Shown piece by piece: positions 1 to 64,000 of a stretch of DNA of 64,000 bases; the first letter of the stretch is position 1, and every line of letters starts with the position of its first letter. The notes beneath the pieces are model-generated. The model ran no database searches, was not told the DNA's origin, and saw only the letters and a program-made list of their open reading frames with translations. Source of the stretch: Planctomycetota bacterium. Lineage in GTDB: Bacteria > Planctomycetota > Planctomycetia > Planctomycetales > Planctomycetaceae. Location of the stretch: NCBI GenBank assembly GCA_016872645.1, contig VGZH01000018.1, positions 1 through 64,000 of the forward strand. Reading direction: 5' to 3'. The position numbers were made by a program, and so were the translations under genes.

Positions 1-225
1 CCGGTCCGTTGACGACGGTTGAAAATGGTGGCGCTGGTTTGTTGCGGGACTCCTGTGGGTTGAGGAACTGGATTGCGTTCGCGGTTCAATGATCACCGGT
101 CGTTTTCGGTGGTCGTCGTCGCGGTCAGGTGCGGGGACTGTCAGGGCGGCGGTATCTGGCGTCTTGGAGGCAGTCGCTTTCGTGGTTGGTCTCCAAGATG
201 TGGCCGCGGGCGTGTGGAGGTCCAA

Positions 226-357
226 CGCTCTCAGGAGCTTGTTCTCCTCCTTCAGAAATTTGACGCACCTCGCAAGTTTGTTGTTGCTCGCCGAGGCGAT
301 CAAGGCCAGCAGCGGGTGCCAGATTTTGGCGGCCCTGTTATTGTCGCAACTCGCTAT
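226..357 (-). pseudogene. Remnant of the N-terminus of a transposase/integrase
   Basis: Read on the minus strand, 44 codons without a stop give a hydrophobic start (WHPLLALIASAS) followed by a charged helix with the core FLKEENKLLRA. This is the pattern of the N-terminus of rve-type (integrase core) transposases that are abundant in planctomycetes, in which a LKEEN-LLR helix precedes the HTH region. No ATG is present; the frame opens at an ATA, and the sequence after the helix no longer resembles the family in any of the three frames. I read it as a degraded fragment, not a functional gene. The family assignment is from memory of the motif and is uncertain. Confidence 0.4.
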
Positions 358-1046
358 TCAGGTCGAGTCTGACAGATTCGCTGAAGAGCGCTATGTGGTT
401 CGGGATGGCCGCGAACGCTGCCCGGTTTTCGACCGAATGAGGCTGGTCGAGAGCGACCGAAGAGACGCCTGATTGACGCCGGTTCTGATGCTCGCCTGGA
501 GTGGAGGCGCAGCGATGAGCGATCCCAAAGTCGCAGTTTCGGAATTACTTCGCGGCGGGCACTTCCACGCAAGAATTACTGAAAAATGTGAGACATACTG
601 CAAAACACCTCGAATCAATGCGACGATTTGCAACAGCCTGCTTTTTGTTCTAACTCGCGCTACACAAAGGCATTTTGGCTGAAAAGCCATTCGACCAATC
701 CGCAAACTTACGGAATCGAAGGGGGCTTGAGGAAGCGAAGAAGTACGCGATGGCGGCGCGGAACGCCTGGATGCTCCTTTTTTAAAAGACCCGTATTTCT
801 CATTCACATGCTTCAATCCCATGAAGATCTCTCAAATTTCACCAACGATACGACAATTAAGTTGCGTAGAGGCACCTCGCCGACTACTGTGATCGATTGA
901 TTGGCAACTGGTCAGGCGAATCGAGGGGTTTATCGCAGCGCGTGACGGGCTTTTTGGGCTTTAGACACAAAGACGCGGCTGACTCCGTTTACGACCTTCC
1001 TCGGCGCTTTTCGCCACCCAACCCTGACGAAAAAATATCGCGAACC
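358..1046. other. Stretch without a convincing gene
   Basis: Open frames exist on both strands but they are short, overlap each other, are rich in Arg/Ser and show no recognisable motif. A loosely spaced pair of TGCAAA/TTTGCAA words occurs at about 599-633, too far apart to call an operator. The stretch probably holds the upstream region of the small His-rich gene at 1047 and decayed sequence next to the transposase remnant. Confidence 0.5.
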
Positions 1047-1508
1047 ATGAGCCGTTGGATTCAACATCCTGCTCTTGTCCGAACCTTGCTGATGCTGTTC
1101 GGTCTCCCGAACTTGCTGGGGCAAGGGTTCCACGTCGCGATTCATCATCATCACGGGGCGGCGTGTGAAATAGCGGCGACGATCTGCGATCAAGCTCATT
1201 TACACGCTCATGCGGAATCGACTCCCGTAAAGGGAGACTCTTGCCAAAACCACCGGACTTCGCGTGCCGAGTCTTCGCTGGTTGGTCGCGACACCGAACC
1301 GCAACGCACGCCAATCGTGTCCCAGCAAGGACACGACCCCCATGAATGTTCCGCCTGCCAGTATTTCTCGACCGCGCAAGTTCTCGCGAAATCGACCGTG
1401 TGCATCGCCTCGGTTGGTGTGTCGATCTCTCCCGTTGCATCGCTGCCTGCCGCTGTCTTTTGTGAGCGGTATCTGGCCAGTTCGCCGCGCGGTCCCCCCG
1501 TGGCTTGA
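1047..1508 (+). CDS. DUF2946-like small His/Cys-rich metal-associated protein
   Basis: A 153-residue protein. The N-terminus has a short hydrophobic stretch (residues about 8-24) followed at once by a HHHH run, then a His-rich middle, a CSACQYFSTAQ segment at about residue 106, a second hydrophobic segment and a RGPP C-terminus. A Cys-x2-Cys in a His-rich exported or membrane protein ending in RGPP is typical of DUF2946-type proteins, usually found beside metal transport genes; the exact role is unknown. I chose the ATG at 1047 because the upstream in-frame extension looks non-coding. It is the first of the metal-related genes in this window, which supports a metal-linked function. It could instead be an unrelated small membrane protein. 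Confidence 0.6.
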   Translation: MSRWIQHPALVRTLLMLFGLPNLLGQGFHVAIHHHHGAACEIAATICDQAHLHAHAESTPVKGDSCQNHRTSRAESSLVGRDTEPQRTPIVSQQGHDPHECSACQYFSTAQVLAKSTVCIASVGVSISPVASLPAAVFCERYLASSPRGPPVA

Positions 1509-2303
1509 GCGTTCGCTCGCTTCTTTCGCCGAGACCTTTCGATTGTCTTGGCGACCCTCTCGCGCAGAGAGTTTGTCGCGAGGTCGAGCGAATGTGCCGC
1601 ACTTCCGTAGGGCGAGCATTCTTGCCCGTCAGAAGGATTCGCCCATGGGCCGAAGGGTGTTGACCCCCGGTTCGGTGGTCGAGCGAAGTTCCGAACCGGA
1701 CGCTCGCGCGTTCCGGCTGGTCAACGCAAACCAGTCCGATGCTTCACGGCATCTGGCTCGCCGATAGCCGTTTTGTTTTCGACGCGATTTCAACGCGTAC
1801 TCCGTCGCGTGGCAGTGGGCCGGTCACCAAGGTCCGACCAGTCCTTCACCGGATTCCCGGCGCGACGGGGCTTTCCTTGTAAGTAGGCTGGGATTCCATC
1901 CCGACCGCAAGTGAATGGTCAGGACGAAGTCCCAACCTAACAAGCAGTCGGTCGCTCGTGGTTGCGAACACGAGTGGCGATGGTCTCGATCTTGATGGTG
2001 GTCGCATGGAGGAGAGGCTGAGAGTGTCCTAGCAGAGTGTGGTTTCATGGCTCAACCGTCAGGCGGATGCTGGCGTGGCTCGCGCCAACGGATGGCGTAA
2101 CGGTGTCGGCGATCTGTTCGCAGATCGGGTGAGCACAGCGGCGCGACAGACGCCGTTTGACACCTCTGAGCTTCCGGTTCCTTTTTCTTGAGCGACATCG
2201 GAGCCTCGTGCGGAGGTTCCGGCCGTCGTTCACCGGCGCGGTCGAGGTGATCGCGCCGAGTGATTCTGCCACTGTTTTTCTTTTTTCTAAAAAGGTGAAC
2301 TCC
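1509..2303. other. Long intergenic region with a palindromic element
   Basis: No reading frame here has a recognisable protein or a good ribosome binding site. The only clear structure is the imperfect inverted repeat at 1883-1941. The last 100 bases lead into the pseudopilin gene and probably hold its promoter, but I cannot point to a convincing -35/-10 pair. Confidence 0.55.
1883..1941. repeat. Palindromic intergenic element
   Basis: Two arms of about 24 bases face each other: one begins GTAGGCTGGGA, the other ends CCCAACCTAAC. The arms pair imperfectly around a short spacer (GCAAGTGAAT). The words match the style of dispersed planctomycete repeats built on a 'GGCTGGAA-GCCTA' core, a relative of which is seen at 21411-21533. 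It could fold as a hairpin in RNA. Confidence 0.55.
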
Positions 2304-3050
2304 ATGAAAGCGTTTTCTCGTTCCATGGCCCCGCGATCCAAAGCACGTCGTGGCTTTACCCTGATCGAACTGATCGTTGTGCTGATGATTCTCACCGCGC
2401 TGGCCGGGCTAGCGATTCCGGCTGTGACCAGCATGGTTACCCGGACGCATGGCTCTTCCGGTGCCGCTAACATTGCTGCGATTTCTAACGCGATTTCTCG
2501 TTATGAAGTTCAGTACTTGACCTATCCCAACCGCTTCGACTCGTTGAAGAATACGTTGGCGGGAGCCACGGTCACTGATTTCAATGGCCTGAGCACTGAG
2601 CTGACCGACAATTGCACGGCCCTGACTTTGACAGCCGCTCACGTCGATGCGCTTGCAGCCGCGGGCATCACTAATCTCCAACTCCATGCAGACATTGCAG
2701 CCGCTGACGCGACGTTTCAGCTTACCACGACGTCCGGTTCGATCGCTGCCAATGACGTCTTGCTGAGCATCACTGACGGTGCAAATGAGACGCTGCAAGG
2801 ACTCGACACTGCCGGAACCTATGTACTTCTTGGCGTTGGTAACCAATCCGAAATGATTGGTCGCACGCTGACCGACGCTCCGGTTCACTTTCCGGAGAGC
2901 GGCAATGAGAACCCCGCTGTGATCTACAACCGCTTCCTCGCGGTCTTCGAGATCTCTGGCGACCGAGCGAAGTTCGTGAAGGTCATTTCGCCGCACTTCA
3001 CTGGTTTAGACGGTCACGTGCAAGACTACTTCGAGACCGTCAACGAGTAG
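2304..3050 (+). CDS. Type II secretion pseudopilin (GspG-like)
   Basis: A 248-residue protein with a 17-residue basic leader and a class III prepilin site: G17 followed by FTLIEL, with Glu at mature position 5, then about 20 hydrophobic residues. The rest is an unfamiliar soluble domain rich in Ala, Thr and Asp. A prepilin peptidase (26919-28043) would cut after G17, and the protein would then join a periplasmic pseudopilus or surface pilus. The ATG at 2304 has an AAGGTG ribosome site 6-7 bases upstream. It is the first of three pseudopilin genes that alternate with MerC-like metal proteins on this strand. The C-terminal domain is longer than in classical GspG (about 140 residues), so it is probably a specialised pseudopilin. 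Confidence 0.85.
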   Translation: MKAFSRSMAPRSKARRGFTLIELIVVLMILTALAGLAIPAVTSMVTRTHGSSGAANIAAISNAISRYEVQYLTYPNRFDSLKNTLAGATVTDFNGLSTELTDNCTALTLTAAHVDALAAAGITNLQLHADIAAADATFQLTTTSGSIAANDVLLSITDGANETLQGLDTAGTYVLLGVGNQSEMIGRTLTDAPVHFPESGNENPAVIYNRFLAVFEISGDRAKFVKVISPHFTGLDGHVQDYFETVNE

Positions 3051-3271
3051 TTTTTGTGGATATTGCTCGATGCTGGCGATGTGGGCCGGGGGGCTCGCGA
3101 GAGTCCTCCGCCTTCGCTGGCTGGTTGTTCACGTTCCGTGAGCCGTTGGCGTTAACGTCGGACGGTGACTTCCGCAGTCGGATCGTTGACGTCGCATCGT
3201 CCGACGCTCGCACGTTCGGCTCAATGGGAACGGTTCTGTTGCGGTTCGACAACGAAAGCCAAACGAGAATC

Positions 3272-3919
3272 ATGACGGACCGGTTCGGGATGATGTTGTC
3301 TGTGTTGTGCATGGTGCATTGCGCCGCGATGCCGTTTGTGTTGGCGTGGCTGCCAATGCTCGGCGCGAGTTGGTTGGCGGATGAGACGGCTCATCGTTGG
3401 CTGGCGGGCGGGGCGATGCTGTTGGGTGCGATGGCGTTCTGGCCGGGGTATCGAATGCACCGGAAGTGGGGAGTGCTGCTGCTGGGACTGCTCGGCCTGA
3501 GCTTGATCACGCACGCGGCGTTCGCACACGAAGACGACTGCTGCCGACCTTTCCTCAGCCGGATCGCGCTGGCGTCCGGTTCAGCAGGTCAATCCGATTC
3601 CGATTCGCCAGGCCACTGTGAACGGGACGCGAGCGCGTTTCGGCAGACTGGCGAGGTTCCGGTTCCAAACGCCGTCGATCCATCGAAACCGAAATCCTGC
3701 CAAGCCTGTTGCCAGAAGAATGCCGAGTGTGATGCAGAAGGGCCAGAAGCGGAGGCCCTGAAAGTGAACTCAGCGAGTTCCACGACCGCTTCAACCTGGA
3801 GCACTTGGCAGACGCCACTTGGCGGACTGCTGCTGGTCGTGGCGCATGTAGTCAATCTGCGAGCGAAGAAAATCTGTTGTGCGAACTGTCTGGGTGCGGA
3901 CTCCCCTCAACTGGCGTGA
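3272..3919 (+). CDS. MerC-like membrane protein with metal-binding Cys/His motif
   Basis: A 215-residue protein. The N-terminal helix carries the MerC signature CMVHCAAMP (from about residue 14), followed by further membrane segments; after residue 85 comes a HEDDCC motif and a hydrophilic loop with several Cys (CQACC near residue 148). The last segment (GGLLLVVAHVVNLRAK) is again hydrophobic. MerC proteins move Hg(II) across the inner membrane; MerC-domain proteins in non-mercury contexts probably carry or sense other soft metals. A near paralogue lies at 6223-6792. The start is uncertain: ATG 3272 aligns with the paralogue, while ATG 3224 is also in frame. The gene sits between two pseudopilin genes in one run of + strand genes. 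Confidence 0.75.
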   Translation: MTDRFGMMLSVLCMVHCAAMPFVLAWLPMLGASWLADETAHRWLAGGAMLLGAMAFWPGYRMHRKWGVLLLGLLGLSLITHAAFAHEDDCCRPFLSRIALASGSAGQSDSDSPGHCERDASAFRQTGEVPVPNAVDPSKPKSCQACCQKNAECDAEGPEAEALKVNSASSTTASTWSTWQTPLGGLLLVVAHVVNLRAKKICCANCLGADSPQLA

Positions 3920-3923
3920 TGTC

Positions 3924-4094
3924 ATGAGACAAACACGAACTCTCAATCCAATCACCGAAACGCTGCTGCGGTTGCTAGTCATCACCGCGATCGCGATGGC
4001 GTTGGTTCCTTTCTTCCGTGGCAAGGATCGGCCTTCGGAAGCCACAGCGGATCAAGCATCCACAAAGTCCGAGACCGCAGGAGCCTGCCAATGA
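3924..4094 (+). CDS. Small single-span membrane protein
   Basis: A 56-residue product with one predicted membrane helix (residues about 11-26, LLRLLVITAIAMALVPFF) and a hydrophilic tail. It starts 4 bases after the MerC-like stop, and its own stop overlaps the next ATG (ATGA), so it is translationally linked in the operon. I recognise no family. Tight coupling and a coherent hydrophobic profile argue that it is real. It may be a small accessory subunit of the pseudopilus or the MerC-like transporter. Confidence 0.5.
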   Translation: MRQTRTLNPITETLLRLLVITAIAMALVPFFRGKDRPSEATADQASTKSETAGACQ

Positions 4095-4969
4095 AACATC
4101 TGATCCCCAAAGCTCGCGGCACCGGACAGCCTCACCCCGTGAGTCCTCCGCACACCGAATTTTCGTCCGTGGAGGGTCGCGGCACGCATGCGAATACGGA
4201 TCTCAACTCCGCCGCTTCGGCAACGAACGCTCCCGACTGGATGGTTTGTGGAGTCGGTGCCAGTTTTTGCCTGAACGATGTCCTGTCGAAATCGTCTGCT
4301 GGTGACGAGTTGGTAGTTCTCGATGAATCGCCCCGCCCCACGACGGCTCTCGATCACTCGCCCCGCCATGAGACAAAGACATCGTCAGGCATCCTTGGCC
4401 CCGAACCACGCGAACGCCACGGACTAACGCTGCTGGAACTGATCGTCGTTCTGCTGATCACCGTCGCACTGGCAGGTTTAATGGTCCCACTAGTGAGCGA
4501 TCACATCAGGGACGCGAGTGACGATGCGACGAAGGCCACGTTGGCTGCGGTACGCAATGCGGTAACGCTGTTCTGGCAGGACGATGACCGCTCGCCGAAA
4601 CAAGTCCCGAAAATTCACGCTCTGTTCGTTGACCCGACAACGGGGACGGCCGCATTTCGGTTTGACCCGACCTACAAGCTCGGCTGGCGCGGGCCGTACC
4701 TGCGCGAAGCGAGCGGGGCGTACACGATCGGCTCGCCGCACGCCTCGTTCAGCGCAACCTACGGCGACACAGGGGACCGCGCACTGCTGGATGCCTGGGG
4801 CCGGCCAGTCGTGATTCAGAATCCGGGTGTCGTGAATGGCTTGCAGGATGTGCGCGTCGTATCGGCGGGACCGGATGGGGAGATTGACATCGCACCGGCG
4901 ACTTTTTCGTCGGCGCTCAATGACTCGAACGATGGAGACGACGTGTATGTCGCGTTCACACTCCGTTGA
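4091..4969 (+). CDS. Type II secretion pseudopilin with long leader
   Basis: A 292-residue protein. The pilin motif GLTLLELIVVLL begins at G111, with the conserved Glu at 116, and is followed by the pilin hydrophobic helix and a soluble domain with a GWRGPYLRE block and an AWGRPVV block, as seen in GspG/GspH-like proteins of planctomycetes. The 110-residue region before the cleavage site is far longer than normal leaders and is Ser/Pro/His-rich. The ATG at 4091 overlaps the stop of the small membrane gene, but no other ATG lies between residue 51 and the pilin motif, so the true start may be a non-ATG codon further in. It would be processed by the peptidase at 26919-28043. Confidence 0.8.
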   Translation: MKHLIPKARGTGQPHPVSPPHTEFSSVEGRGTHANTDLNSAASATNAPDWMVCGVGASFCLNDVLSKSSAGDELVVLDESPRPTTALDHSPRHETKTSSGILGPEPRERHGLTLLELIVVLLITVALAGLMVPLVSDHIRDASDDATKATLAAVRNAVTLFWQDDDRSPKQVPKIHALFVDPTTGTAAFRFDPTYKLGWRGPYLREASGAYTIGSPHASFSATYGDTGDRALLDAWGRPVVIQNPGVVNGLQDVRVVSAGPDGEIDIAPATFSSALNDSNDGDDVYVAFTLR

Positions 4970-4976
4970 ACCTGTG

Positions 4977-6029
4977 ATGCCGGCCTTCGGCGGGTTCTTG
5001 TGGTTAGCCTTTGACTGGATCGCCGGTGCATTGTCACCCCCGGTTCTGGCGCTCAATTGCCCCTGCTCGGACTACGCTCCGCGACGAGTGGGTTGCACGA
5101 GCGATCGGCCAACAGGTTTGTCCCTCGCCAGCAGTTCACAAACGACCACCCAAGCGTACTACAACCGTCAGAGAAGAGTTCCATCGAACAACCAACCGCT
5201 CTCTGATGGTCGCGGTACGGCGAACACTCGCGCGGGCTTCACGTTAGTCGAAATGCTGGTGGTGCTGCTGATCCTCGCGGCCCTGACGGTCGCAGCCGTG
5301 CAATCGCTCTCGCCGGTCGCAGATCAAGCGCGTTACGACTCGACTTCGCGCACGTTGACGCAGTTGGAAGAAGCGATGCTCGGAGCAAACGGTCTGCGGC
5401 AGTCGGACGGAACGCCGCTGATCACCGGCTTTGTGGCGGATGTCGGACGGGTTCCCGTCCTGCAAGGCTCGGACGCCGAAACTCAACTCAGCGAGCTGTG
5501 GAATTCGACCAGCACACTGGCCACGACGTTTCCGTTTCAAACCCGCCTCGGCCCAGCGGCTCCGACCGATTACAGCGCCGTTCGATTGCCTTGCGGTTGG
5601 CGTGGTCCTTATCTGCAACTCGGCGTTGGCGTGACCGACTTGCGCGACGGCTGGGCGACGCCGTTTAGTCTCACGCCCAATACGGCCGGATCGTCACTGA
5701 CGTCAGTCACTTGGAACTTCGTCAGTCCTTATTCGGACAACTTGACCATCAGCGCAACGCCGGGCTTGGTCACCGTCAGCGGGACATTGACGAACAACAA
5801 CGCGGTTCCCGGAGCGGCGACCATCGTGCTGCTATATCCCGATCCGTCTCTCTCGACCACGACGCTGTCGGTCATGACCGATGCGGATGCGACGGTCGGC
5901 GGCTTCCAATTCAATAACGTCCCGATCGGGTTCCGCGTGCTCCACGCAACCATCGACGGCAACGTCCTCATCAAATACCTGCAAGTTCCCAGAACAGGTC
6001 TCAGTTTGAACGTGAACTATCAACCGTAA
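4977..6029 (+). CDS. Type II secretion pseudopilin with carboxypeptidase-like C-terminal domain
   Basis: A 350-residue product with an 87-residue leader ending in NTRAG, then FTLVEMLVVLLI as the pilin N-terminal helix. The middle repeats the GWRGPYLQL block seen in the preceding pseudopilin, so these two genes are paralogues. The last 110 residues (with a TVSGTLTNNN stretch) look like a beta-sandwich of the carboxypeptidase-regulatory type. The start is uncertain: ATG 4977 follows the previous stop by 7 bases and gives a hydrophobic leader; ATG 4947 overlaps the previous gene; TTG 5118 would give a shorter leader. Confidence 0.8.
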   Translation: MPAFGGFLWLAFDWIAGALSPPVLALNCPCSDYAPRRVGCTSDRPTGLSLASSSQTTTQAYYNRQRRVPSNNQPLSDGRGTANTRAGFTLVEMLVVLLILAALTVAAVQSLSPVADQARYDSTSRTLTQLEEAMLGANGLRQSDGTPLITGFVADVGRVPVLQGSDAETQLSELWNSTSTLATTFPFQTRLGPAAPTDYSAVRLPCGWRGPYLQLGVGVTDLRDGWATPFSLTPNTAGSSLTSVTWNFVSPYSDNLTISATPGLVTVSGTLTNNNAVPGAATIVLLYPDPSLSTTTLSVMTDADATVGGFQFNNVPIGFRVLHATIDGNVLIKYLQVPRTGLSLNVNYQP

Positions 6030-6222
6030 CACCTCCACCAGTTGGCGACCCGATGGGCATTTGCCCTCGAACGATGGTGCGACTGACATCGTCCGGGGCC
6101 TCACGGCCTGCGGCTCGCCAAGAAGTGATTCCAACATGGCGCGACTCAAAACTCGAATGCGGCGCAAGCGACGGCGGGACGGCGAAACGTCCGTGTTGCT
6201 AAAGGGGGGTCGCGCGGATTGG

Positions 6223-6792
6223 ATGAACGACTGGCAGCGGCAAATGAAAGCGTGGGATCAGATCGGATTCGTGGTGTCGGCGTTGTGCATCGTGCACTGT
6301 GTGGCGACGCCGGTGGTGTTCGCGTTGTTTCCGACACTCCGCCCCCTTTTCGGCGGTGTCAATCTTCATGCGTGGTTGGCTGGGAGCGCCGTGTTCATCA
6401 CGTTCGCGGCCTTCCTTCCGAGCTGCCTGCAACATCGTCGGACGGGCGTGTTGGCGCTGGCAGGGAGCGGTTTGAGCTTGCTGGTCATTACGGCGGTCGG
6501 CGATGGCTGTTGCCGACCTTCTGCCGTAGATCGGACACCAACTTCTACCCTCGTCTCCGCGGAGGTTGGCGTTCGGGCGACGGAAGCCATTCCACCGGAC
6601 CTCGCGTTGGCTTCGTCGTGGAACCGCTGGGCGACGACTCTTGGCGGAGCACTCTTGGCCATCGCGCATGTGCTCAACACGCGGTTTCGCCGCTGTTTCT
6701 GCCACAGAGGCGAAGCCCACTACAAGTACAACGCGACAGCGAGTGGCAAACGTGCTCGCCGGCTGGAACCCCTCGCGGGTGTTCCGGGCTAG
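6223..6792 (+). CDS. Second MerC-like membrane protein
   Basis: A 189-residue paralogue of 3272-3919. It has CIVHCVATP in the first membrane helix (about residue 25), three further hydrophobic segments, a GDGCCRPSA motif matching the DDCCRP motif of the first copy, and a final helix GGALLAIAHVLNTRFRR followed by a CFCH cluster. The CxxHC motif is the metal site of MerC. A run of six G at 6204-6209 is a possible but rather distant ribosome site for ATG 6223; an upstream ATG at 6136 would add a strongly basic extension. It follows a pseudopilin gene exactly as the first copy does, so the pseudopilin-MerC unit looks duplicated. Confidence 0.75.
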   Translation: MNDWQRQMKAWDQIGFVVSALCIVHCVATPVVFALFPTLRPLFGGVNLHAWLAGSAVFITFAAFLPSCLQHRRTGVLALAGSGLSLLVITAVGDGCCRPSAVDRTPTSTLVSAEVGVRATEAIPPDLALASSWNRWATTLGGALLAIAHVLNTRFRRCFCHRGEAHYKYNATASGKRARRLEPLAGVPG

Positions 6793-6834
6793 TTTGGGAA
6801 AACTGATGACAACTGGAAAGAACGAGAGACTCTC

Positions 6835-8202
6835 ATGAAGACAATCCTGCTCATTACCTCCGACCGGTTGGTCCGCGCGGACTTTCGCGGGCGCGGTTCG
6901 CCGCGACTGGTGGGCTGTTGGGAACAATATCGCGGGGCGGACGACGGTTCGGCTTCGTTGGTCGAGTTGGCGTTGAGCTTGGGGCCTCGGCGCGTGCGCG
7001 ACGTGTGGCTGCTGACGACCGATGTCACGACCAGCGTGTTGCCCGTGTCGCGCGACATCTTGGCGGGGAGCGGCCCGGACGACTTGCCTCAGTTGCTGGC
7101 GTTTGAAGCGGAAGCGTTCACGGGACAAGTGTCGTTTGAGACCGCTCTGTCACATGTCCCCTTGCCGACAAACGCCAAAGATGAGGAACCACGATTCTGG
7201 ATCACGCAGGTTCCAAACGATTGGCAATCAGCGGCGGAAGAGGCAGTGCGACGTCACCGCGGACGACTGCTGGGGATCGCGCATCCGGCTGGAGTCGCCC
7301 GGCGTATCGGCTCGGACAGTCCGAGCAAACAACCATGGCGACGACTAGAACTGTGGGATGATCTGGCTGTCGCCGTTCGTGGACTCGCTGACGGCAATGT
7401 CGACGTAGACGTTCTGCCGCGAACACAACGGCCGGATGCTTCGTTCGATGAAGTGCTGCTGGCGAGCGGAATGCCACTGTCGGCGACAGCGGCTGATGCT
7501 GCGGCGGATGCTCTACGCTTTGCCGATCGATCGACGCTCGAACGCTGGCTGACGGCGTGGGTTGAATCGTTATCGGCAACCCGGACGGTCGTCCCCGTGC
7601 ATCGGATTCCCAAGCCGCCGCTGACGGTCACTCAGCGGCGGGCCGTCATGTTGGCCTGTGCGGCGGCATCCATGTTGTTCTGTTTTGGCTGGTATTGGCT
7701 CGGTCAGCAGCGTTTGAAATTGCTGGCCGTGGAACTCGAACGAATTCAAGCTCCGAGTAAAAGACTGGAACAACTTAAGGACGACGAAACGAAGCTCGCG
7801 AAGGATCGAGACGAATTGCTGAAACAAGCGACCAACATGCGTCGCGAAGTGGAATTGCTGGTCACGGGAATGACTCGGCAGAGCGAACGGCAAGCGCGGC
7901 TGCTGGCAACGCTGTCGCAGTTCAGCGACGAACACGTCGTGATCCAAAAAATCGACGGCCAGGTGGGCGAGACGCAGCTTTCGGGGCTGTGCCTGCGCTC
8001 CGGCTGCGTCCAAACCCTCGCTCGCAAACTGTCGCGAGAACTAGAAGCGTGCGGCTGGCAAGTCTCGCCCGCCAAACTCTCTTCGACCGGTGTGCTGTCC
8101 GACGGCGGCCCATGGAAATTCACGATCGTGCTGAAAGACTTGCCGGCAAAGATGCCGCTCGCGCCGCAGCCAAAAGAGAAAAAAAAGGTAGCGAATAGAT
8201 AG
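6835..8202 (+). CDS. GspL/PilM-N-like inner membrane assembly protein
   Basis: A 455-residue protein. The N-terminal 250 residues form an actin-like cytoplasmic domain in the manner of GspL/PilM (KTILLITSDRL start, DDLPQLLAFEAE at about 82-93). One membrane helix lies at residues 271-289, followed by a coiled coil (about 290-350) and a small periplasmic domain. This is the GspL (PilM+PilN) layout, which links the assembly ATPase to the membrane platform. The ATG at 6835 is preceded by GAGA. The stop codon directly abuts the palindromic element at 8203-8338, beyond which the GspM-like gene begins. Confidence 0.75.
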   Translation: MKTILLITSDRLVRADFRGRGSPRLVGCWEQYRGADDGSASLVELALSLGPRRVRDVWLLTTDVTTSVLPVSRDILAGSGPDDLPQLLAFEAEAFTGQVSFETALSHVPLPTNAKDEEPRFWITQVPNDWQSAAEEAVRRHRGRLLGIAHPAGVARRIGSDSPSKQPWRRLELWDDLAVAVRGLADGNVDVDVLPRTQRPDASFDEVLLASGMPLSATAADAAADALRFADRSTLERWLTAWVESLSATRTVVPVHRIPKPPLTVTQRRAVMLACAAASMLFCFGWYWLGQQRLKLLAVELERIQAPSKRLEQLKDDETKLAKDRDELLKQATNMRREVELLVTGMTRQSERQARLLATLSQFSDEHVVIQKIDGQVGETQLSGLCLRSGCVQTLARKLSRELEACGWQVSPAKLSSTGVLSDGGPWKFTIVLKDLPAKMPLAPQPKEKKKVANR

Positions 8203-8338
8203 TTTGAGGTGCGGTGTGTCAGCACCGCCTTAGATCGCGGCGAAGCCGCTTTTGAATCTGGAATCGAAACGCCCGTGGAACGGCAAAGAAAGTGGCTTCG
8301 CCACAAGGGAAAGCGTTGCTGACACACCGCACTTCAAA
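8203..8338. repeat. 136-bp palindromic element with 22-bp terminal inverted repeats
   Basis: The ends carry arms of 22 bases (left 8203-8224 beginning TTTGAGGTGCGG, right 8317-8338 ending CCGCACTTCAAA) that pair with one mismatch. Inside is a second pairing between GCGAAGCC (about 8240) and GGCTTCGC (about 8293). The element starts right after the stop codon of the GspL-like gene and ends just before the ribosome site of the next gene. It resembles a MITE/REP-type element; it encodes nothing. Confidence 0.7.
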
Positions 8339-8347
8339 GAGGACACC

Positions 8348-8950
8348 ATGAACACCACAGCCAATCGTTCCTCGTTCCTGACGCTGCTGTTACCGGCGGT
8401 CGTCGTGCTGGTCAGCTATTCGTGGACCTGGAACGCCAGCCAGCACCGCGCGTTGCAGGCTCAGCAAACGCGTGTCGAGAAAGCCAAGACTAGCGCCGTC
8501 ACAAACGGGCAGATTGCGGAACAGCAATCAAAGTTGACGGCATTGCGGCGCGAGATCGAGCAATCGCAACGCAGCCTCACGGATTTGAAATCACAGCTTG
8601 AGCAGCAAGTCGCACAGTGGGCCGGACGCGACTCGACCGACACGGTCGAAAAGCTGATGGAACTGCTGCGGTCTCGGGGCCTGCACACCGACGAAGCGGG
8701 CCTCGCGGCCGAAGCAGACGGCAAGGTCGTCCCCGCGATACTGAAAGAGGCGGTCGATCGCCAAAAATCACGAGCGGGCTTTCGCCCCCCTGTAATGTAC
8801 CGAATCCGCTTCGCCGCCAAGTACGCCCAGGTGGCCGAGACCGTGAAAACGCTCAGCGATCAAAAGCTGGCGCTCCCACTGCGATTGGACATGGACGAAA
8901 TCGATCCCCAAACGGACTGGCGCATATGGACTTTGTTTGTGTGGCTGTGA
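8348..8950 (+). CDS. GspM/PilO-like inner membrane assembly protein
   Basis: A 200-residue protein with a short cytoplasmic N-terminus, one membrane helix (residues about 9-26, SFLTLLLPAVVVLVSYSW), a long coiled coil (about 35-90) and a small C-terminal ferredoxin-like domain. This is the GspM/PilO layout. ATG 8348 has AGAGGA 6 bases upstream. Sequence identity to characterised GspM is weak, and the assignment rests on topology and position right after the GspL-like gene. Confidence 0.65.
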   Translation: MNTTANRSSFLTLLLPAVVVLVSYSWTWNASQHRALQAQQTRVEKAKTSAVTNGQIAEQQSKLTALRREIEQSQRSLTDLKSQLEQQVAQWAGRDSTDTVEKLMELLRSRGLHTDEAGLAAEADGKVVPAILKEAVDRQKSRAGFRPPVMYRIRFAAKYAQVAETVKTLSDQKLALPLRLDMDEIDPQTDWRIWTLFVWL

Positions 8951-9039
8951 GCCGTTAGCACTAGCATCGAACAACTGTTGTCCTGCCCAACGCCCTGCGA
9001 CCGACGCTGACCCGTACGTTTTACGAGCACCTAAATCCT

Positions 9040-10191
9040 ATGACTCTCGACGACCTACTCACGCTCTGCCGAAACCGCGATGCCTCGGACATTCATTTGT
9101 CGGCGGGGTTGCCGCCGTGTCTGCGTGTGCGAGGGGTGCTCGAACCGCAGACGGAACTTGGCGTGACCTCGAACGAGTGGTTGGCGAAAGTCGTGGAGTC
9201 GTTGCCGCTCGGCGCGTCGCGAGAATCGCTCGACAGAATTGGCTCGGCGGATGGTGCGTTGTCGGCGCAGGATGGAACGCGGTTTCGTGTCAACGTCTTC
9301 AAACGACGCGAGGGGTTGTCCATTGCTCTGCGACGGTTGGAAGATCAATTCCGGTCGCTCCGTGAACTTGGCTTGCCGGATTCGTTATATGAGCTGTGTG
9401 ACCTCGCGCATGGCTTGGTCGTGGTCGGTGGGCCGACAGGTTCCGGCAAGAGCACTACGTTGGCGACGCTGATTGATCGTATCAATCAGACGCGACGCGG
9501 GCACATCATCACAATTGAAGACCCGATCGAATACCTGCACGAATCGCGGTTGTCGCTGGTTAATCAGCGGCAAGTCGGCACCGATGCCGCGACGTTCGAT
9601 GACGCTTTGGTCGCGTCCCTGCGGCAAGACCCGGACGTGATCCTGGTCGGTGAGATTCGCGAGATCAAAACGATCCGCACGGCCATCACGGCGGCGGAGA
9701 CCGGGCATCTGGTCTTCACGACGGTTCACGCGGGTGACTGCGTCGGCGTAATCGAACGGATGGTCTCGGTCTTCCCGGCAGAGGAACAATCAGGCGTGCG
9801 CCGCCAATTGTCGCTCGTGCTGCAAGCGATCGTCGTGCAGCACCTGCTTGTCGCGGATGGAACCAAGGTGAGCGCCGGACCTCAGCCCTCCGAGAAAAAC
9901 CGTGAAGAAACTCGCGGGTCTCACCCTCCCCGCTCGTCAAAGAGAAGCCGAGTCGTCGCCAGCGAAATTTTGCGGATGACGCCAGCCGTCGCGAATCTGA
10001 TCGGCAGCGCCAAAGGGAACCAGCTTTATTCGTCGATGGAATCGAGCAGCGCGGCAGGGATGCAGACCTTTGAACAAGACCTCGCGCGGCTGTGGGTTGG
10101 TGGTTGGATCAGCGAACAAACGGCGACGGCTTACGCTCGCAACGTCAGCGTGCTGCAAGACCGAGCGGCGAGATTGAGATTGAGGAAGTAG
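9040..10191 (+). CDS. PilT/PilU-like secretion ATPase
   Basis: A 383-residue ATPase of the GspE/PilT superfamily. It has an N-terminal PAS-like part (RDASDIHLSAG at about 13), Walker A GPTGSGKS at 131-138, an Asp box EDPIEYLH at about 161, Walker B DVILVGEIRE at 199-208 and a His box TGHLVFTTVHAGD. Size and the short N-terminus are those of PilT retraction ATPases, not of GspE, which is encoded separately at 22743-24260. Around residues 275-306 there is a Ser/Arg/Lys-rich insertion between the two C-terminal helical parts that is unusual for the family. Two ATPases suggest a dynamic pilus or pseudopilus that extends and retracts. Confidence 0.85.
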   Translation: MTLDDLLTLCRNRDASDIHLSAGLPPCLRVRGVLEPQTELGVTSNEWLAKVVESLPLGASRESLDRIGSADGALSAQDGTRFRVNVFKRREGLSIALRRLEDQFRSLRELGLPDSLYELCDLAHGLVVVGGPTGSGKSTTLATLIDRINQTRRGHIITIEDPIEYLHESRLSLVNQRQVGTDAATFDDALVASLRQDPDVILVGEIREIKTIRTAITAAETGHLVFTTVHAGDCVGVIERMVSVFPAEEQSGVRRQLSLVLQAIVVQHLLVADGTKVSAGPQPSEKNREETRGSHPPRSSKRSRVVASEILRMTPAVANLIGSAKGNQLYSSMESSSAAGMQTFEQDLARLWVGGWISEQTATAYARNVSVLQDRAARLRLRK

Positions 10192-10239
10192 GAACGAAGG
10201 AACAGGAATAAAAACAGGAACAAGAGTGAGCCGGCGGTG

Positions 10240-10290
10240 CTAGCCGCGGGCCTGCGAACGAGGCTTTGTTTCGCAACGGCCTGACGCTAG
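10240..10290. repeat. Palindromic intergenic element
   Basis: Imperfect arms CTAGCCGCGGGCCTGCGAA (10240-10258) and TTCGCAACGGCC...CTAG (10270-10290) face each other over an 11-base spacer. The 'GAGCCGGCGG...CTAGCCGC' wording just before it is typical of dispersed planctomycete repeats. It lies between the PilT-like gene and the flavoprotein gene and could form a hairpin in the transcript. Confidence 0.5.
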
Positions 10291-10325
10291 TGAATGCGAC
10301 TTACTTTTGCCTCCAGGAGCATACA

Positions 10326-11465
10326 ATGGCATTTTTCAAACGGACAACCAAAGAACTGCAATGTCTGATCGTCGGCGCGGGAGCGGCGGGGATTGGGATG
10401 GGAAAGACGCTCAAGGATCTCGGTCTCAAGCGGTTTGAGATTGTCGATCGATTTGGCGTCGGGGCCTCGTTCAAACGCTGGCCGAAGGAGATGCGGTTCA
10501 TCACGCCGTCTTTTCCGTCGAACTCGATTCGGATCGTCGATCTCAACGCGGTGACGTTCGATTCGTCTCCCGGCTACACCCTTGGGACCGAGCATCCAAC
10601 CGGTGCGAGGTATGCCGAGTATTTGGAAGCGGTTGTCGCTCATCACAAGCTGCCGGTACGCGACGGTGTGAGTGTGAAGGCCATCCAGCCGCGAGAGGAC
10701 GGCGGTTTTGATGTGGAAACTGACGGTGACACGATTCGCACACGTACGGTCGTGTGGGCGGCCGGGGAGTTTCAATATCCGAACCTGCGGCCGTTTCCCG
10801 GAGCCGAACTCTGCCTGCACAACAGTCGCGTTCGCTCGTGGAAGAAGATCGAAGGGGACGATCCCATCATCATCGGCGGTTACGAAAGCGGCATCGATGC
10901 GGCGATCCATCTGGCTCGACAAGGGAAATCGGTGCGAGTGCTCGAGAAGAAGGGTTGCTGGGAAAGTCAGGAGAGCGATCCCAGCGGCACGCTGTCGCCA
11001 TTCACCTGGGATCGGCTGCACGATGCGGAAGATCGCAGCGAGGAGTTGATCGAACTGTGTGATGGCGTCAGTGTGACTCGCGTGGAACGCACGGCGGACG
11101 GCTATATCATCTATGACACAAAGAAACGGGAATGGAAAACAGCCTGCCGACCGATCCTCGCAACGGGCTTCTCCGGCAGCACGCGACTGATCGCAGACCT
11201 GTTTGAGTGGCGCGACGACGGATTCCCGCTGGTCAACGAACTGGACGAATCGACGATCGCGCCGGGGCTGTACCTGAGCGGCCCGATGCTGCGGCACGAC
11301 GACTACGTTTTCTGTTTCATCTACAAGTATCGGCAACGCTTCGCTGTTGTCGCCCAAGCGCTCGGCCAGCGACTAGAAATCGACACAAACTCCCTGGAAC
11401 AGTACCGCGACTACGGCATGTTTTTGGATGACTTGTCGTGCTGCGGTGACGAGTGCGTGTGTTGA
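10326..11465 (+). CDS. CzcO-like FAD/NAD(P)-dependent oxidoreductase
   Basis: A 379-residue flavoprotein. The FAD dinucleotide-binding motif VGAGAAGIGMGKT is at about residues 17-29, and a second nucleotide motif IIGGYESGIDAA is at about 178-189. The overall layout is that of flavin-containing monooxygenase/CzcO (COG2072), a group often found next to metal resistance genes. The very C-terminus, DLSCCGDECVC, is a four-Cys cluster that could bind a metal or act in a thiol redox step. ATG 10326 is preceded by AGGAG. It lies directly upstream of the FeoB-like permease. The substrate is not evident. Confidence 0.75.
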   Translation: MAFFKRTTKELQCLIVGAGAAGIGMGKTLKDLGLKRFEIVDRFGVGASFKRWPKEMRFITPSFPSNSIRIVDLNAVTFDSSPGYTLGTEHPTGARYAEYLEAVVAHHKLPVRDGVSVKAIQPREDGGFDVETDGDTIRTRTVVWAAGEFQYPNLRPFPGAELCLHNSRVRSWKKIEGDDPIIIGGYESGIDAAIHLARQGKSVRVLEKKGCWESQESDPSGTLSPFTWDRLHDAEDRSEELIELCDGVSVTRVERTADGYIIYDTKKREWKTACRPILATGFSGSTRLIADLFEWRDDGFPLVNELDESTIAPGLYLSGPMLRHDDYVFCFIYKYRQRFAVVAQALGQRLEIDTNSLEQYRDYGMFLDDLSCCGDECVC

Positions 11466-11491
11466 GCTGCCTTCGAAGAGGTGGATTAATC

Positions 11492-11565
11492 ACTAACCCG
11501 ACGCGTCAGCGAGGGCGTCGGGGAATCAAGCGTGAAATCGTCCCTCGCTGACGCGTCGGGTTAGT
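11492..11565. repeat. Perfect 24-bp inverted repeat element
   Basis: Arms at 11492-11515 (starting ACTAACCCGACGCGTCAGCG) and 11542-11565 (ending CGCGTCGGGTTAGT) are exact reverse complements across a 26-base spacer. The 'AACCCGACGCGTCAGCGAGGG' wording is a well-known planctomycete dispersed repeat as far as I recall. It sits between the CzcO-like gene and the FeoB-like gene, and there is no T-run, so a repeat is more likely than an intrinsic terminator. Confidence 0.75.
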
Positions 11566-11589
11566 AATGAAACTCTGGAGAAATTTCCT

Positions 11590-13278
11590 ATGAAACATCC
11601 CCTTCCCATTTCGAATCAACCGAACTCACGTCGTGTGACTCCGCAAATCGTCGTGATCGGCAAGGAATCCGTCGGCAAGTCACAGCTCATCGCGTCTCTC
11701 ACGGGTGAGCGACCGGAGGTGTCGAATCTCAAGGGAACGACACTGGCGTGCTCAACGTATCGTTGGGGTGAGCGAACACTCATCGATACGCCGGGCATTG
11801 AGCGGCAATCGGATTCGGTGACGACGCGCGACGCACTGCAATCGCTGGCTGAGCACGACACCGTGATCCTGGTCGCGGCGGGTACACATCTGGACGACGA
11901 CCTCAAAGACCTATGGCCGTTGGTGGCGGGGAAGCAGGGGATCGTCGTTGTGACGTTCATCGACCGTGTGGTGCACGTCGGGGTGACAGAACGGTTGGAG
12001 GAACTCAGCCAACACGCGGGAGTTTCGTTTGTTGGGGTCGATGCGCGAGCGGTCTCGGCGGAACAGCAGGAGCGATTGCGGATCGCACTCACGGAACCGG
12101 CCGAATTCTCGAAGCAAGCGCCGACGCTGACGACCGGCTGGCGTGTCGAACCGCCGATCACGCTGCTGGATCGGCCGTGGATCGGGCCGTTACTGGCAAT
12201 CTCACTGCTGCTGGGGCCGGCGACATTTGCGGTCTGGTTTGCGAACACGGTCGCTCAACTGCTCGATCCGATCATCGCCGGTTGGCTCAAGCCGCTGGTG
12301 GCGGCCATTCAAGCGTGGCCCGCGTCGTTCGATTTGTTCAAGTCGATGCTCGCCGGACAATACGGGCTGGTCACGATGGGACCGCTGCTGTTCGTGTGGG
12401 CCGCGCCGACGATCGTGCTGTATGCGTTTCTGCTGGCGGCGTACAAAGCCAGCGGCTTGATCGACCGGCTGAACATCGCGCTGCATCCGCTGGCTCGGCC
12501 GTTTGGCCTGTCGGGCCGCGACATCGTGCGCGTCGTGATGGGTTTCGGTTGCAACGTCCCCGCGGTCATCAGCACGCGGTCGTGCTCGTCCTGCACGCGC
12601 GGCTCGTGCATTTCGGCAATCGCGTTCGGATCGGCCTGCTCGTACCAGTTTCCCGCGACGCTCGCGGTCTTCGCGGCGGTTGGTCGTCCGTGGCTGGTCT
12701 GGCCTTACTTGGGATACTTGCTGGTGACGACGCTGATCTATCTGCGGCTGACCTCACCGCGCGATGCCCGCTCGGCATTGAATCTGTTAATCGTGGATCG
12801 GCGGCACTTCCTGGAATGGCCGCGAGCAAGTTCCCTGTGGCGAGAAGCTCGCGACACGCTGCGGCAGTTTTTCTTCCAAGCATTGCCGATCTTCTTCGCG
12901 ATCACGTTGATTGCGTCAGTGCTGGGCTGGTCCGGCTTGTTGGACCGAGCGGCCGCGATCCTGCAACCGTTGATGAGCATGTTTCGCCTCCCCGCCGAAG
13001 CCGCGCTGCCGGTGTTGCTGGCGAGCATTCGCAAAGACGGAATCTTGTTGTTCGCCGGTGGCGAAGAGACCGGTTCAATGGCTGCCGCTTGGACTGCGAC
13101 GCAAGTGCTCACGGCGGTCTATCTGGCAGGAGTCTTGCTGCCTTGCCTCGTGACGGCATTGACGATTGCTCGCGAACAGTCCTGGCGATTTGCCGGAAAG
13201 TTGTTGATTCGCCAAGCCCTCGCCGCCAGCGCGTTTGCCGCGGGACTGGCGTGGTGCGGCCAAGGGATGGGTTGGTAA
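11590..13278 (+). CDS. FeoB-like GTPase-permease, compact form
   Basis: A 562-residue protein. The N-terminal G domain has G1 GKESVGKS (24-31) and G3 DTPG (66-69); the G4 position reads TFID instead of NKxD, so guanine specificity may be altered. From residue 197 onward there are about eight membrane helices in two nucleoside-recognition (Gate) halves. The FeoB hallmark GFGCNVPA is at 318-325, but what follows is a Cys-rich stretch (C332, C335, C340, C350; RSCSSCTRGSC) where FeoB normally has a RLPVY-type segment. FeoB imports Fe(II); here the surrounding genes point to zinc or another metal, which is inference. The length is well below classical FeoB (about 750). The adjacent gene at 13302 looks co-transcribed. 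Confidence 0.8.
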   Translation: MKHPLPISNQPNSRRVTPQIVVIGKESVGKSQLIASLTGERPEVSNLKGTTLACSTYRWGERTLIDTPGIERQSDSVTTRDALQSLAEHDTVILVAAGTHLDDDLKDLWPLVAGKQGIVVVTFIDRVVHVGVTERLEELSQHAGVSFVGVDARAVSAEQQERLRIALTEPAEFSKQAPTLTTGWRVEPPITLLDRPWIGPLLAISLLLGPATFAVWFANTVAQLLDPIIAGWLKPLVAAIQAWPASFDLFKSMLAGQYGLVTMGPLLFVWAAPTIVLYAFLLAAYKASGLIDRLNIALHPLARPFGLSGRDIVRVVMGFGCNVPAVISTRSCSSCTRGSCISAIAFGSACSYQFPATLAVFAAVGRPWLVWPYLGYLLVTTLIYLRLTSPRDARSALNLLIVDRRHFLEWPRASSLWREARDTLRQFFFQALPIFFAITLIASVLGWSGLLDRAAAILQPLMSMFRLPAEAALPVLLASIRKDGILLFAGGEETGSMAAAWTATQVLTAVYLAGVLLPCLVTALTIAREQSWRFAGKLLIRQALAASAFAAGLAWCGQGMGW

Positions 13279-13301
13279 TCGCCACATCGGAGAATGCTTA
13301 C

Positions 13302-13934
13302 ATGATACAGCTTTCCAAAAAGCAATTGGCCGCGCGAATGGGACTATCGCGCGATCAATTCAACAATGCCATCAAGCTGTTCGATCAACAACTTTGGTGT
13401 TGGGGCGAGGACGTGAAACGGCCGAATGGAAACCTGCTGGTCGCTTGTGGCTTTGAACGAATCCCACCACCGAAAGGGCAAGAGCAGTTTGGTAGCATGT
13501 ACTCGCGGCGAATCCGGCGGGGCGGCCGGATCGTGTTGCGTGGCTGGGGCCTGTTGATCTCTGATCGCAAGCACGGAGCGATACTCCTCAAGCGATATGG
13601 GTTCACGCCAGAGTTACTTTCTGGCGAAGAAATTCCGACGCAGCTATGGGATACCAGCGACCTGCCGAAGCTGATCTCGCCGCAATCGGATGTCGACGTG
13701 TCGCGTGTGTTGTTCCTGTTGTCTGCCGCCTGCCGCTGGGTCGTCAGCTATGAAACTTGGTTGCGTCTCAGGATTGGCATGAAGCATCGCGAAACCAGCA
13801 TTGAACACTGGAAGAAAATGAAGAAAACCAACTTCTCGTGCGACGAAGTGGATCGGCTGTGGCGGCTGTTAGCGAAGCGGTTGGAAGAGGCTGCGATTCG
13901 ACTGGAAAAGTCCGTACTGGCTCGCGCGGCGTGA
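13302..13934 (+). CDS. Uncharacterised protein coupled to the FeoB-like gene
   Basis: A 210-residue soluble, basic protein. The start (LSKKQLAARMGLSRDQFNNA) reads like a helix-turn-helix, followed by a region with FERIPPPKG and RRIRRGGRIVLRGWG, and a long C-terminal helical part. ATG 13302 has GGAG 9 bases upstream and is 24 bases after the FeoB-like stop. Small FeoC proteins that accompany FeoB are winged-helix proteins, so a regulatory or accessory role is conceivable, but this protein is much longer and I see no Cys cluster. I do not recognise the family. Confidence 0.6.
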   Translation: MIQLSKKQLAARMGLSRDQFNNAIKLFDQQLWCWGEDVKRPNGNLLVACGFERIPPPKGQEQFGSMYSRRIRRGGRIVLRGWGLLISDRKHGAILLKRYGFTPELLSGEEIPTQLWDTSDLPKLISPQSDVDVSRVLFLLSAACRWVVSYETWLRLRIGMKHRETSIEHWKKMKKTNFSCDEVDRLWRLLAKRLEEAAIRLEKSVLARAA

Positions 13935-14014
13935 GCAGAGATCAGTGGTTGGATGTGATCATGCAGAATGCGTGAAGATTGTTGAAAACTCTAGGCATCG
14001 AAAGGTGAATAAAG

Positions 14015-14581
14015 ATGCGAACTCAAACGGGAATGTGGTTGTTGTCAGCGTCGGTGATGCTGGGCCTGTCGGGACTGGCTGGCTGTGGCGGAGACAAAGG
14101 GGGCGAGTACCGTTCCTTCGATAAAGGCAAGGACGCCGCACCCGACGCCGAGACCGGAAAGGTTCACACGCACGATCATGACCACGGTCATGGGCCACAC
14201 GAAGGTGAGCTGATCGAACTCGGCGAGGAAGAATTTCACGCGGAAGTCGTCGTCGATGAAAACAAATACAAGCTCACTCTGTATTTGCTCGGTGCTGATG
14301 CGAAGACCGCAGTGGCCATTGACGCGAAGGAACTCACACTGGAGATGCCCGGCAAGGACGCTCCCGTCAAGTATGCCCTGAAGGCTGGGCCTGGGGACGC
14401 CGATGGCAAAGCATCCCATTTTGAAATCACCAGCGAAGCGTTGTTCGACGCATTTCATGAGAACTCGAAGGCCGTTGGCAAGTTCAACGTCAGCATCGGC
14501 GGCAAAGAGTTCACCGGAGAAATCAAACACTCGCACGATGATGACCATGATCACGATCAAAAGCACGAAGAAAAGAAATAA
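14015..14581 (+). CDS. His-rich metal-binding lipoprotein
   Basis: A 188-residue lipoprotein: basic start, hydrophobic h-region and lipobox LAGC at about residues 21-24. After the Cys comes a HTHDHDHGHGPHEGE stretch (about 51-65), then a domain of about 100 residues (AEVVVDENKYKLTLYLLG) similar to the N-terminal domain found in some CusB-type adaptor proteins, and a second His/Asp cluster at the C-terminus (HSHDDDHDHD). It probably binds Zn(II) or Cu(I/II) in the periplasm and hands it on or buffers it. The CobW gene follows 160 bases downstream. A related domain occurs in 29521-30333. Confidence 0.75.
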   Translation: MRTQTGMWLLSASVMLGLSGLAGCGGDKGGEYRSFDKGKDAAPDAETGKVHTHDHDHGHGPHEGELIELGEEEFHAEVVVDENKYKLTLYLLGADAKTAVAIDAKELTLEMPGKDAPVKYALKAGPGDADGKASHFEITSEALFDAFHENSKAVGKFNVSIGGKEFTGEIKHSHDDDHDHDQKHEEKK

Positions 14582-14742
14582 GGCGGTACGGCAGGAGAAG
14601 GAGTACTCGTGCAGTGGAGAGGTCGAGGCTGGCCTCGGGCCTGTGAGCGGCGTGTTCCGATCCGGCCCGATGCTACCGCGTTCGGGTCACTGGTAAATTT
14701 TCTCCAGCCGATCGCCTAAGGCGAAATGAGAATGGCTCTCTG

Positions 14743-16098
14743 ATGAACGAGCGTGAATTGACATCCACGGCAAGAAGGGAAACGGACGATCACGCGTTTG
14801 AGCGACCGACGGCTGGCTCGTCGGCCTCCCGATCTCCAAACGCTACGCGGTTGCCCGTGACGGTCCTGTCTGGGTTTCTCGGCGCGGGGAAAACGACGTT
14901 ATTGAATCATGTGCTGCGGAACCGCGAAGGCCGGCGCGTGGCGGTGATCGTCAACGACATGAGCGAAATCAACATCGACGCCGCGCTCGTACGGGGCGGC
15001 GATGCGGCACTCAGTCGCACCGAGGAACAACTCGTCGAGATGACCAACGGCTGCATCTGCTGCACGTTGCGAGAAGACTTGCTGCGCGAGGTCAGCCGGT
15101 TGGCTCGCGAAGGGCGGTTCGATTATCTGCTGATCGAATCGACGGGCATTTCAGAACCGCTGCCCGTGGCAGAGACATTCACTTTTGAAGACGAGAACGG
15201 CGTTGGCCTAACGTCGCTCGCGAGACTCGACACGCTGGTGACGGTCGTCGATGCGGCGAACTTCCTACGCGAACTAGATGCAGAAGATGATCTCGCGACT
15301 CGTGGCTTGGGCCGCGATGCCGAGGATGACCGTGGCATCGGGGCGCTGCTGATTGAACAAGTCGAGTTCGCCGATGTGATCGTTTTGAACAAGACCGATT
15401 TGATCGACGAGCACCATCTGCAACAGCTTGAACGATTACTCCGCGACTTGAACTCGACAGCGAAATTGGTGCGGGCAAAGTTCGGTGATGTCCCGCTGAG
15501 CGACCTGCTGGAAACGCACCGCTTCGATTTCGAGCGCGCGACGCAATCGCTGGATTGGCTGGCGACACCACGCGAGCACATTCAATCCGAAGCAGACGAG
15601 TACGGCATCCGCAGTTTCGCATACCGGTCACGCAAGCCATTCCATCCGCAGCGGTTGTGGGATTTCATCAACGGCGACGTTCTCTCCGGCGTCTTGCGTT
15701 CCAAAGGTTTCGCGTGGCTCGCCAGCCGTCATGAACTCGTCGGCCAGTGGTCGTCGGCCGGAGTGGAATTGACTCTCAACGCAGGGGGCACTTGGTGGGC
15801 CGACACGCCGCAAGACGAATGGCCGAACGAACCCGTTGAAGTCGCCGAGATTCTCTCGTTTTTCGCGGGCGAGCATGGCGACCGTCGCCAAGAACTCATC
15901 TTCATCGGCATTGATCTCGACGAACCCACGATCCGCAGCGGCCTCGACAACTGCCTACTGTCAGAGGCCGAGTTCCGTCTCGGTCCGACGTGCTGGACGA
16001 AACTCGACGACCCGTTCCCGAACTGGCTCGACACACTCGACGGCACTGACCTCGCCGCCGAGTGCTCCGATCCAAACCACCACCACAGCCTCCCGTGA
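14743..16098 (+). CDS. CobW/COG0523 family GTP-binding metallochaperone
   Basis: A 451-residue G3E GTPase. Walker A is FLGAGKTT (G47-T52 for the GAGKTT part), the metal-binding motif NGCICC is at 103-107, the Walker B/ESTG region follows at about 136, and the base motif NKTD lies near residue 217. The C-terminal CobW_C domain covers about 290-430, and the end ([10 protein letters not shown]) has three His. COG0523 proteins use GTP to load Zn(II) or other metals into client enzymes, especially under zinc limitation. A second, more diverged family member lies at 20035-21390. The gene runs convergent with the His-rich gene at 16132. Confidence 0.92.
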
Positions 16099-16131
16099 GA
16101 CTGAGGTAAACACGAACAACGATTCGCGGAG

Positions 16132-16476
16132 CTAGCCAGCAATAGAAACGGATCCGTGATGGTCGCAGTGGCCGTTGTGCGGATGGTGCAAGTGACCATC
16201 GACCAGATAGTCGATGTGGTCACCATGTGGCACTGCCGGGTGTCCGCAGCCGGGTCCATGAACATGATCGGCCGCATGGCCGGAGCACGCATGGCCGCGG
16301 CCGCAGGAATCGGGATTCGCCGCACTCACGGGCAGCGTGTGTTCCTCCACCGAGCCGTCGGCGGCCTGATGATGCAGATGACCGTCGTGCAAGTAGTCGG
16401 TGTGTCCGTCGTGTTGCACGGCGACGTGGCCGCAGCCGGGACCGTGCGTGTGATCGTGATTGGCATGGTGTGACAT
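16132..16476 (-). CDS. Small His-rich protein with tandem HGPGCGH repeats
   Basis: A 114-residue soluble protein with about a quarter His. It has two copies of a unit that begins HGPGCGH, continues with DHxDYLxDGHLHH and is separated by a linker; the repeat spans about residues 10-40 and 72-104. There is no signal peptide, so it is cytoplasmic. ATG (complement of 16474-16476) has AAGGAG 7 bases upstream, a strong site. It probably buffers or senses zinc in the cytoplasm. It is adjacent to the SmtB-type repressor on the same strand and likely shares its control. Confidence 0.75.
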   Translation of the reverse strand: MSHHANHDHTHGPGCGHVAVQHDGHTDYLHDGHLHHQAADGSVEEHTLPVSAANPDSCGRGHACSGHAADHVHGPGCGHPAVPHGDHIDYLVDGHLHHPHNGHCDHHGSVSIAG

Positions 16477-16566
16477 GTTGAACTCCTTGAATAACAGGGA
16501 CCGCCGGTCGCTCACCGCGAGCACCCGGCACAGGACCAGAAGGCGTGGTATCCTCCCCTTCGGGAT

Positions 16567-16917
16567 TCACTCGTGTTCGTTGCCGTGCGCCAGCGCGTTA
16601 GCGATCAGATCGCGAACGTGCCCGTCGGCCAACGAATAAAAAACGTGTTTGCCCTCGCGACGAGCGGCGACGATTCGCTCCGCTCGCAATGTTTTCAATC
16701 GCTGTGACACGGCCGACAGGTTGTCGTCGAGTATTCCCGTGATCTCGGACACGCACAGCTCGCGTGACATCAACAGCGACAGCAACCGCAGACGATTCGT
16801 GTCACCGAGCGCTCGGAAAATGCCCGCTGCCCGCTCGCATGCCAAAGACTCAACCGGGCGAACGTCTGCCCGACTCGTGTGTTCGTGCGCTTCCAGTTCT
16901 TGATCTTCGTCCGGCAT
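16567..16917 (-). CDS. ArsR/SmtB-family zinc-sensing repressor
   Basis: A 116-residue winged-helix protein. The recognition helix region is LSAVSQRLKTLRAE (about 67-80). In the ELCVSEI segment, C55 and E58 stand where SmtB has its alpha3 site residues. In the C-terminal helix D98, H100, H111 and E114 have exactly the spacing of the SmtB alpha5 zinc site (D, +2 H, +13 H, +16 E), with H115 next to it. That spacing strongly suggests Zn(II) sensing. Family members repress transport genes in the apo form and leave DNA on metal binding. An AT-rich inverted repeat at 16947-16971 lies 30 bases upstream and faces the divergent ZIP gene. Confidence 0.92.
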   Translation of the reverse strand: MPDEDQELEAHEHTSRADVRPVESLACERAAGIFRALGDTNRLRLLSLLMSRELCVSEITGILDDNLSAVSQRLKTLRAERIVAARREGKHVFYSLADGHVRDLIANALAHGNEHE

Positions 16918-16946
16918 TCAAGACGCTCCATGAAATATTCAATTGA

Positions 16947-16971
16947 TTAATTGCGATATTAATACAATTAA
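16947..16971. promoter_or_regulatory. Candidate operator of the SmtB-type repressor
   Basis: TTAATTG at 16947-16953 and CAATTAA at 16965-16971 form a perfect 7-base inverted repeat over an 11-base spacer, within a very AT-rich stretch between the divergent arsR-type gene (start 16917) and the ZIP gene. The nine-base word TTGATTAAT occurs at 16943-16951 and again at 16992-17000. ArsR/SmtB operators are imperfect AT-rich palindromes, so this is the obvious site. Confidence 0.65.
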
Positions 16972-17134
16972 CGGATTCATCAAGTGATGTTTTGATTAAT
17001 CCTTTGGACCACCGATTTTTGCCGTCGAGTTGAACTGCCAAAAGGCAAAAGCTACATAGCGTTTACGTCATTTGCTGGTCATCCGAAATTTGTCTCACTC
17101 AGCAATTGCCCGTGAGGTCCCATTGGCCAGTCCG

Positions 17135-18064
17135 ATGATTTTGCTAACCGTCTATTGCCTGCTGATCGTGGGAGCCTCGCTGTTTGGAGGCTTCGTGACC
17201 TCGTTGATTCGTCTGACTCATCGCCGGATGCAGCATATGACGGCCGGTATTGGTGGGCTGATGCTGGGTGTCGGAGTTTGGCATCAGATTCCCCATGCTC
17301 TGGCGACGGTGTCGGGACCGGGAGCTATTAATTGGTGCATGGGTTGGATGCTGGCGGGACTGCTGCTGACTTTCGCGATGCTCCGCCTGGGCCACGTTCA
17401 TATTCATGCAGAACCAGAGAACGAAGCGCCCGACGGGAACGACGCCAAGCCAAGCGATTGTTCTCACGACCACGATCATGACCACGCGGCTTCCGGACGC
17501 GCGGTGAGCTGGTTCGGAATTTTCTTGGGACTATCGCTGCACACATTGTTGGACGGAGTCGCATTAGCTGCACATGTCCAAGCGGACTCGCTGCATCATG
17601 CGGGAGAAGTGACGTGGCTGATGGGCTTGGGAACATTCGTCGGCATCTTCCTGCACAAGCCGCTCGATTCGCTGTCGATCACTGGCTTGATGGTGGCTCG
17701 TGGTTGTTCCGCGCGATGGCGGCATCTCATCAATGGCGGCTACTCGTTGATGTGTCCTCTGGGCGCGATGCTGTTTCATTGGGGCGTCCAGCAGTTCTCG
17801 AAATCGCAAGCGGAATTTGTCTCAGCCGGCCTGGCGATGTCGGGGGGGGTCTTTATCTGCATCGCCATGAGCGACCTGTTGCCCGAAGTTGATTTCTCAT
17901 CACGCGGCCGCATCGCCCGAGCTTTCACGGTGCTGCTAGGGGTCGCCGCCGCCTGGGCCATCGGCTTACTCGAACCGGAACAAGCCCACGAAGCTGCCGC
18001 ACGACCGGAAGCGCACAAGCACGAATATCACAATCACAAACACGCTCAAGGCCACAAGTATTAG
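17135..18064 (+). CDS. ZIP-family zinc transporter
   Basis: A 309-residue membrane protein (from ATG 17135) with eight predicted helices. A cytoplasmic loop after helix 3 is His-rich (HDHDHDH at about 111-117). Helix 4 has HTLLDG (136-141) in place of HSxxDG, and helix 5 has HKPLDS (174-179) in place of HExxxE, so the binuclear metal site is partly altered. The C-terminal tail ends in another His cluster. ZIP proteins bring Zn(II) or Fe(II) into the cytoplasm. The start is uncertain: TTG 17123 has GAGG 5 bases upstream, and TTG 17072 is also in frame. The gene is divergent from the zinc repressor, and the operator lies between them. Confidence 0.9.
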   Translation: MILLTVYCLLIVGASLFGGFVTSLIRLTHRRMQHMTAGIGGLMLGVGVWHQIPHALATVSGPGAINWCMGWMLAGLLLTFAMLRLGHVHIHAEPENEAPDGNDAKPSDCSHDHDHDHAASGRAVSWFGIFLGLSLHTLLDGVALAAHVQADSLHHAGEVTWLMGLGTFVGIFLHKPLDSLSITGLMVARGCSARWRHLINGGYSLMCPLGAMLFHWGVQQFSKSQAEFVSAGLAMSGGVFICIAMSDLLPEVDFSSRGRIARAFTVLLGVAAAWAIGLLEPEQAHEAAARPEAHKHEYHNHKHAQGHKY

Positions 18065-18237
18065 CCTGCGTTCGTTCGCTGCCGAACGTCAATCGCCAGT
18101 TGCAGGGCGGCGATTGGACTCGTTGCGCCGGTGGCGGTGATGCGTCTCGGTTCGCGGGAAGGGACGAGTCGTGGCCAGCGGCATTGAGGAGTGTCTGCTG
18201 TTGCGATCCGACCTCATCCGAAGTTAGTGCCTACGAA

Positions 18238-18260
18238 TTGCAAACAGAAGGTATTTGCAA
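18238..18260. promoter_or_regulatory. Inverted repeat TTGCAAA-n9-TTTGCAA
   Basis: A perfect 7+7 palindrome with a 9-base spacer lies in the gap between the convergent ZIP and fur-type genes. No gene start is visible beside it. A similar repeat lies upstream of the fur-type gene at 18886-18910. The arms and length (23 bases) suit a Fur-family dimer site, but the location is odd for a promoter operator. Confidence 0.4.
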
Positions 18261-18303
18261 TAACGCGATTGCCCCGACGATCATTTTCGCGATTGGAAGT
18301 GGC

Positions 18304-18768
18304 TCAAAGACAGTTCACACAGTGGCCTCGCAGGAGGATTTCGGTGACCTTGCCGACGGCACGCGATTTGGGGAGCTGGACGGTCACGTCGGTCAGACAG
18401 GTGACGTGGCCGCAGTCAAGGCAGACGAAATGCGGATGTTCCCGGTCGTCGTGTGCTCGTTTCCCGGTGGCGGCTGTTTTAGGGGTGACGTGCTTGAATT
18501 CGTAGCGGCGAATCTGATCGCCGATGTCCAGTCGGATGAGCAGTCCAGTGTCGGCCAATTCGATTAGCGCGCGATAGGCCGTGGAGGGATCGAAACCCGA
18601 TTCCCGCAGCCGTTCCGCGACGTCACTGTGACTGAGTGGCTGATCGGACTGAGAGAGCAATCGCAAAATGGCGATGCGGCTAGGCGTGCATCGCAGGGCG
18701 GCGGCCTTGAGCTGTTCGCGAGCCGATTCCACGCTGACAGCTCCGCTGGTTTTTTTGGGGGCGGGCAT
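18304..18768 (-). CDS. Fur/Zur-family metalloregulator
   Basis: A 154-residue Fur-family repressor with an N-terminal winged helix (TPSRIAILRLLSQSDQPLS at about 28-46) and a C-terminal dimer/metal domain. The motif HPHFVCLDCGHVTCL gives H111, H113, C116 and C119; a second pair C150/C153 closes the structural Zn site at the very end. Length and Cys pattern fit Zur or Fur; the zinc-gene surroundings favour Zur, which is inference. ATG at 18766-18768 (complement). It is divergent from the small membrane gene at 19011, with the TTGCAG/CTGCAAA palindrome between them. Confidence 0.88.
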   Translation of the reverse strand: MPAPKKTSGAVSVESAREQLKAAALRCTPSRIAILRLLSQSDQPLSHSDVAERLRESGFDPSTAYRALIELADTGLLIRLDIGDQIRRYEFKHVTPKTAATGKRAHDDREHPHFVCLDCGHVTCLTDVTVQLPKSRAVGKVTEILLRGHCVNCL

Positions 18769-18885
18769 GTGTCACCTCGATTTGCGGCACTGGGACAGGC
18801 AGGACGATGCTAGTCCGCACGATTTGCAACCGCCAGTGACGAACGGCAACTGCCAGCGGCATAAACGACGGACGCAGCCAGCATG

Positions 18886-18910
18886 TTTGCAGATGTATTC
18901 CACCTGCAAA
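18886..18910. promoter_or_regulatory. Candidate Fur/Zur operator upstream of fur-type gene
   Basis: TTTGCAG at 18886-18892 and CTGCAAA at 18904-18910 are exact inverted repeats over 11 bases; a further TTGCAA follows at 18915-18920. The site lies in the divergent promoter region between the regulator gene and the gene cluster starting at 19011, where an autoregulated Zur would bind. Confidence 0.5.
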
Positions 18911-19010
18911 TCACTTGCAAAAGAGGAGGCACAGCTTATTCTACGACCTACACAATGAAGTACGGACTTAGTCGAACGTGAAGTTTCTTTTTTGGAAAGG
19001 TCATCCGATC

Positions 19011-19220
19011 ATGGCGATTCTGGCGCATCACGTTGAGATTCAGCTGTTTGAGGTTTTGCACATCGCTCCCGAAACAACGCTGCAGCATATCTGCTTTTTC
19101 GCGGTGACACTGCCGATTCTGGCTATTCTGGGCTATGGCGCTTGGTCGTTGAAACGCGATTTGACCGCGTTTCTGAAAAGTCGTCGTGACACCAGTTCCG
19201 ACGTCCCAGCTCAAGCCTAA
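19011..19220 (+). CDS. Small membrane protein at head of CobW operon
   Basis: A 69-residue product with one membrane helix (about 26-42, ICFFAVTLPILAILGYGAW) and a basic C-terminal tail. HH near the N-terminus and a further H before the helix could bind metal. ATG 19011 has GGAAAGG about 11 bases upstream; an in-frame GTG at 18978 is less likely. It is first in a run of genes that leads to the second CobW GTPase and lies right behind the TTGCAA-type operator, which suggests zinc control. I do not recognise the family. Confidence 0.55.
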   Translation: MAILAHHVEIQLFEVLHIAPETTLQHICFFAVTLPILAILGYGAWSLKRDLTAFLKSRRDTSSDVPAQA

Positions 19221-19274
19221 CACCACCCCCGTGTGCGCGATGCTGGCTCTGCGGTTCTCGTGCAACGAAAGGCA

Positions 19275-19712
19275 ATGCAGGTGAACGGGACCAATCGAGC
19301 GGCGTTGGCTCAGATTGTATTTTGTCGGGGCTGCTGTTGTGGTCGCGAAGACCGTGGCTTTCCAGCGGTTCCGGTGGAACGACTGAAGGCGGTGTGGAAA
19401 GCCGAACGATTGAATTCGACCGTGCAGCTTACGATTTCCGGCTGCTTGGGTCCGTGCGATCGAGCGAATGTCGCGTTGATCCTCACCCCCTCGGGGTTGG
19501 AGTGGTACGGCGACCTGAGTGAACCGGCCGATTTCGACGCAGCGATTGAGTGGGTTCGCGAGTGTCGCGCGGCCAATCAACTGTTACCTCGGCCAGCGAC
19601 TTGGGAGTCGCGTCGGTTCGTGCGGTTTCCAGACGAATCGAACGGGTCAGCCTGTGCGGTGCGTCTCGACGAGGACTGGTTCCCCGAACCAATCACCGCC
19701 GTCACGAGTTGA
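19275..19712 (+). CDS. (2Fe-2S) ferredoxin/thioredoxin-like protein
   Basis: A 145-residue protein. The N-terminal part has FCRGCCCG (about 16-23), and about 38 residues later GCLGPCDRANV (about 61-71). The C-x(n)-C...C-x3-C arrangement is that of thioredoxin-like [2Fe-2S] ferredoxins (COG3411-like) and of small cobalt/zinc cluster proteins of the DUF1636 type. The remainder is a compact alpha/beta domain ending in a Trp-rich tail. ATG 19275 has GAAAGG upstream. The next gene begins 10 bases after the stop. It may hold a Fe-S cluster or a metal for the CobW partner; which one cannot be told from the sequence. Confidence 0.65.
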   Translation: MQVNGTNRAALAQIVFCRGCCCGREDRGFPAVPVERLKAVWKAERLNSTVQLTISGCLGPCDRANVALILTPSGLEWYGDLSEPADFDAAIEWVRECRAANQLLPRPATWESRRFVRFPDESNGSACAVRLDEDWFPEPITAVTS

Positions 19713-19722
19713 GGAGTTCCCC

Positions 19723-20013
19723 ATGGCGACGATGTTCGGCAGCCGTGCTGCGGCGAATCCCGAAGTGCTCGCGCGGGTGAAGGCATGGGTGCGCGAATTC
19801 GGCGGGTTGTCGGATGAGGTGTCAATGCTCGTCACGGAATTGCGTTGCACCGAGCCGGGTTGTCCGCCACTGGAAACGGTGATCGCAGTGCTCGACCAGC
19901 CAGGGAAGCCGCGACAATTCAAGATTCACAAAGCGATGTCTGACTTGAGTTCGCTTGATGTCCAAGTGTTACTTAGTGGCAAGCCGGTGTGTGAACACGA
20001 AGTTGACCAGTAA
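19723..20013 (+). CDS. Conserved small protein of the CobW operon
   Basis: A 96-residue soluble protein. Its centre reads TELRCTEPGCPPLETVI (about 40-56), a conserved-looking CxxxxCPP motif, and there is a further Cys near the C-terminus (KPVCEHE). ATG 19723 has GAGGAG 6 bases upstream, and the gene lies between the ferredoxin-like gene and the CobW gene with gaps of 10 and 21 bases. I recall similar short proteins beside CobW genes, but they have no assigned function. It may act as a partner or client in metal transfer. Confidence 0.6.
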   Translation: MATMFGSRAAANPEVLARVKAWVREFGGLSDEVSMLVTELRCTEPGCPPLETVIAVLDQPGKPRQFKIHKAMSDLSSLDVQVLLSGKPVCEHEVDQ

Positions 20014-20034
20014 ATCTAACGAAAGGTTTCTGTC

Positions 20035-21390
20035 ATGACCACAACTTCCGAGCGTGTGCCGGTCACCGTGTTGACCGGGTTTTTGGGTTCGGGCAAGACG
20101 ACGTTGCTCAATCATGTGTTGACGGCCAATCACGGCAAGCGGATCGCCGTCATCGAGAATGAGTTTGGCGAGGTTGGCGTCGATCAGGAATTGGTCATCA
20201 ACGCCGAGGAAGAAATCTTCGAGATGAACAACGGCTGCATCTGCTGCACCGTGCGGGGCGATCTGATCCGCATTCTCGGCAATCTGATGAAACGAAAGGA
20301 CAAGTTTGACGCGATCATGATCGAGACGACCGGACTAGCTGACCCTGGTCCTGTCGCGCAGACGTTCTATGTTGATGACGAGATGCAGCAGAAGCTGAAA
20401 CTGGACGCCGTCGTCACCGTCGTTGATGCCAAGCACGTCTGGCAACACTTCGACACCGACGAGGTGCAGGAGCAGATCGCCTTTGCCGACGTGATCCTGA
20501 TCAACAAGATCGACCTCGTGTCGGCCGACCAGCTGAACCAGTTGGAGGCTCGCATCCACAAGATGAATGCTGCCGCGCGAATTTATCGCACACGGAACTC
20601 GGTCGTGGAGATGGATCGGATTCTGAATGTCGGCGGGTTCAATCTCGACCGGGCTCTGGAGGTCGATTCGAAATTCCTTGAGCCGGAATACCCGTTCGAG
20701 TGGGGCGGGGTGTTCGAGTTGACGGAGGGAACGTTTCGCTGGGAAATGCAACCCGGTCCCGACCCGGCGATGAACTTGATCGTGTTGCCGACCAGCGACA
20801 GCGGATCGGGACTGGAATCGGTGCTGATGGATGCCGTGCTGACATATTCGGACGCCGAACGACCGGTCGCACCCGGCGGCGACATTGCGATCGGCAAGAC
20901 GCTCAATCAGTTGCAGCTTAGCGAGGCGACATCCACGTTCCGGCTGTCGGTCCCACAGCGCGGCCGCTACGCAATCTTCACCGAGCATCATCCCGACGAA
21001 TTCCAGGCGCGGTTGATCCGTGAGTCGGACGCGATCGCGGCGACCGAGACGCGTGAGTACAAGCCGGATCATGAGCACGACGACGAGGTTTCGTCGGTCG
21101 GCATTACCACTCCGGGGGATTTGGATCTCGGTAAGTTCCAAGCGTGGCTGCAAACCTTGCTAATGACCAAAGGCCAGGACATCTTCCGCATGAAGGGGGT
21201 CTTGAGCATGAAGGGCCACAACCAACGCTTCGTCTTTCAGGGAGTTCACATGCTGGTCGACAGCGACTTTGACCGACCGTGGCACAAAGATGAAGAGCGT
21301 CACAACTCACTAATCTTCATCGGCCGAGGACTCGACCGAGAGGAACTCAACGCTGCGTTCAAGTCCTGCCTGGCGATCAGTCGCAAATAA
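20035..21390 (+). CDS. CobW/COG0523 family GTP-binding metallochaperone, second copy
   Basis: A 451-residue G3E GTPase with GSGKTT at 18-23, the metal motif NGCICC with C68, C70 and C71, ETTGLADPGP at about 101, and the base motif NKID near residue 160. Compared with the first copy it has an extra segment of about 90 residues around 215-310 between the GTPase core and CobW_C. A HEHDDE stretch (about 346) precedes a C-terminal domain that ends with FIGRGLDREEL. The group with a HxHD loop is the ZNG1/YjiA-like branch, linked to zinc delivery. It is last in the operon that begins at 19011 and is followed by the WD40 gene. Confidence 0.92.
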   Translation: MTTTSERVPVTVLTGFLGSGKTTLLNHVLTANHGKRIAVIENEFGEVGVDQELVINAEEEIFEMNNGCICCTVRGDLIRILGNLMKRKDKFDAIMIETTGLADPGPVAQTFYVDDEMQQKLKLDAVVTVVDAKHVWQHFDTDEVQEQIAFADVILINKIDLVSADQLNQLEARIHKMNAAARIYRTRNSVVEMDRILNVGGFNLDRALEVDSKFLEPEYPFEWGGVFELTEGTFRWEMQPGPDPAMNLIVLPTSDSGSGLESVLMDAVLTYSDAERPVAPGGDIAIGKTLNQLQLSEATSTFRLSVPQRGRYAIFTEHHPDEFQARLIRESDAIAATETREYKPDHEHDDEVSSVGITTPGDLDLGKFQAWLQTLLMTKGQDIFRMKGVLSMKGHNQRFVFQGVHMLVDSDFDRPWHKDEERHNSLIFIGRGLDREELNAAFKSCLAISRK

Positions 21391-21410
21391 TTTTAAGCGT
21401 GTGACTTCTG

Positions 21411-21533
21411 AGGGTACGACGGACTTCCAGTCCGTCGCCAAAAGGTTGATGCCGGAGGACTGCAAGTCTACCGGACCGTTTCAGCCCAACCCTCGAATCA
21501 AGAACTGACAGGCTGGAAGCCTATCCCACGTTT
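21411..21533. repeat. Cluster of short palindromic intergenic repeats
   Basis: Three small dyads follow each other: ACGGACTTCCAGTCCGT (about 21419-21435), GGACTGCAAGTCTACCGG (about 21457-21474) and AGGCTGGAAGCCTA (about 21510-21523). These wordings are typical of dispersed planctomycete repeat clusters. They sit between the CobW and WD40 genes and have no coding potential. Confidence 0.6.
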
Positions 21534-21544
21534 GGAATCTGTAC

Positions 21545-22585
21545 ATGTTTGGCGTTAGCAAAAAAACGAAGGCGAAACTGCACGGCGTCTGGCCGTTTGC
21601 GATTGAAGATCATGTGATTGACGCCTGTTGGTCGGGTCAATCGGATCAGGTCGCGGTGGCGGCGGTTTCGGGACCAATCACGCTGTTGGATGGTGCGACC
21701 GGGAAGCTGCGGCACTCACTGTCCGGTCACGCAGTCGGAACGACGGCCATCGCGTTTCATCCCGACCGCCAGTTGTTGGCGAGCGGCGGTCAGGATGGTC
21801 GCATCCGCCTGTGGAACACCGACAGCGGAGCGGAACACGCTCAACTCACGGCGGGGAGCGATTGGGTCGAGACACTGGCTTGGAGCCGCGATGGTTCGAC
21901 GTTGGCGGTCGCAGCTGGCAAGCGCGTCCGCTTTGTGAACGTCCACGGGGAGTTGCTGTCTGAGACACCGGACCACTCCAGCACCATTGCGGACATTCGC
22001 TGGCAGCCGCACACCGAACTGCTGGCGGTGGCGAGCTACGGCGGTGTGTCTTTGTGGCGACCGGGTGATCCGGAACCGGTTCAGCAAATTGACTTCAAAG
22101 GCTCGTTGTTGCGACTGGCTTGGCGCCCGGACGGCCAGATTCTGGTGGCGGGAACTCAAGAGGCGAGCGTGCGGTACTTCGACGTGAAAGGTGGCGGTGA
22201 TCCGTTGCAGATGTCCGGCTTCGCAACCAAGGTTCGCGAGCTGAGTTGGCATCACAGCAGCCGCTGGCTGGCGATCGGCGGCGGGCCGATGATCTGCGTC
22301 TGGGACTGTTCCGGTAATGGACCCAAAAATCGGCGACCGCTGTTGCTGGAAGTCAATGACGGTACCGAGCGGATCACAACGGTCCAGTTTCAGCACAATG
22401 GCCCGTTGCTCGCTGCGGGCAACGAAGCGGGAATGATGACCGTCTGGCAAGCAGATCAATTCGACAAACCGGTCGGATGGTTCGACGCACCGTCTGCGAT
22501 CAGCGTCCTCGCGTGGTCGCCCAACGATCAGATCCTGCTCGCCGGTTGCGCGAATGGCATTGTCGCGACCTTCACGCTCGATTGA
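21545..22585 (+). CDS. WD40 repeat protein linked to CobW
   Basis: A 346-residue protein made of about seven WD40-type blades; clear ones include GHAVGTTAIAFHPDRQ, ASGGQDGRIRLWNTDSG and AAGNEAGMMTVWQADQ, giving a closed beta-propeller. There is no signal peptide, so it is cytoplasmic. A basic KKTKAK start precedes the first blade. WD40 proteins sit beside COG0523 genes in several zinc regulons, so a scaffold or adaptor role in metal delivery is plausible; nothing catalytic is visible. ATG 21545 is placed right after the repeat cluster and has no strong ribosome site. Confidence 0.8.
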   Translation: MFGVSKKTKAKLHGVWPFAIEDHVIDACWSGQSDQVAVAAVSGPITLLDGATGKLRHSLSGHAVGTTAIAFHPDRQLLASGGQDGRIRLWNTDSGAEHAQLTAGSDWVETLAWSRDGSTLAVAAGKRVRFVNVHGELLSETPDHSSTIADIRWQPHTELLAVASYGGVSLWRPGDPEPVQQIDFKGSLLRLAWRPDGQILVAGTQEASVRYFDVKGGGDPLQMSGFATKVRELSWHHSSRWLAIGGGPMICVWDCSGNGPKNRRPLLLEVNDGTERITTVQFQHNGPLLAAGNEAGMMTVWQADQFDKPVGWFDAPSAISVLAWSPNDQILLAGCANGIVATFTLD

Positions 22586-22742
22586 CCTGGACGGGAAGCT
22601 CCGAACGGCGACATTTTTGAGCGGCACAATCGGACCTCACGGATCTCGATCTTGTGATTATTTCGCAATTGACTCCTGCGAATTCTTGCAAGCTTTGGCT
22701 AGAATCCCGCCCACTCGGACTGGTCGCCGTGGAACTAAGAAC

Positions 22743-24260
22743 GTGAACGAAGCGGTTCCTGTACGCGAAGAGTATGAGTTGCTCAACCTGGATGAAGTTC
22801 GCATTGACCCGGCTTGGGCATTGCGAGTGCCGGCGAGTCTCGCTCTGCGCAAGTCGGTGTTGCCGTTGTCGTCGCTGGACGGAGTCGTGCAAGTCGCGTG
22901 CTTGAACTTGGACGACGCGTCGACGCTGCAAACGGTCGAGCGCTACGTCGAACATCCGCTAAATCCTCTGTTGGCTGAACGTGAGTCGCTGCGACGCGCG
23001 CTGACGCGCATCTTCGGAGCGGTGTCGATTCCCGGTGCGATCTCTGGCGCGCCAATGCGACTGCGAGTTCGTGACGGTCGCGCGAACGACGGCGATGAAG
23101 GCTCGGTCGCTCTCAGCGATGAACTCATGCAAGCGGCGCTGATGCGAGGAGCTTCGGACATTCACATTGATCCGAGCGAACGCCAGGTCCGCATTCGGCT
23201 GCGCGTGGACGGCGAGCTAGAGACTTATCGCGATCTGCCAAGCGATCTGCATCACGGATTGATCAGCCGGTTCAAGGTGCTCGGCGAATTGGACATCGCC
23301 GAGAAGCGTGCTCCGCAAGACGGCCGCTTCACAGTATCGGTCGGAGCCACAGGGCAGCGTGTGGATGTTCGCGTGGCGACGCTTCCGACGAAGCATGGCG
23401 AACGGATGACGCTGCGATTGCTGGCGCTCGATACCAGCGGCATCACGCTCGAAGGCTTGGGGATGTCGCCGCACGATCTCGATGTGTTCGAGCAAGCGGT
23501 GGCTCGACCGCACGGGCTGGTGTTGCTCACTGGGCCGACGGGGAGCGGCAAATCGACGACGTTATACGCGGCTCTCAAACATCGGCTGGCGGCGATCGGC
23601 GGCAACTTCATCACGATTGAAGACCCGATCGAATACGAAATCCCCGGCGTTGCGCAGGTCGAGGTCGATTCGGTGGACAAGGTCGGGTTTCGCAAAGCTC
23701 TGCGGAGCGTTCTCCGGCACGATCCTGATGTCATCATGATCGGTGAAATTCGCGATCCCGAAACCGCCGACGTGGCGCTCAAGTCAGCTCTGACGGGACA
23801 TCTCGTGTTCAGCACGCTGCACACGAACTCGGCGGCGGGCGTAGTCACGCGATTGATCGACATGGGACTGCAACGCTACCTCGTCGCAGCGACGCTGCGA
23901 TTGGCCGTCGCTCAACGCCTGGTGCGCCGCCTGTGCCCACGCTGCCGAGTTGCTCGGCCAATGACCTCCGCCGAAGCGGCCGTCCTGCAACGCCCCGAAC
24001 TGGCCGGGGCGACGGTCTATGAACCTAGCGGCTGCTTGCACTGCGCGGGACGCGGCGTCGTCGGACGGATCGGCCTGTTTGAACTGCTGCCGATGGACGA
24101 AGCGCTTTCCGGCGCGGTGACTCGCGGAGCCTCGGAATCAGAATTGATCCAACCGCTACGGAGTGACGGCCTGCGATTGCTGCACGACGACGGAATCGAA
24201 AAAGCCCTGTCCGGCGAAACAACCATTCAAGACGTGCTGTCCGCCGTGACGATCTGGTGA
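22743..24260 (+). CDS. gspE: Type II secretion/type IV pilus assembly ATPase (GspE/PilB)
   Basis: A 505-residue ATPase. The N-terminal domain is of the T2SSE_N type (residues about 10-100), then comes ASDIHIDPSERQ (about 136), Walker A GPTGSGKS (264-271), EDPIEYEI, Walker B DVIMIGEIRD (329-338) and the His box. The GspE/PilB zinc module is present as C398/C401 and C431/C434. It powers pseudopilus or pilus extension. The start is taken as GTG 22743, because the sequence upstream is unlike the family; the ribosome site is weak. A TTCGCA/TGCGAA dyad at 22662-22682 lies upstream. A fossil toxin-antitoxin module separates it from its partner gspF. Confidence 0.92.
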   Translation: MNEAVPVREEYELLNLDEVRIDPAWALRVPASLALRKSVLPLSSLDGVVQVACLNLDDASTLQTVERYVEHPLNPLLAERESLRRALTRIFGAVSIPGAISGAPMRLRVRDGRANDGDEGSVALSDELMQAALMRGASDIHIDPSERQVRIRLRVDGELETYRDLPSDLHHGLISRFKVLGELDIAEKRAPQDGRFTVSVGATGQRVDVRVATLPTKHGERMTLRLLALDTSGITLEGLGMSPHDLDVFEQAVARPHGLVLLTGPTGSGKSTTLYAALKHRLAAIGGNFITIEDPIEYEIPGVAQVEVDSVDKVGFRKALRSVLRHDPDVIMIGEIRDPETADVALKSALTGHLVFSTLHTNSAAGVVTRLIDMGLQRYLVAATLRLAVAQRLVRRLCPRCRVARPMTSAEAAVLQRPELAGATVYEPSGCLHCAGRGVVGRIGLFELLPMDEALSGAVTRGASESELIQPLRSDGLRLLHDDGIEKALSGETTIQDVLSAVTIW

Positions 24261-24290
24261 AAGGCAAAAGCGGTGAACAACGCGACCCGC

Positions 24291-24713
24291 TCAATCCCCA
24301 AACTCGACACTCAATCCGGGGACTTGCTCAAAGTCGCGGTGGTTGCGAGTAATAAGCGTCACGTCGTGAGCGCGACAGATGGCGGCGGTTCGCAGATCAT
24401 GCGACTTGATCCGAATATTCTGCCGCCGCCACTTGCGAAACTCATCTTCGCAGACGGGGCCCTAACTCAAAGATGCAAAGCCGCGCGGATCATGATAGCT
24501 CTCGATCAACAAGTCGCAGGCTGCGCCGAGGCTGATCCGGCCATGTCCTGCTTCCGACCGCCGCACTTGCTCCAACCGACCTTGCGAAACTGCTTCGACC
24601 GCGATTACCGGGATGGATTGCCGATCCCCCGGGATCGCTGTAGACCCCGACACAGTTTCGGGATCGCCGCGTCAAGAATCGCCAAGGATATTGGTGTCGA
24701 AGGCAAACATCAT
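24291..24713 (-). pseudogene. Fossil VapC-type PIN-domain toxin
   Basis: The minus strand encodes one uninterrupted frame of 141 codons apart from two nonsense codons: TGA at 24674-24672 (codon 14) and TAG at 24464-24462 (codon 84). The translation starts MFAFDTNIL, carries IPVIAVEAVSQGRLEQVRR, then HDLRTAAICRAHDVTLITRN and ends EFGD: the PIN fold of VapC toxins, with D of FDTN, a middle Glu and the two Asp of HDLR and NHRDF all still present. Length equals a complete toxin. Start codons ATG 24713 and 24710 overlap the antitoxin stop (ATGA). The two stops mean it cannot be made intact. Confidence 0.85.
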
Positions 24714-25012
24714 TTGAAAAAGAGTGCGTCTCGTTCGCGGTCGCGCGCTTCGTATGTTTCTCACGCGATTTCATCCAGCCTGGGGTCATTCTTGTACTTG
24801 CCCGCCTGCGATTTGATCCCTCGGCCTCGGCCACAATCTGGCTCCAGCCGAATGCTGACCAATCCGCTCTTTCGGATTCACTCGCGCAGTTCGACTTCCA
24901 TTGCGTTAATCACTGCGGATTGGGTCGAACCCCGGACTTGCGGATTAGAAGCGCCGAGCACCGTCGCTTCAAACACGCCTTCGGTCTCTGCAATCAAAAC
25001 GGTAATGGACGT
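24710..25012 (-). pseudogene. Fossil antitoxin of the VapC pair
   Basis: A 101-codon frame ends in a TGA that overlaps the toxin start. It has two in-frame TGA codons (24880-24878 and 24763-24761); both would be restored to CGA (Arg) by one C-to-T reversal. The first codon is ACG at 25012, with a good GGGAGG six bases before it, so an ATG was probably lost to ACG. The C-terminal region AGKYKNDPRLDEI followed by ETYEARDRERD is like the toxin-binding tail of planctomycete antitoxins of this type. The N-terminal part (TVLIAETEGVFEATVLG) is a small beta fold. Family naming is from motif memory. Confidence 0.75.
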
Positions 25013-25116
25013 GCGAAACCTCCCACTCAACCTGTCACGAATTTCTCACTGTGCAGCAAGAGTGTCATCAGCGATGTGAAACTTCGATCCGACGTTTTTC
25101 TGAAACGACCTGAACC

Positions 25117-26343
25117 ATGCCACTTTTTGACTACATCGCACGCGACACGACCGGACGGCCGCAACGCGGGACGTTGGATTCGGCGAATGCTCAGGCGGCG
25201 GCGCAGGTGTTGCGCGGGCGTGGGTGGCGATTGCTCAAGGTCACGGCTCAGCGGCGCGAAGATAAAGCGTGGCAACCGTTCACACAGACGATCAACCCAT
25301 CGAACTGGATGCCGATTCGATTGGCCGATGTCGAACTGTCGCTCAGCCAGCTTGGAGTCATGTTGCGGTCGGGACTGACACTGTTGACCGCGCTGCGCAC
25401 GGTCGCGGAACAGTCGTCGAAAGCTCGGCTGCGGCGAGTCTGGCAGGATGTGTCCGACCGCATTCAAGAAGGAGCCAGCTTTCATCAATCTCTGGCTCAA
25501 CATGTGTGCTTCCCGCCTTTGGTCGTGCAATTGGTGCGAGTCGGTGAGGAGACTGGATCACTGGACATTGTTATTGATCGAGCGGCGAAAGCACTCGAAC
25601 GTCGTCGCGTGCTGTTCATGCAGGTCACTACAGCGCTCGCGTACCCGGCCATTGTCTTCGTGGCGGCGATCGGCGTATCGGCGTTCATGGTCGTGAAGGT
25701 CATTCCGCAGTTGCAGAAGTTCTTGTCGGCGATGGGCCGCAAACTGCCGGCGATGACGCAATCGTTGGTGGATATGTCGGCTTGGCTTCAGACGAATGGG
25801 CCGATGATGCTTGGTGGCCTGTTCCTTGCTTTGGTCGGGTCATACCTGTTCTACGCGACGCCTCAAGGTCGACTGCTGGTAGACCGCTGGTTGTTGAAAA
25901 TTCCGATCATCGGCGGAGTCCTGCGATTGGCGGCCACGGCCTCGTTTGCGACTTCACTGGGTTTGCTGCTGCGGAGCGGCATCACGCTGCTCGACGGCCT
26001 GCGCGGCGTCGAGCAACTGCATCGCAACCGGCACATTGCCAACGTCGTCAACAACGCACGCGAGTCCGTGCTGCGTGGTGGAGCGTTGGCACCGGCGCTC
26101 TCTGGTCAATCGGCGTATTCTCCCCTGTTGGCTCGAATGGTCGCGGTCGGCGAGCAAGGGGGCACTTTGGACGAAGTGCTGCAAGAGGTCGCTCAATACC
26201 ATGAAAGCCAGTTGCAGGTCGCGATCCGCCGCCTGAGCGCGTTAATTGAGCCGGCCATCATCATCATTGTCGGTGGCGTCGTCGGGTTCGTTTACATCTC
26301 GTTCTTCATGGCGCTGTTCTCGGCGGGCGGCGCGAAATTCTGA
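25117..26343 (+). CDS. gspF: Type II secretion inner membrane platform protein GspF
   Basis: A 408-residue protein with the GspF/PilC layout: an N-terminal cytoplasmic segment (YIARDTTGRPQRGTLDSANA), then two homologous T2SSF domains (about 72-195 and 275-397), each followed by membrane helices (about 172-195, 225-245 and 380-402). Signature stretches VRVGEETGSLD in the first half and VAVGEQGGTLDEVLQ in the second mark the duplicated domain. It forms the rotating core that the GspE ATPase acts on. ATG 25117 is used. It is normally next to gspE; here 850 bases holding the toxin-antitoxin fossil separate them. Confidence 0.93.
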   Translation: MPLFDYIARDTTGRPQRGTLDSANAQAAAQVLRGRGWRLLKVTAQRREDKAWQPFTQTINPSNWMPIRLADVELSLSQLGVMLRSGLTLLTALRTVAEQSSKARLRRVWQDVSDRIQEGASFHQSLAQHVCFPPLVVQLVRVGEETGSLDIVIDRAAKALERRRVLFMQVTTALAYPAIVFVAAIGVSAFMVVKVIPQLQKFLSAMGRKLPAMTQSLVDMSAWLQTNGPMMLGGLFLALVGSYLFYATPQGRLLVDRWLLKIPIIGGVLRLAATASFATSLGLLLRSGITLLDGLRGVEQLHRNRHIANVVNNARESVLRGGALAPALSGQSAYSPLLARMVAVGEQGGTLDEVLQEVAQYHESQLQVAIRRLSALIEPAIIIIVGGVVGFVYISFFMALFSAGGAKF

Positions 26344-26357
26344 GGGGAGTAACTAAT

Positions 26358-26918
26358 ATGAAAGCTCTAAATTTCAAATCGCAGATTTCGAAACTCGCAA
26401 GCATTCGCAACGCGTGCCTGCTGATGCTTGCGGCACTCAGCGTGTCACAGTTCGCGCGGACGAATGGTTTTGATCGCGGCGCCGCCGCTCAAGAAACACC
26501 TGCCAAACAAACCGGGTTGGATGCTAAGCCGTCGCCACAGACGGACGCTCCGAAGTCCATTCCCGAACCGCCGCGTGGAGGCGAGGAATCACCCGTGTCG
26601 CGTGAACCGGCGTTGAACGATCCGACCAATCCCGGTGCGGACTTGAGACAAATCATGCAGCAAATGAAGTCAAACAAAGTGCCGGGAGCCACCGTCCGAC
26701 CGACGCTGCCGATCATTACACTGCGCGGTCGAGTTTTACCGACCGAAACGGACGGCGTCGCTCTGCTCAACGTCGACAAGCAACTGGTTCGCATTCGTAC
26801 CGGACAAGAATTGCGGCTCAATGTGGGTGGTTCCGCGTTGACGATCCAAGCCGAAGAAGTTTCCACCCGCGCTGTCCGACTGCTGGTCGCTCCGCTGAAT
26901 GTGCGACTGGAACTGTGA
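26358..26918 (+). CDS. GspC/PilP-like inner membrane protein
   Basis: A 186-residue protein with one N-terminal membrane helix or signal anchor (about 17-33), a Pro/Glu-rich linker (about 45-95) and a C-terminal small beta domain (about 110-186) with repeating hydrophobic patterns. A helix, a flexible linker and a beta domain is the plan of GspC and PilP, which couple the inner platform to the secretin. Its location between gspF and the peptidase gene agrees with that. Sequence similarity is weak, so this is a position and topology call. Confidence 0.6.
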   Translation: MKALNFKSQISKLASIRNACLLMLAALSVSQFARTNGFDRGAAAQETPAKQTGLDAKPSPQTDAPKSIPEPPRGGEESPVSREPALNDPTNPGADLRQIMQQMKSNKVPGATVRPTLPIITLRGRVLPTETDGVALLNVDKQLVRIRTGQELRLNVGGSALTIQAEEVSTRAVRLLVAPLNVRLEL

Positions 26919-28043
26919 ATGCGAAGACTCTTCTTTGCCGTCGCCGTCGGTCTGCTGTGGTTGTTGCCGTCCCAGACGGCGGTGTCTGACGATGTCGCTG
27001 CAGCCAAGCCGCCACGCGCGATTCAACCGCTCGACGACATGAGTGGGATCGAGAAGACGAACCTCGCGATCATGCAAGGCTTTACCTCGGTGTGGTTCTT
27101 CACGCTTGGGGCCTGCATGGGCAGTTTTCTCAACGTGGTGATTTATCGATTGCCGGCCGGCTTGAAACTCGGCTCGCCTCCGTCGCGATGCCCGGTGTGT
27201 GAGACGCGCATCGAACGCCGCGACAACCTGCCGATCATCGGCTGGCTGCGGCTGCGCGGTCGCTGCCGAGCGTGCGGGACGAAAATCTCGCCGCGTTACC
27301 CGCTCATCGAGCTGCTCGTCGGAATGCTGCTGCTGTTGTTCTTGCACGTCGAACTCCTCTCCGGCGGCAAGAACCTGCCGTATCGCGAACCGAACACCTA
27401 CGCCGGTGTCGTTTGGATCATCTGGTACACCAAATGGGATTTGGTTGGCATCTACTTTTTCCATCTGTTTCTGCTGTGCGTATTGCTGGCTGCCACGCTG
27501 ATGCACGTCGATGGCCACGCGGTTCCGAAACGCTTCTGGCGATTCGCGTTTGCCGTCGGCCTGATCGGTTCGACGTTGTTTGCCACGCTGCATCCGATCC
27601 CGTTTATTGCACCGCGACCGCAATGGCTCGAACAACTCCGCTGGTCGATCACGCTGACCGACAAGATTTTCTCCGGCTGGCCGTTCCGGCTCGGAATCGG
27701 TCTGGATGGTCTCGCCGATGCTGTTGCCGGAACGCTTTCCGGCGGAGCGCTCGGTCTTGTGATGGCCGCGTGCTGGAAAGGCACGCAACCGAGAGTTGAA
27801 TCGGCTGACCGCGATCTTGTCTTGGCGAGTGCGCTCGTCGGCCAATTCCTCGGATGGCAGGGAAGTGTCGCGTTGTGCTTCATTGGGATTCCGCTTCAGC
27901 TCGCACTGCGATTCGCCACGCCACGCCGGCTTCAATCTGCCCGCTGGCAACTTGCCGTCCTGGCAGGCACGCTCACATGTCTATTGCTCGTCTGGAAGCC
28001 GGCCCACAAATTCCTGGTCGGCATTGAAAACTCGATCGGCTAA
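26919..28043 (+). CDS. gspO: Prepilin leader peptidase / N-methyltransferase (GspO/PilD)
   Basis: A 374-residue membrane protein. An added N-terminal signal-like helix precedes the classical start (GACMGSFLNVVIYRLP, about 64-79). The methyltransferase loop has C91/C94 and C116/C119, the zinc-binding tetrad of bifunctional enzymes. The catalytic Asp pair would be D198 (in TLMHVDGHAVP) and D299 or D297 (in SADRDLVLASALVG), the latter replacing the usual GxGD motif with SADRD. This enzyme cleaves the leader of the pseudopilins and of the DUF1559 protein. ATG 26919 follows the preceding stop directly. The altered second motif is unusual. Confidence 0.88.
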   Translation: MRRLFFAVAVGLLWLLPSQTAVSDDVAAAKPPRAIQPLDDMSGIEKTNLAIMQGFTSVWFFTLGACMGSFLNVVIYRLPAGLKLGSPPSRCPVCETRIERRDNLPIIGWLRLRGRCRACGTKISPRYPLIELLVGMLLLLFLHVELLSGGKNLPYREPNTYAGVVWIIWYTKWDLVGIYFFHLFLLCVLLAATLMHVDGHAVPKRFWRFAFAVGLIGSTLFATLHPIPFIAPRPQWLEQLRWSITLTDKIFSGWPFRLGIGLDGLADAVAGTLSGGALGLVMAACWKGTQPRVESADRDLVLASALVGQFLGWQGSVALCFIGIPLQLALRFATPRRLQSARWQLAVLAGTLTCLLLVWKPAHKFLVGIENSIG

Positions 28044-28399
28044 TAGGCCTGTGCTGCCTGTCATTGACTGACGAACCGTCAGATTAGGCTGCCAAACCAG
28101 GCACTCTCGCAAATGTAAAAGATCGGAAGTTGCAAGTTGGTTGATTTCGTCATAATTTCCTCTCATGCCTGACTGGTCGGGCGAATTGAGCAAATAGTGA
28201 AGCTGTGATGCAGGTCAGTTCATCGGACTACTAAGCCGATCAAAATTTAACTTCGGTTCGTTGCTTTGGGTGTTACTTTCCGCCACCTGACCAAAAGAAC
28301 GACCCATAACAACTGCCGCTCGAAGGAACGCTTCGACGTCCGTGTCATTTGCTTTAAGTCGCCTGAACCGGCGGTTTGTGAATTTGGCTGGAGATGATA
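28044..28399. other. Intergenic region without a convincing gene
   Basis: About 350 bases separate the peptidase from the DUF1559 gene. Frames on either strand are short and I recognise none. A weak promoter-like pair TTGCAA (28130-28135) and CATAAT (28151-28156) has a 15-base spacer, shorter than the usual 17. A separate transcript for the DUF1559 gene is likely but not shown. Confidence 0.4.
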
Positions 28400-29479
28400 A
28401 TGCCATCCTTGCAACGTCGGTCTGGTTTTACGCTCACCGAGTTACTCGTCTCGATCGCCGTCGTGGCGATTCTGATGGCGCTCCTATTGCCAGCTGTCCA
28501 AGCGGCTCGCGAGCGGGCGCGAGTCTCGCAGTGCAAAAACAACCTGCGGCAGTTTGGACTGGCGCTGCACAACTACCACGATGCCTATGCCGTGTTGCCT
28601 CCCGGATGCGTCGGCAACCCGAACGATCCTGCGAATCTTCAAGGCTGGGGTTGGGGGGTGATGATTTTTCCTTTTCTGGAACAGAAGCCGTTGTTTCAGA
28701 CACTCGATCCCGTCCGCAATTCGCTGCCTGATGTGCTCGTGAACGCGGAATTGCAGCCCAAGTTGCTGATTTCGGTTCCGCTGTTTCGTTGCCCCTCCGA
28801 CATTGGATATCCGTTGCAGAGTGACCAGCGAACCTTCAGCGGCTTTGTGTTGAGACCCACTGCGACAACGGCGACGATTGAAATGAGCGCGTCGGACAAG
28901 CACATCACTTACGCCTGTTTCATTCCTCCACCATCCCCTACACCATCCCCAGCACCGTCCTTGCCACCTCCTGGCACTTGGGGCGTGCAGACGGCGACGT
29001 CGAATTACGTCGGTTCGTTCGGCAATCTGTGGAAGACCGATCCGAACTTGTGGACCACTGCGGACTATGTCGGCAACGGAGCGTTCGGCAGCAATTCGAG
29101 CGTTCGGACCAAAGACGTGAGGGATGGTACGAGTTGTACGTTCGCGATCGGAGAACGGGGTTGGCGGAGTTTCGCGTCCGTTTGGGCTGGGACGGATGCC
29201 TGGAATCGTTGCGAACGCGAAGGAATTCCGATGATCCTGGGCACCGCTCACTACCGTCTGAATGCCGACCCCCATCCGTATAATTTGAGCTGTGATCCCG
29301 GCGGCGCGGCAGGCTTTGGCAGCGAGCATTCAGGCGGAGCAAATTTCCTGATGCTCGACGGCAGCGTGCGAACCATCGCCAACGATATCAACTACAATCA
29401 ACACTCGGAACCGGCACTGATGTCGGTCTTCGGCAGACTGGCGCGACGCGATGACGGCCGGCCGTTGGGTGAGTTCTGA
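28400..29479 (+). CDS. DUF1559 (SBP_bac_10) prepilin-like protein
   Basis: A 359-residue protein with a class III prepilin leader: G9 followed by FTLTELL, Glu at mature position 5, and a hydrophobic helix running into LLLPAVQAARERAR. Next comes NNLRQFGLALHNYHD (about 48-62), the hallmark of DUF1559 proteins, which are expanded in planctomycetes. A Pro/Ser linker lies at about 175-190. Near the end the motif FLMLDGSVR (about 316) is the conserved H-X9-DG region. ATG 28400 has GGAG 6 bases upstream; ATG 28394 overlaps the site and is less likely. It is a candidate major or minor pilin of the system here. Confidence 0.9.
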   Translation: MPSLQRRSGFTLTELLVSIAVVAILMALLLPAVQAARERARVSQCKNNLRQFGLALHNYHDAYAVLPPGCVGNPNDPANLQGWGWGVMIFPFLEQKPLFQTLDPVRNSLPDVLVNAELQPKLLISVPLFRCPSDIGYPLQSDQRTFSGFVLRPTATTATIEMSASDKHITYACFIPPPSPTPSPAPSLPPPGTWGVQTATSNYVGSFGNLWKTDPNLWTTADYVGNGAFGSNSSVRTKDVRDGTSCTFAIGERGWRSFASVWAGTDAWNRCEREGIPMILGTAHYRLNADPHPYNLSCDPGGAAGFGSEHSGGANFLMLDGSVRTIANDINYNQHSEPALMSVFGRLARRDDGRPLGEF

Positions 29480-29520
29480 TCGAATCGTTCCGGCACTTCA
29501 CTTCCGCGATTGCTGATCGT

Positions 29521-30333
29521 ATGGCGAACACTTGGCATGCTCAGAGGAATTTATGGATCGGTTTGGGAGCTATCTGCCTTTGGGTGGTGGGATATTGGAC
29601 GTCAGTTGTGACTCGCCCCGCCCCGTTGCCGCCAAGTCATCGTCATGACCCTGGCGTACATGGCGGAGTCATCGTGCCGGTTGGCGTGGATCACTACCAC
29701 GTCGAGGCGGTCTTCGAAAAGGACGGAACCATTCGCCTTTTCACCCTTGGACAGGATCAGACGTGTGTGATGCCGGTTCCGACTCAGCGCCTCGTGGCAT
29801 ACGCGAAGTTAGGCCACAGCGTCGAATCGACCCGCTTGGACCTCGAAGCCCAATCACAAGAATCCGATCCGCCCGGCGAGACATCACAATTCGTCGGTCG
29901 TCTGCCATTGGAAATGGTCGGACGCCAGTTGGTTGTCGTCGTACCGAACATCACAATGGGAAAAGGCCGATACCGGTTCAGCTTTCTGGCCGAAGCCGGT
30001 GACGAACCCGAAATGCCACAAAAGATCGTCGATGAAGCCGAACGGGTTCTGTATTTGACGCCAGGTGGTAAATACACGGAAGCGGACATTCGCATCAATG
30101 GCTCGATGACCGCGTCACAAAAATATCGCGGCTTCCATTCCAAACATGACCTGCATCCGAAATCCAGAGATTTCATCTGCCCGGTGACGCAAACGAAGGC
30201 CGATCCCAACTGTTCGTGGACTATTAACGGACAGCGCTATCTATTCTGCTGCCCGCCATGCATCGATGAATTTCTCAAACGTGCCAAAGAACACCCGGAC
30301 GAAATTGAGGCCGCGAAATCGTACGTGAAATAG
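29521..30333 (+). CDS. Membrane-anchored metal-binding protein with YHS/TRASH-like C-terminus
   Basis: A 270-residue protein. A membrane anchor (about 11-27) is followed by a HRHDPGVHGGV stretch, a beta domain like that in the lipoprotein at 14015, and at the C-terminus a Cys cluster C220, C231, C243, C244 and C247 (YLFCCPPCIDEFLKRA) of the YHS/TRASH type. Such modules bind soft or transition metals in CusB-like and P-type ATPase systems. The protein may pass metal between the periplasm and a transporter. It lies between a pilin-like gene and the secretin gene, again mixing metal and secretion functions. Confidence 0.78.
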   Translation: MANTWHAQRNLWIGLGAICLWVVGYWTSVVTRPAPLPPSHRHDPGVHGGVIVPVGVDHYHVEAVFEKDGTIRLFTLGQDQTCVMPVPTQRLVAYAKLGHSVESTRLDLEAQSQESDPPGETSQFVGRLPLEMVGRQLVVVVPNITMGKGRYRFSFLAEAGDEPEMPQKIVDEAERVLYLTPGGKYTEADIRINGSMTASQKYRGFHSKHDLHPKSRDFICPVTQTKADPNCSWTINGQRYLFCCPPCIDEFLKRAKEHPDEIEAAKSYVK

Positions 30334-30514
30334 GACGCGTATTCTCGACTCGGTGGTGGAGAGATATTCAAATCAAGCTGGCAACTTTTGGCTGACCAAG
30401 TGATAGGGAGAGTCGTCGTTTCGGCCGCGATGCTTCTGCTCGCGTGGAGACCACTACCAACGGTTCTCGCTTTAGTCGCCTGTATTGTCGGTGTGATCGT
30501 GACGCCGATGCTCA

Positions 30515-31049
30515 TTATTGCTGGCCCGGTGGCGGCGCATTCTGATCGTGCTGATGTTTTCCCGCCGAACGCGACGCGGATGTTTTTTCCGGCGGTTTTA
30601 GGTTCTCGACCTTGAGCGTCACGAAGTTCTCATCCTTCGGATGAGACTTCGATGCTCAGACCGGAAGTCGTGCAGGAGCCGAAGCGGGGATCGACGACTC
30701 CTTCGTAACTCGGTTGGAAGTTGGCCAGTTCTTCGGTCATCACCATTTGGACGACTACGCAATAGTGCTTGCCGGCGACGGCACCATCGTCGGTTTTGTA
30801 GGTTGTCAGGTGAAAGACGCCGTCCATGTCGATGGTTCCTCACGCCTAGACTTTGTGGTCTCGCGATTGGACTTCGACCGTGCCGACATGCGCAGGCGAG
30901 CCGTCCGCGAAGACGACTCGGCCTGTCACCGGATCGGTGAGGCGCCGACCATGGGAGCAACCGAGGGCGAGTCCCGTCACCCCGACCATCCCGATTATTC
31001 AGACAGCCGTAACTCCCGTCGAATCCGCCGCGCAACGGTCGAATTCCAT
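30515..31049 (-). pseudogene. Decayed small lipoprotein gene
   Basis: On the minus strand from ATG 31049 the frame reads through a signal sequence with lipobox LALGC, then DPVTGRVVFADGSPAHVGTV, and later GTIDMDGVFHLTTY and DDGAVAGKH: the carboxypeptidase-regulatory-like lipoprotein of about 150 residues common in planctomycetes. Stops interrupt it at 31001-30999 (TGA), 30848-30846 (TAG) and 30842-30840 (TGA), and after the stop at 30632-30630 the C-terminus continues in another frame (ENFVTLKVENLKPP) to a TAA at 30517-30515. Several stops are single C-to-T changes from CAG or CGA. It is not translated intact. Confidence 0.8.
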
Positions 31050-31194
31050 CAATGATGACAATTATGGCTCAAGACTGAGTTGCTCATCGCTTCACTTAAA
31101 CCATTACAGCTTCGCAATTTTGTTGCAGAACACTGTCAAACTTTGCCGATTATAACGGTTGGTCGGATCTGCCTTTGAAAGGGCGGGTGTCTCA

Positions 31195-33546
31195 ATGTTT
31201 GGTCGCAAATTGGCTGTCGCGGCAGCCGTAGGGAGCGGGCTTTGGCTCGCTTCGGGGTCGGTCTTTGAGCCGATGATGTTCACGCTGCGAGCGGAGGAAC
31301 CGCCGAAAACTGCAGTGACGAAACCGTCTCGCACTGTGACCAACGTGTTTCCAGTCATTCGTGAGAAGTCCGGTTCAAAGCCGACCAACGTTCGGCCCGT
31401 ACAGTTTGAGATTGAAGTGCCAACTCCCAAAGCGGTTCCGCCAGAGCCGGAACCAGGCAACGAGCAGAATCTCAGTCCGCGCGGGCTGCCTCCCATCGCC
31501 AAAACGTCCGACCAACCACTTCCACCGTCGCCAGCCCCTGCGCGGCGCGAGTACCAGCTTCCTCCCGAAGCGTTGAACCGGATGGCGTTGATTGAATTTC
31601 GCGGCGTCGCGCTTCGCGAGGCGATGCAGGATTTCGGCGAGCAGTCCGGACTGAACATCATCACCTCGCCGGACGCGGCCAAAGTCGAGATCAATGTTTA
31701 TCTGCGAAACGTCACGGCGAAGGATGCGCTCGACAGCATCGCGAAGGCGAACGGGCTGTACTACAAGTTCGACGAGCAATCCGGCATCGTCCGCATCTCG
31801 ACGACGAAGGAATACCGCAAGTCGCTCTCCGAGTTTCAAGAGGAGCGCACGGAAGTCTTCACGCTGCTGTACCCGAATCCGTACGCGGTTGCGTTGGCGA
31901 TTCGCAATACCTATGGCGAACGAGTGCGAATGGGGGTCGGTGACTTGCAGACCGACTTCGATCAAACGCTCGATCTCACTCAACGGTTGCAACGCTTCGA
32001 TTTGATCGAGAGCCGCAATCAAGGCTTGGGGACGTTTCAGAACAATGGCCAATTCGGCGGCCGAGGTGGCAATCAATTCGGCGGAGGGTTTGGCGGCGGC
32101 TTAGGAGGTGGACTCGGAGGCTTCGGCGGCGGACGATTTGGTAATCAGTTTGGGGGCGGTTTCGGAGGCGGCGGCTTCGGCGGCTTCGGCGGCTTCGGCG
32201 GCTTCGGCGGCTTCGGCGGCTTCGGCGGCGGACTCGGTGGGTTTGGCGGCAATCAATTCGGCGGACAACAAAATCAACAGCCGCAGCCGGAGAAGCCACT
32301 TGAGAATCTCTCGCCCGAAGAAATCTTCGCGATTGAAACGGCGAAGCAGACCGGGACGACCGATCCCGAAGCGGTGTCGGGCATCTTGGAAAAATACCGG
32401 GCCACAATCTTTGTGTCGGTGATCCGCCGCAACAATCAGCTCATCGTGCGGACGGGGGACGAACAGGTCATGCAGCAAATTCGTGAGCTGGTCGCGCGGC
32501 TGGACGTGCCGACACCGCTGGTGCTGCTCGAAGTGAAAGTCATGCGGGTCGATCTGAGCGACGGGTTTCATTCGGTGTTCGATTACCAGCTCACCGACGG
32601 CAGATCGACAGCGGGGACGTTTAGCCAAGGAGATTTCGTCGGCATTCCTGCGAAAGCGGCCGCGAATGTCGCGGTTGCGGGATCGACTTTTCTGCAAGGC
32701 GTGAGCTTTGCTAATGGAGTTTCGGCGGGCGCGCGGGCCAGCGATCTGACATTCCAATACGTCAACGAGTCGTTCCGCATGAGGATGCAGTTGCTCGAAG
32801 ACCGCAACCGCGTCACGGTACTCAGTTCGCCGCTGTTGCTGACAGCTAACAACGAAGTCAGCCGCATCTTTGTCGGCGAGACCGTGCCGATCACAACCAC
32901 GTCCGGTTCGACGACGCAGTTCCAAAACGTCGGTAACACGAACACGAATCTTAACGCACCGACGACCGAACTACAGGACATCGGCAGTGCGTTGCTCATC
33001 ACGCCCAACATCAACGCCGACCGTACGGTCACGCTTCGCATCTCTCAAGAGCAGTCCGAGATCAACTCGAACGGCGGGACGATCTTCTTGCCCGTGACGA
33101 CCGGCGACGACAATCAGACGACCGGATTTCAGGCTCAGCAAGTGGACACCGTTCGCCGCCGTACGGTCAGCGGCACAGTGGTCGCCAAAGACTGCATGGC
33201 CGTTGCGCTCGGCGGGCTGATCGAAGAAGGAGTCGTCGACATTCGCTCAAGCGTGCCGGTGCTCGGCAAGCTGCCGGGACTGGGTTTCTTCTTCCGTCGC
33301 CAAGCGACCGGACGTAGTCGCAACGAACTGCTCATCGTAATTCGCCCGTACGTCTTCAACACGCCTGCCGAGTCCGCCGCGCTCAGCCAACAACTCTTGC
33401 CGGAACTGAGCATGCATCCGAACTCGCCCGACGCTCAAGGCTCGATGAACACGTTCTATCCGCACGAAGTCGCGCGTCCCAATCCTCCCGTCGATATCGA
33501 CGACAACATCTTTCGTTTCCACAGTGTGCAACCGAAACGGTACTGA
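31195..33546 (+). CDS. gspD: Type II secretion outer membrane secretin (GspD)
   Basis: A 783-residue protein with an N-terminal signal (about 6-25) and a Pro-rich linker, then N-domains (LIEFRGVALREAMQDF at about 125 and VSVIRRNNQLIVRTGDEQ at about 403). Between them is a 70-residue Gly/Phe/Gln-rich stretch (about 285-360). The secretin domain follows from about 520: VLSSPLLLTANNE, VPVLGKLPGLGFFFRR and LLIVIRPYVF near 710 mark the gate and barrel. The C-terminus lacks an obvious S-domain for a pilotin. It forms the outer membrane channel. ATG 31195 is preferred over the upstream TTG 31159. Confidence 0.92.
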   Translation: MFGRKLAVAAAVGSGLWLASGSVFEPMMFTLRAEEPPKTAVTKPSRTVTNVFPVIREKSGSKPTNVRPVQFEIEVPTPKAVPPEPEPGNEQNLSPRGLPPIAKTSDQPLPPSPAPARREYQLPPEALNRMALIEFRGVALREAMQDFGEQSGLNIITSPDAAKVEINVYLRNVTAKDALDSIAKANGLYYKFDEQSGIVRISTTKEYRKSLSEFQEERTEVFTLLYPNPYAVALAIRNTYGERVRMGVGDLQTDFDQTLDLTQRLQRFDLIESRNQGLGTFQNNGQFGGRGGNQFGGGFGGGLGGGLGGFGGGRFGNQFGGGFGGGGFGGFGGFGGFGGFGGFGGGLGGFGGNQFGGQQNQQPQPEKPLENLSPEEIFAIETAKQTGTTDPEAVSGILEKYRATIFVSVIRRNNQLIVRTGDEQVMQQIRELVARLDVPTPLVLLEVKVMRVDLSDGFHSVFDYQLTDGRSTAGTFSQGDFVGIPAKAAANVAVAGSTFLQGVSFANGVSAGARASDLTFQYVNESFRMRMQLLEDRNRVTVLSSPLLLTANNEVSRIFVGETVPITTTSGSTTQFQNVGNTNTNLNAPTTELQDIGSALLITPNINADRTVTLRISQEQSEINSNGGTIFLPVTTGDDNQTTGFQAQQVDTVRRRTVSGTVVAKDCMAVALGGLIEEGVVDIRSSVPVLGKLPGLGFFFRRQATGRSRNELLIVIRPYVFNTPAESAALSQQLLPELSMHPNSPDAQGSMNTFYPHEVARPNPPVDIDDNIFRFHSVQPKRY
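32170..32223 (+). repeat. Six tandem copies of the 9-base unit GGCGGCTTC in the secretin gene
   Basis: The exact unit GGCGGCTTC is repeated six times from 32170 to 32223 and encodes Gly-Gly-Phe repeats. The whole Gly-rich zone extends from about 32050 to 32270 with less regular copies. Because the unit is a multiple of three, copy-number changes by slippage would keep the frame. Confidence 0.85.
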
Positions 33547-33624
33547 CCAGCGTCGTCGTCACCGCTTCGCGTGACGAGCCAAACGCTTGATCGACTTGAT
33601 TTCGTAATGGCCTGGGAATCCATC

Positions 33625-35232
33625 ATGCCTAATGCCTTCCGTCTTACTGTGCTATTCGTGCTGCTTGTTGTTGGTGTCAGCCGAGCGGCTGAACCCAAGT
33701 CTCCATCGTCGTCGCCGCCGAAAGGCACGCTGCGTCTCGCTGCCGACAAGACGAAAGGGATCTTCTCTGGCTTCAAGAAGTCGCCTGCCAAATCCGAGGA
33801 CAAGGCCGCTGCGGATCGCCCCGCAGCGGTCAAGGCGCGCGAGACGACCGCCGCCGTGAAGACGATCCGGATGGATGGTCACGCGCTGATGCTCGGCCAA
33901 GAGGACCAACTGGCTTTGACCACCGAACAGTTTCGTCAGCAAGCGGCCGAGTTACTGCAAACCGATCAGCGTCTTGGGCTGACTCCGTTGGTGCGTCGCT
34001 ACCCCGACATCGCGCTGCAAACGCTGCGTGACAGCTTGTCGTCAGCAACTCCCGACAAAACGCTCGACGCAATTGCCTCCACGTTTGACAACTTGTGGTC
34101 GAATTTGCCGAGCAATAACGGCTGGTCTGCCGCGCTGGCCGCGAAGACAAACGCACCGCAAAAGTACGACGCGGCTATCAAGGCTCGCCGAGAACTTGTC
34201 GCAGCGATGTCCGATGGCCGCTTGCCGGAACGCCGAGTCGCTCTGCCGAGTGTGTTGCCGAAGGATGCGCCGACGCCGTGGCAAGTCGATGCGTGGCACC
34301 TCACCGGCATCGTCGCGTTGTTGGAAGAGCGTCCCATCGACGCCGCGAAAGCGTTTCAACAAGCCGCTCGTTTGGCGACGACATCGCAACCTTTTGAAGC
34401 TGCCACCAGCAGTTTGCTGTGGAGCGAAGCCGCGCGCCGCAACGGTGACGCGAAGCTGGCCGTCTCGGCGTGGCAGTTCTCCGTCTCGCAAGCGGCGAGC
34501 CTGCTCAAGCGATACCCGCCAATCCACGACCCTGCGTATTGGGAACGAGCCGCCTACATCCGTCCGAACGGAGCGAACTGGCCGACCGAACTCGCGCCGG
34601 CGTGCAAAGAATCATTGTCACACACCCACTTGGCGGACTTGGAGAGTTCCGTCGATGCGACCGACATTACCGCCGCGTTGTGGGCGTGTATCGGCCTCGC
34701 GCGTCTCGACCGCGATGAATCGCAAGCCGCGCTTGTCGCATTCAAGAAGGCCGAGTCGCTCGCGACGACATCCCTCGACCGCGACCGTTTGCAGCTTGCC
34801 GAAGCGAAGACCTTTGTGCGACTCAATCAAACGGCGGCAGCGATGGCGCTCCTGGCCCGCTTGTCGCAACACGAATCGTCCGTCATCGCTCGCCCCGCGC
34901 TGGCGCTGCTCGGCACGATGAAGCTGCAAGCCAATCAAGCCACAGTCGGCTTGAGCCTCTTGCGTAAAGCTCTGGAATCTGAACCATTGACGAATTGGCC
35001 CGGCCGCGGGGAAGCCGAAGCGGACCTCGGCCTCGCCTACTTGATGACTGGCGACGAACCTCGTGGCCTGAAAGCACTCCACGCCGCTCAGCAGCAGTTC
35101 GAATCGACCGACCAACTCGAACTGCTGCTGACGGCTCTTCAAAACGAAGCCGCCTACCACACGTCACGCGGCAACAAACCGGCTGCCGTCAACGTCAACG
35201 AACGACTCGCGCGACTCACGCCAACCAAATAG
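33625..35232 (+). CDS. Exported TPR-like repeat protein
   Basis: A 535-residue protein with a signal peptide (about 4-22, LTVLFVLLVVGVSRA) and then a Pro/Ser/Lys-rich linker to about residue 65. The remainder is almost all alpha-helical, with repeated AKAFQQAARLAT, ALWACIGLARLDRDES and LGLAYLMTGDEPRGLKALHAAQQ units typical of TPR-like solenoids. It follows gspD by 78 bases in the same direction, so it may be a pilotin-like or assembly factor of the secretin. ATG 33625 gives a clean signal peptide; ATG 33607 and GTG 33571 are in frame. The hairpin at 35463 may end this transcription unit. Confidence 0.65.
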   Translation: MPNAFRLTVLFVLLVVGVSRAAEPKSPSSSPPKGTLRLAADKTKGIFSGFKKSPAKSEDKAAADRPAAVKARETTAAVKTIRMDGHALMLGQEDQLALTTEQFRQQAAELLQTDQRLGLTPLVRRYPDIALQTLRDSLSSATPDKTLDAIASTFDNLWSNLPSNNGWSAALAAKTNAPQKYDAAIKARRELVAAMSDGRLPERRVALPSVLPKDAPTPWQVDAWHLTGIVALLEERPIDAAKAFQQAARLATTSQPFEAATSSLLWSEAARRNGDAKLAVSAWQFSVSQAASLLKRYPPIHDPAYWERAAYIRPNGANWPTELAPACKESLSHTHLADLESSVDATDITAALWACIGLARLDRDESQAALVAFKKAESLATTSLDRDRLQLAEAKTFVRLNQTAAAMALLARLSQHESSVIARPALALLGTMKLQANQATVGLSLLRKALESEPLTNWPGRGEAEADLGLAYLMTGDEPRGLKALHAAQQQFESTDQLELLLTALQNEAAYHTSRGNKPAAVNVNERLARLTPTK

Positions 35233-35462
35233 TCGCTGTCGCTCGCGATGAAACGCAGGGCTGGCAGTACCGCATCTTGTGAAGCTTTTTGAAAACTCCG
35301 AGGCAAAACCAGGTGATCAACAGGGAATGTCGAAGAATGTGAGTGAGATGAAATGACATCTCACGTTCTTTGCCTGTTTCGACCTGAGTCACAAACCGCT
35401 GTTTCAAAGAATTTATGGCGGCAGGCTATTCGTTTACCCGCCCCGCTTTCCGCTGGAATTCC

Positions 35463-35493
35463 AAGCCGTCATCGTCGTCCGATGACGGCTTTT
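35463..35493 (+). terminator. Strong hairpin with T-run
   Basis: AAGCCGTCATCG (35463-35474) pairs perfectly with CGATGACGGCTT (35480-35491) over a TCGTC loop, and the stem runs into TTTT. It lies between the convergent ends of the TPR-like gene and the beta-helix gene. It reads best as a terminator for the + strand and closes the metal/secretion region. Confidence 0.75.
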
Positions 35494-35504
35494 GCTTGCG
35501 CCGA

Positions 35505-36839
35505 TTACTTCGCCGATTGTTGCTTTTGCAGGTCAGAAATCTGTTGTGAGAAACCTTCCAACTGGTTGTTGCTCAGCTTGATGTTCTTGGTTTCGGCTCC
35601 CAAGCGAATGCCAATTCGTTTGGCCGCACCGCGTTGTTCAACGATGCGGTTTTCGACGAGTTCAATGGCCTCCGTACCTCCTTGAATGTCGATACCGACT
35701 CCTTCATCACCACCGCTGTTGAAGATTTCATTACGTTCAATTCGATTGCGATGACCGGCGAATGACGGGCCTCGTTCGGGGCGGAACAGCACGCCAGCAA
35801 CGCCGCTGTTCTTGATGACGTTGTCGCGGACGATGTTGTCCGTGTCGCGATGTCCAATCGACACGCTGGCCGTGCGAATGCCTTCGATCGTATTTTTCTC
35901 TGCAAGGCCGTACTTGACTCCCCAGCAGAAGAAGATGCCGATGTTGCAGCGCTCAATCCGATTGCCGCGAATCAACGGTCGTTGCGATCCGCTGCCGGGA
36001 TGCAGGCCCAGGTCGGCGTTGTCGTGGCTGTGGCAATTCTCCACGACGACGTCGTGACAGATTTGCCAACTGATACCGTCGCCATTGTTGTTGCGAGCCT
36101 CGACGCCCCGCATCGTCATCCGATTACAGTCCTGCAAAAAGATGCAGCCGGAATAATTGCCGTCGAAGTGATCGTTCTTTTCGCGGTTACCGTCCAGCGT
36201 GATATTTTCGATCACGCAGTCGCTGACAAATTCGCCGCTGATTAGCGGGAAGGAGGTCGCGATCGTCGGGTCGCCTCCTTGCCAGACGTTTTCACGCAAC
36301 GCCTTGTCGAGTTTGAAGCGATTTCCCGACCGAGCCACGAGCGTGCGCTTGAGAACAGTCGGTCCACCGTTGTGCGGATTCTTGGTTCGGATCACGACGC
36401 CATCGCCAATGCGGAAACCGCTCGCGTCGTCGAGCGTCACTTCCTGGTCGTACCAGTCGGAATCGACAGTCAGCTTCGTCTTCGTGCTCGGTTCCTTGAA
36501 AAGCACCGACTCGGCCCCGCTGCCGACGATCCGCACTTTCGAGGCGAGATACACGGAGTTCCGAAGTCGGTAGGTTCCCGGCAATACCTTGACCGTCCCG
36601 CCGCCGAGCCGTGCAACGGAATCGACCGCCGCTTGCAGCACCTTCTCCGTCGAGCCGATCAAATCACCCTCTTTGTTACCGACGGTGATCGTGACTCGTT
36701 CGTCCCATTTCGGTTCGACGGCGGTGTCTCCCGATGTGGCTCGCGGCGACGTGACCGGCGGTCGGCCGTCATCGGCACGCATTGAGATTGCAGCAAACAG
36801 ACTCAAACCGACGACGCATAAAACGATACGCCAAGTCAT
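35505..36839 (-). CDS. Secreted right-handed beta-helix protein
   Basis: A 444-residue protein with a signal peptide (about 1-22, MTWRIVLCVVGLSLF) and then a beta-helix of the pectate-lyase/NosD type: recurring patterns VIENITLDGN, MTMRGVEARNNNGDGI, VVVENCHSHDN and IRGNRIERC. The start LQAAVDSVARLGGGTVKVLPGTY is the typical N-terminal cap of the pectate-lyase-3-like fold. It probably binds or cleaves a polysaccharide, but no lyase catalytic pair is obvious. ATG (complement of 36837-36839) has AAGGAG upstream. It runs against the secretion region, with the hairpin between. Confidence 0.8.
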   Translation of the reverse strand: MTWRIVLCVVGLSLFAAISMRADDGRPPVTSPRATSGDTAVEPKWDERVTITVGNKEGDLIGSTEKVLQAAVDSVARLGGGTVKVLPGTYRLRNSVYLASKVRIVGSGAESVLFKEPSTKTKLTVDSDWYDQEVTLDDASGFRIGDGVVIRTKNPHNGGPTVLKRTLVARSGNRFKLDKALRENVWQGGDPTIATSFPLISGEFVSDCVIENITLDGNREKNDHFDGNYSGCIFLQDCNRMTMRGVEARNNNGDGISWQICHDVVVENCHSHDNADLGLHPGSGSQRPLIRGNRIERCNIGIFFCWGVKYGLAEKNTIEGIRTASVSIGHRDTDNIVRDNVIKNSGVAGVLFRPERGPSFAGHRNRIERNEIFNSGGDEGVGIDIQGGTEAIELVENRIVEQRGAAKRIGIRLGAETKNIKLSNNQLEGFSQQISDLQKQQSAK

Positions 36840-36860
36840 TACGAACTCCTTGACCAAGGG

Positions 36861-37220
36861 TCACTTTGACGGATGTGGTGGCAATTCTCTGAGGAAATCA
36901 ACCAGTTCAGAAGTGAAGAGGTCAATTCTCGCCATGAGCTGACCTGTCGACTCCGGTCGGTTCATGTACGTCGTGACCACGGCACGGTAGCCGTCGTCAC
37001 TATCAATGATCTCCTCGCGTAGGCGTGCTTCATTCTGCAAATAACTGATCCGAAACAGCATGTCAGCGCGGGTGCAATCTAACCACATCGGGTTATTTGA
37101 ACGATGAACCCGCTTGTTCCTGCCATCGAAGATGAACCCTGCTGAAACGAGGGCTGGCTCGACAGCAGATCGCACTCGATTCATCAACGCTCCGATGTAC
37201 TTGATCGGGTTCGGGGCCAT
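36861..37220 (-). CDS. Hypothetical protein
   Basis: A 119-residue soluble protein (from the ATG at 37220; ATG 37250 would add ten residues). It has a helical start (KYIGALMNRVRSAVEPALVSAGF) followed by an alternating beta segment (NKRVHRSNNPMWLDCTRADMLFRISY) and a helical end. That pattern resembles small DUF4304-like proteins, but I cannot name a family. It lies between moaA and the beta-helix gene on the same strand. Confidence 0.5.
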   Translation of the reverse strand: MAPNPIKYIGALMNRVRSAVEPALVSAGFIFDGRNKRVHRSNNPMWLDCTRADMLFRISYLQNEARLREEIIDSDDGYRAVVTTYMNRPESTGQLMARIDLFTSELVDFLRELPPHPSK

Positions 37221-37268
37221 GTGGCGATTCGATCTTCGCAGGGCCAACACGCGATAAGTCGGCTGTAC

Positions 37269-38264
37269 TCAGCCGCCGATTGAGTACATCGCGCGGTTCG
37301 GCTGGATGAATTTGGCGGTGTTGATTTGGTGTCCTTCCCACTTGGCTGTGACGCACGCTTTGACGGCGGCGGCGATTTCTTCGTCAGTTCCGCCGTCCCG
37401 CAGCAGGCCACGGATGTCGGTCTCTTCGAGACTGAAGAGACAGTTCCGGATTTTGCCGTCGGCCGTGATGCGGAAGCGGTCGCAGTTCATGCAAAACGGC
37501 TGACTGACACTGGCGATGAAGCCGATACGACCGATGCCATCTTCGAAGACGAATTCGGTGGCCGGAGCGTGCGGATTTTGATCGGGGATCGGGATCAGCG
37601 GCATGATCTCGGCGGAAAGCCGCTCGATGATTTCGTGCGCGAACAAGACTTTGTCCCGTTCCCAGGCGTTGTCGGCGTCGAGCGGCATGAATTCGATGAA
37701 CCGCAGCTCGACACCGGTTTCGCGAGCGAACTTCCCGAAGGGAACGATCTCGTCTTCGGTCATGCCACGCACGGAGACCGCGTTGATCTTGACTGGATCA
37801 AAGCCCACTCGCTGAGCGGCTTGAATCCCTTCAATGACTTTCTCGTAGCCCTCTCGGCGTGTGATTTCCTTGAACTTTACGGGATCGAGCGCGTCCAGCG
37901 AGATGTTGATCCGCCGCAGGCCGGCATCCCACAACGCCTGAGCTTGCTCAGCCAACAGGATGCCATTGGTAGTGATGCCAATGTCGTAGACGCCGTCGAT
38001 CGCCGCGATCATCGCCACCAGCTTGTGCAGGTCGCGGCGCACGAGAGGCTCGCCACCGGTCAGCCGCACTTTGTTGACGCCCAGCCCGACACAGATGCGT
38101 GTGAATCGTTCCATTTCTTCGAACGTCAACAGCTCTTTGCGTTCCATGAACTGCACGTTCTCGGCGGGCATGCAATAGAAACAACGGATGTTACAGCGGT
38201 CAGTGACGCTGATGCGGAGATTCGTATGTTCGCGGCCGAATGAATCGACCAGTTGAGAATCCAT
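37269..38264 (-). CDS. moaA: GTP 3',8-cyclase MoaA
   Basis: A 331-residue radical SAM protein. C24, C28 and C31 (CNIRCFYC) bind the SAM [4Fe-4S] cluster; C258, C261 and C275 bind the second, GTP-anchoring cluster. LTGGEPL (about 68-74) and the C-terminal Gly-Gly tail, which in MoaA is needed for activity, are present. It converts GTP to the cyclic intermediate of molybdopterin biosynthesis together with MoaC, which is not in this window. The length matches the family (about 330). moaE and moaD follow upstream on the same strand, so this is a Moco cluster. Confidence 0.97.
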   Translation of the reverse strand: MDSQLVDSFGREHTNLRISVTDRCNIRCFYCMPAENVQFMERKELLTFEEMERFTRICVGLGVNKVRLTGGEPLVRRDLHKLVAMIAAIDGVYDIGITTNGILLAEQAQALWDAGLRRINISLDALDPVKFKEITRREGYEKVIEGIQAAQRVGFDPVKINAVSVRGMTEDEIVPFGKFARETGVELRFIEFMPLDADNAWERDKVLFAHEIIERLSAEIMPLIPIPDQNPHAPATEFVFEDGIGRIGFIASVSQPFCMNCDRFRITADGKIRNCLFSLEETDIRGLLRDGGTDEEIAAAVKACVTAKWEGHQINTAKFIQPNRAMYSIGG

Positions 38265-38282
38265 GATTCAACGGCTTTCTGC

Positions 38283-38720
38283 CTATTGCCTGCTGTCTAC
38301 CGCTTCATCCGTGCCCGGATGCACCCACTCGGTGCTGCCGTCGCTCCAGTTTTCTTTTTTCCAGATCGGGACGACTTCTTTCAGGCGGTCAATCAGAAAT
38401 CTTCCCGCGTCAAACGCCTGATGTCGATGGGGGCAACTCACGGCGACCGCCACGCTGACGTCGCCGAGTTCCAGATGTCCCAGGCGATGCACGATTCCCG
38501 CCTCGACGACAGGCCAGCGTGAGCGAGCTTCGGATTCCAGGTCTCGGAGTTTCGCTTCCGCCATTTCAGGATAACCATCGTAATCGAGCGCGACCGTTTG
38601 TCGTCCGTGAGTCATCTCGCGAACTGTGCCGAGAAACAATACGACGGCACCAGCCTGAGTCGATCGGACCGATTCAGTCAGTGCGGCAAAGTCGATGGGA
38701 TCTTGAGTGAGTTGGATCAT
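38283..38720 (-). CDS. moaE: Molybdopterin synthase large subunit MoaE
   Basis: A 145-residue protein. Motifs include VVLFLGTVREMTHGR (about 26-40), LDYDGYPEMAEAKL and HRLGHLELGDVSVAVAVSCPHR, then the C-terminal VPIWKKENW with the active-site Lys residues of MoaE. With MoaD it transfers two sulfurs to the cyclic precursor. ATG 38720; the stop is 18 bases from the moaA start. Complete length for the family. Confidence 0.96.
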   Translation of the reverse strand: MIQLTQDPIDFAALTESVRSTQAGAVVLFLGTVREMTHGRQTVALDYDGYPEMAEAKLRDLESEARSRWPVVEAGIVHRLGHLELGDVSVAVAVSCPHRHQAFDAGRFLIDRLKEVVPIWKKENWSDGSTEWVHPGTDEAVDSRQ

Positions 38721-38800
38721 TTCAGTGGTTCACCACGAAGGCAAAAGGACACGAACAGGGGGTCTCTGAATTTTGCGCCCCGTGTCCTTGTGGTTCGAAT

Positions 38801-39046
38801 TCATCCACCGCTGACGGGTGGAAATGCTGCGAGGTCCGTGCGACCAGCGACTCGTGTGGCCGGACCAGCGTAATCGTTGCCGATCGCAATGAGCAGGCTC
38901 GGCAAGATTATTTGCAGCGCAGGAACCTGCTCGCCGATTACAGCCCGCAGATCAGCGGCTGTGGCAGATTCCTCCAGATCGAGTTCCAGAGTCGGGGCGC
39001 CCGCCAAATCGCGGGCACGGGCAAAGAGTTTGACGACCGTTTTCAT
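38801..39046 (-). CDS. moaD: Molybdopterin synthase sulfur carrier subunit MoaD
   Basis: An 81-residue ubiquitin-fold protein: KLFARARDLAGAPTLELDLEE at the start and PPVSGG at the end, whose Gly-Gly C-terminus is thiocarboxylated. The start ATG at 39046 overlaps the stop of the large dehydrogenase gene (ATGA), so the two are translationally coupled. Starting further upstream would run into the neighbouring gene. It works with MoaE encoded next. Confidence 0.92.
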   Translation of the reverse strand: MKTVVKLFARARDLAGAPTLELDLEESATAADLRAVIGEQVPALQIILPSLLIAIGNDYAGPATRVAGRTDLAAFPPVSGG

Positions 39047-42000
39047 GTGACGACAAGCTTCTTGGTGGCTCGCTGCAGACGTTGGCGAACCTCTGGCATC
39101 AGCCCGTAAGACAGCGCGAGCAGCTTCAACGGATGCAGAGTGGGGGTGGAGGTACCTTGTTCCATTTGCAACTTGCAACTGCTGCACTCAGTCAAGCCGA
39201 AGTTGGCGTCGGTTTCACGCATGTGTTGGATCAAATCGTGTCCGATCCGCAGTGACATGTCAAAGTTCTCGCGTGTCAGGCCGAACGCGCCGGCCATGCC
39301 GGAGCAACCTTTCTCGATCGCGAAGACCTCCAATTCGGGAATCTGCTCCAGCAGCTTGAGGACAGGGCTTCCGTGGTGCAAGGCCTTCAGGTGGCAGGGA
39401 GTGTGGTAGCTCGCGGTCAACTTCAGCGGGCCGAAGTCGGTGCGGAGCTGTTCCTTTGCGAGCATTCCGGCGAGGAAGGCAGTCGCCTCGACGACTTGAT
39501 CCGCGACGACTTGCACGTCGGGATGATCGAGCAAACGCGGATATTCGAATTTCAAACAGAGTGCCGCAGCGGGTTCAGTGCAGAGGATTGGAATTCCCTC
39601 GCGTGCAAGTTCCGAGAGCACTCGCACGTTTTTCTCGGCCACCTTGCGAGCACCATCGAGGTCTCCAACGGAAATCATTGCCATACCAGAATCAGTTTGG
39701 TCTTCCGGGATATGAACACGCACGCCGTTGTGATCGAGGATCGACAGGAACGCTCGGCCGAGTTCTGGGTCGTGATAGTTCGCGAAGTGATCAACAAAAT
39801 AGACGACGGACCGATCCTTGCCGAATTCGTGAGGGACTTCGGTCAGCTCGCGCGGGAGCGAATCCAGCAGGGTCTTGCGAGCAAATATCGGGAGTTTGCG
39901 CTGCCGATGAATGCCGACGGTCCGCTCCAACAACCAACGAAAGACCGGATTGTTCAAACCCCAATTCACGATCCAACTCAACAGGCAACCGATCGTGCCG
40001 AACGAATGCGATCGCGACAGGATCCAGTGTGAGCGATCAAGACCATGTTCCGCGACGTTGGCTGCTTTCGCCTCGATCATCATCTGCGAGATGTTGACAT
40101 TCGCCGGACATTCCAATTCGCATTGCTTGCAGTTGAAACAGAGGTTAGCGATCCGCTTCATCTGTGACGAAGCAAAGTCCTGCGGCGAAAGATGGCCTGC
40201 CAAGTAGTTGCGAACGATGTTCGCTTTCGCTCGCGGAGAGGCTTCCTCAGTTGGATCGACATGAAAGAACGGGCACATCCGCAGATCGGCAGACTGCGTG
40301 CGGCACATGCCGCAACCATTACAAGTTGCCGCCTGAGCCAGCAGTTCGTCTGACTTCCATTTCAATTGCAACTCGACCAGCGGCGGGGACACTGTTGGGC
40401 GAAGGTTCTTGACGGTCAGGTGCGGATCGTCGCTGACGATCTTGCCTGGGTTCATAATGTGATGCGGATCGAAGACATCTTTGACCTGCTGAAAGACGCG
40501 ATACAGCGAGCCGTATTGCGAACGGAGAAAACTGGTGCGAGAGAGCCCGTCTCCGTGCTCACCGCTGATCGTGCCCCCCACTTCAAACACCGCTTGATAC
40601 AGGTCGCGTGCAAGCGCCTCGATGCGTGGCCCGTCAGCTGGGATCGGATTCGGGAGAAACGGCCGCAAGTGAATCTGCCCCGCCGCCGCGTGCGAGTACA
40701 ACGACGCGATGACCTCGTGCTTTTGCAGAACCCGCTGCATGCGACCGAGAAACTCGCGCAGCTTCTCCGGCGGAATCGCCAGCGCCTCGACAAACGGCTG
40801 CGGACGGATCGCTCCCTTCACTCGATTCAGATGCGGTACGACTTTGCGTGGCAGAGACCACAGAAGTTCCGCAGAGTCGTAGTCGTAGGCATCAGCCGCC
40901 AGATGGCCATCGAATCGTTTCGCCGTCTCGACTGCGAAACGGATGCGGTCGCGGGCTTGGGTTTCGCTGAATCCCGTCTGTTCAATGATCAAGGCCGCCT
41001 CGGCCGTCGGAGGAATGAAGTGAGTGAAAAACGCATCGGCCTCGCGAGCGAGCGTCAGCAGTCGCCGGTCGAGCAAGTCACACGCACTGGGAAGTTGATC
41101 GCTCAAGGCATGCACAGCGTCGACGGCTGCATCCAAACTTGTGAACAGCAGTAATGCCACTCCGCGACCAGTCGGCAGCGGAGCCGTATGCAATGTCGCC
41201 GCCGTGAAAAACCCCAGAGTCCCTTCGGAACCAACCACCAACCGAGCAGCATGCAGATGTGTGCGTGACAACACACCGCGAAGAAAATATCCCGAACAGT
41301 TTCGCGGAATCAGCGGTTGCTTCTCGCGAATAAGGTTTTCCCCTTCCGACAAGATGCGTGCAATACGGCTGACGAGTCCCCGCCGAACCTCAGCCTCACT
41401 GGCTTTCAGGCCGGGATCACTGCTCCCCAACAACGTGGCCGCCAGCGCAGTGACACCGTCCGTCACCGCTCCCAAGGGATCGCTCAACAACGACTCGACC
41501 ACCGGCTTGTCAGATTCTTTGGAAAGGGCAATCCTTTCGAGTGGTTCGTTTCCAAGTTCGACACACTGACCGCCGGGAAGAACGACTTCAATGGACCGAA
41601 CATGGTCGCGAGTGGAACCCACACGCATCGAGCGTGATCCCGCCGCATCCGTCGCCAACATGCTGCCAATCGTCGTGACGTTTGGATTCGACGGGTCTGG
41701 CGGAAAGTAGCGCCCCTGCTCTCTCAGCACGCGATTCAGGTCGTCAAGCACGACACCCGCTTCGACACGCACAGTGTCGGGGCCAATATCCATAATCTTC
41801 GTCAGATGCCTCGAACCGTCGACAATCAGCCCGCGCCCGAGAGCCCCGCCCGTCACGCTGGAACCCGCTCCCCGCGGGATCAGTGGAATCCTCTTTTCAG
41901 CCGCGTACTTGGCAAGCGTGATGACATCCTCACGATTCGCCGGAAACGCGACTCCTAAAGGCTCGATCTGATACCAACTGGCGTCGCTGGCAAACATCGC

Positions 42001-42081
42001 GACCGTCAGCGAATCGCAGGCAATCTCGCCCGCGAACACGCCCGACAAGTCTTCGACAATGTGCTGTCGCAGGTCGTGCAA
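39043..42081 (-). CDS. YdiJ-type FAD-binding and Fe-S oxidoreductase
   Basis: A 1012-residue fusion. Residues about 35-250 form the FAD_binding_4 domain (PRGAGSSVTGGALG at about 69), about 250-520 the FAD-oxidase C-terminal domain with GEHGDG and its Arg neighbour, about 565-650 a double 4Fe-4S ferredoxin unit (CNGCGMC and CFNCKQCELECP), and about 690-970 a cysteine-rich CCG domain with SYHTPCHLKALHHGSP. This is the layout and length (about 1018) of E. coli YdiJ, a D-2-hydroxyglutarate dehydrogenase, and it is also seen in D-lactate dehydrogenase fusions. The substrate is a D-2-hydroxyacid, most likely lactate or hydroxyglutarate. It overlaps moaD by 4 bases. Confidence 0.92.
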   Translation of the reverse strand: MHDLRQHIVEDLSGVFAGEIACDSLTVAMFASDASWYQIEPLGVAFPANREDVITLAKYAAEKRIPLIPRGAGSSVTGGALGRGLIVDGSRHLTKIMDIGPDTVRVEAGVVLDDLNRVLREQGRYFPPDPSNPNVTTIGSMLATDAAGSRSMRVGSTRDHVRSIEVVLPGGQCVELGNEPLERIALSKESDKPVVESLLSDPLGAVTDGVTALAATLLGSSDPGLKASEAEVRRGLVSRIARILSEGENLIREKQPLIPRNCSGYFLRGVLSRTHLHAARLVVGSEGTLGFFTAATLHTAPLPTGRGVALLLFTSLDAAVDAVHALSDQLPSACDLLDRRLLTLAREADAFFTHFIPPTAEAALIIEQTGFSETQARDRIRFAVETAKRFDGHLAADAYDYDSAELLWSLPRKVVPHLNRVKGAIRPQPFVEALAIPPEKLREFLGRMQRVLQKHEVIASLYSHAAAGQIHLRPFLPNPIPADGPRIEALARDLYQAVFEVGGTISGEHGDGLSRTSFLRSQYGSLYRVFQQVKDVFDPHHIMNPGKIVSDDPHLTVKNLRPTVSPPLVELQLKWKSDELLAQAATCNGCGMCRTQSADLRMCPFFHVDPTEEASPRAKANIVRNYLAGHLSPQDFASSQMKRIANLCFNCKQCELECPANVNISQMMIEAKAANVAEHGLDRSHWILSRSHSFGTIGCLLSWIVNWGLNNPVFRWLLERTVGIHRQRKLPIFARKTLLDSLPRELTEVPHEFGKDRSVVYFVDHFANYHDPELGRAFLSILDHNGVRVHIPEDQTDSGMAMISVGDLDGARKVAEKNVRVLSELAREGIPILCTEPAAALCLKFEYPRLLDHPDVQVVADQVVEATAFLAGMLAKEQLRTDFGPLKLTASYHTPCHLKALHHGSPVLKLLEQIPELEVFAIEKGCSGMAGAFGLTRENFDMSLRIGHDLIQHMRETDANFGLTECSSCKLQMEQGTSTPTLHPLKLLALSYGLMPEVRQRLQRATKKLVVT

Positions 42082-42127
42082 GAGTCATCTCTCCAGGAAC
42101 TCCAAAACTTGAAATCCGAAGAGGGTA

Positions 42128-42622
42128 CTACTCAACTTTCCGGTTTCGAGTTTCTGATTTCCGTCCTATCTCTTCCAGTCGAATCGATTCTTGCCGGTAA
42201 CGCTCGTGCGTTTCGAGATTGAACCGTTCGTGCCGACCAGCCAGCGGCGTGTGGCGGTGTCGAGCGTGACATCGATAACAGACCAATACATCGCGCATCA
42301 AAGTGTAGAGCAACCCATCCAACAACGCGAACAGCAGCAACACACCGATCGCCCATTCTGGCATCATGAACCACCAGAAGATCGTGCTCACCAACGCCCC
42401 AATCGCGACCATCAGCACGCCCACTCGCTGCGGGAAATCCTTTTGCCGCCAAATGTCCTCGCAGCCACAGACCAGACAACTCGCCGGTTCGTTGCCAGAG
42501 CGATTCTCCGCCGCAATCGGTCGCTGCCACGAACACTTCGGGCAACGCAAGTCGGTCGTCTCGGCAACAACCTCCACGAGGCTGCTGACATGACACGCCG
42601 GGCATTCAAAGACGATCCACAT
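42128..42622 (-). CDS. Zinc-ribbon membrane protein
   Basis: A 164-residue protein. The first 75 residues hold CPACH, CPKCSW and CLVCGCED, which form a zinc ribbon. Two membrane helices at about 70-105 (VGVLMVAIGALVSTIFWWFMM and AIGVLLLFALLDGLLY) and a CYRCHARH motif follow, then a cytoplasmic tail. It is likely an inner membrane protein with a structural zinc site; the role is unknown. It is linked to the next upstream gene, whose stop is 41 bases from its start. ATG 42622 is used; an ATG at 42676 overlaps that gene. Confidence 0.65.
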   Translation of the reverse strand: MWIVFECPACHVSSLVEVVAETTDLRCPKCSWQRPIAAENRSGNEPASCLVCGCEDIWRQKDFPQRVGVLMVAIGALVSTIFWWFMMPEWAIGVLLLFALLDGLLYTLMRDVLVCYRCHARHRHTPLAGRHERFNLETHERYRQESIRLEEIGRKSETRNRKVE

Positions 42623-42663
42623 GGCACTTCTTAGTTTGAAATTCCCAATTTGAGCTTCGCAAT

Positions 42664-43539
42664 TCACAAGGGCCACTTCGTCTCATTGAGCAGCAACGCC
42701 GCCGTCATGTCCCCAATGAATGCCAGGATCACACCGACAAACAGCACGCCGGTCGCCGACTGCGTGTTGCGGTATTTCAAGATTCGCCACACCATCAGGC
42801 ACACAACAAGTGGTCCGATGATTCCTGCCAGCCATCGCAGGCCGAGCCAAGCTTGCGGCACTGCCACCCATCGTAACCTTGTCTCGGCCGAGTCGAAGGC
42901 TCCGCCCGAAAGCATGAACACCGTCGTAGCGGAAAGAATGAGACGCAGCAGACCCGCGATCCCCAAAAACAAGTTAAGCCGCTTCAGCGGTTCAATCGAC
43001 ATCGTCGGTGTCGTCAAATACCAATGTCCCAGCAACATGCCGACGACGGTGCTGCCCAAAAGAGCTGCGCCGGCGAACTCGGACGCGGTGATCAGCGCGC
43101 GGATGAGGTATGATGCCGTCACGGAGGAAAATGCGTGGACGACCACTGCGTCGGCGGAGTCAATGACGACCTTAGGAATGAATTGTGGCACGACGATCAA
43201 CGCCGCTGAGACAAACAAAACGGCGAAGCCAACTCGTTCCGCTGCCGTCCGGCGTTCCAGCGTCCACAACATTGACCCGAAAAAGCCGAGCAATCCGAGC
43301 AACGCGATGAGTCCGACAAGACAACTCATCAAAAACGGAAGTGAGCCGAGTGACGGCTGTTGCGAGGCTCCCGTGATCGATTGCATTTCCATTCCGGCCG
43401 ACAGGCCCGCGAGCGCTCCCAAGCCCATGACCACCAACATCTGAATTCGGAAGAATCCCGAGGTCACTTGGCGGCGCGGCATCAGTGCCCACATCAGGCT
43501 CATGCCGCAGATCAGACGCAACGCAAACTGAGCAATCAT
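42664..43539 (-). CDS. Multi-spanning membrane protein
   Basis: A 291-residue protein with about eight hydrophobic segments and short loops. It contains no Cys/His cluster and no known catalytic motif. Its start region MIAQFALRLICGMSLMWALMPRRQVTSGFFRIQM resembles planctomycete proteins of unknown function that I recall near folE. It precedes the zinc-ribbon gene and follows folE on the same strand with 8 bases between, so these three genes are likely co-transcribed. Confidence 0.6.
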   Translation of the reverse strand: MIAQFALRLICGMSLMWALMPRRQVTSGFFRIQMLVVMGLGALAGLSAGMEMQSITGASQQPSLGSLPFLMSCLVGLIALLGLLGFFGSMLWTLERRTAAERVGFAVLFVSAALIVVPQFIPKVVIDSADAVVVHAFSSVTASYLIRALITASEFAGAALLGSTVVGMLLGHWYLTTPTMSIEPLKRLNLFLGIAGLLRLILSATTVFMLSGGAFDSAETRLRWVAVPQAWLGLRWLAGIIGPLVVCLMVWRILKYRNTQSATGVLFVGVILAFIGDMTAALLLNETKWPL

Positions 43540-43547
43540 GTCGTCGG

Positions 43548-44135
43548 CTACCTCTGATTGATCAGCGACATGACTTCGGCGCGACTCGATTGATTCGTCA
43601 GAAATAAGCCCCGAACCGCGCTGGTAATCGTGATGCTGCCCGCCTTCTTCACTCCGCGAATCGCCATGCAGGAGTGCTCGGCTTCCAGCACGACGACGAC
43701 TCCCTTCGCATCGAGTTCCTTATCGAGCAGGTCGGCGATCGTGTGTGTCATCCGCTCCTGCACCTGTGGCCGGCGCGAGACTTCCTCGACGACGCGAGCC
43801 AGTTTGCTCAACCCGGCTATCTTGCCATTTGGTAAATACCCGACGTGAGCCTTGCCGATGAACGGCAGCAAGTGATGCTCGCACATGCTGTTGAAGGTGA
43901 TGTCACGCACCAGCACCAACTCGTCGTAATCTTCCGTGAACACTTTTCGTAGATGCCGAGCCGGTTCGGAATGCAGCCCCGAAAACAACTCAGCGTACAT
44001 TCGCGCAACTCGGGCGGGTGTATCGAGCAGTCCCTCGCGGTTCGGGTCTTCGCCGACCGCCGCCAGAATTTCTCGAACGGCACGCTCGATGCGAGGCAGG
44101 TCGACCGGCGACACTTGTTTGGAAAAATCGCTCAT
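43548..44135 (-). CDS. folE: GTP cyclohydrolase I
   Basis: A 195-residue protein of FolE type I. The zinc ligands are C85 and H88 (in CEHHLLPF) and C156 (in HSCMAIRG); the GTP-binding residues [10 protein letters not shown] and the catalytic His are kept. It makes 7,8-dihydroneopterin triphosphate from GTP for folate or queuosine pathways. ATG 44135 is chosen; the upstream extension to 44222 is unlike the family. GTP is also the MoaA substrate nearby, though a functional link is not shown. In zinc-regulated systems a zinc-free FolE2 is common, but this one keeps zinc ligands. Confidence 0.95.
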
Positions 44136-44363
44136 GATGTTGGCCCCACAGAAACAGAACGCCGTCGGATCGGCCTGCCGTTCCGACGGCGAAAAAAGTT
44201 GGGGAGATTGTAGGACCGTCACTGTCTGGCCGAAAGCCGATGGCTGATCGCCGTTGGCCGTTATGCCAAATCATTCGTTCCATCAACTGCCATTGGTGGG
44301 ACATGGAACCACCACTAGAATCCGTCCCCCCTCAGATTGGCCTTTGTCGACAAGGATTTTATC

Positions 44364-45734
44364 GTGCGGATTGCGTACCTCGAGTGCGGTTGCGGCATCA
44401 GTGGTGATATGACCCTGGCGGCCCTGATCGACGCTGGAGCCGATCTCGAGACGATCATTCGCGGCATTGATTCGCTCGGCCTGCCAGACGTCAAACTGCA
44501 TGTCGAGACGGTCATCAAAAGGGGCTTCCGAGCATTGCAGATCGAAGTCGAGCACCCCGAACAGCACGCTCACCGGAACCTCGCCGACATCACCAAGCTG
44601 ATCGACGGTGCCGAAGAGCTGACTAAGTCGCAAAAGAAGCTTGCTCTCAAAATCTTCCAGCACATTGCCGAGGCAGAGGCCCGCGTGCATGGCACGACAG
44701 TCGACAAGATTCATTTCCACGAAGTCGGAGCGATTGACTCGATCGTAGACATCGTCGGCGCGGCGATCGGATTTGATCTGCTCGGCGTTGATGAAGTCGT
44801 CTCTAGTCCGGTTCCAACGGGGCGTGGCCGCATCGAGATCGCTCACGGCATCTGCCCGATACCCGCCCCCGGCACAGCCGAGTTGCTCAAGGGCATCCCG
44901 CTGGTCGATTTGCCCGTCGAAGCCGAACTGACCACGCCAACCGGCGCAGCGATTTTGAGAGCACTCGTCACGCGATACTCGGCGCTGCCACCGATGACTG
45001 TTGAAGCGATCGGCTACGGAGCCGGCGGCCGTGACCTCGCCGATCGTGCCAACTTGCTTCGCTTGTTCATTGGCGAGAGCACGACGCTGCCGGAGTCCGA
45101 CGAGGTCATTCAGCTCGAAACCAATCTGGACGACGTCTCGCCGGAGGTCATCGGTTACACGAAACAAAAGCTGTTTGATGCGGGTGCGGTCGAAGTCTTC
45201 ACGACTCCGATCCAGATGAAAAAGAATCGTCCCGGCGTGCTGTTAAGCGTTCTCTGCCGACCGTCCGACATGGACCAGATGGAGGACATCATCTTCACCG
45301 AGACGGCGACGTTCGGCATCCGTCGTTCGCTGATGCAGCGCTCGAAGCGTGCTCGACAGTCGTGTGTCATCGAGACACCGATCGGCCAACTGTACGGCAA
45401 ACTCGGCTGGCGTCACGGCGAACGCCCGCTGTTTACGCCAGAATTTGAATCGTGCGCGAAGATCGCTTCCGAGCGCCGAATCCCCATCCGCGAGGTCTAC
45501 CGCACCGCTGAGCAGGCTTTCGCCGAGCGTCCGGAATCGTTCTTCGAACAGCATGACCACGATCACGACCATGAACGCGGTCACGACCACGATCACAGCC
45601 ATGATCATGGTAGCGGCCATAAGCACGATCATGATCATGACCACAGCCATGACCATGATCACTCACACGATCACGACGGCGGACATGATCACGATCACGA
45701 CCACCGGAAAAAGAAAAAGAAGAAGAAACATTGA
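44364..45734 (+). CDS. larC: Nickel-pincer cofactor nickel-inserting protein LarC with His/Asp tail
   Basis: A 456-residue protein. Starting at GTG 44364 it reads VRIAYLECGCGISGDM, the conserved LarC N-terminus, with AAGG upstream; the frame extends to TTG 44337 but that is less likely. IHFHEVGAIDSIVDIVG, PLVDLPVEAELTTPTGAAI and QLETNLDDVSPEVIGY are LarC blocks. LarC inserts Ni(II) into the LarB/LarE-made pincer cofactor of lactate racemase and related enzymes. After residue 395 comes a 60-residue tail of HDHDHDH repeats ending KKKKKKKH, far longer than in most LarC and presumably a metal reservoir. LarB and LarE are not in the window. Confidence 0.93.
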   Translation: MRIAYLECGCGISGDMTLAALIDAGADLETIIRGIDSLGLPDVKLHVETVIKRGFRALQIEVEHPEQHAHRNLADITKLIDGAEELTKSQKKLALKIFQHIAEAEARVHGTTVDKIHFHEVGAIDSIVDIVGAAIGFDLLGVDEVVSSPVPTGRGRIEIAHGICPIPAPGTAELLKGIPLVDLPVEAELTTPTGAAILRALVTRYSALPPMTVEAIGYGAGGRDLADRANLLRLFIGESTTLPESDEVIQLETNLDDVSPEVIGYTKQKLFDAGAVEVFTTPIQMKKNRPGVLLSVLCRPSDMDQMEDIIFTETATFGIRRSLMQRSKRARQSCVIETPIGQLYGKLGWRHGERPLFTPEFESCAKIASERRIPIREVYRTAEQAFAERPESFFEQHDHDHDHERGHDHDHSHDHGSGHKHDHDHDHSHDHDHSHDHDGGHDHDHDHRKKKKKKKH

Positions 45735-45839
45735 TCACGCCAAAGGATGGGCACTCTTGCTTGTCCTTTTGCGAAATACGCAGGACGCGGCGGGACTGCT
45801 TAATCTTCAAACACAAACCCAAGGACGGGGTACAAACGA

Positions 45840-46394
45840 ATGTCACTCTTCATCGCGGGCGCGATTGTCAGCGCGAGTCTGATCGTCGGCTTGTTGGTCG
45901 CCCTGTCGGGGCAGATTAGATCCGCCTGTTGTCGGCGTCGCGACATCGACCGTGACGAGAAACGCTCGGCTAACATCAGCAGGCCGAGTGAAGTCTTGCT
46001 CAGTGATTCCAATCCGGAGGCGATCACCGTCTTGCCGAATTCGCGTGCGGCTGCCTATCGAGAGATTCTCGACGCCTTGGGGGACGAACTCGACGACGAC
46101 ATCGCGGACTGGGAAGCAGTCCTCGACGATTTTCCACAGGTGATCGGGCCCGAAAGATTTTGCCAAGCCGAAGACCGAGCCAGCGAACTTGCTCTCGAAG
46201 CATCTCGCGAAAAACCGACGGAGAACTCAAGCCCACGAGTGCAATTTACCGTACCACAGCGTACTCGACGTGTCTCGGACGACGAGCGGGAAATGATTCT
46301 GCGGCTGATGTGCACGGGATTCGCATGCGAAGAGATCGCTCTCTGGCTCAATCTTCCGCTCGAACGCGTACAAGAACTGCTGCCGCGAAAATGA
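45840..46394 (+). CDS. Membrane-anchored protein with C-terminal HTH-like segment
   Basis: A 184-residue protein with a membrane helix at residues 4-24, a cytoplasmic basic patch, an Asp/Glu-rich middle (LGDELDDDIADWEAVLDDF) and a C-terminal helical unit (DEREMILRLMCTGFACEEIALWLNLPLERVQELL) that looks like a sigma-70 region-4-type HTH. It might be a membrane-tethered regulator or a small adaptor. No family recognised. It is convergent with the DUF1501 gene, with an 11-base gap. Confidence 0.6.
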   Translation: MSLFIAGAIVSASLIVGLLVALSGQIRSACCRRRDIDRDEKRSANISRPSEVLLSDSNPEAITVLPNSRAAAYREILDALGDELDDDIADWEAVLDDFPQVIGPERFCQAEDRASELALEASREKPTENSSPRVQFTVPQRTRRVSDDEREMILRLMCTGFACEEIALWLNLPLERVQELLPRK

Positions 46395-46404
46395 CTCTGA
46401 TCGC

Positions 46405-47880
<1,476 letters not shown>

Positions 47881-47885
47881 GCCAG

Positions 47886-50800
47886 TTACTCCCGTGTAAT
47901 GAATTCGTCGAGGTTCAGAACGATTCGAGCGGTCGCGATCCAGGCCGCCGTTTCGTCGGGTGACGCACCACTGACTTCGATCGCGCCGGCGAGCTTCTTC
48001 GAGTCATCCTGATGAGCACGATAAAAGTCACGGTTCGCGGTCAACAGGCCGGTCAGTTGGTGAAGCTCGCGGTCGCTCGGCACGCGAGCGACGCACAGGC
48101 GGAATGCGTGCGTCAGACGTGCTGCGTCATCCTTCGACGAATGACTGAGCAGTCGTTTTGCGAAGGCTTGCGAGGCTTCCAGAAACGTCTCGTTGTTGAG
48201 CGTAATGAGCGCTTGCAGCGGCGTGTTGGAAGCTCGGCGTTCGACGCAGGTCAAGTTGGCATCAGGGCAGTCGAACGTCGTCAGGTTTGGATGCGGGGCC
48301 GTCCGCTTGAAGAATGTGTACATGCCGCGGCGATTGCGGTCCTCACCCGTGCTGTTCGTCCATTTGAAGTTGCCGGCATAACTGAGGTCTGTGATGCCGG
48401 GAGGCAGCGCAGGAAAGACGCTCGGCCCACCAATTTTCTTGGAGAGCAAGCCGGCAACATCGAGGCTCAGATCACGAACGATCTCGGCTTCGACTCGCAA
48501 GCGGTTCTGCCGACCGAGCAGCACGTTCTGCGGATCAACTTCGAGCAACTCGTCGCGATGCCTGGACACCTGCCGGTACGTTGCCGATGTAACGATCAGT
48601 TTGATTAAAGCCTTGCGCGACCACGGCTGTGACGACTTGTTCCCATCGCGAAATGAAGCCGCCAGCCAATCGAGTAATTCCGGATGGCTCGGCTTCTCGC
48701 CACGCACTCCGAAGTCGTTGACGCTGGCAACGATTCCTCGACCGAAGAGTTGCCGCCAGATGTGATTGACGGTGACTCGCGGAGTCAACGGGTTATTCGC
48801 CGAGACCAGCCAACGAGCCAAATCGAGCCGATCGGACATCACGGCCTTTTCATCGCGCGGACGCATTGGGGGCAGAGTTGAGAACCCGGCGGGGACGACT
48901 TCTTGCTCGGTGAGCGGTTCGAGGAACTCGCCTCGTCGAAACACGAACGTTTTGCGCGGGTCTTTGGCTCGTTGCAGAACGACTCGCACTGTCAGCTCAG
49001 GCTTGGCTGGTTCTTTCTTCTTCAGTTCATCGAGTTGCTGGACGAACGTTTTGGTGGCCGCGTCGAGACTGGAGTAGTAGTCGAGCAGTTGCTGCGATTG
49101 CTCGGCCGAACGTTGTTCCGGCTTGACCGCGAGCAATTTCTGGACGTTTTCCGGCAAAGTGATCGACGGCTCGATGCCTGTCTGCAGTGAGAGCTTGAAC
49201 CGGCCTATCGAGTGCTGCTGCCCGTACAACTGCCGCAGTTGCGCGCGGACAAATACGTGCCCCTCAATTGCCAATGGGTCTTTCAGCCCGAAGATTGCCC
49301 AATGTTCTTTGCCGAACTGCGGCGCGATGGCCCAGCCGGTCCCCTCATTACCGTCGATGACATCGGCCGCTCGCCACGGTTTGTCGGCTTGCTCGAAGTC
49401 CGCTTTGGCTCCAGCGAATTCCAGCTTGCGAGCGTTCGCGAAATCGGCGTTGGGCGATACTTCAACGGTCATCTCGCTGAGCACGAAGTTGCCGTGCGCA
49501 ACCCGCCCTGGACCTTTCGCTGGCAATGAGTTGTCCGGCAACACGTCGAGACGCAGCGCGGTTACTCCCGTGACCTTTGTCTTGCCGGTAATCGTGTAGG
49601 TGACGGAGTTCGGATTCGCACCGCTCGCCAAGAACGATCCATCTTTTTGAGCAACGAATGTCACGTTGCCGTCGCTTTCAACTTTCAGATCGTCCAAAGC
49701 GTGTAGCTTCAACGGCTGCGCGGCAGATTCGGCGAGCGCTGTTTGCGCTTTAGTTTCCCATGCCGCGAACGCCTCACCGAGCTTCGCTTGTTCGGCTCGC
49801 AACTTAGCGGTGACGTCAGCCACTTCGGCGTCGAACTTCTGCTTGGCCGTGGTGTAGGCGGCTACTTCTTCAGGAGACTTTGGGACAACGGCGGTCTCTT
49901 CATCACCGTTGTTGTACGCGGCAAACAGCTGGTAGTACTCGCGCTGGCTGATCGCGTCGTACTTGTGCGTGTGGCAGCGGGCACAACCGACGGTCAGCCC
50001 CAGCCAAACAGCTCCCGTCGTTTCTGTGCGGTCGAAGCAGGCCTCGACACGCCACTGTTCTTTGTCTGTGCCTCCTTCGGTGTTGGTCAGCGTCTGCCGA
50101 TGAAAGGCCGTCGCGAGTTTTTGCATCGCCGTTGCGTTCGGCAGCAAGTCGCCGGCAATTTGTTCGATCGTGAACTGATCGAACGGCAAGTCGCTGTTGA
50201 TCGCTTCAATCACCCAATCGCGCCAGCGATAGGCATCGGGGCGCGGGTTGTCCTTTTCGTAGCCGTCGCTGTCAGCGTAGCGAGCCATATCCAACCAATG
50301 CCGGCCCCAGCGTTCGCCGAAATGTGGCGACTTGAGCAACCGATCGACGAGTTCCTCGTAGGCGTTCGGCCGCGAGTCCTTCACAAACGCATCGACTTCC
50401 TCCAGCGTTGGTGCCAAACCAAGCAGATCCAGATTCAACCGGCGAATGAGTGTAAAGCGATCCGCTTCCGGAGACGGCGCGATCCCGCGCTTCTCCAATT
50501 CGGCGAGAACAAACGGATCAATCGAATTGCGCAGCCAGTCGCTCTTCTTCACGTTGGGAACCGCGACTCGACGAATCGGCTGATACGACCAATGCGTGTT
50601 TTTGGCGTCCGTCTTTGGCGACTCGTCTGCCGGCCAGACACAGCCTTGGTCGACCCAGGCCCGGAGAATGCCGACTTCGTGCGGCTTGAGTTGCGGGCCA
50701 TCAGGCGGCATCACCGTTTGCGAGTCCGTCCCCGAGACGAGCACGATCAGTCGGCTACGTTCACTGTCACCGGCGGCAATCACCTGACCGATATCGCCGC

Positions 50801-51011
50801 CGCGCAACAGCGCATCGCGGCTATCCAATCGTAACCCCGATTCTTGTTTCTTGGCGCCGTGACAGCCCCAGCAATGTTTTTCCAAGAGCGGTCGGACATC
50901 CTTCGCAAAGTCAATCTTTCGGTCGGCCGGCGGAGGAAGCTTGTCAGCGGCGACTGCGAACGAAGTCGAGACGACGAGGATTGTCGCAAGAAACAGAAAT
51001 CGCGGAGTCAT
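47886..51011 (-). CDS. PSCyt1/PSCyt2/PSD1 domain protein
   Basis: A 1041-residue secreted protein: signal peptide (1-21), a cytochrome-like c domain PSCyt1 with CWGCHG (about 48-53) and a VMPPDGPQL Met ligand region, then PSCyt2 (DUF1549, about 165-375), a middle coiled and beta region, and PSD1 (DUF1553, about 720-990). CxxCH binds haem c. This layout is characteristic of planctomycetes, where the function is unsolved. It is operonic with the DUF1501 gene. ATG 51011; the terminator at 51148-51122 lies upstream and belongs to the preceding gene. Confidence 0.95.
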   Translation of the reverse strand: MTPRFLFLATILVVSTSFAVAADKLPPPADRKIDFAKDVRPLLEKHCWGCHGAKKQESGLRLDSRDALLRGGDIGQVIAAGDSERSRLIVLVSGTDSQTVMPPDGPQLKPHEVGILRAWVDQGCVWPADESPKTDAKNTHWSYQPIRRVAVPNVKKSDWLRNSIDPFVLAELEKRGIAPSPEADRFTLIRRLNLDLLGLAPTLEEVDAFVKDSRPNAYEELVDRLLKSPHFGERWGRHWLDMARYADSDGYEKDNPRPDAYRWRDWVIEAINSDLPFDQFTIEQIAGDLLPNATAMQKLATAFHRQTLTNTEGGTDKEQWRVEACFDRTETTGAVWLGLTVGCARCHTHKYDAISQREYYQLFAAYNNGDEETAVVPKSPEEVAAYTTAKQKFDAEVADVTAKLRAEQAKLGEAFAAWETKAQTALAESAAQPLKLHALDDLKVESDGNVTFVAQKDGSFLASGANPNSVTYTITGKTKVTGVTALRLDVLPDNSLPAKGPGRVAHGNFVLSEMTVEVSPNADFANARKLEFAGAKADFEQADKPWRAADVIDGNEGTGWAIAPQFGKEHWAIFGLKDPLAIEGHVFVRAQLRQLYGQQHSIGRFKLSLQTGIEPSITLPENVQKLLAVKPEQRSAEQSQQLLDYYSSLDAATKTFVQQLDELKKKEPAKPELTVRVVLQRAKDPRKTFVFRRGEFLEPLTEQEVVPAGFSTLPPMRPRDEKAVMSDRLDLARWLVSANNPLTPRVTVNHIWRQLFGRGIVASVNDFGVRGEKPSHPELLDWLAASFRDGNKSSQPWSRKALIKLIVTSATYRQVSRHRDELLEVDPQNVLLGRQNRLRVEAEIVRDLSLDVAGLLSKKIGGPSVFPALPPGITDLSYAGNFKWTNSTGEDRNRRGMYTFFKRTAPHPNLTTFDCPDANLTCVERRASNTPLQALITLNNETFLEASQAFAKRLLSHSSKDDAARLTHAFRLCVARVPSDRELHQLTGLLTANRDFYRAHQDDSKKLAGAIEVSGASPDETAAWIATARIVLNLDEFITRE

Positions 51012-51121
51012 GAAACAGGTCTCCGGAAGGCAGGCGGGGATCGTCTAGAAATTCAGGCGGGCTGGAAACGGACCACATTCTGCCGAGAGGAGGAGCCTGG
51101 CGAAAGTCTCCTCGTGAAATG

Positions 51122-51148
51122 CAAAGGGACTCACCGAAGTGAGTCCCT
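51122..51148 (-). terminator. Hairpin with UUCG loop and short U-run
   Basis: On the minus strand AGGGACTCAC pairs perfectly with GTGAGTCCCT around a TTCG tetraloop, followed by TTT. It lies 57 bases after the stop of the Gly/Met-rich gene (51205), so it probably ends that transcript and separates it from the PSCyt/PSD1 operon. The UUCG tetraloop adds stability. Confidence 0.7.
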
Positions 51149-51204
51149 GGCATCTGCAATTCTTTAGAATCGGTATTCCGCCGCAGCGGAACGTCCTGGT
51201 TGGG

Positions 51205-52122
51205 TCAGTCGCGTTTCACCGTCGAAGCAGCACCAAGGCTTTTCTTGTTGGATGCGACCGTCGATTTTTCGTTCTTTTCTTGTCGCTCTTTCACGCGAGC
51301 CACCGCCGCAACGTGAATGTTCTGAGCACGCCGCAGTGTCTCAGCGGAAAAGTACGGTGTCGCCGGACGTCCAACGTGCGGAATCGACTTCGCCGCGAGT
51401 TGCTCCCAACTCATCTTGTCTGTGATGTGCCAAGTCGCGGCCTGACCCGCTTGCGGATCGAGTTGTCCACTGGCCACCAACTTCAGCGTTTCTTCCAAGA
51501 CGGGATTGTCGCTGAACTCTTCAACCTTGCCGATGCGGTAGGTCATCCGCGACGAGGGTTCAGGTTTGCCATGTTCGAGGCACACGGCGCGATAGGCGAC
51601 GCGAACGACCTTGTCCGCAGGCACCGAGAAGAATCCGCCACCACCCTGTTGACCACCACCACCGAACCCGCCGCCCCCCATTCCGCCCATGCCGCCGCCC
51701 ATTCCGCCCATGCCGCCCATGCCGCCGCCTTGTTGCTGACCGCCGCCCATTCCGCCCATGCCGCCGCCCTGCCCGCCCATGCCGCCGCCCATTCCGCCCA
51801 TGCCGCCGCCCATGCCACCACCGAATTGCTTCAGCACTTGTTTGCCGATGAACGCAGCGGGGAAGTCGACGTTCAAAGGTTTATCCCCTTTGTTCTCGAT
51901 GAGCATGTTCCCTCCCATCGCATCCTTGGGGATCATCTTCACATCGAGCACGCCTTTCTCGATTCCCTCGAACACGTCAATGTGATCGAGCGACTCGTCG
52001 ACTTTCTGCGCCGGAACAACTTTTCGTTTTACGGCTGAAGTTGAGTCGGCCGAGTTAACAGGAACCACCAAGCTGACAGCCAGTGCTCCAACTAAGGCCC
52101 AGGGACGCCAACGAGCGAACAT
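51205..52122 (-). CDS. Secreted Gly/Met-rich protein
   Basis: A 305-residue protein (from ATG 52122) with a signal peptide (about 6-25). A folded N-terminal region with DVKMIPKDAMGGNMLIENKG (about 61-80) precedes a stretch of about 75 residues of GGM/GGGMGG repeats (about 98-165, with GGQQQGG). The C-terminal domain has FSVPADKVVRVAYRAVCLEHGKP and WEQLAAKSIPHVGRPATPYF. DUF-type proteins of this kind are known only from planctomycetes as far as I recall. The repeats are Met-rich, so copper or another soft metal is one possible ligand. Function unknown. Confidence 0.75.
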   Translation of the reverse strand: MFARWRPWALVGALAVSLVVPVNSADSTSAVKRKVVPAQKVDESLDHIDVFEGIEKGVLDVKMIPKDAMGGNMLIENKGDKPLNVDFPAAFIGKQVLKQFGGGMGGGMGGMGGGMGGQGGGMGGMGGGQQQGGGMGGMGGMGGGMGGMGGGGFGGGGQQGGGGFFSVPADKVVRVAYRAVCLEHGKPEPSSRMTYRIGKVEEFSDNPVLEETLKLVASGQLDPQAGQAATWHITDKMSWEQLAAKSIPHVGRPATPYFSAETLRRAQNIHVAAVARVKERQEKNEKSTVASNKKSLGAASTVKRD

Positions 52123-52338
52123 GCGCGTATTCCTTTGCAAGAGGCGGTGAGGCCGAAACGGGAAGGCACCGCGACGGCATGCTGGAGTTTATCGCCTGCG
52201 AAAGATTCGAATTCAACAGAAACTTCTCCAAACCAGCCATTTTCGCCGCAGTTTGGCCGCTTCCCCGGCCGATCCCGCAAGGCTTGTGAGAAGCTTTGCA
52301 GCCCATTCACGGACTGCCGTTCCGATCAATCGCGACGG

Positions 52339-53259
52339 TCACGTTGATTCGGGCGATTGGCTCTCGTAGTCCGTCCCCACAACTCCCGCTTTCCGGGAAG
52401 ATCGCGACACCAGCCACACCCAGACGCACACAAGGGTACCGATACCTAGAGTGATTCCAAACATCTTCCCCTTCGACAACCACTCCGAACGAGCCGATCG
52501 CGACTGCCACACCAACCGCTGGGCCAATACCAGCGGCGCGAATCGCGGTTTACCGGAGCGATCTTCGTAGCCGTACCGCTTGAAGAAGTAGCCGGTCGCC
52601 GACACCAAATCGACCAGAATATCGCTGCCAGTCGGAATGTTTGGCGGCAACTCGGTACAGACCACGACAACCGGATTCTGTTGAGCACCGTCAACGTACA
52701 GCCATGCCTCATGCAGTTGTTGCAGTCCGTGAGCATTTTCGCCGGCTGGCGACGAAACCAACCGACGCAGATGACCGCGCAACGTGACCAGCCGGCCGTG
52801 ATATGCCTCCGAATTACGATGAAGGTCCGCGAACGTCGGAAAGTCGGCATCCGGTTTTCGAAAATAGAACTGGAAATCCGGATCACGCCGGATCACCTTG
52901 AGCCGTTCCTGCTGAAACGTGTCCGCTGCCGACTTGAGCTCCGCCAGCGGCAACTGGCGAGCGTGATTCAAGATCGCAAAGTAGCCAGCCGCTTCTTCCG
53001 GACGAATGCTGCGCGACAGCAATCCGGTCTGTGGATGCCTCGCCGACTCGAGCCAACTCGGATCAAGGTCCGTCGGTGTGCCTGCGGACTTTGCCGCGAG
53101 CACCGGCTGATCTGCAAACAACGGGGCCATTGCACCGTGGAGAGCGCAGAGTGCAATGTGCAAGGCGCAGATCACAAGCCTGCGTTCATGTTGTGTTCTG
53201 CACTCTGCATTCTTCACTTTGCGCTCCTGCTGAAATCTTCGTGTCCGACTGAGCGTCAT
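52339..53259 (-). CDS. Membrane-anchored protein of unknown function
   Basis: A 306-residue protein. Residues 27-50 are hydrophobic (LVICALHIALCALHGAMAPLF) and can act as a signal; the gene start at 53259 is adjacent to the ggt stop, with no gap. The middle has LVTLRGHLRRLVSS (about 152) and VVVVCTELPPNIP (about 197), a small OB-like beta domain; a C-terminal membrane helix (about 265-285) follows. The N-terminal wording (repeated CALH/CRTQ-like codons) resembles low-complexity intergenic DNA, so the real start may be ATG 53130 (MAPLFADQ). Confidence 0.6.
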   Translation of the reverse strand: MTLSRTRRFQQERKVKNAECRTQHERRLVICALHIALCALHGAMAPLFADQPVLAAKSAGTPTDLDPSWLESARHPQTGLLSRSIRPEEAAGYFAILNHARQLPLAELKSAADTFQQERLKVIRRDPDFQFYFRKPDADFPTFADLHRNSEAYHGRLVTLRGHLRRLVSSPAGENAHGLQQLHEAWLYVDGAQQNPVVVVCTELPPNIPTGSDILVDLVSATGYFFKRYGYEDRSGKPRFAPLVLAQRLVWQSRSARSEWLSKGKMFGITLGIGTLVCVWVWLVSRSSRKAGVVGTDYESQSPEST

Positions 53260-54990
53260 CTACCAGCCGGCCGGCCGGCCGCCTTTTCGTGAGTCGCTGC
53301 CGGCCCGCAGACCATCGCTGGTTCGCGAGACCGCTTGCGTGACAGCGCTGTTGGCTCGTGCTTGAGTTCTGTGGCCCAGTGCGGTCAGAGGTTGACTCAG
53401 ATCGCGTTGCAGACGAGGTTCCAAGTCGAGCACATCCGGCAACCACTGATGGTGCAATCGCGGAGCCTGCACGGCTTCGTTCGGTGTCTGTTTGCGATGA
53501 AGCAAGTTCAGTAACACCTGCGTCGTGGCGGTGATAATTCGAGGCCCACCAGCTGCACCGAGTACGAACACCGCTTTGCCGTCCTTCACGACGATTGTCG
53601 GCGTCATGCTCGAGAGCGGTTTCTTGCGGGGAGCAATCGCGTTCGCGGAACTTTGCAGCAGACCGAAGGCATTCGGCTGCCCGGGAACTGCGGCGAAGTC
53701 GTCCATCTCATTATTCAGCAGGATGCCGAACTTCGGCTCGACGATCCAACTGCCGTATTCGGTGTTAACGGTTTCGGTGCAAGCGACGGCATTGCCGTCC
53801 GCGTCGATGACCGAAAAGTGCGTGGTACCTGAATCGTTGATCGGCGCGAATCGACCGTAGGATTTCGTCGGTTGTGTTTGCTTGAGGTCAATCCGCAAAG
53901 CGAGTTCGCGAGCGTGCTCGCGACTGATGAGTTGTGACACGGGCACATCGGCGAAGTCGGCATCGCCGAGGAATTCGGCACGGTCGGCAAAGGCATGCTT
54001 GAACGCTTCGGTCAATCGGTGAGCCGCCTCCGCTTCGGACGAACTTGGCTGCTTGGCGTCCAGTTCTTGAAGGATTTGCAGTGTCGTGATCATGGCGATT
54101 CCGCCACTCGATGGTGGCGGCATCGTCAGGACGTCGTAGCCGTAGTAGTTCAGCTTAAGCGGTTCACGACGCACCGGTTGCACATTGCGAAAGTCCTCGG
54201 CCGTGAACAGACCGCCGTTCTTTCGACTCAAATCAAGCAGCGATTCTGCGACGGGGCCGGAGTAGAAGCCGGCTGCGCCGTGAGCAGCAATCTGCTCCAG
54301 CGCCGGAAGCTGCGGCGAAGTCACCGTATCTCCTGCTGCGACCGACTTGCCGGTCAGGAGAAACGAATTCTGAAAGTCCTTGAATTGTTCTCGAAAGTCA
54401 TTCGGCAATTTCGACCATGCGGCCATCGCGGTGTTCCGCGTCTTGACGAAATGCTCGTCGGCCGGCACTCCGTCGCGAGCCAATCGAATCGCCGGTGCGA
54501 CCACCTTCGCGATTGGAAGCCGTCCAAATTTCTCCACCGCATGACATAATCCGGCGACATGCCCCGGGACAGCAGCGGCCAGAGGGCCGCGCACGCTTCG
54601 CTTCGGAACATTCTGCTCGTCGTCTTCAGACTGAACAGCATCGTCAGCGAACATCTTTGCAGTTGCGCGCAACGGTGCTCGCTCGCGGTAATCGAGCACG
54701 ACGCTGCGTTGATTCTTGACATCCCAGATCAACATGAATCCGCCACCGCCAATTCCGGAGCTTGCGGGCCTGAGCACCGACAGTGCGAAGCCCACCGCCG
54801 CCGCCGCATCTACGACGTTGCCCCCCTGTTTGAGAATCTCCACGCCGACCTCACTGGCCAGCGCATGGTCGGCAGCAACCGCACCGCGTTGATAAACGGC
54901 CTCCTCGGCTGGCACCGATTTCGTCGGAACTGCCAACGTGGAAATAAGAGCGATGGCAACCACAACTCTTCGAACACGACTCGCACTCAT
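53260..54990 (-). CDS. ggt: Gamma-glutamyltransferase (Ntn hydrolase)
   Basis: A 576-residue GGT with a signal peptide (about 8-28). The autoprocessing nucleophile is the first Thr of TTHFSVIDADGNAV (T389), the cleavage site between large and small subunits. PASSGIGGGGFMLIWD (about 75-90), PPPSSGGIAM (about 291-300) and LNNEMDDF also match the family. It hydrolyses gamma-glutamyl compounds such as glutathione in the periplasm. Length is normal (about 580). The stop is adjacent to the start of the 52339-53259 gene, so the two are co-transcribed. Confidence 0.93.
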   Translation of the reverse strand: MSASRVRRVVVAIALISTLAVPTKSVPAEEAVYQRGAVAADHALASEVGVEILKQGGNVVDAAAAVGFALSVLRPASSGIGGGGFMLIWDVKNQRSVVLDYRERAPLRATAKMFADDAVQSEDDEQNVPKRSVRGPLAAAVPGHVAGLCHAVEKFGRLPIAKVVAPAIRLARDGVPADEHFVKTRNTAMAAWSKLPNDFREQFKDFQNSFLLTGKSVAAGDTVTSPQLPALEQIAAHGAAGFYSGPVAESLLDLSRKNGGLFTAEDFRNVQPVRREPLKLNYYGYDVLTMPPPSSGGIAMITTLQILQELDAKQPSSSEAEAAHRLTEAFKHAFADRAEFLGDADFADVPVSQLISREHARELALRIDLKQTQPTKSYGRFAPINDSGTTHFSVIDADGNAVACTETVNTEYGSWIVEPKFGILLNNEMDDFAAVPGQPNAFGLLQSSANAIAPRKKPLSSMTPTIVVKDGKAVFVLGAAGGPRIITATTQVLLNLLHRKQTPNEAVQAPRLHHQWLPDVLDLEPRLQRDLSQPLTALGHRTQARANSAVTQAVSRTSDGLRAGSDSRKGGRPAGW

Positions 54991-55091
54991 GATGACCTCT
55001 GACTTCCATCTCTGGCCCGCTGTACGCCGACGCAGGCCACACTCATAATCCGCACGGCCCTCAGGTGGCCAGTCTCAAACAGGATCAAAGT

Positions 55092-55802
55092 ATGGCGGAC
55101 AGCCTGGATCGGTCGGCGAATTTGACGGAGTCGTTCGAGACGGTGGCCCGTTGTTGCGAACGCTATTTTCTGTCGGCCACCGGCAGTGGAACTCCACTGG
55201 GGCCACAGTTTGTCCGAGTGATTCGAGCCTTTGGTGAAATCGCCGCCGCTACATCCAGCAGTGGCGATCCGAATCGAGCATTGCGGCTGAGCATTCTCCG
55301 AGAAAAAGTTGAGGCATACCTGCAAGGTTTCATGCGTGGCGACCTCGCCGGAGAATCATCCGCGACTTTGCCCGAACCGAGCCAACTTGTGCAGGCCGAG
55401 GCACTCGTACATGTGCAAGATCGGGGCGACACCTCCTGGCGACCGCAGCTTTCCGAGTGTGGCACAGGCGGCACCGGTCGTCGTCTCGAAGGATTCGCGC
55501 TGCGAGTGAATCCGCCGACCGAGGGGATTTCCCTGCGATACAAGGCTCATCTGTCGGTCAAGGGGGACACATCTTGGGTTGACCAAGGGGACTACTGCGG
55601 CACTCGCGGACAAAACCGACGACTCGAAGCGATCTGGGTTGAACTGGCCGAGGGGGCCAATCGGTTTGACGTCTATTATTCAGCGCACCTGTGTCGTTTC
55701 GGCTGGACCGGCTGGTTCAAAAACGGACAAATGTGTGGCACTCGCGGCGAGTATCGCCAGGTTGAAGCCATCAAGGTTTTTTTGGCGGCAAAGCGAGCGT
55801 AG
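55092..55802 (+). CDS. ChW-repeat protein
   Basis: A 236-residue protein. Its N-terminal half is helical, and the C-terminal half has three ChW (clostridial hydrophobic W) repeats of about 43 residues, each with a Trp and a CGT motif: RGDTSWRPQLSECGTGG, GDTSWVDQGDYCGTRGQ and GWTGWFKNGQMCGTRGE. No signal peptide is seen at ATG 55092; GTG 55065 would add nine residues. ChW repeats are thought to bind polysaccharide or protein partners. It is adjacent to and divergent from ggt. Confidence 0.7.
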   Translation: MADSLDRSANLTESFETVARCCERYFLSATGSGTPLGPQFVRVIRAFGEIAAATSSSGDPNRALRLSILREKVEAYLQGFMRGDLAGESSATLPEPSQLVQAEALVHVQDRGDTSWRPQLSECGTGGTGRRLEGFALRVNPPTEGISLRYKAHLSVKGDTSWVDQGDYCGTRGQNRRLEAIWVELAEGANRFDVYYSAHLCRFGWTGWFKNGQMCGTRGEYRQVEAIKVFLAAKRA

Positions 55803-55851
55803 GATTGCGGCCAAACCGGAAACTTCAACACCCGAATCTGATCTCACTTTC

Positions 55852-56310
55852 ATGCCACCCAATCTGCGACCCGACTTCGTAAGCCTGATCTTCGGCGGCT
55901 GCGTGCTGCTGGCCGGAATCGTGTTGCAACTGTCTCACCGAGCCGCCTGGTTGCGCGAACAGATCGAATTCGCGAGCGATCAGCGAGAACTTTGGCATTT
56001 CGAATCCCGCTATCGACGTCGCCGCCAAACGTCAGGGCTGATCGCACTCGTTGGACTACTGATTCCCGTGGTGGACTTGCCGGTTGTTTGGAATCTTGGC
56101 CCGCGTGCTCCAACGATCATGTGGTGCCTGATCGGTTGCCTCTGCATTTGGATTGCGGTCCTGGCGATGGGCGATTTAGCCACAACGCGAGCCCATTCGC
56201 GAGCCACACTGGCTCGGCTCGAAGTTCACAAAACCGAACTCATGGAACAACTCGAACGCTTGCGGCCTAACCCGGAGTCATCGGGTAAGCCGACCCCAGA
56301 TCATCAATGA
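55852..56310 (+). CDS. Small membrane protein with C-terminal coiled coil
   Basis: A 152-residue product. It has three hydrophobic segments (about 12-27, 62-80 and 86-106), and between the first two a basic/acidic loop (REQIEFASDQRELWHFESRYRRRRQ). The last 45 residues are a charged helix (ARLEVHKTELMEQLERLR). No family recognised. ATG 55852 lies 50 bases after the ChW gene; no strong ribosome site is visible. Confidence 0.55.
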   Translation: MPPNLRPDFVSLIFGGCVLLAGIVLQLSHRAAWLREQIEFASDQRELWHFESRYRRRRQTSGLIALVGLLIPVVDLPVVWNLGPRAPTIMWCLIGCLCIWIAVLAMGDLATTRAHSRATLARLEVHKTELMEQLERLRPNPESSGKPTPDHQ

Positions 56311-56360
56311 TTGCGATTTCAAAAGGCTATCCTCACCGCCTCTGGGAAGGAGACTGACGC

Positions 56361-57149
56361 ATGGGCATTTGGCTGATCGCCGCCACTTTGTTAGCGAACC
56401 CGCAAGCCGAGCTACCGAAAGGCCGGCTGGTTGTCATCGGTGGGGGCTCGACTCCGGCCGTCGTCGTGAACCGCACTCTCGAATTGTCGGGAGGCAAGTC
56501 AGCCAAGATTGCGGTGCTGCCCGCGGCCAATCTCGAGTACGGCCCCAGTTCGGTGGCTTCTTGGAAACGAAACGGGGCGAACAATGTCGTGCTCGTGGAT
56601 CCGCAGCAACCGGCCGCTGCTGTGAAGACGATTCGTGAAGCCGACTTGATCTGGCTCCCCGGTGGCTTGCAGGGAGTCTTCATGAACAACATCCGCGGAA
56701 GCGACATCGCGGAAACGATTCGAGCTCGTCACCGCGAAGGAGCGATTGTCGGCGGCACCAGCGCAGGCGCCGCGGTCATGGGCAAGACAATGATCGGCGG
56801 TCGCTCGGACCTCGACAGCTTACGAGCCGGTACCGCTCCGTATCTGCAAGACGGTCTTGGTCTGTGGCCCGATGCAATTGTCGATCAACACTTCCTGCAA
56901 AAAGGTCGCTTCAATCGACTGGCGCTGGCAGTAATCGACTATCCGGACCTCATGGGAGTTGGCATCGACGAGGAGACCGCCGTCGTCGTGCGTGGCCGCG
57001 AGTTCGAAGTCATCGGCAACAGCAACGTCACCGTCATTGATGGACGTAAAGCCAGCCGCGAGAAACTCAAAGTGGGCGAACCCGCTGCCGCTCGCAACCT
57101 CAAGATCCACGTCCTGCGAGCCGGCATGACGTTTCAATTCGATGAGTGA
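56361..57149 (+). CDS. Cyanophycinase-like S51 serine peptidase
   Basis: A 262-residue peptidase. The catalytic nucleophile is S134 in GGTSAGAAVMG, with the substrate region LPGGLQGVFMNN before it (about 99-110) and DQHFLQKGRFNRL downstream. The fold is the class I glutamine amidotransferase-like S51 group, which includes cyanophycinases and dipeptidase E. An N-terminal hydrophobic stretch (1-15) may be a short signal, so it may be exported. It precedes a radical SAM gene by 2 bases and is probably in one operon with it and the flavoprotein. Confidence 0.88.
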   Translation: MGIWLIAATLLANPQAELPKGRLVVIGGGSTPAVVVNRTLELSGGKSAKIAVLPAANLEYGPSSVASWKRNGANNVVLVDPQQPAAAVKTIREADLIWLPGGLQGVFMNNIRGSDIAETIRARHREGAIVGGTSAGAAVMGKTMIGGRSDLDSLRAGTAPYLQDGLGLWPDAIVDQHFLQKGRFNRLALAVIDYPDLMGVGIDEETAVVVRGREFEVIGNSNVTVIDGRKASREKLKVGEPAAARNLKIHVLRAGMTFQFDE

Positions 57150-57151
57150 CG

Positions 57152-58108
57152 ATGCCTCTGCCCCCGCCACTGACTGATCACGAAATTCTTGCCGCGCGTG
57201 GGCCGAAGGAGCCGGTTGATCCGTGGCTGCCGATCGGAGCGTTTGTCGAACCGGAACGTCAGTGGGATGGACGTGTCCTCGACGTCGCGACAATTCTGTT
57301 GGCGAACCGCGAATGCCCGTTTCGCTGCGTGTACTGCGACCTCTGGCGACAGACGCTCGACGAGCCAACCCCCGCCGGTGCAATTCCTCGGCAAATCGAC
57401 ATCGCCCTCGAACGATTGCCACCGGCCAGCGTTGTAAAGCTCTACAACAGTGGCAACTTTTTCGACGCGGCCGCAATCCCTCCGCTCGACTGGCCCGCGA
57501 TCGCCGACCGAGTCCGTATCTTCGAGCGAGTCGTCATCGAGAATCATCCGCTGCTGACCGACGATCGCGTGCTGCGATTTCAAGAACAACTCGACACCCG
57601 ACTCGAAGTGGCGCTGGGGTTGGAGACGGTACATCCCGAAGTCCTCAGGCGGATGAACAAGCGGATGACTCTCGACGACTTCGCTCGCGCCGCACGCATT
57701 CTGGTCAAGCACGACATCTCGGTGCGCGCGTTCGTGCTGCTGCGTCCGCCATTCTTGTCCGAAGACGAAGGAATTGAATGGGCATTGAAATCGATCGACT
57801 TCGCATTCGATTCGGGAGCGACGTGCGTCTCGGTAATCTCGACTCGCCCCGGCAACGGAGCGATGGATCGTTTGCAAGCCGAGGGTTGGTTCGCGCCACC
57901 GAAGTTGTCGTCGATGGAACAGGTTCTGGCGGCGGGCATCGAATCGGGACGTGGTCGAGTCTTCGCAGACACCTGGGATATCGCTCGATTCTCGGCTTGC
58001 TCGGGGTGCGCGGCCGCGCGGGTCGAGCGATTGCGTCAAATGAATCTGTCGCAGACGATCCTGCCGCCGGTGGTATGTGACTGCGGCACAGGGGATCGTC
58101 AGGCATGA
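57152..58108 (+). CDS. Radical SAM protein
   Basis: A 318-residue protein with C55, C59 and C62 in CPFRCVYC for the [4Fe-4S] cluster. The Elp3/TIGR01210-like barrel has KLYNSGNFFD (about 98), LEVALGLETVHPEVLRRMNK and SVRAFVLLRPPF. A C-terminal Cys group (CSGCAAARVERLR, then VVCDCGTG) may hold a second cluster. ATG 57152 is chosen; GTG 57146 overlaps the previous stop. The stop overlaps the next ATG (ATGA), so the flavoprotein gene is translationally coupled. Substrate unknown. Confidence 0.85.
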   Translation: MPLPPPLTDHEILAARGPKEPVDPWLPIGAFVEPERQWDGRVLDVATILLANRECPFRCVYCDLWRQTLDEPTPAGAIPRQIDIALERLPPASVVKLYNSGNFFDAAAIPPLDWPAIADRVRIFERVVIENHPLLTDDRVLRFQEQLDTRLEVALGLETVHPEVLRRMNKRMTLDDFARAARILVKHDISVRAFVLLRPPFLSEDEGIEWALKSIDFAFDSGATCVSVISTRPGNGAMDRLQAEGWFAPPKLSSMEQVLAAGIESGRGRVFADTWDIARFSACSGCAAARVERLRQMNLSQTILPPVVCDCGTGDRQA

Positions 58109-59610
58109 GTGCTCTCGAAGTTGATGTCGCGATTGTCGGTGGTGGTTTCGGTGGCAGCCTGCTGGCGATGGCGCTAAGACGCGCGGGATTGCGAATTGCG
58201 TTGATCGACCGTGGCCGGCATCCTCGCTTCGCGATCGGCGAATCGTCCACGCCGATTGCCAATCTCGTGCTGCAGGATCTTTGTCGCGAGTACGACTTGC
58301 CGAATGTCGCTCCGCTGGCGAAGTACGGCCTTTGGCAGGCGACGCATCCGCAACTCGTGTCGGGTATCAAACGGGGCTTTACGTACTTTCATCAAGAGGC
58401 CGGTCAGCCGTTCGTCGCGGATGCGCAGCATTCAACCGAACTGCTCGTCACAGCGAGCAGCAGCGATCAACACTCGGACACGCACTGGCTGCGACAGGAT
58501 GTCGACGAGTTCCTGTTTCGCGAAGCCAGTGTCGCGGGAGCGGCTTGTTTCGAGGACTGCGAAGTCGCTGAGATCGACACCAACGGTCACGACATTACCT
58601 TGCGGCTCGTCAATGCCTCTCTCCCTTCGGAAGAAGAAAGCCGACTGATCCAAACCCGCTTCGTCGTCGATGGCAGTGGCGAGGGACAATTTCTCGCCAA
58701 GCGGCTACGAATCCAAGACCTCACCCACGAATTGCGGACGAATTCGCGAACGGTCTTCGCTCACTTCGCGAATGTGACTCGTTGGAAGCGCTGCCTGGAA
58801 ACGCGCGGCATCGACACCACCGATCATCCATTTGACTGCGATCACGCGGCGTTGCATCACGTCTTCGAAGGAGGCTGGATGTGGCAGCTGCGGTTCAATG
58901 ACGAAACCGTCAGCGCCGGCTTCGTCCAGGATCTCAATCGCGGCGAGCGGCCGGATCTGTCCGCCGCAGCCGAATGGGAATCGTGGCTGCGGCGATTTCC
59001 GGCGATCGGCGAACAATTTGCCAACGCGAAAATCGTCCGACCGAAAGGGGGGCTTCGCAGCACCGGACGGTTGCAACGCAAGTTGGCTCGTGCGGTTGGA
59101 AGCTGGTGGGCGATGTTGCCGAACACGGCAGGATTCATCGACGCGCTGCACAGCACCGGTATCGCACACACGCTCTGCGGGATCGAGCGGCTGGGGCGAA
59201 TGCTGATTCGCTCACTGGGCCGAGATAACTTGGAACCTCAACTTCGCGAGTACGAGCGTTGCGTGCTGGCCGAGGTTGAAATGATCGACTTGTTGGTCAG
59301 CGGATGCTTCGCAGCGATGGGGGACTTCCAACGCTTCGCGACTGCAACGATGCTCTACTTTGCAGCGGCGACCAGCTACGAGCGAGCCAGGCTCGCCAGC
59401 GTCGGAGAATTTCGGCCGGCGTTCCTGCTTGCCGATGACAATCGGTGGGTCGCGGTCGTGCGACGGATGTGCGACCGGCTTCGAGAAACAGGCAACGTCA
59501 AGCAATTCGAGCGCGAGATGGTCGAGGCGATCCGGCCCTTCAACGTCGTCGGCTTGTGTGACCCCGCCTCGCGAAACATGTTTCGGCATTCTGCGATGCC
59601 AGAGTATTAG
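58105..59610 (+). CDS. Halogenase-like FAD-dependent oxidoreductase
   Basis: A 501-residue flavoprotein. FAD motif VAIVGGGFGGSLL at residues 8-20, ESSTPIAN (about 47-54) and the second FAD site near LLPNTAGFIDALHSTGIAHTL (about 338). The overall pattern is that of tryptophan halogenase/geranylgeranyl reductase-like enzymes. The halogenase GWxWxIP tunnel motif reads GGWMWQLRF, so halogenation is uncertain. The coupling to the radical SAM gene suggests one pathway, maybe a polyketide, resorcinol or lipid modification. The substrate cannot be told. Confidence 0.8.
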   Translation: MSALEVDVAIVGGGFGGSLLAMALRRAGLRIALIDRGRHPRFAIGESSTPIANLVLQDLCREYDLPNVAPLAKYGLWQATHPQLVSGIKRGFTYFHQEAGQPFVADAQHSTELLVTASSSDQHSDTHWLRQDVDEFLFREASVAGAACFEDCEVAEIDTNGHDITLRLVNASLPSEEESRLIQTRFVVDGSGEGQFLAKRLRIQDLTHELRTNSRTVFAHFANVTRWKRCLETRGIDTTDHPFDCDHAALHHVFEGGWMWQLRFNDETVSAGFVQDLNRGERPDLSAAAEWESWLRRFPAIGEQFANAKIVRPKGGLRSTGRLQRKLARAVGSWWAMLPNTAGFIDALHSTGIAHTLCGIERLGRMLIRSLGRDNLEPQLREYERCVLAEVEMIDLLVSGCFAAMGDFQRFATATMLYFAAATSYERARLASVGEFRPAFLLADDNRWVAVVRRMCDRLRETGNVKQFEREMVEAIRPFNVVGLCDPASRNMFRHSAMPEY

Positions 59611-59688
59611 CACGACGTGCAAGCGAGTGACTGAATCGTCAGCCTTCTGAACCCTCGCTCGCGCGGCGGGCGGGTTTTGAAACCGCAC

Positions 59689-61989
59689 CTACACCAAACC
59701 GCGAAGTTTCCGAATCGTCCATTCGGTGGTGAGCAGCGCGACGAAGATGAGCAGGAACGGCCAGTTATCCCAGAGTAGTTTGCGAGTCACTTCAGTTTCT
59801 TCGCGGCGCACGAGTCCCTCTTTGAGCAGACGTTCGAGAAACGCTCCGTGTTGTTCCGGTGCGATAACACTGCCTCCGGTGAGGCTGGCCAGTTCCGCGA
59901 GCAAGGCGTGGTCGGCGGCGGGGTTATCGAGTTCCAAATCACGTTCATCCACCAGGAATCTCGAGATCGCGTCGCCGATCGGCTGACCCTCCTTGGAGCG
60001 GGCCGTCACACTGACCCAGTAATCGCCTGCCTGTTCGTTCTGCAGAAAATCGGCGGAATATTCGTTGCCAACTCGCAAGACCGCCAGCTTCTGGCGTTCG
60101 CTTTTCGGATTGGTCACGGCGACTTCAAAGTCGGCATCGGTCACGGGCACTCCATCTGGGGAACGAGCACCGAACGACAGCTTGACCGGCGTGGCCGGCA
60201 GATAATTCCGAGGATCAATGCGGACCCAAACAGTTTGGCTTTGGTCGTCCTCCTTGCGAGCCAGCCAAAAAATCATCTGCCGCCAAAAGCGTTGATGCAC
60301 GTTGCGAAAGCCATGTGTGGCCCAGCGCCACGTCGTATTACCCGCGAAGGCCACGATTCGCGCTTTGCCTGCTTCGCTCTCCAGCAACAGCGGGACGCCT
60401 TGGTCCGATGTCGCAAGGATCCCCACAAAATCGTTCTTCGGCCGCAGTTTGTTCGCTCCATCGAGCGGCGGCAGAGCAAGCCACGCTGCGCGGTTCTTGT
60501 CGGCTGACTCGACTCGCATAACGTAATGATTGAGGCCGCGGGCCGTCGGAATCATTGGCAGTTCATCAGCGTGACGCAGCGTGGGATCAATGTCGTCTCC
60601 GGAGATCGTTTCGCTCGCGCGCATCGCCACCGGCAGCAAATCGGCGAGCGGAGTTTCGGCATAGCCGCCCGCTCCGAAACTGTGATGCCCGCCGATCATC
60701 ATCAAGCCGGCCCCTTCCTCCACGCGAGTGGCGAGTTGCTTGAGCAGTTCTGGACCGAAGACCTTCGCGGGGACATCTCCGATGAGGTACACGTCGTAGC
60801 GACCACGCTGAAACATCTCCGGGTCAATGTCGTTGAGTTCGCGTTGCCGACCGGCGCGCACCGGTTGGAAATCAAGTTGTACCTGCTCCGTCGCATTTAG
60901 CAGCCGCAACCATTTCTGCTCGGGAGCCCATGCCGCGTCAAAATAGGCGACGTTGATGCCGCCGCGACGCACGGTCAGCAGCGTCTCGCGGAAGTTGTTT
61001 GCCGTTTTGATCTCCCCCTCGAGCGCGACGACCTCGACTCGAATCTTGTATTCACCAGGCAAGTCGGGGATGTACGACAGCTCGACCGGGATGACATCGA
61101 CGTTGCGGGTCGGTTCCAGCGACACGACCGGCTGTGCGTTTTTTGAGGCAGGCGGGACTTTCAACTCGCCGCTTTTCAGTCCTTCGCCGGTTCGCAGGTC
61201 TTCGACCAACAATCGCACGGTCAGCTTCTTGCCGGCCGCTCCGAGCACTCGCAGTTTGGCTCGCAGCGGCACCGTTTTTTTCACGAAGGCATACGGATCG
61301 ACCAGCAAGTCTTCGACGATCAAGTCGAGCGAGGTGTCGGTCGTTCCCGTGCTCCCATAAGCGACTGGAAAGATGGGGATTTGCAGTTCGCCGAGCCGCC
61401 GCGCAACTGCGCGAGGATCAACATCGTGTGGTGCCAACGCACGCTGTGCACCGTCACTGTGCAAGATGATGCCCGATAGGCCATTGGCTTGAGCTTCTCG
61501 TAGAATCGATTCCAACGCGAAGCCGATTGCCGACTGTTCGCCGGGGGCGGCGGTATCGAGTTTGTCGACCGAACGAAGCTCACGATCGAAATCGGAGTAG
61601 CGGACCTCCATCTCTTTCTTCAGTTTCTCAATCGTCGGCTCCGCCTCTTGCAGCGTCTTGACCAATACCTTCCGGCGAGTCGCGTTGGCCGGACCGTCGG
61701 GGGTCTGCATTGAGCGGCTGTTGTCTCCAAGCACGACCAACATCGCGGCCTTGCGGCTTTTCTTGTTCCACTGCAACTCCGGGCGCAGAATCGCAACAGC
61801 CAGCGTCAGCGCGATCACAACTCGCAGCGCGATCAACGCGTGTCGCCACAAGGCGGGTAGGTGACGTACTCGACTTGGATACGTCAGCAATACGAAGACG
61901 ACCAATCCAACGGCCGTCAACAGCGAAACCGGCAACGACCACACCGGGTCAAAGGCAAGACTCAGAGTTGTGGTCGGCTCGTTCGGCAT
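59689..61989 (-). CDS. Large VWA/GATase-like membrane protein
   Basis: A 766-residue protein. Two N-terminal membrane helices (about 17-37 and 49-68) are followed by a VWA-like domain (LVVLGDNSRSMQTPDGPAN at about 84, a partial MIDAS with DNSRS) and beta-sandwich domains. A glutamine-amidotransferase-like segment GAGLMMIGGHHSFGAGGYAETP (residues about 428-449) comes later, and a C-terminal helix (about 742-762) closes the protein. Such proteins are the BatA/B-like group found in planctomycete operons with MoxR ATPases, absent here. Its role is probably envelope related. Confidence 0.75.
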   Translation of the reverse strand: MPNEPTTTLSLAFDPVWSLPVSLLTAVGLVVFVLLTYPSRVRHLPALWRHALIALRVVIALTLAVAILRPELQWNKKSRKAAMLVVLGDNSRSMQTPDGPANATRRKVLVKTLQEAEPTIEKLKKEMEVRYSDFDRELRSVDKLDTAAPGEQSAIGFALESILREAQANGLSGIILHSDGAQRALAPHDVDPRAVARRLGELQIPIFPVAYGSTGTTDTSLDLIVEDLLVDPYAFVKKTVPLRAKLRVLGAAGKKLTVRLLVEDLRTGEGLKSGELKVPPASKNAQPVVSLEPTRNVDVIPVELSYIPDLPGEYKIRVEVVALEGEIKTANNFRETLLTVRRGGINVAYFDAAWAPEQKWLRLLNATEQVQLDFQPVRAGRQRELNDIDPEMFQRGRYDVYLIGDVPAKVFGPELLKQLATRVEEGAGLMMIGGHHSFGAGGYAETPLADLLPVAMRASETISGDDIDPTLRHADELPMIPTARGLNHYVMRVESADKNRAAWLALPPLDGANKLRPKNDFVGILATSDQGVPLLLESEAGKARIVAFAGNTTWRWATHGFRNVHQRFWRQMIFWLARKEDDQSQTVWVRIDPRNYLPATPVKLSFGARSPDGVPVTDADFEVAVTNPKSERQKLAVLRVGNEYSADFLQNEQAGDYWVSVTARSKEGQPIGDAISRFLVDERDLELDNPAADHALLAELASLTGGSVIAPEQHGAFLERLLKEGLVRREETEVTRKLLWDNWPFLLIFVALLTTEWTIRKLRGLV

Positions 61990-62051
61990 TGCGAGTAATG
62001 TAATCGCGTCACTCCACGACCCGAAGTCGAGTCACGGAGTGATTCGGCATT

Positions 62052-63758
62052 TCACGAAGTCACCGGCAGTTTCGATTCCGTTGGCGGACCGAGCGCACTT
62101 TCGACCGACGCCAGCAACAGGTCGAGACGAAACGGTTTGTAAAGCGCATGCTTCAAGCCCATCTGCCGAGCCTTGACGATCGAGTGGCCGGGGTCGTAAC
62201 CAAATCCGGTCATCAGGATGATCGGCAGGTTCTCGTGAATCTGCTTCAGGTCGCGGAAACATTCGAAGCCGGTCATGTCCGAGAGATTGATATCGACGAT
62301 GGCGAGGTCGTAGTGGGTTGCCCGCACCAGCGCGAACGCTTCTTTACCGCAGTGAATTGCCTCGACCTCACAACCGAATTGGCCAAGCAATTCTCGAGCA
62401 GCACCGCGCACCGAAGCATCGTTGTCGACCACCAGAATCCGCTTGTTGAGCAACAGCGGATGCGCGGGAACTGCGGCAACGTCGGGAACCACCCCCGGCA
62501 CAGCGATCTCTTTGCCAACCTCTTGGATCAATTGTTTGATCTGCCGAGTGTGCTGCAAAATCTGTTGGAGTCGCGTGGTTGATTCCGGGTCGAGCCCAAT
62601 AAACCGCTCCAACAACTGCGACGCATCAACCAGAATGTCGTCGGCCGGTTGAGCGACCCGATTCAAAATGAGCGACATGCTCTCAGTCGCGGCGGCGCTC
62701 TGCTGCACGACCAGCAACTCGAGAGTGTTCAGCGCCACGGCCACCTCGCGACTGAACAGTTCAAGAAACTCTTGGTCCTTTTCGTTGAAGGCGTTCTCCT
62801 GCGAGCTTTCGACATTGAAGGTGCCCAAGATTCCCTCATGCCGTTTCAGAGGCACGGTCAATGAACTGCGGGCCGTCGGATTGCCGACCAGGTACAACGG
62901 ATCGTTCGCCGTATCCAGGCAGAGATAGCTGTTGCCGGTCGCCGCGACGTAGCCGGTCACTCCGTTTCCTGTCGCCTCGGCAAACAGTTCCCGCTCGACA
63001 GCGGCTTGCTCCATGCCAAAGACCAGCAACGGCACCAACCGCTTTTTGTTAGCATGATCGAGCAGGCGAATCTCAACGGTTTCGAACTTCAGCAAGTCCT
63101 TGGTGAAATGCACGATCTTAGACTTGAGCAACTCTTTGCGTTCCTCCCAGCCCATTTCCAGAACTTCTTGAGGCGTCAGGTCTCCCAACTCCAAGCCGGC
63201 CTGATGAATGGCCTTCATCCGGTCGCGCTCATTGATTTCGGTGGTGACATCCTGCACAAAGGCAATCAACCCCAGCAGAGTCTCCGAGGCATTTTCAAAT
63301 ACCGGTGTGATTTGCAAATCCAGCCAGCGTGAGCCAGCTACCTGCATCAGGCTGTGCGTCGACTGATTCGTGGCCAACGCCGTGTTGATGGGCGTAAAGT
63401 CGGGGCCTTGCAATTGACAGTCGTCCAAGAGATCGAAAAAGCGTTGCCCTTCGCCAATTTGGCCCGCCAACCGCCGCAGAGATTCATTGCACCAGACAAC
63501 ACGTTCATTCGTGTCGAGCAGCGCGTAGCCATCGGGAAGTTGATCCAGCAGTCCGCCGGCTTGAATTATCGCGCTCGCCGGCGAAGTCTCCTCGCCGCAC
63601 AAGAAGACTCCCGAAACCTCGCCTTCTTGAAGCCGTTGAATTCCGGACTCGACCGAATCGGAAACAACGACCTCGAACTTCCCACCGAGCTGCTCGGCCA
63701 ACGCCGACGTACGATCTTGCCGCCGGCTGAACAACAGAATCTTTGGCATCGGAGCCAT
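62052..63758 (-). CDS. PAS-GAF-receiver signalling protein
   Basis: A 568-residue protein. A short N-terminal receiver-like segment is followed by a PAS domain (LLDQLPDGYALLDTNERVVW, about 70-190), a GAF domain (about 215-375; ARSSLTVPLKRHEGILGTFNVES) and, after a helical linker without a clear histidine-kinase box, a C-terminal response-regulator receiver domain (about 443-558; phospho-acceptor D489 in AIVDINLS, conserved K541 in ALYKPF). No ATPase domain is visible, so it may act as a phosphorelay acceptor. ATG 63758; ATG 63749 is also in frame. Confidence 0.85.
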   Translation of the reverse strand: MAPMPKILLFSRRQDRTSALAEQLGGKFEVVVSDSVESGIQRLQEGEVSGVFLCGEETSPASAIIQAGGLLDQLPDGYALLDTNERVVWCNESLRRLAGQIGEGQRFFDLLDDCQLQGPDFTPINTALATNQSTHSLMQVAGSRWLDLQITPVFENASETLLGLIAFVQDVTTEINERDRMKAIHQAGLELGDLTPQEVLEMGWEERKELLKSKIVHFTKDLLKFETVEIRLLDHANKKRLVPLLVFGMEQAAVERELFAEATGNGVTGYVAATGNSYLCLDTANDPLYLVGNPTARSSLTVPLKRHEGILGTFNVESSQENAFNEKDQEFLELFSREVAVALNTLELLVVQQSAAATESMSLILNRVAQPADDILVDASQLLERFIGLDPESTTRLQQILQHTRQIKQLIQEVGKEIAVPGVVPDVAAVPAHPLLLNKRILVVDNDASVRGAARELLGQFGCEVEAIHCGKEAFALVRATHYDLAIVDINLSDMTGFECFRDLKQIHENLPIILMTGFGYDPGHSIVKARQMGLKHALYKPFRLDLLLASVESALGPPTESKLPVTS

Positions 63759-63857
63759 CGCCGCTCACACTCCCCTCACGCCACTCCACAGCGTCAGAGC
63801 TATTTATCCCTCGCCTCTCTGCGAAGCAACTCCGCCGATTCGTCAAGTCCCGAACGC

Positions 63858-64000
63858 TCAATGATTGCCCCCCGGTGCAACCTCGTTCAGAAACCGCCGG
63901 GACTCGGACATGACGTACTGCTCGGCACCACCGAACCCGATCAGGCGATAGCCTTGTTGAGCCATCCGCCGACCTTCCTCGGCACTCCGCGCCGGATATC
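63858..64000 (-). CDS. C-terminal part of a gene cut by the window, possibly an aldolase
   Basis: The minus strand has 47 codons open to the window edge, ending at a TGA at 63858-63860. The translation has AEEGRRMAQQGYRLIGFGG and then VMSESRRFLNEV. A Gly-Tyr-Arg-x-Ile-Gly segment before a final helix is how HpcH/HpaI aldolases end. The match is suggestive only, as the whole catalytic part is outside the window. Confidence 0.4.
   Translation of the reverse strand, partial: YPARSAEEGRRMAQQGYRLIGFGGAEQYVMSESRRFLNEVAPGGNH

Follow-up and report, generated by a model that had tools for sequence, protein, structure and literature searches.

The locus analyzed here raises the question of which metal is carried by a FeoB-like permease with additional cysteines at its gate, and what the flavoprotein encoded next to it contributes. 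In the window, i.e. the whole 64,000-nucleotide stretch of planctomycete DNA that was analyzed, a CzcO-like NAD(P)/FAD flavoprotein of 379 aa (Pyr_redox_3; PF13738, 317 bits; 10326..11465, plus strand) is followed on the same strand by a FeoB-like GTPase-permease of 562 aa (11590..13278) and an accessory protein of 210 aa (13302..13934). An earlier note on this DNA had proposed that the metal is one other than Fe(II), with a redox or thiol step linked to it. The coordinates and motifs it reported (GFGCNVPA with its Cys segment, TFID and CCGDECVC) are exact, and the cysteines are conserved in a clade of related proteins. Its view of the metal is supported and can be specified as zinc by Zur boxes, zinc-starvation neighbours and the separate position of the clade. 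The permease, a member of the FeoB superfamily, probably imports Zn(II) under the control of Zur, with the flavoprotein acting as reductant and/or metal acceptor.

Like FeoB (TIGR00437; PF02421, PF07670), the permease has an N-terminal G domain followed by a Gate-type membrane domain. Pfam scans gave FeoB_N (PF02421) at 43.8 bits vs. a cut-off of 27 and Gate (PF07670) at 63 bits, above its cut-off, but the TIGR00437 feoB score was 103 bits, about one third of the curated cut-off of 315.65; Klebsiella and Bacillus members of the clade scored 119 and 104 bits. The protein carries GFGCNVPAVISTRSCSSCTRGSC, and its G4 position reads TFID. It keeps GFGCNVPA and the canonical gate cysteines C321, C350 and C519, which are invariant in an alignment of the clade with canonical FeoBs; C519, the conserved cysteine of Gate 2 (13144..13146, plus strand), is found in 27/27 clade members and 21/21 canonical proteins. 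Unlike FeoB, the clade has an added Cys-x-x-Cys (C332, C335), which together with GFGCNVPA and C321 makes up the Gate 1 segment (12541..12594, plus strand). This hallmark follows GCNVPA in 27/27 clade members and 0/21 aligned canonical FeoBs. Since C332 and C335 are invariant in all 27 aligned clade members and absent from all 21 aligned canonical FeoBs, they are not a product of chance. The canonical gate cysteine C350 opens a CSYQ motif (12637..12648, plus strand) present in every one of the 27 clade members, where canonical FeoBs mostly have C-x-A-R.

The nucleotide-binding motifs differ as well, with GxExxGK in place of GxPNxGK and TxxD in place of NxxD. In the G1 motif GKESVGKS (11659..11682, plus strand; canonical FeoB, GxPNxGK[ST]) E26 is found in 27/27 clade members vs. 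P in 21/21 canonical FeoBs, and S27 in 23/27 vs. N in 21/21. At G4 (TFID, 11953..11964, plus strand) the clade has T or S in 27/27 vs. N in 18/21 canonical proteins, and the D is present in all. An AF2 model of the permease (pLDDT 88) contains an NFeoB-like G domain (Z 19.6 over 155 residues, 2.4 A) and lacks the NFeoB helical domain: the last helix of the G domain ends at residue 168, and 198 is where the first long helix of the membrane part begins, the yardstick being an NFeoB (G plus helical domains) of about 260 residues. Some members have lost the G domain altogether; GTP is not essential, as staphylococcal clade members have no GTPase domain.

Comparison of the FeoB-like protein with FeoB by phylogeny, as the earlier note had suggested, placed the proteins with Cx2C in a clade apart from canonical FeoB with support 100/100, both in the final tree with 21 canonical FeoBs and in a first tree with only 5. 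The Cys segment was also sought in Fe(II)-type FeoBs, where its presence would have counted against a different metal, and was not found among the canonical FeoBs retrieved. The system is present in bacteria, archaea and about 500 Klebsiella plasmids, and the invariant CxxC spans archaea and bacteria. Clade proteins, those of the Klebsiella plasmids included, are annotated as 'ferrous iron transporter B' or 'nucleoside recognition domain protein'. No account of this permease-flavoprotein system was found in the open-licence literature searched; the system is widespread and appears to be undescribed so far.

As to whether the three genes occur together, the flavoprotein was found in 13/13 planctomycete genomes with the permease compared with 28/297 overall (P=2e-15), and the third gene in most planctomycete loci and few others. 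A tailed flavoprotein without the permease occurs in 15 of the 28 planctomycete genomes carrying the flavoprotein, and its role is therefore not exclusive to the permease.

Family scans of the window show genes of the ZigA-like, ZIP and Fur-family types no more than 8 kb from the pair. Downstream of the accessory gene lie a His-rich lipoprotein without a Pfam family (14 His in 188 aa; 14015..14581, plus strand), a ZigA-like COG0523 zinc metallochaperone GTPase (14743..16098, plus strand; NF038288, 589 bits, below the cut-off of 600), a small His-rich protein (16132..16476, minus strand), an ArsR/SmtB-type metalloregulator (16567..16917, minus strand; NF033788, 82 bits, cut-off 55), a ZIP-family zinc transporter (17072..18064, plus strand; PF02535, 56 bits, cut-off 35), a Fur-family regulator (18304..18768, minus strand; PF01475, 46 bits) and a second COG0523 GTPase (20035..21390, plus strand; PF02492 and PF07683). 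The Fur-family protein is a candidate Zur, its Fur or Zur subtype not being resolved by NCBIfam.

In relatives, zinc-starvation or Zur-regulon genes (COG0523/ZigA, Zur, ZnuABC, backup CysRS, ThrRS, HisI, gamma-CA and FolE2) were counted within the fetched flanks of up to 10 kb, and are near the pair in 21/27 clade loci vs. 3/56 canonical FeoB loci (P=2e-11). Two or more of these families occur together in 10/27 and 1/56 loci, respectively. With the ZnuB and ZnuC profiles alone the clade loci did not differ significantly from the controls, and one canonical FeoB locus (L086) is also situated among zinc genes. Plasmid islands of Klebsiella (L132) and Pantoea (L151) surround the pair with ThrRS, PyrC, gamma-CA, FolE2, DksA, COG0523, Zur-type repressors and ZigA. 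The former is of the same type as the island on Klebsiella plasmid pLVPK, which was predicted to be Zur-regulated in a study of COG0523 and backup enzymes (Haas et al. 2009, PMC2770081); no mention of FeoB, a flavoprotein or a permease was found in the main text of that paper.

Zur boxes with 0-2 mismatches precede the flavoprotein gene or operon in most of the cyanobacterial, Bacillota and gamma-proteobacterial loci tested. L039 and L056 each carry a box, TGATAATGATTATCA, 47-48 nt upstream; TCGTAATNATTACGA occurs with 0-1 mismatch in L060, L062, L135 and L150. Weaker boxes with 3 mismatches were seen in L061 and L132, and L057 had none up to 200 nt from the starts that were tested. Zur control of the operon in relatives is thus a well supported prediction from boxes and neighbours. 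In the window itself no recognizable Zur box was found before the operon, and comparison of planctomycete loci yielded neither a shared palindrome upstream of 10326 nor a Zur consensus for the group. A palindrome TGCAAATCACTTGCA before the Fur-family gene (18905..18919), with only 2 exact sites in the genome, is a candidate operator; similar TGCAA..TTGCA sites are present in L139 and L147. Palindromes TGCAANNNNNTTGCA, located near the Fur-family gene here and in L139 and L147, were rejected as a planctomycete Zur box, as the genome has only 2 exact sites and the operon is preceded by none. An inverted repeat between the flavoprotein and permease genes is a dispersed genome repeat and not an operator.

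The flavoprotein terminates in DDLSCCGDECVC, of which the metal-binding-like tail CCGDECVC (11439..11462, plus strand) is part. Among 24 partners, which range from archaea to Bacillota, 21-23 have kept the cysteines of this CCx(2-3)CxC tail. The solved structure 3D1C of S. aureus, a 'flavin-containing putative monooxygenase', is homologous over the full length (E 1e-64) and has the same type of tail (CCxxxCxC). The protein differs from other CzcO/YpdA-type flavoproteins in its link to the permease; neither a YpdA/Bdr bacillithiol disulfide reductase (TIGR04018, 75 bits vs. a cut-off of 339.9) nor an ArsO flavin monooxygenase (NF040505, 46.5 bits vs. 425) was recognized. An arsenic link, considered from the weak ArsO similarity and from ArsR and aquaporin genes downstream in L002, was discarded as limited to one lineage. 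A linked thiol/redox partner, as proposed earlier, is supported. A redox step is a plausible hypothesis, and the tail may simply bind metal. E. coli FeoB has a cytoplasmic polycysteine tail, CCAASTTGDCH, proposed to receive the metal (PMC10647171); the tail here is likewise of the CC...C type and on the cytoplasmic side, but is carried by a separate flavoprotein and not by the permease.

We infer that Zn(II) is the cargo and that it moves inward. The permease would be a Gate-domain protein of the nucleoside-recognition fold with a degenerate FeoB-type GTPase domain, through which Zn(II) would cross the inner membrane via thiol sites at C321, C350 and C519 and the CxxC by the first gate. The flavoprotein would work on it from the cytoplasmic side; hypothetically, its tail accepts the ion as it enters, its NAD(P)H/FAD core holds the pore and tail thiols reduced, or both. 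COG0523/ZigA chaperones would then hand out the imported zinc and, in relatives, Zn-loaded Zur would repress the operon. In predicted role, regulation and neighbours the pair resembles the Zur-regulon importers ZnuABC and ZIP/ZupT, to which the proteins are unrelated. As many relatives also carry ZnuABC or ZIP, other importers often stand beside the system. A bolder version, which we regard as rather unlikely, would make the system a third general class of zinc importer in prokaryotes. Its gate would be lined with thiols and under redox control; the flavoprotein would open or unload the channel by reducing the CxxC of the pore and/or its own tail, and zinc entry would be driven or licensed by NAD(P)H rather than GTP. 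This would account for the members that lost the GTPase domain.

Zur control fits any zinc-starvation function, not zinc import alone. The permease might import Fe(II), or Mn or Co, during zinc starvation to metallate replacement enzymes such as an iron-type gamma-carbonic anhydrase or FolE2. The FeoB ancestry and the retained Gate cysteines agree with such a cargo under zinc control, and some Zur-regulated replacements have been suggested to be iron enzymes (Haas et al. 2009, PMC2770081). We nevertheless consider it improbable: the remodelled pore region has acquired soft-metal thiols, the staphylococcal pair adjoins a zinc ABC binding protein and COG0523 instead of replacement enzymes, and a second Fe(II) gate is less needed because a canonical FeoB is already encoded elsewhere in the same planctomycete genome and in Moorena SIO3I8 (L067 alongside L042).

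The unusual loss of the FeoB helical domain, the degenerate GTPase motifs and the members without any GTPase could instead reflect another way of moving zinc or a zinc-thiol complex, such as export or redistribution or uptake in metallophore- or thiol-bound form, or else a role as membrane sensor and not as transporter. This has a low probability, as the gate domain is kept in full and Zn-repressed control is expected for uptake, efflux normally being induced by excess. That Pfam still recognizes the Gate and G domains would suit an ordinary paralogue of the Fe(II) transporter FeoB whose motifs have drifted and whose zinc neighbourhood is incidental, but this is strongly disfavoured, and in our judgement very improbable, in view of the Zur boxes, the count of zinc neighbourhoods (21/27 vs. 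3/56), the low TIGR00437 score, the 100/100 clade and a CxxC that is invariant from archaea to bacteria.

If the clade does import zinc, a widespread route of nutrient uptake has been missed and many annotations name the wrong metal. In addition, the old question of the role of the FeoB GTPase domain, and of how the gate selects metals, could be approached directly through the flavoprotein partner and the members without a GTPase.

The 210-residue product of the third gene had been described as having an HTH-like start. This reading was dropped: the Pfam HTH_29 score is 20.5 bits, below the cut-off of 28.1, and is confined to the window protein, the N-terminal stretch being absent from relatives, in which no Pfam family was detected either. 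An AF2 model (pLDDT 86) gave no Foldseek match at E <= 0.001, and a second look with VIA-align (Z <= 6.3) gave nothing usable. The protein is an accessory without a recognizable fold, characterized by the motif QxWCWGxD..GNxL..GF, and its homologues lie next to the pair at most of the planctomycete loci as well as in L045, L047, L055 and L059.

The earlier note had placed three genes in the window, and their positions proved exact: a flavoprotein gene (10326-11465; 379 aa, confirmed to end in CCGDECVC), a gene for a FeoB-like permease (11590-13278; 562 aa, with both GFGCNVPAVISTRSCSSCTRGSC and TFID present) and a third gene (13302-13934; 210 aa). In a Pfam profile search the permease exceeded the cut-offs for two domains, Gate and FeoB G, and against the NCBI feoB model it reached only 103 bits (cut-off 315.65). 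Since the same genome encodes a true FeoB on contig C61 (main stretch 485 bits, 523.5 with its neighbours), the window protein is a second, divergent member. An inverted repeat, CTAACCCGACGCGTCAGCGAGGG...CCCTCGCTGACGCGTCGGGTTAG, lies between the first two genes (11492-11565); its arm has 11 occurrences across the genome, some of them paired, and it is thus a dispersed repeat.

The permease has relatives (32-61% identity) in cyanobacteria, haloarchaea, Nitrosopumilus, Chloroflexota, Verrucomicrobiota, gamma-proteobacteria, Bacillota and, patchily, planctomycetes (13 of 297 genomes from this class). They form a clade of their own within the FeoB superfamily: a maximum-likelihood tree separates 27 members from 21 canonical FeoBs with support of 100/100, and in a column-by-column alignment C332 and C335 (residue numbers of the window's permease) are present in all 27 members and in none of the 21. 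Other clade-specific invariant columns are R337, F346-G347, Y352 and G484, while Q353, R481 and D483, also invariant in the clade, are rare in canonical FeoB (3 or 4 of 21). The G1 motif GxPNxGK of canonical FeoB is replaced by GxE[S]xGK and the G4 motif NxxD by TxxD, whereas C321, C350 and C519 are common to both groups. In Pseudomonas aeruginosa FeoB, the conserved Cys429 and Cys675 have been proposed to serve the pore (PMC4847171). In the AlphaFold2 model of the window's permease (pLDDT 88) the G domain resembles NFeoB (Z 19.6 to 7BWV) and leads nearly straight into the membrane part, the helical domain being absent; C321, C332, C350 and C519 fall at or beside helix breaks.

The permeases of Staphylococcus epidermidis (L150:9041-10423, 460 aa) and S. 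arlettae (L152:7208-8365, 385 aa) are without P-loop or G domain but retain GFGCN, CxxC and CSYQ, which argues that the conserved core is the thiol gate with the flavoprotein and that GTP hydrolysis is dispensable. Each has a zinc ABC binding protein next to it, along with a COG0523-type GTPase that in S. arlettae is annotated only as GTP-binding protein.

The flavoprotein gene is found in the neighbourhood of 24 of 27 permease relatives vs 0 of 56 canonical FeoB loci. Four genomes without an adjacent copy were tested: three carry the gene at another place, and the fourth, in which it was not found, is an assembly of 2 Mb. Permease and Cys-tailed flavoprotein are paired at the genome level: all 13 permease-bearing planctomycete genomes have the flavoprotein, vs 28 of 297 overall (P 2e-15). 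Another 15 planctomycete genomes have the flavoprotein but not the permease, which shows that it is not restricted to permease-bearing genomes. The C-terminal tail of the flavoprotein, (L)DDLSCCx(2-3)CxC, is conserved from archaea to Bacillota, and a solved homologue with an identical tail type, PDB 3D1C from S. aureus, aligns over the full length. Scores for YpdA and ArsO fell below the NCBI cut-offs. A comparable polycysteine tail is part of E. coli FeoB itself, where it is a proposed cytoplasmic metal receiver (PMC10647171); here a tail of this kind may have moved onto the partner, the flavoprotein, which we hypothesize to act as thiol reductant and/or metal acceptor.

A second Cys-tailed flavoprotein of the same genome (L161:433-1689, contig C117) is 57% identical, likewise ends in CCxxxCxC and has no permease beside it. 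In two genomes of the same genus (G510 and G528) this is the sole type, adjoining a conserved 305-aa protein, without the permease. Many flavoproteins of permease-less planctomycete genomes (L182, L183, L185, L186, L188, L189, L191, L192) end in CCxxECxxC rather than CCxxECxC, possibly a subtype marker. In Haloferax (L133:8823-9008) a small S14 ribosomal paralogue stands between the flavoprotein and permease genes, overlapping the permease start by 8 bases.

The third protein is accessory. Its homologues, with the motif QxWCWGxD..GNxL..GF, lie beside the pair at the majority of planctomycete loci as well as at L045, L047, L055 and L059; they matched no family in the Pfam search, and structure searches with the third protein gave nothing informative.

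In the window, the pair is accompanied by genes for a His-rich lipoprotein, a ZigA-like GTPase (14743-16098), an ArsR/SmtB regulator, a ZIP transporter (17072-18064) and a Fur-family protein (18304-18768, minus strand). We compared the neighbourhoods of the 27 first relatives with those of 56 canonical FeoB loci retrieved by the same search, counting COG0523, ZnuB, Fur/Zur, CysRS, ThrRS, HisI, gamma-CA and FolE2 as zinc-starvation-type families. With this list, which was picked after the loci had been seen and agrees with the Zur-associated genes of Haas et al. 2009 (PMC2770081), at least one family was nearby in 21 of 27 clade loci vs 3 of 56 canonical ones (P 2e-11); two or more were nearby in 10 of 27 vs 1 of 56. 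Annotated plasmid records point the same way: in a Klebsiella plasmid region (L132), HemB, dihydroorotase, ThrRS, gamma-CA, FolE2, DksA, COG0523 and a repressor are followed by the pair and then by ZigA, HisI and a second repressor, with variations in Pantoea (L151), Haloferax (L133), Acaryochloris (L134) and Paenibacillus (L135); for the Klebsiella island, Zur regulation has been predicted (PMC2770081). About 530 plasmid records match the clade, 499 of them from Klebsiella. No description of a transporter of this clade was found in the open-licence literature searched. Among the control loci, only one in a Cyanobium contig (L086:494-11818) has clearly zinc-related surroundings: there a canonical-type FeoB is flanked by zinc genes (COG0523, ZnuABC-like, Fur-family, HisI) and ferritin-like genes.

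The pair belongs to predicted Zur regulons across phyla. In relatives, a consensus search revealed near-perfect boxes a short distance before the flavoprotein gene or the operon containing it. One fixed consensus was used per group, for cyanobacteria, Bacillota and gamma-proteobacteria. The cyanobacterial box TGATAATNATTATCA lies 40-50 nt upstream in L039, L041, L042, L043, L056 and L134, with 0-2 mismatches; with one mismatch it stands ahead of the first gene of the operon in L040 and, in L050, 27 nt ahead of the gene preceding the permease; upstream regions of nine canonical cyanobacterial FeoB genes had no site with fewer than four mismatches. The Bacillota box TCGTAATNATTACGA is present with 0-1 mismatch in L060, L062, L135 and S. 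epidermidis L150. In L061 the site before the flavoprotein gene or operon has three mismatches and a perfect one precedes COG0523, and in L057 no such box lies 200 nt or less from the tested starts. The gamma-proteobacterial TGTTATGTTATAAC[AG] is present in L051, L058 and L151; L132 has a weaker palindrome. Group-specific palindromic Zur boxes have been described (PMC6103462, PMC4324032, PMC10957091), in passages that do not print these exact strings. From neighbourhoods and boxes we infer that the system imports zinc.

No Zur box could be recognised at the window's own operon, where the planctomycete box may differ from those of the groups above. Before the window's Fur-family gene, at 18905-18919, lies the palindrome TGCAAATCACTTGCA, which has just one other exact copy in the genome and is a candidate planctomycete Zur operator; related TGCAA-type palindromes occur at L139 and L147.
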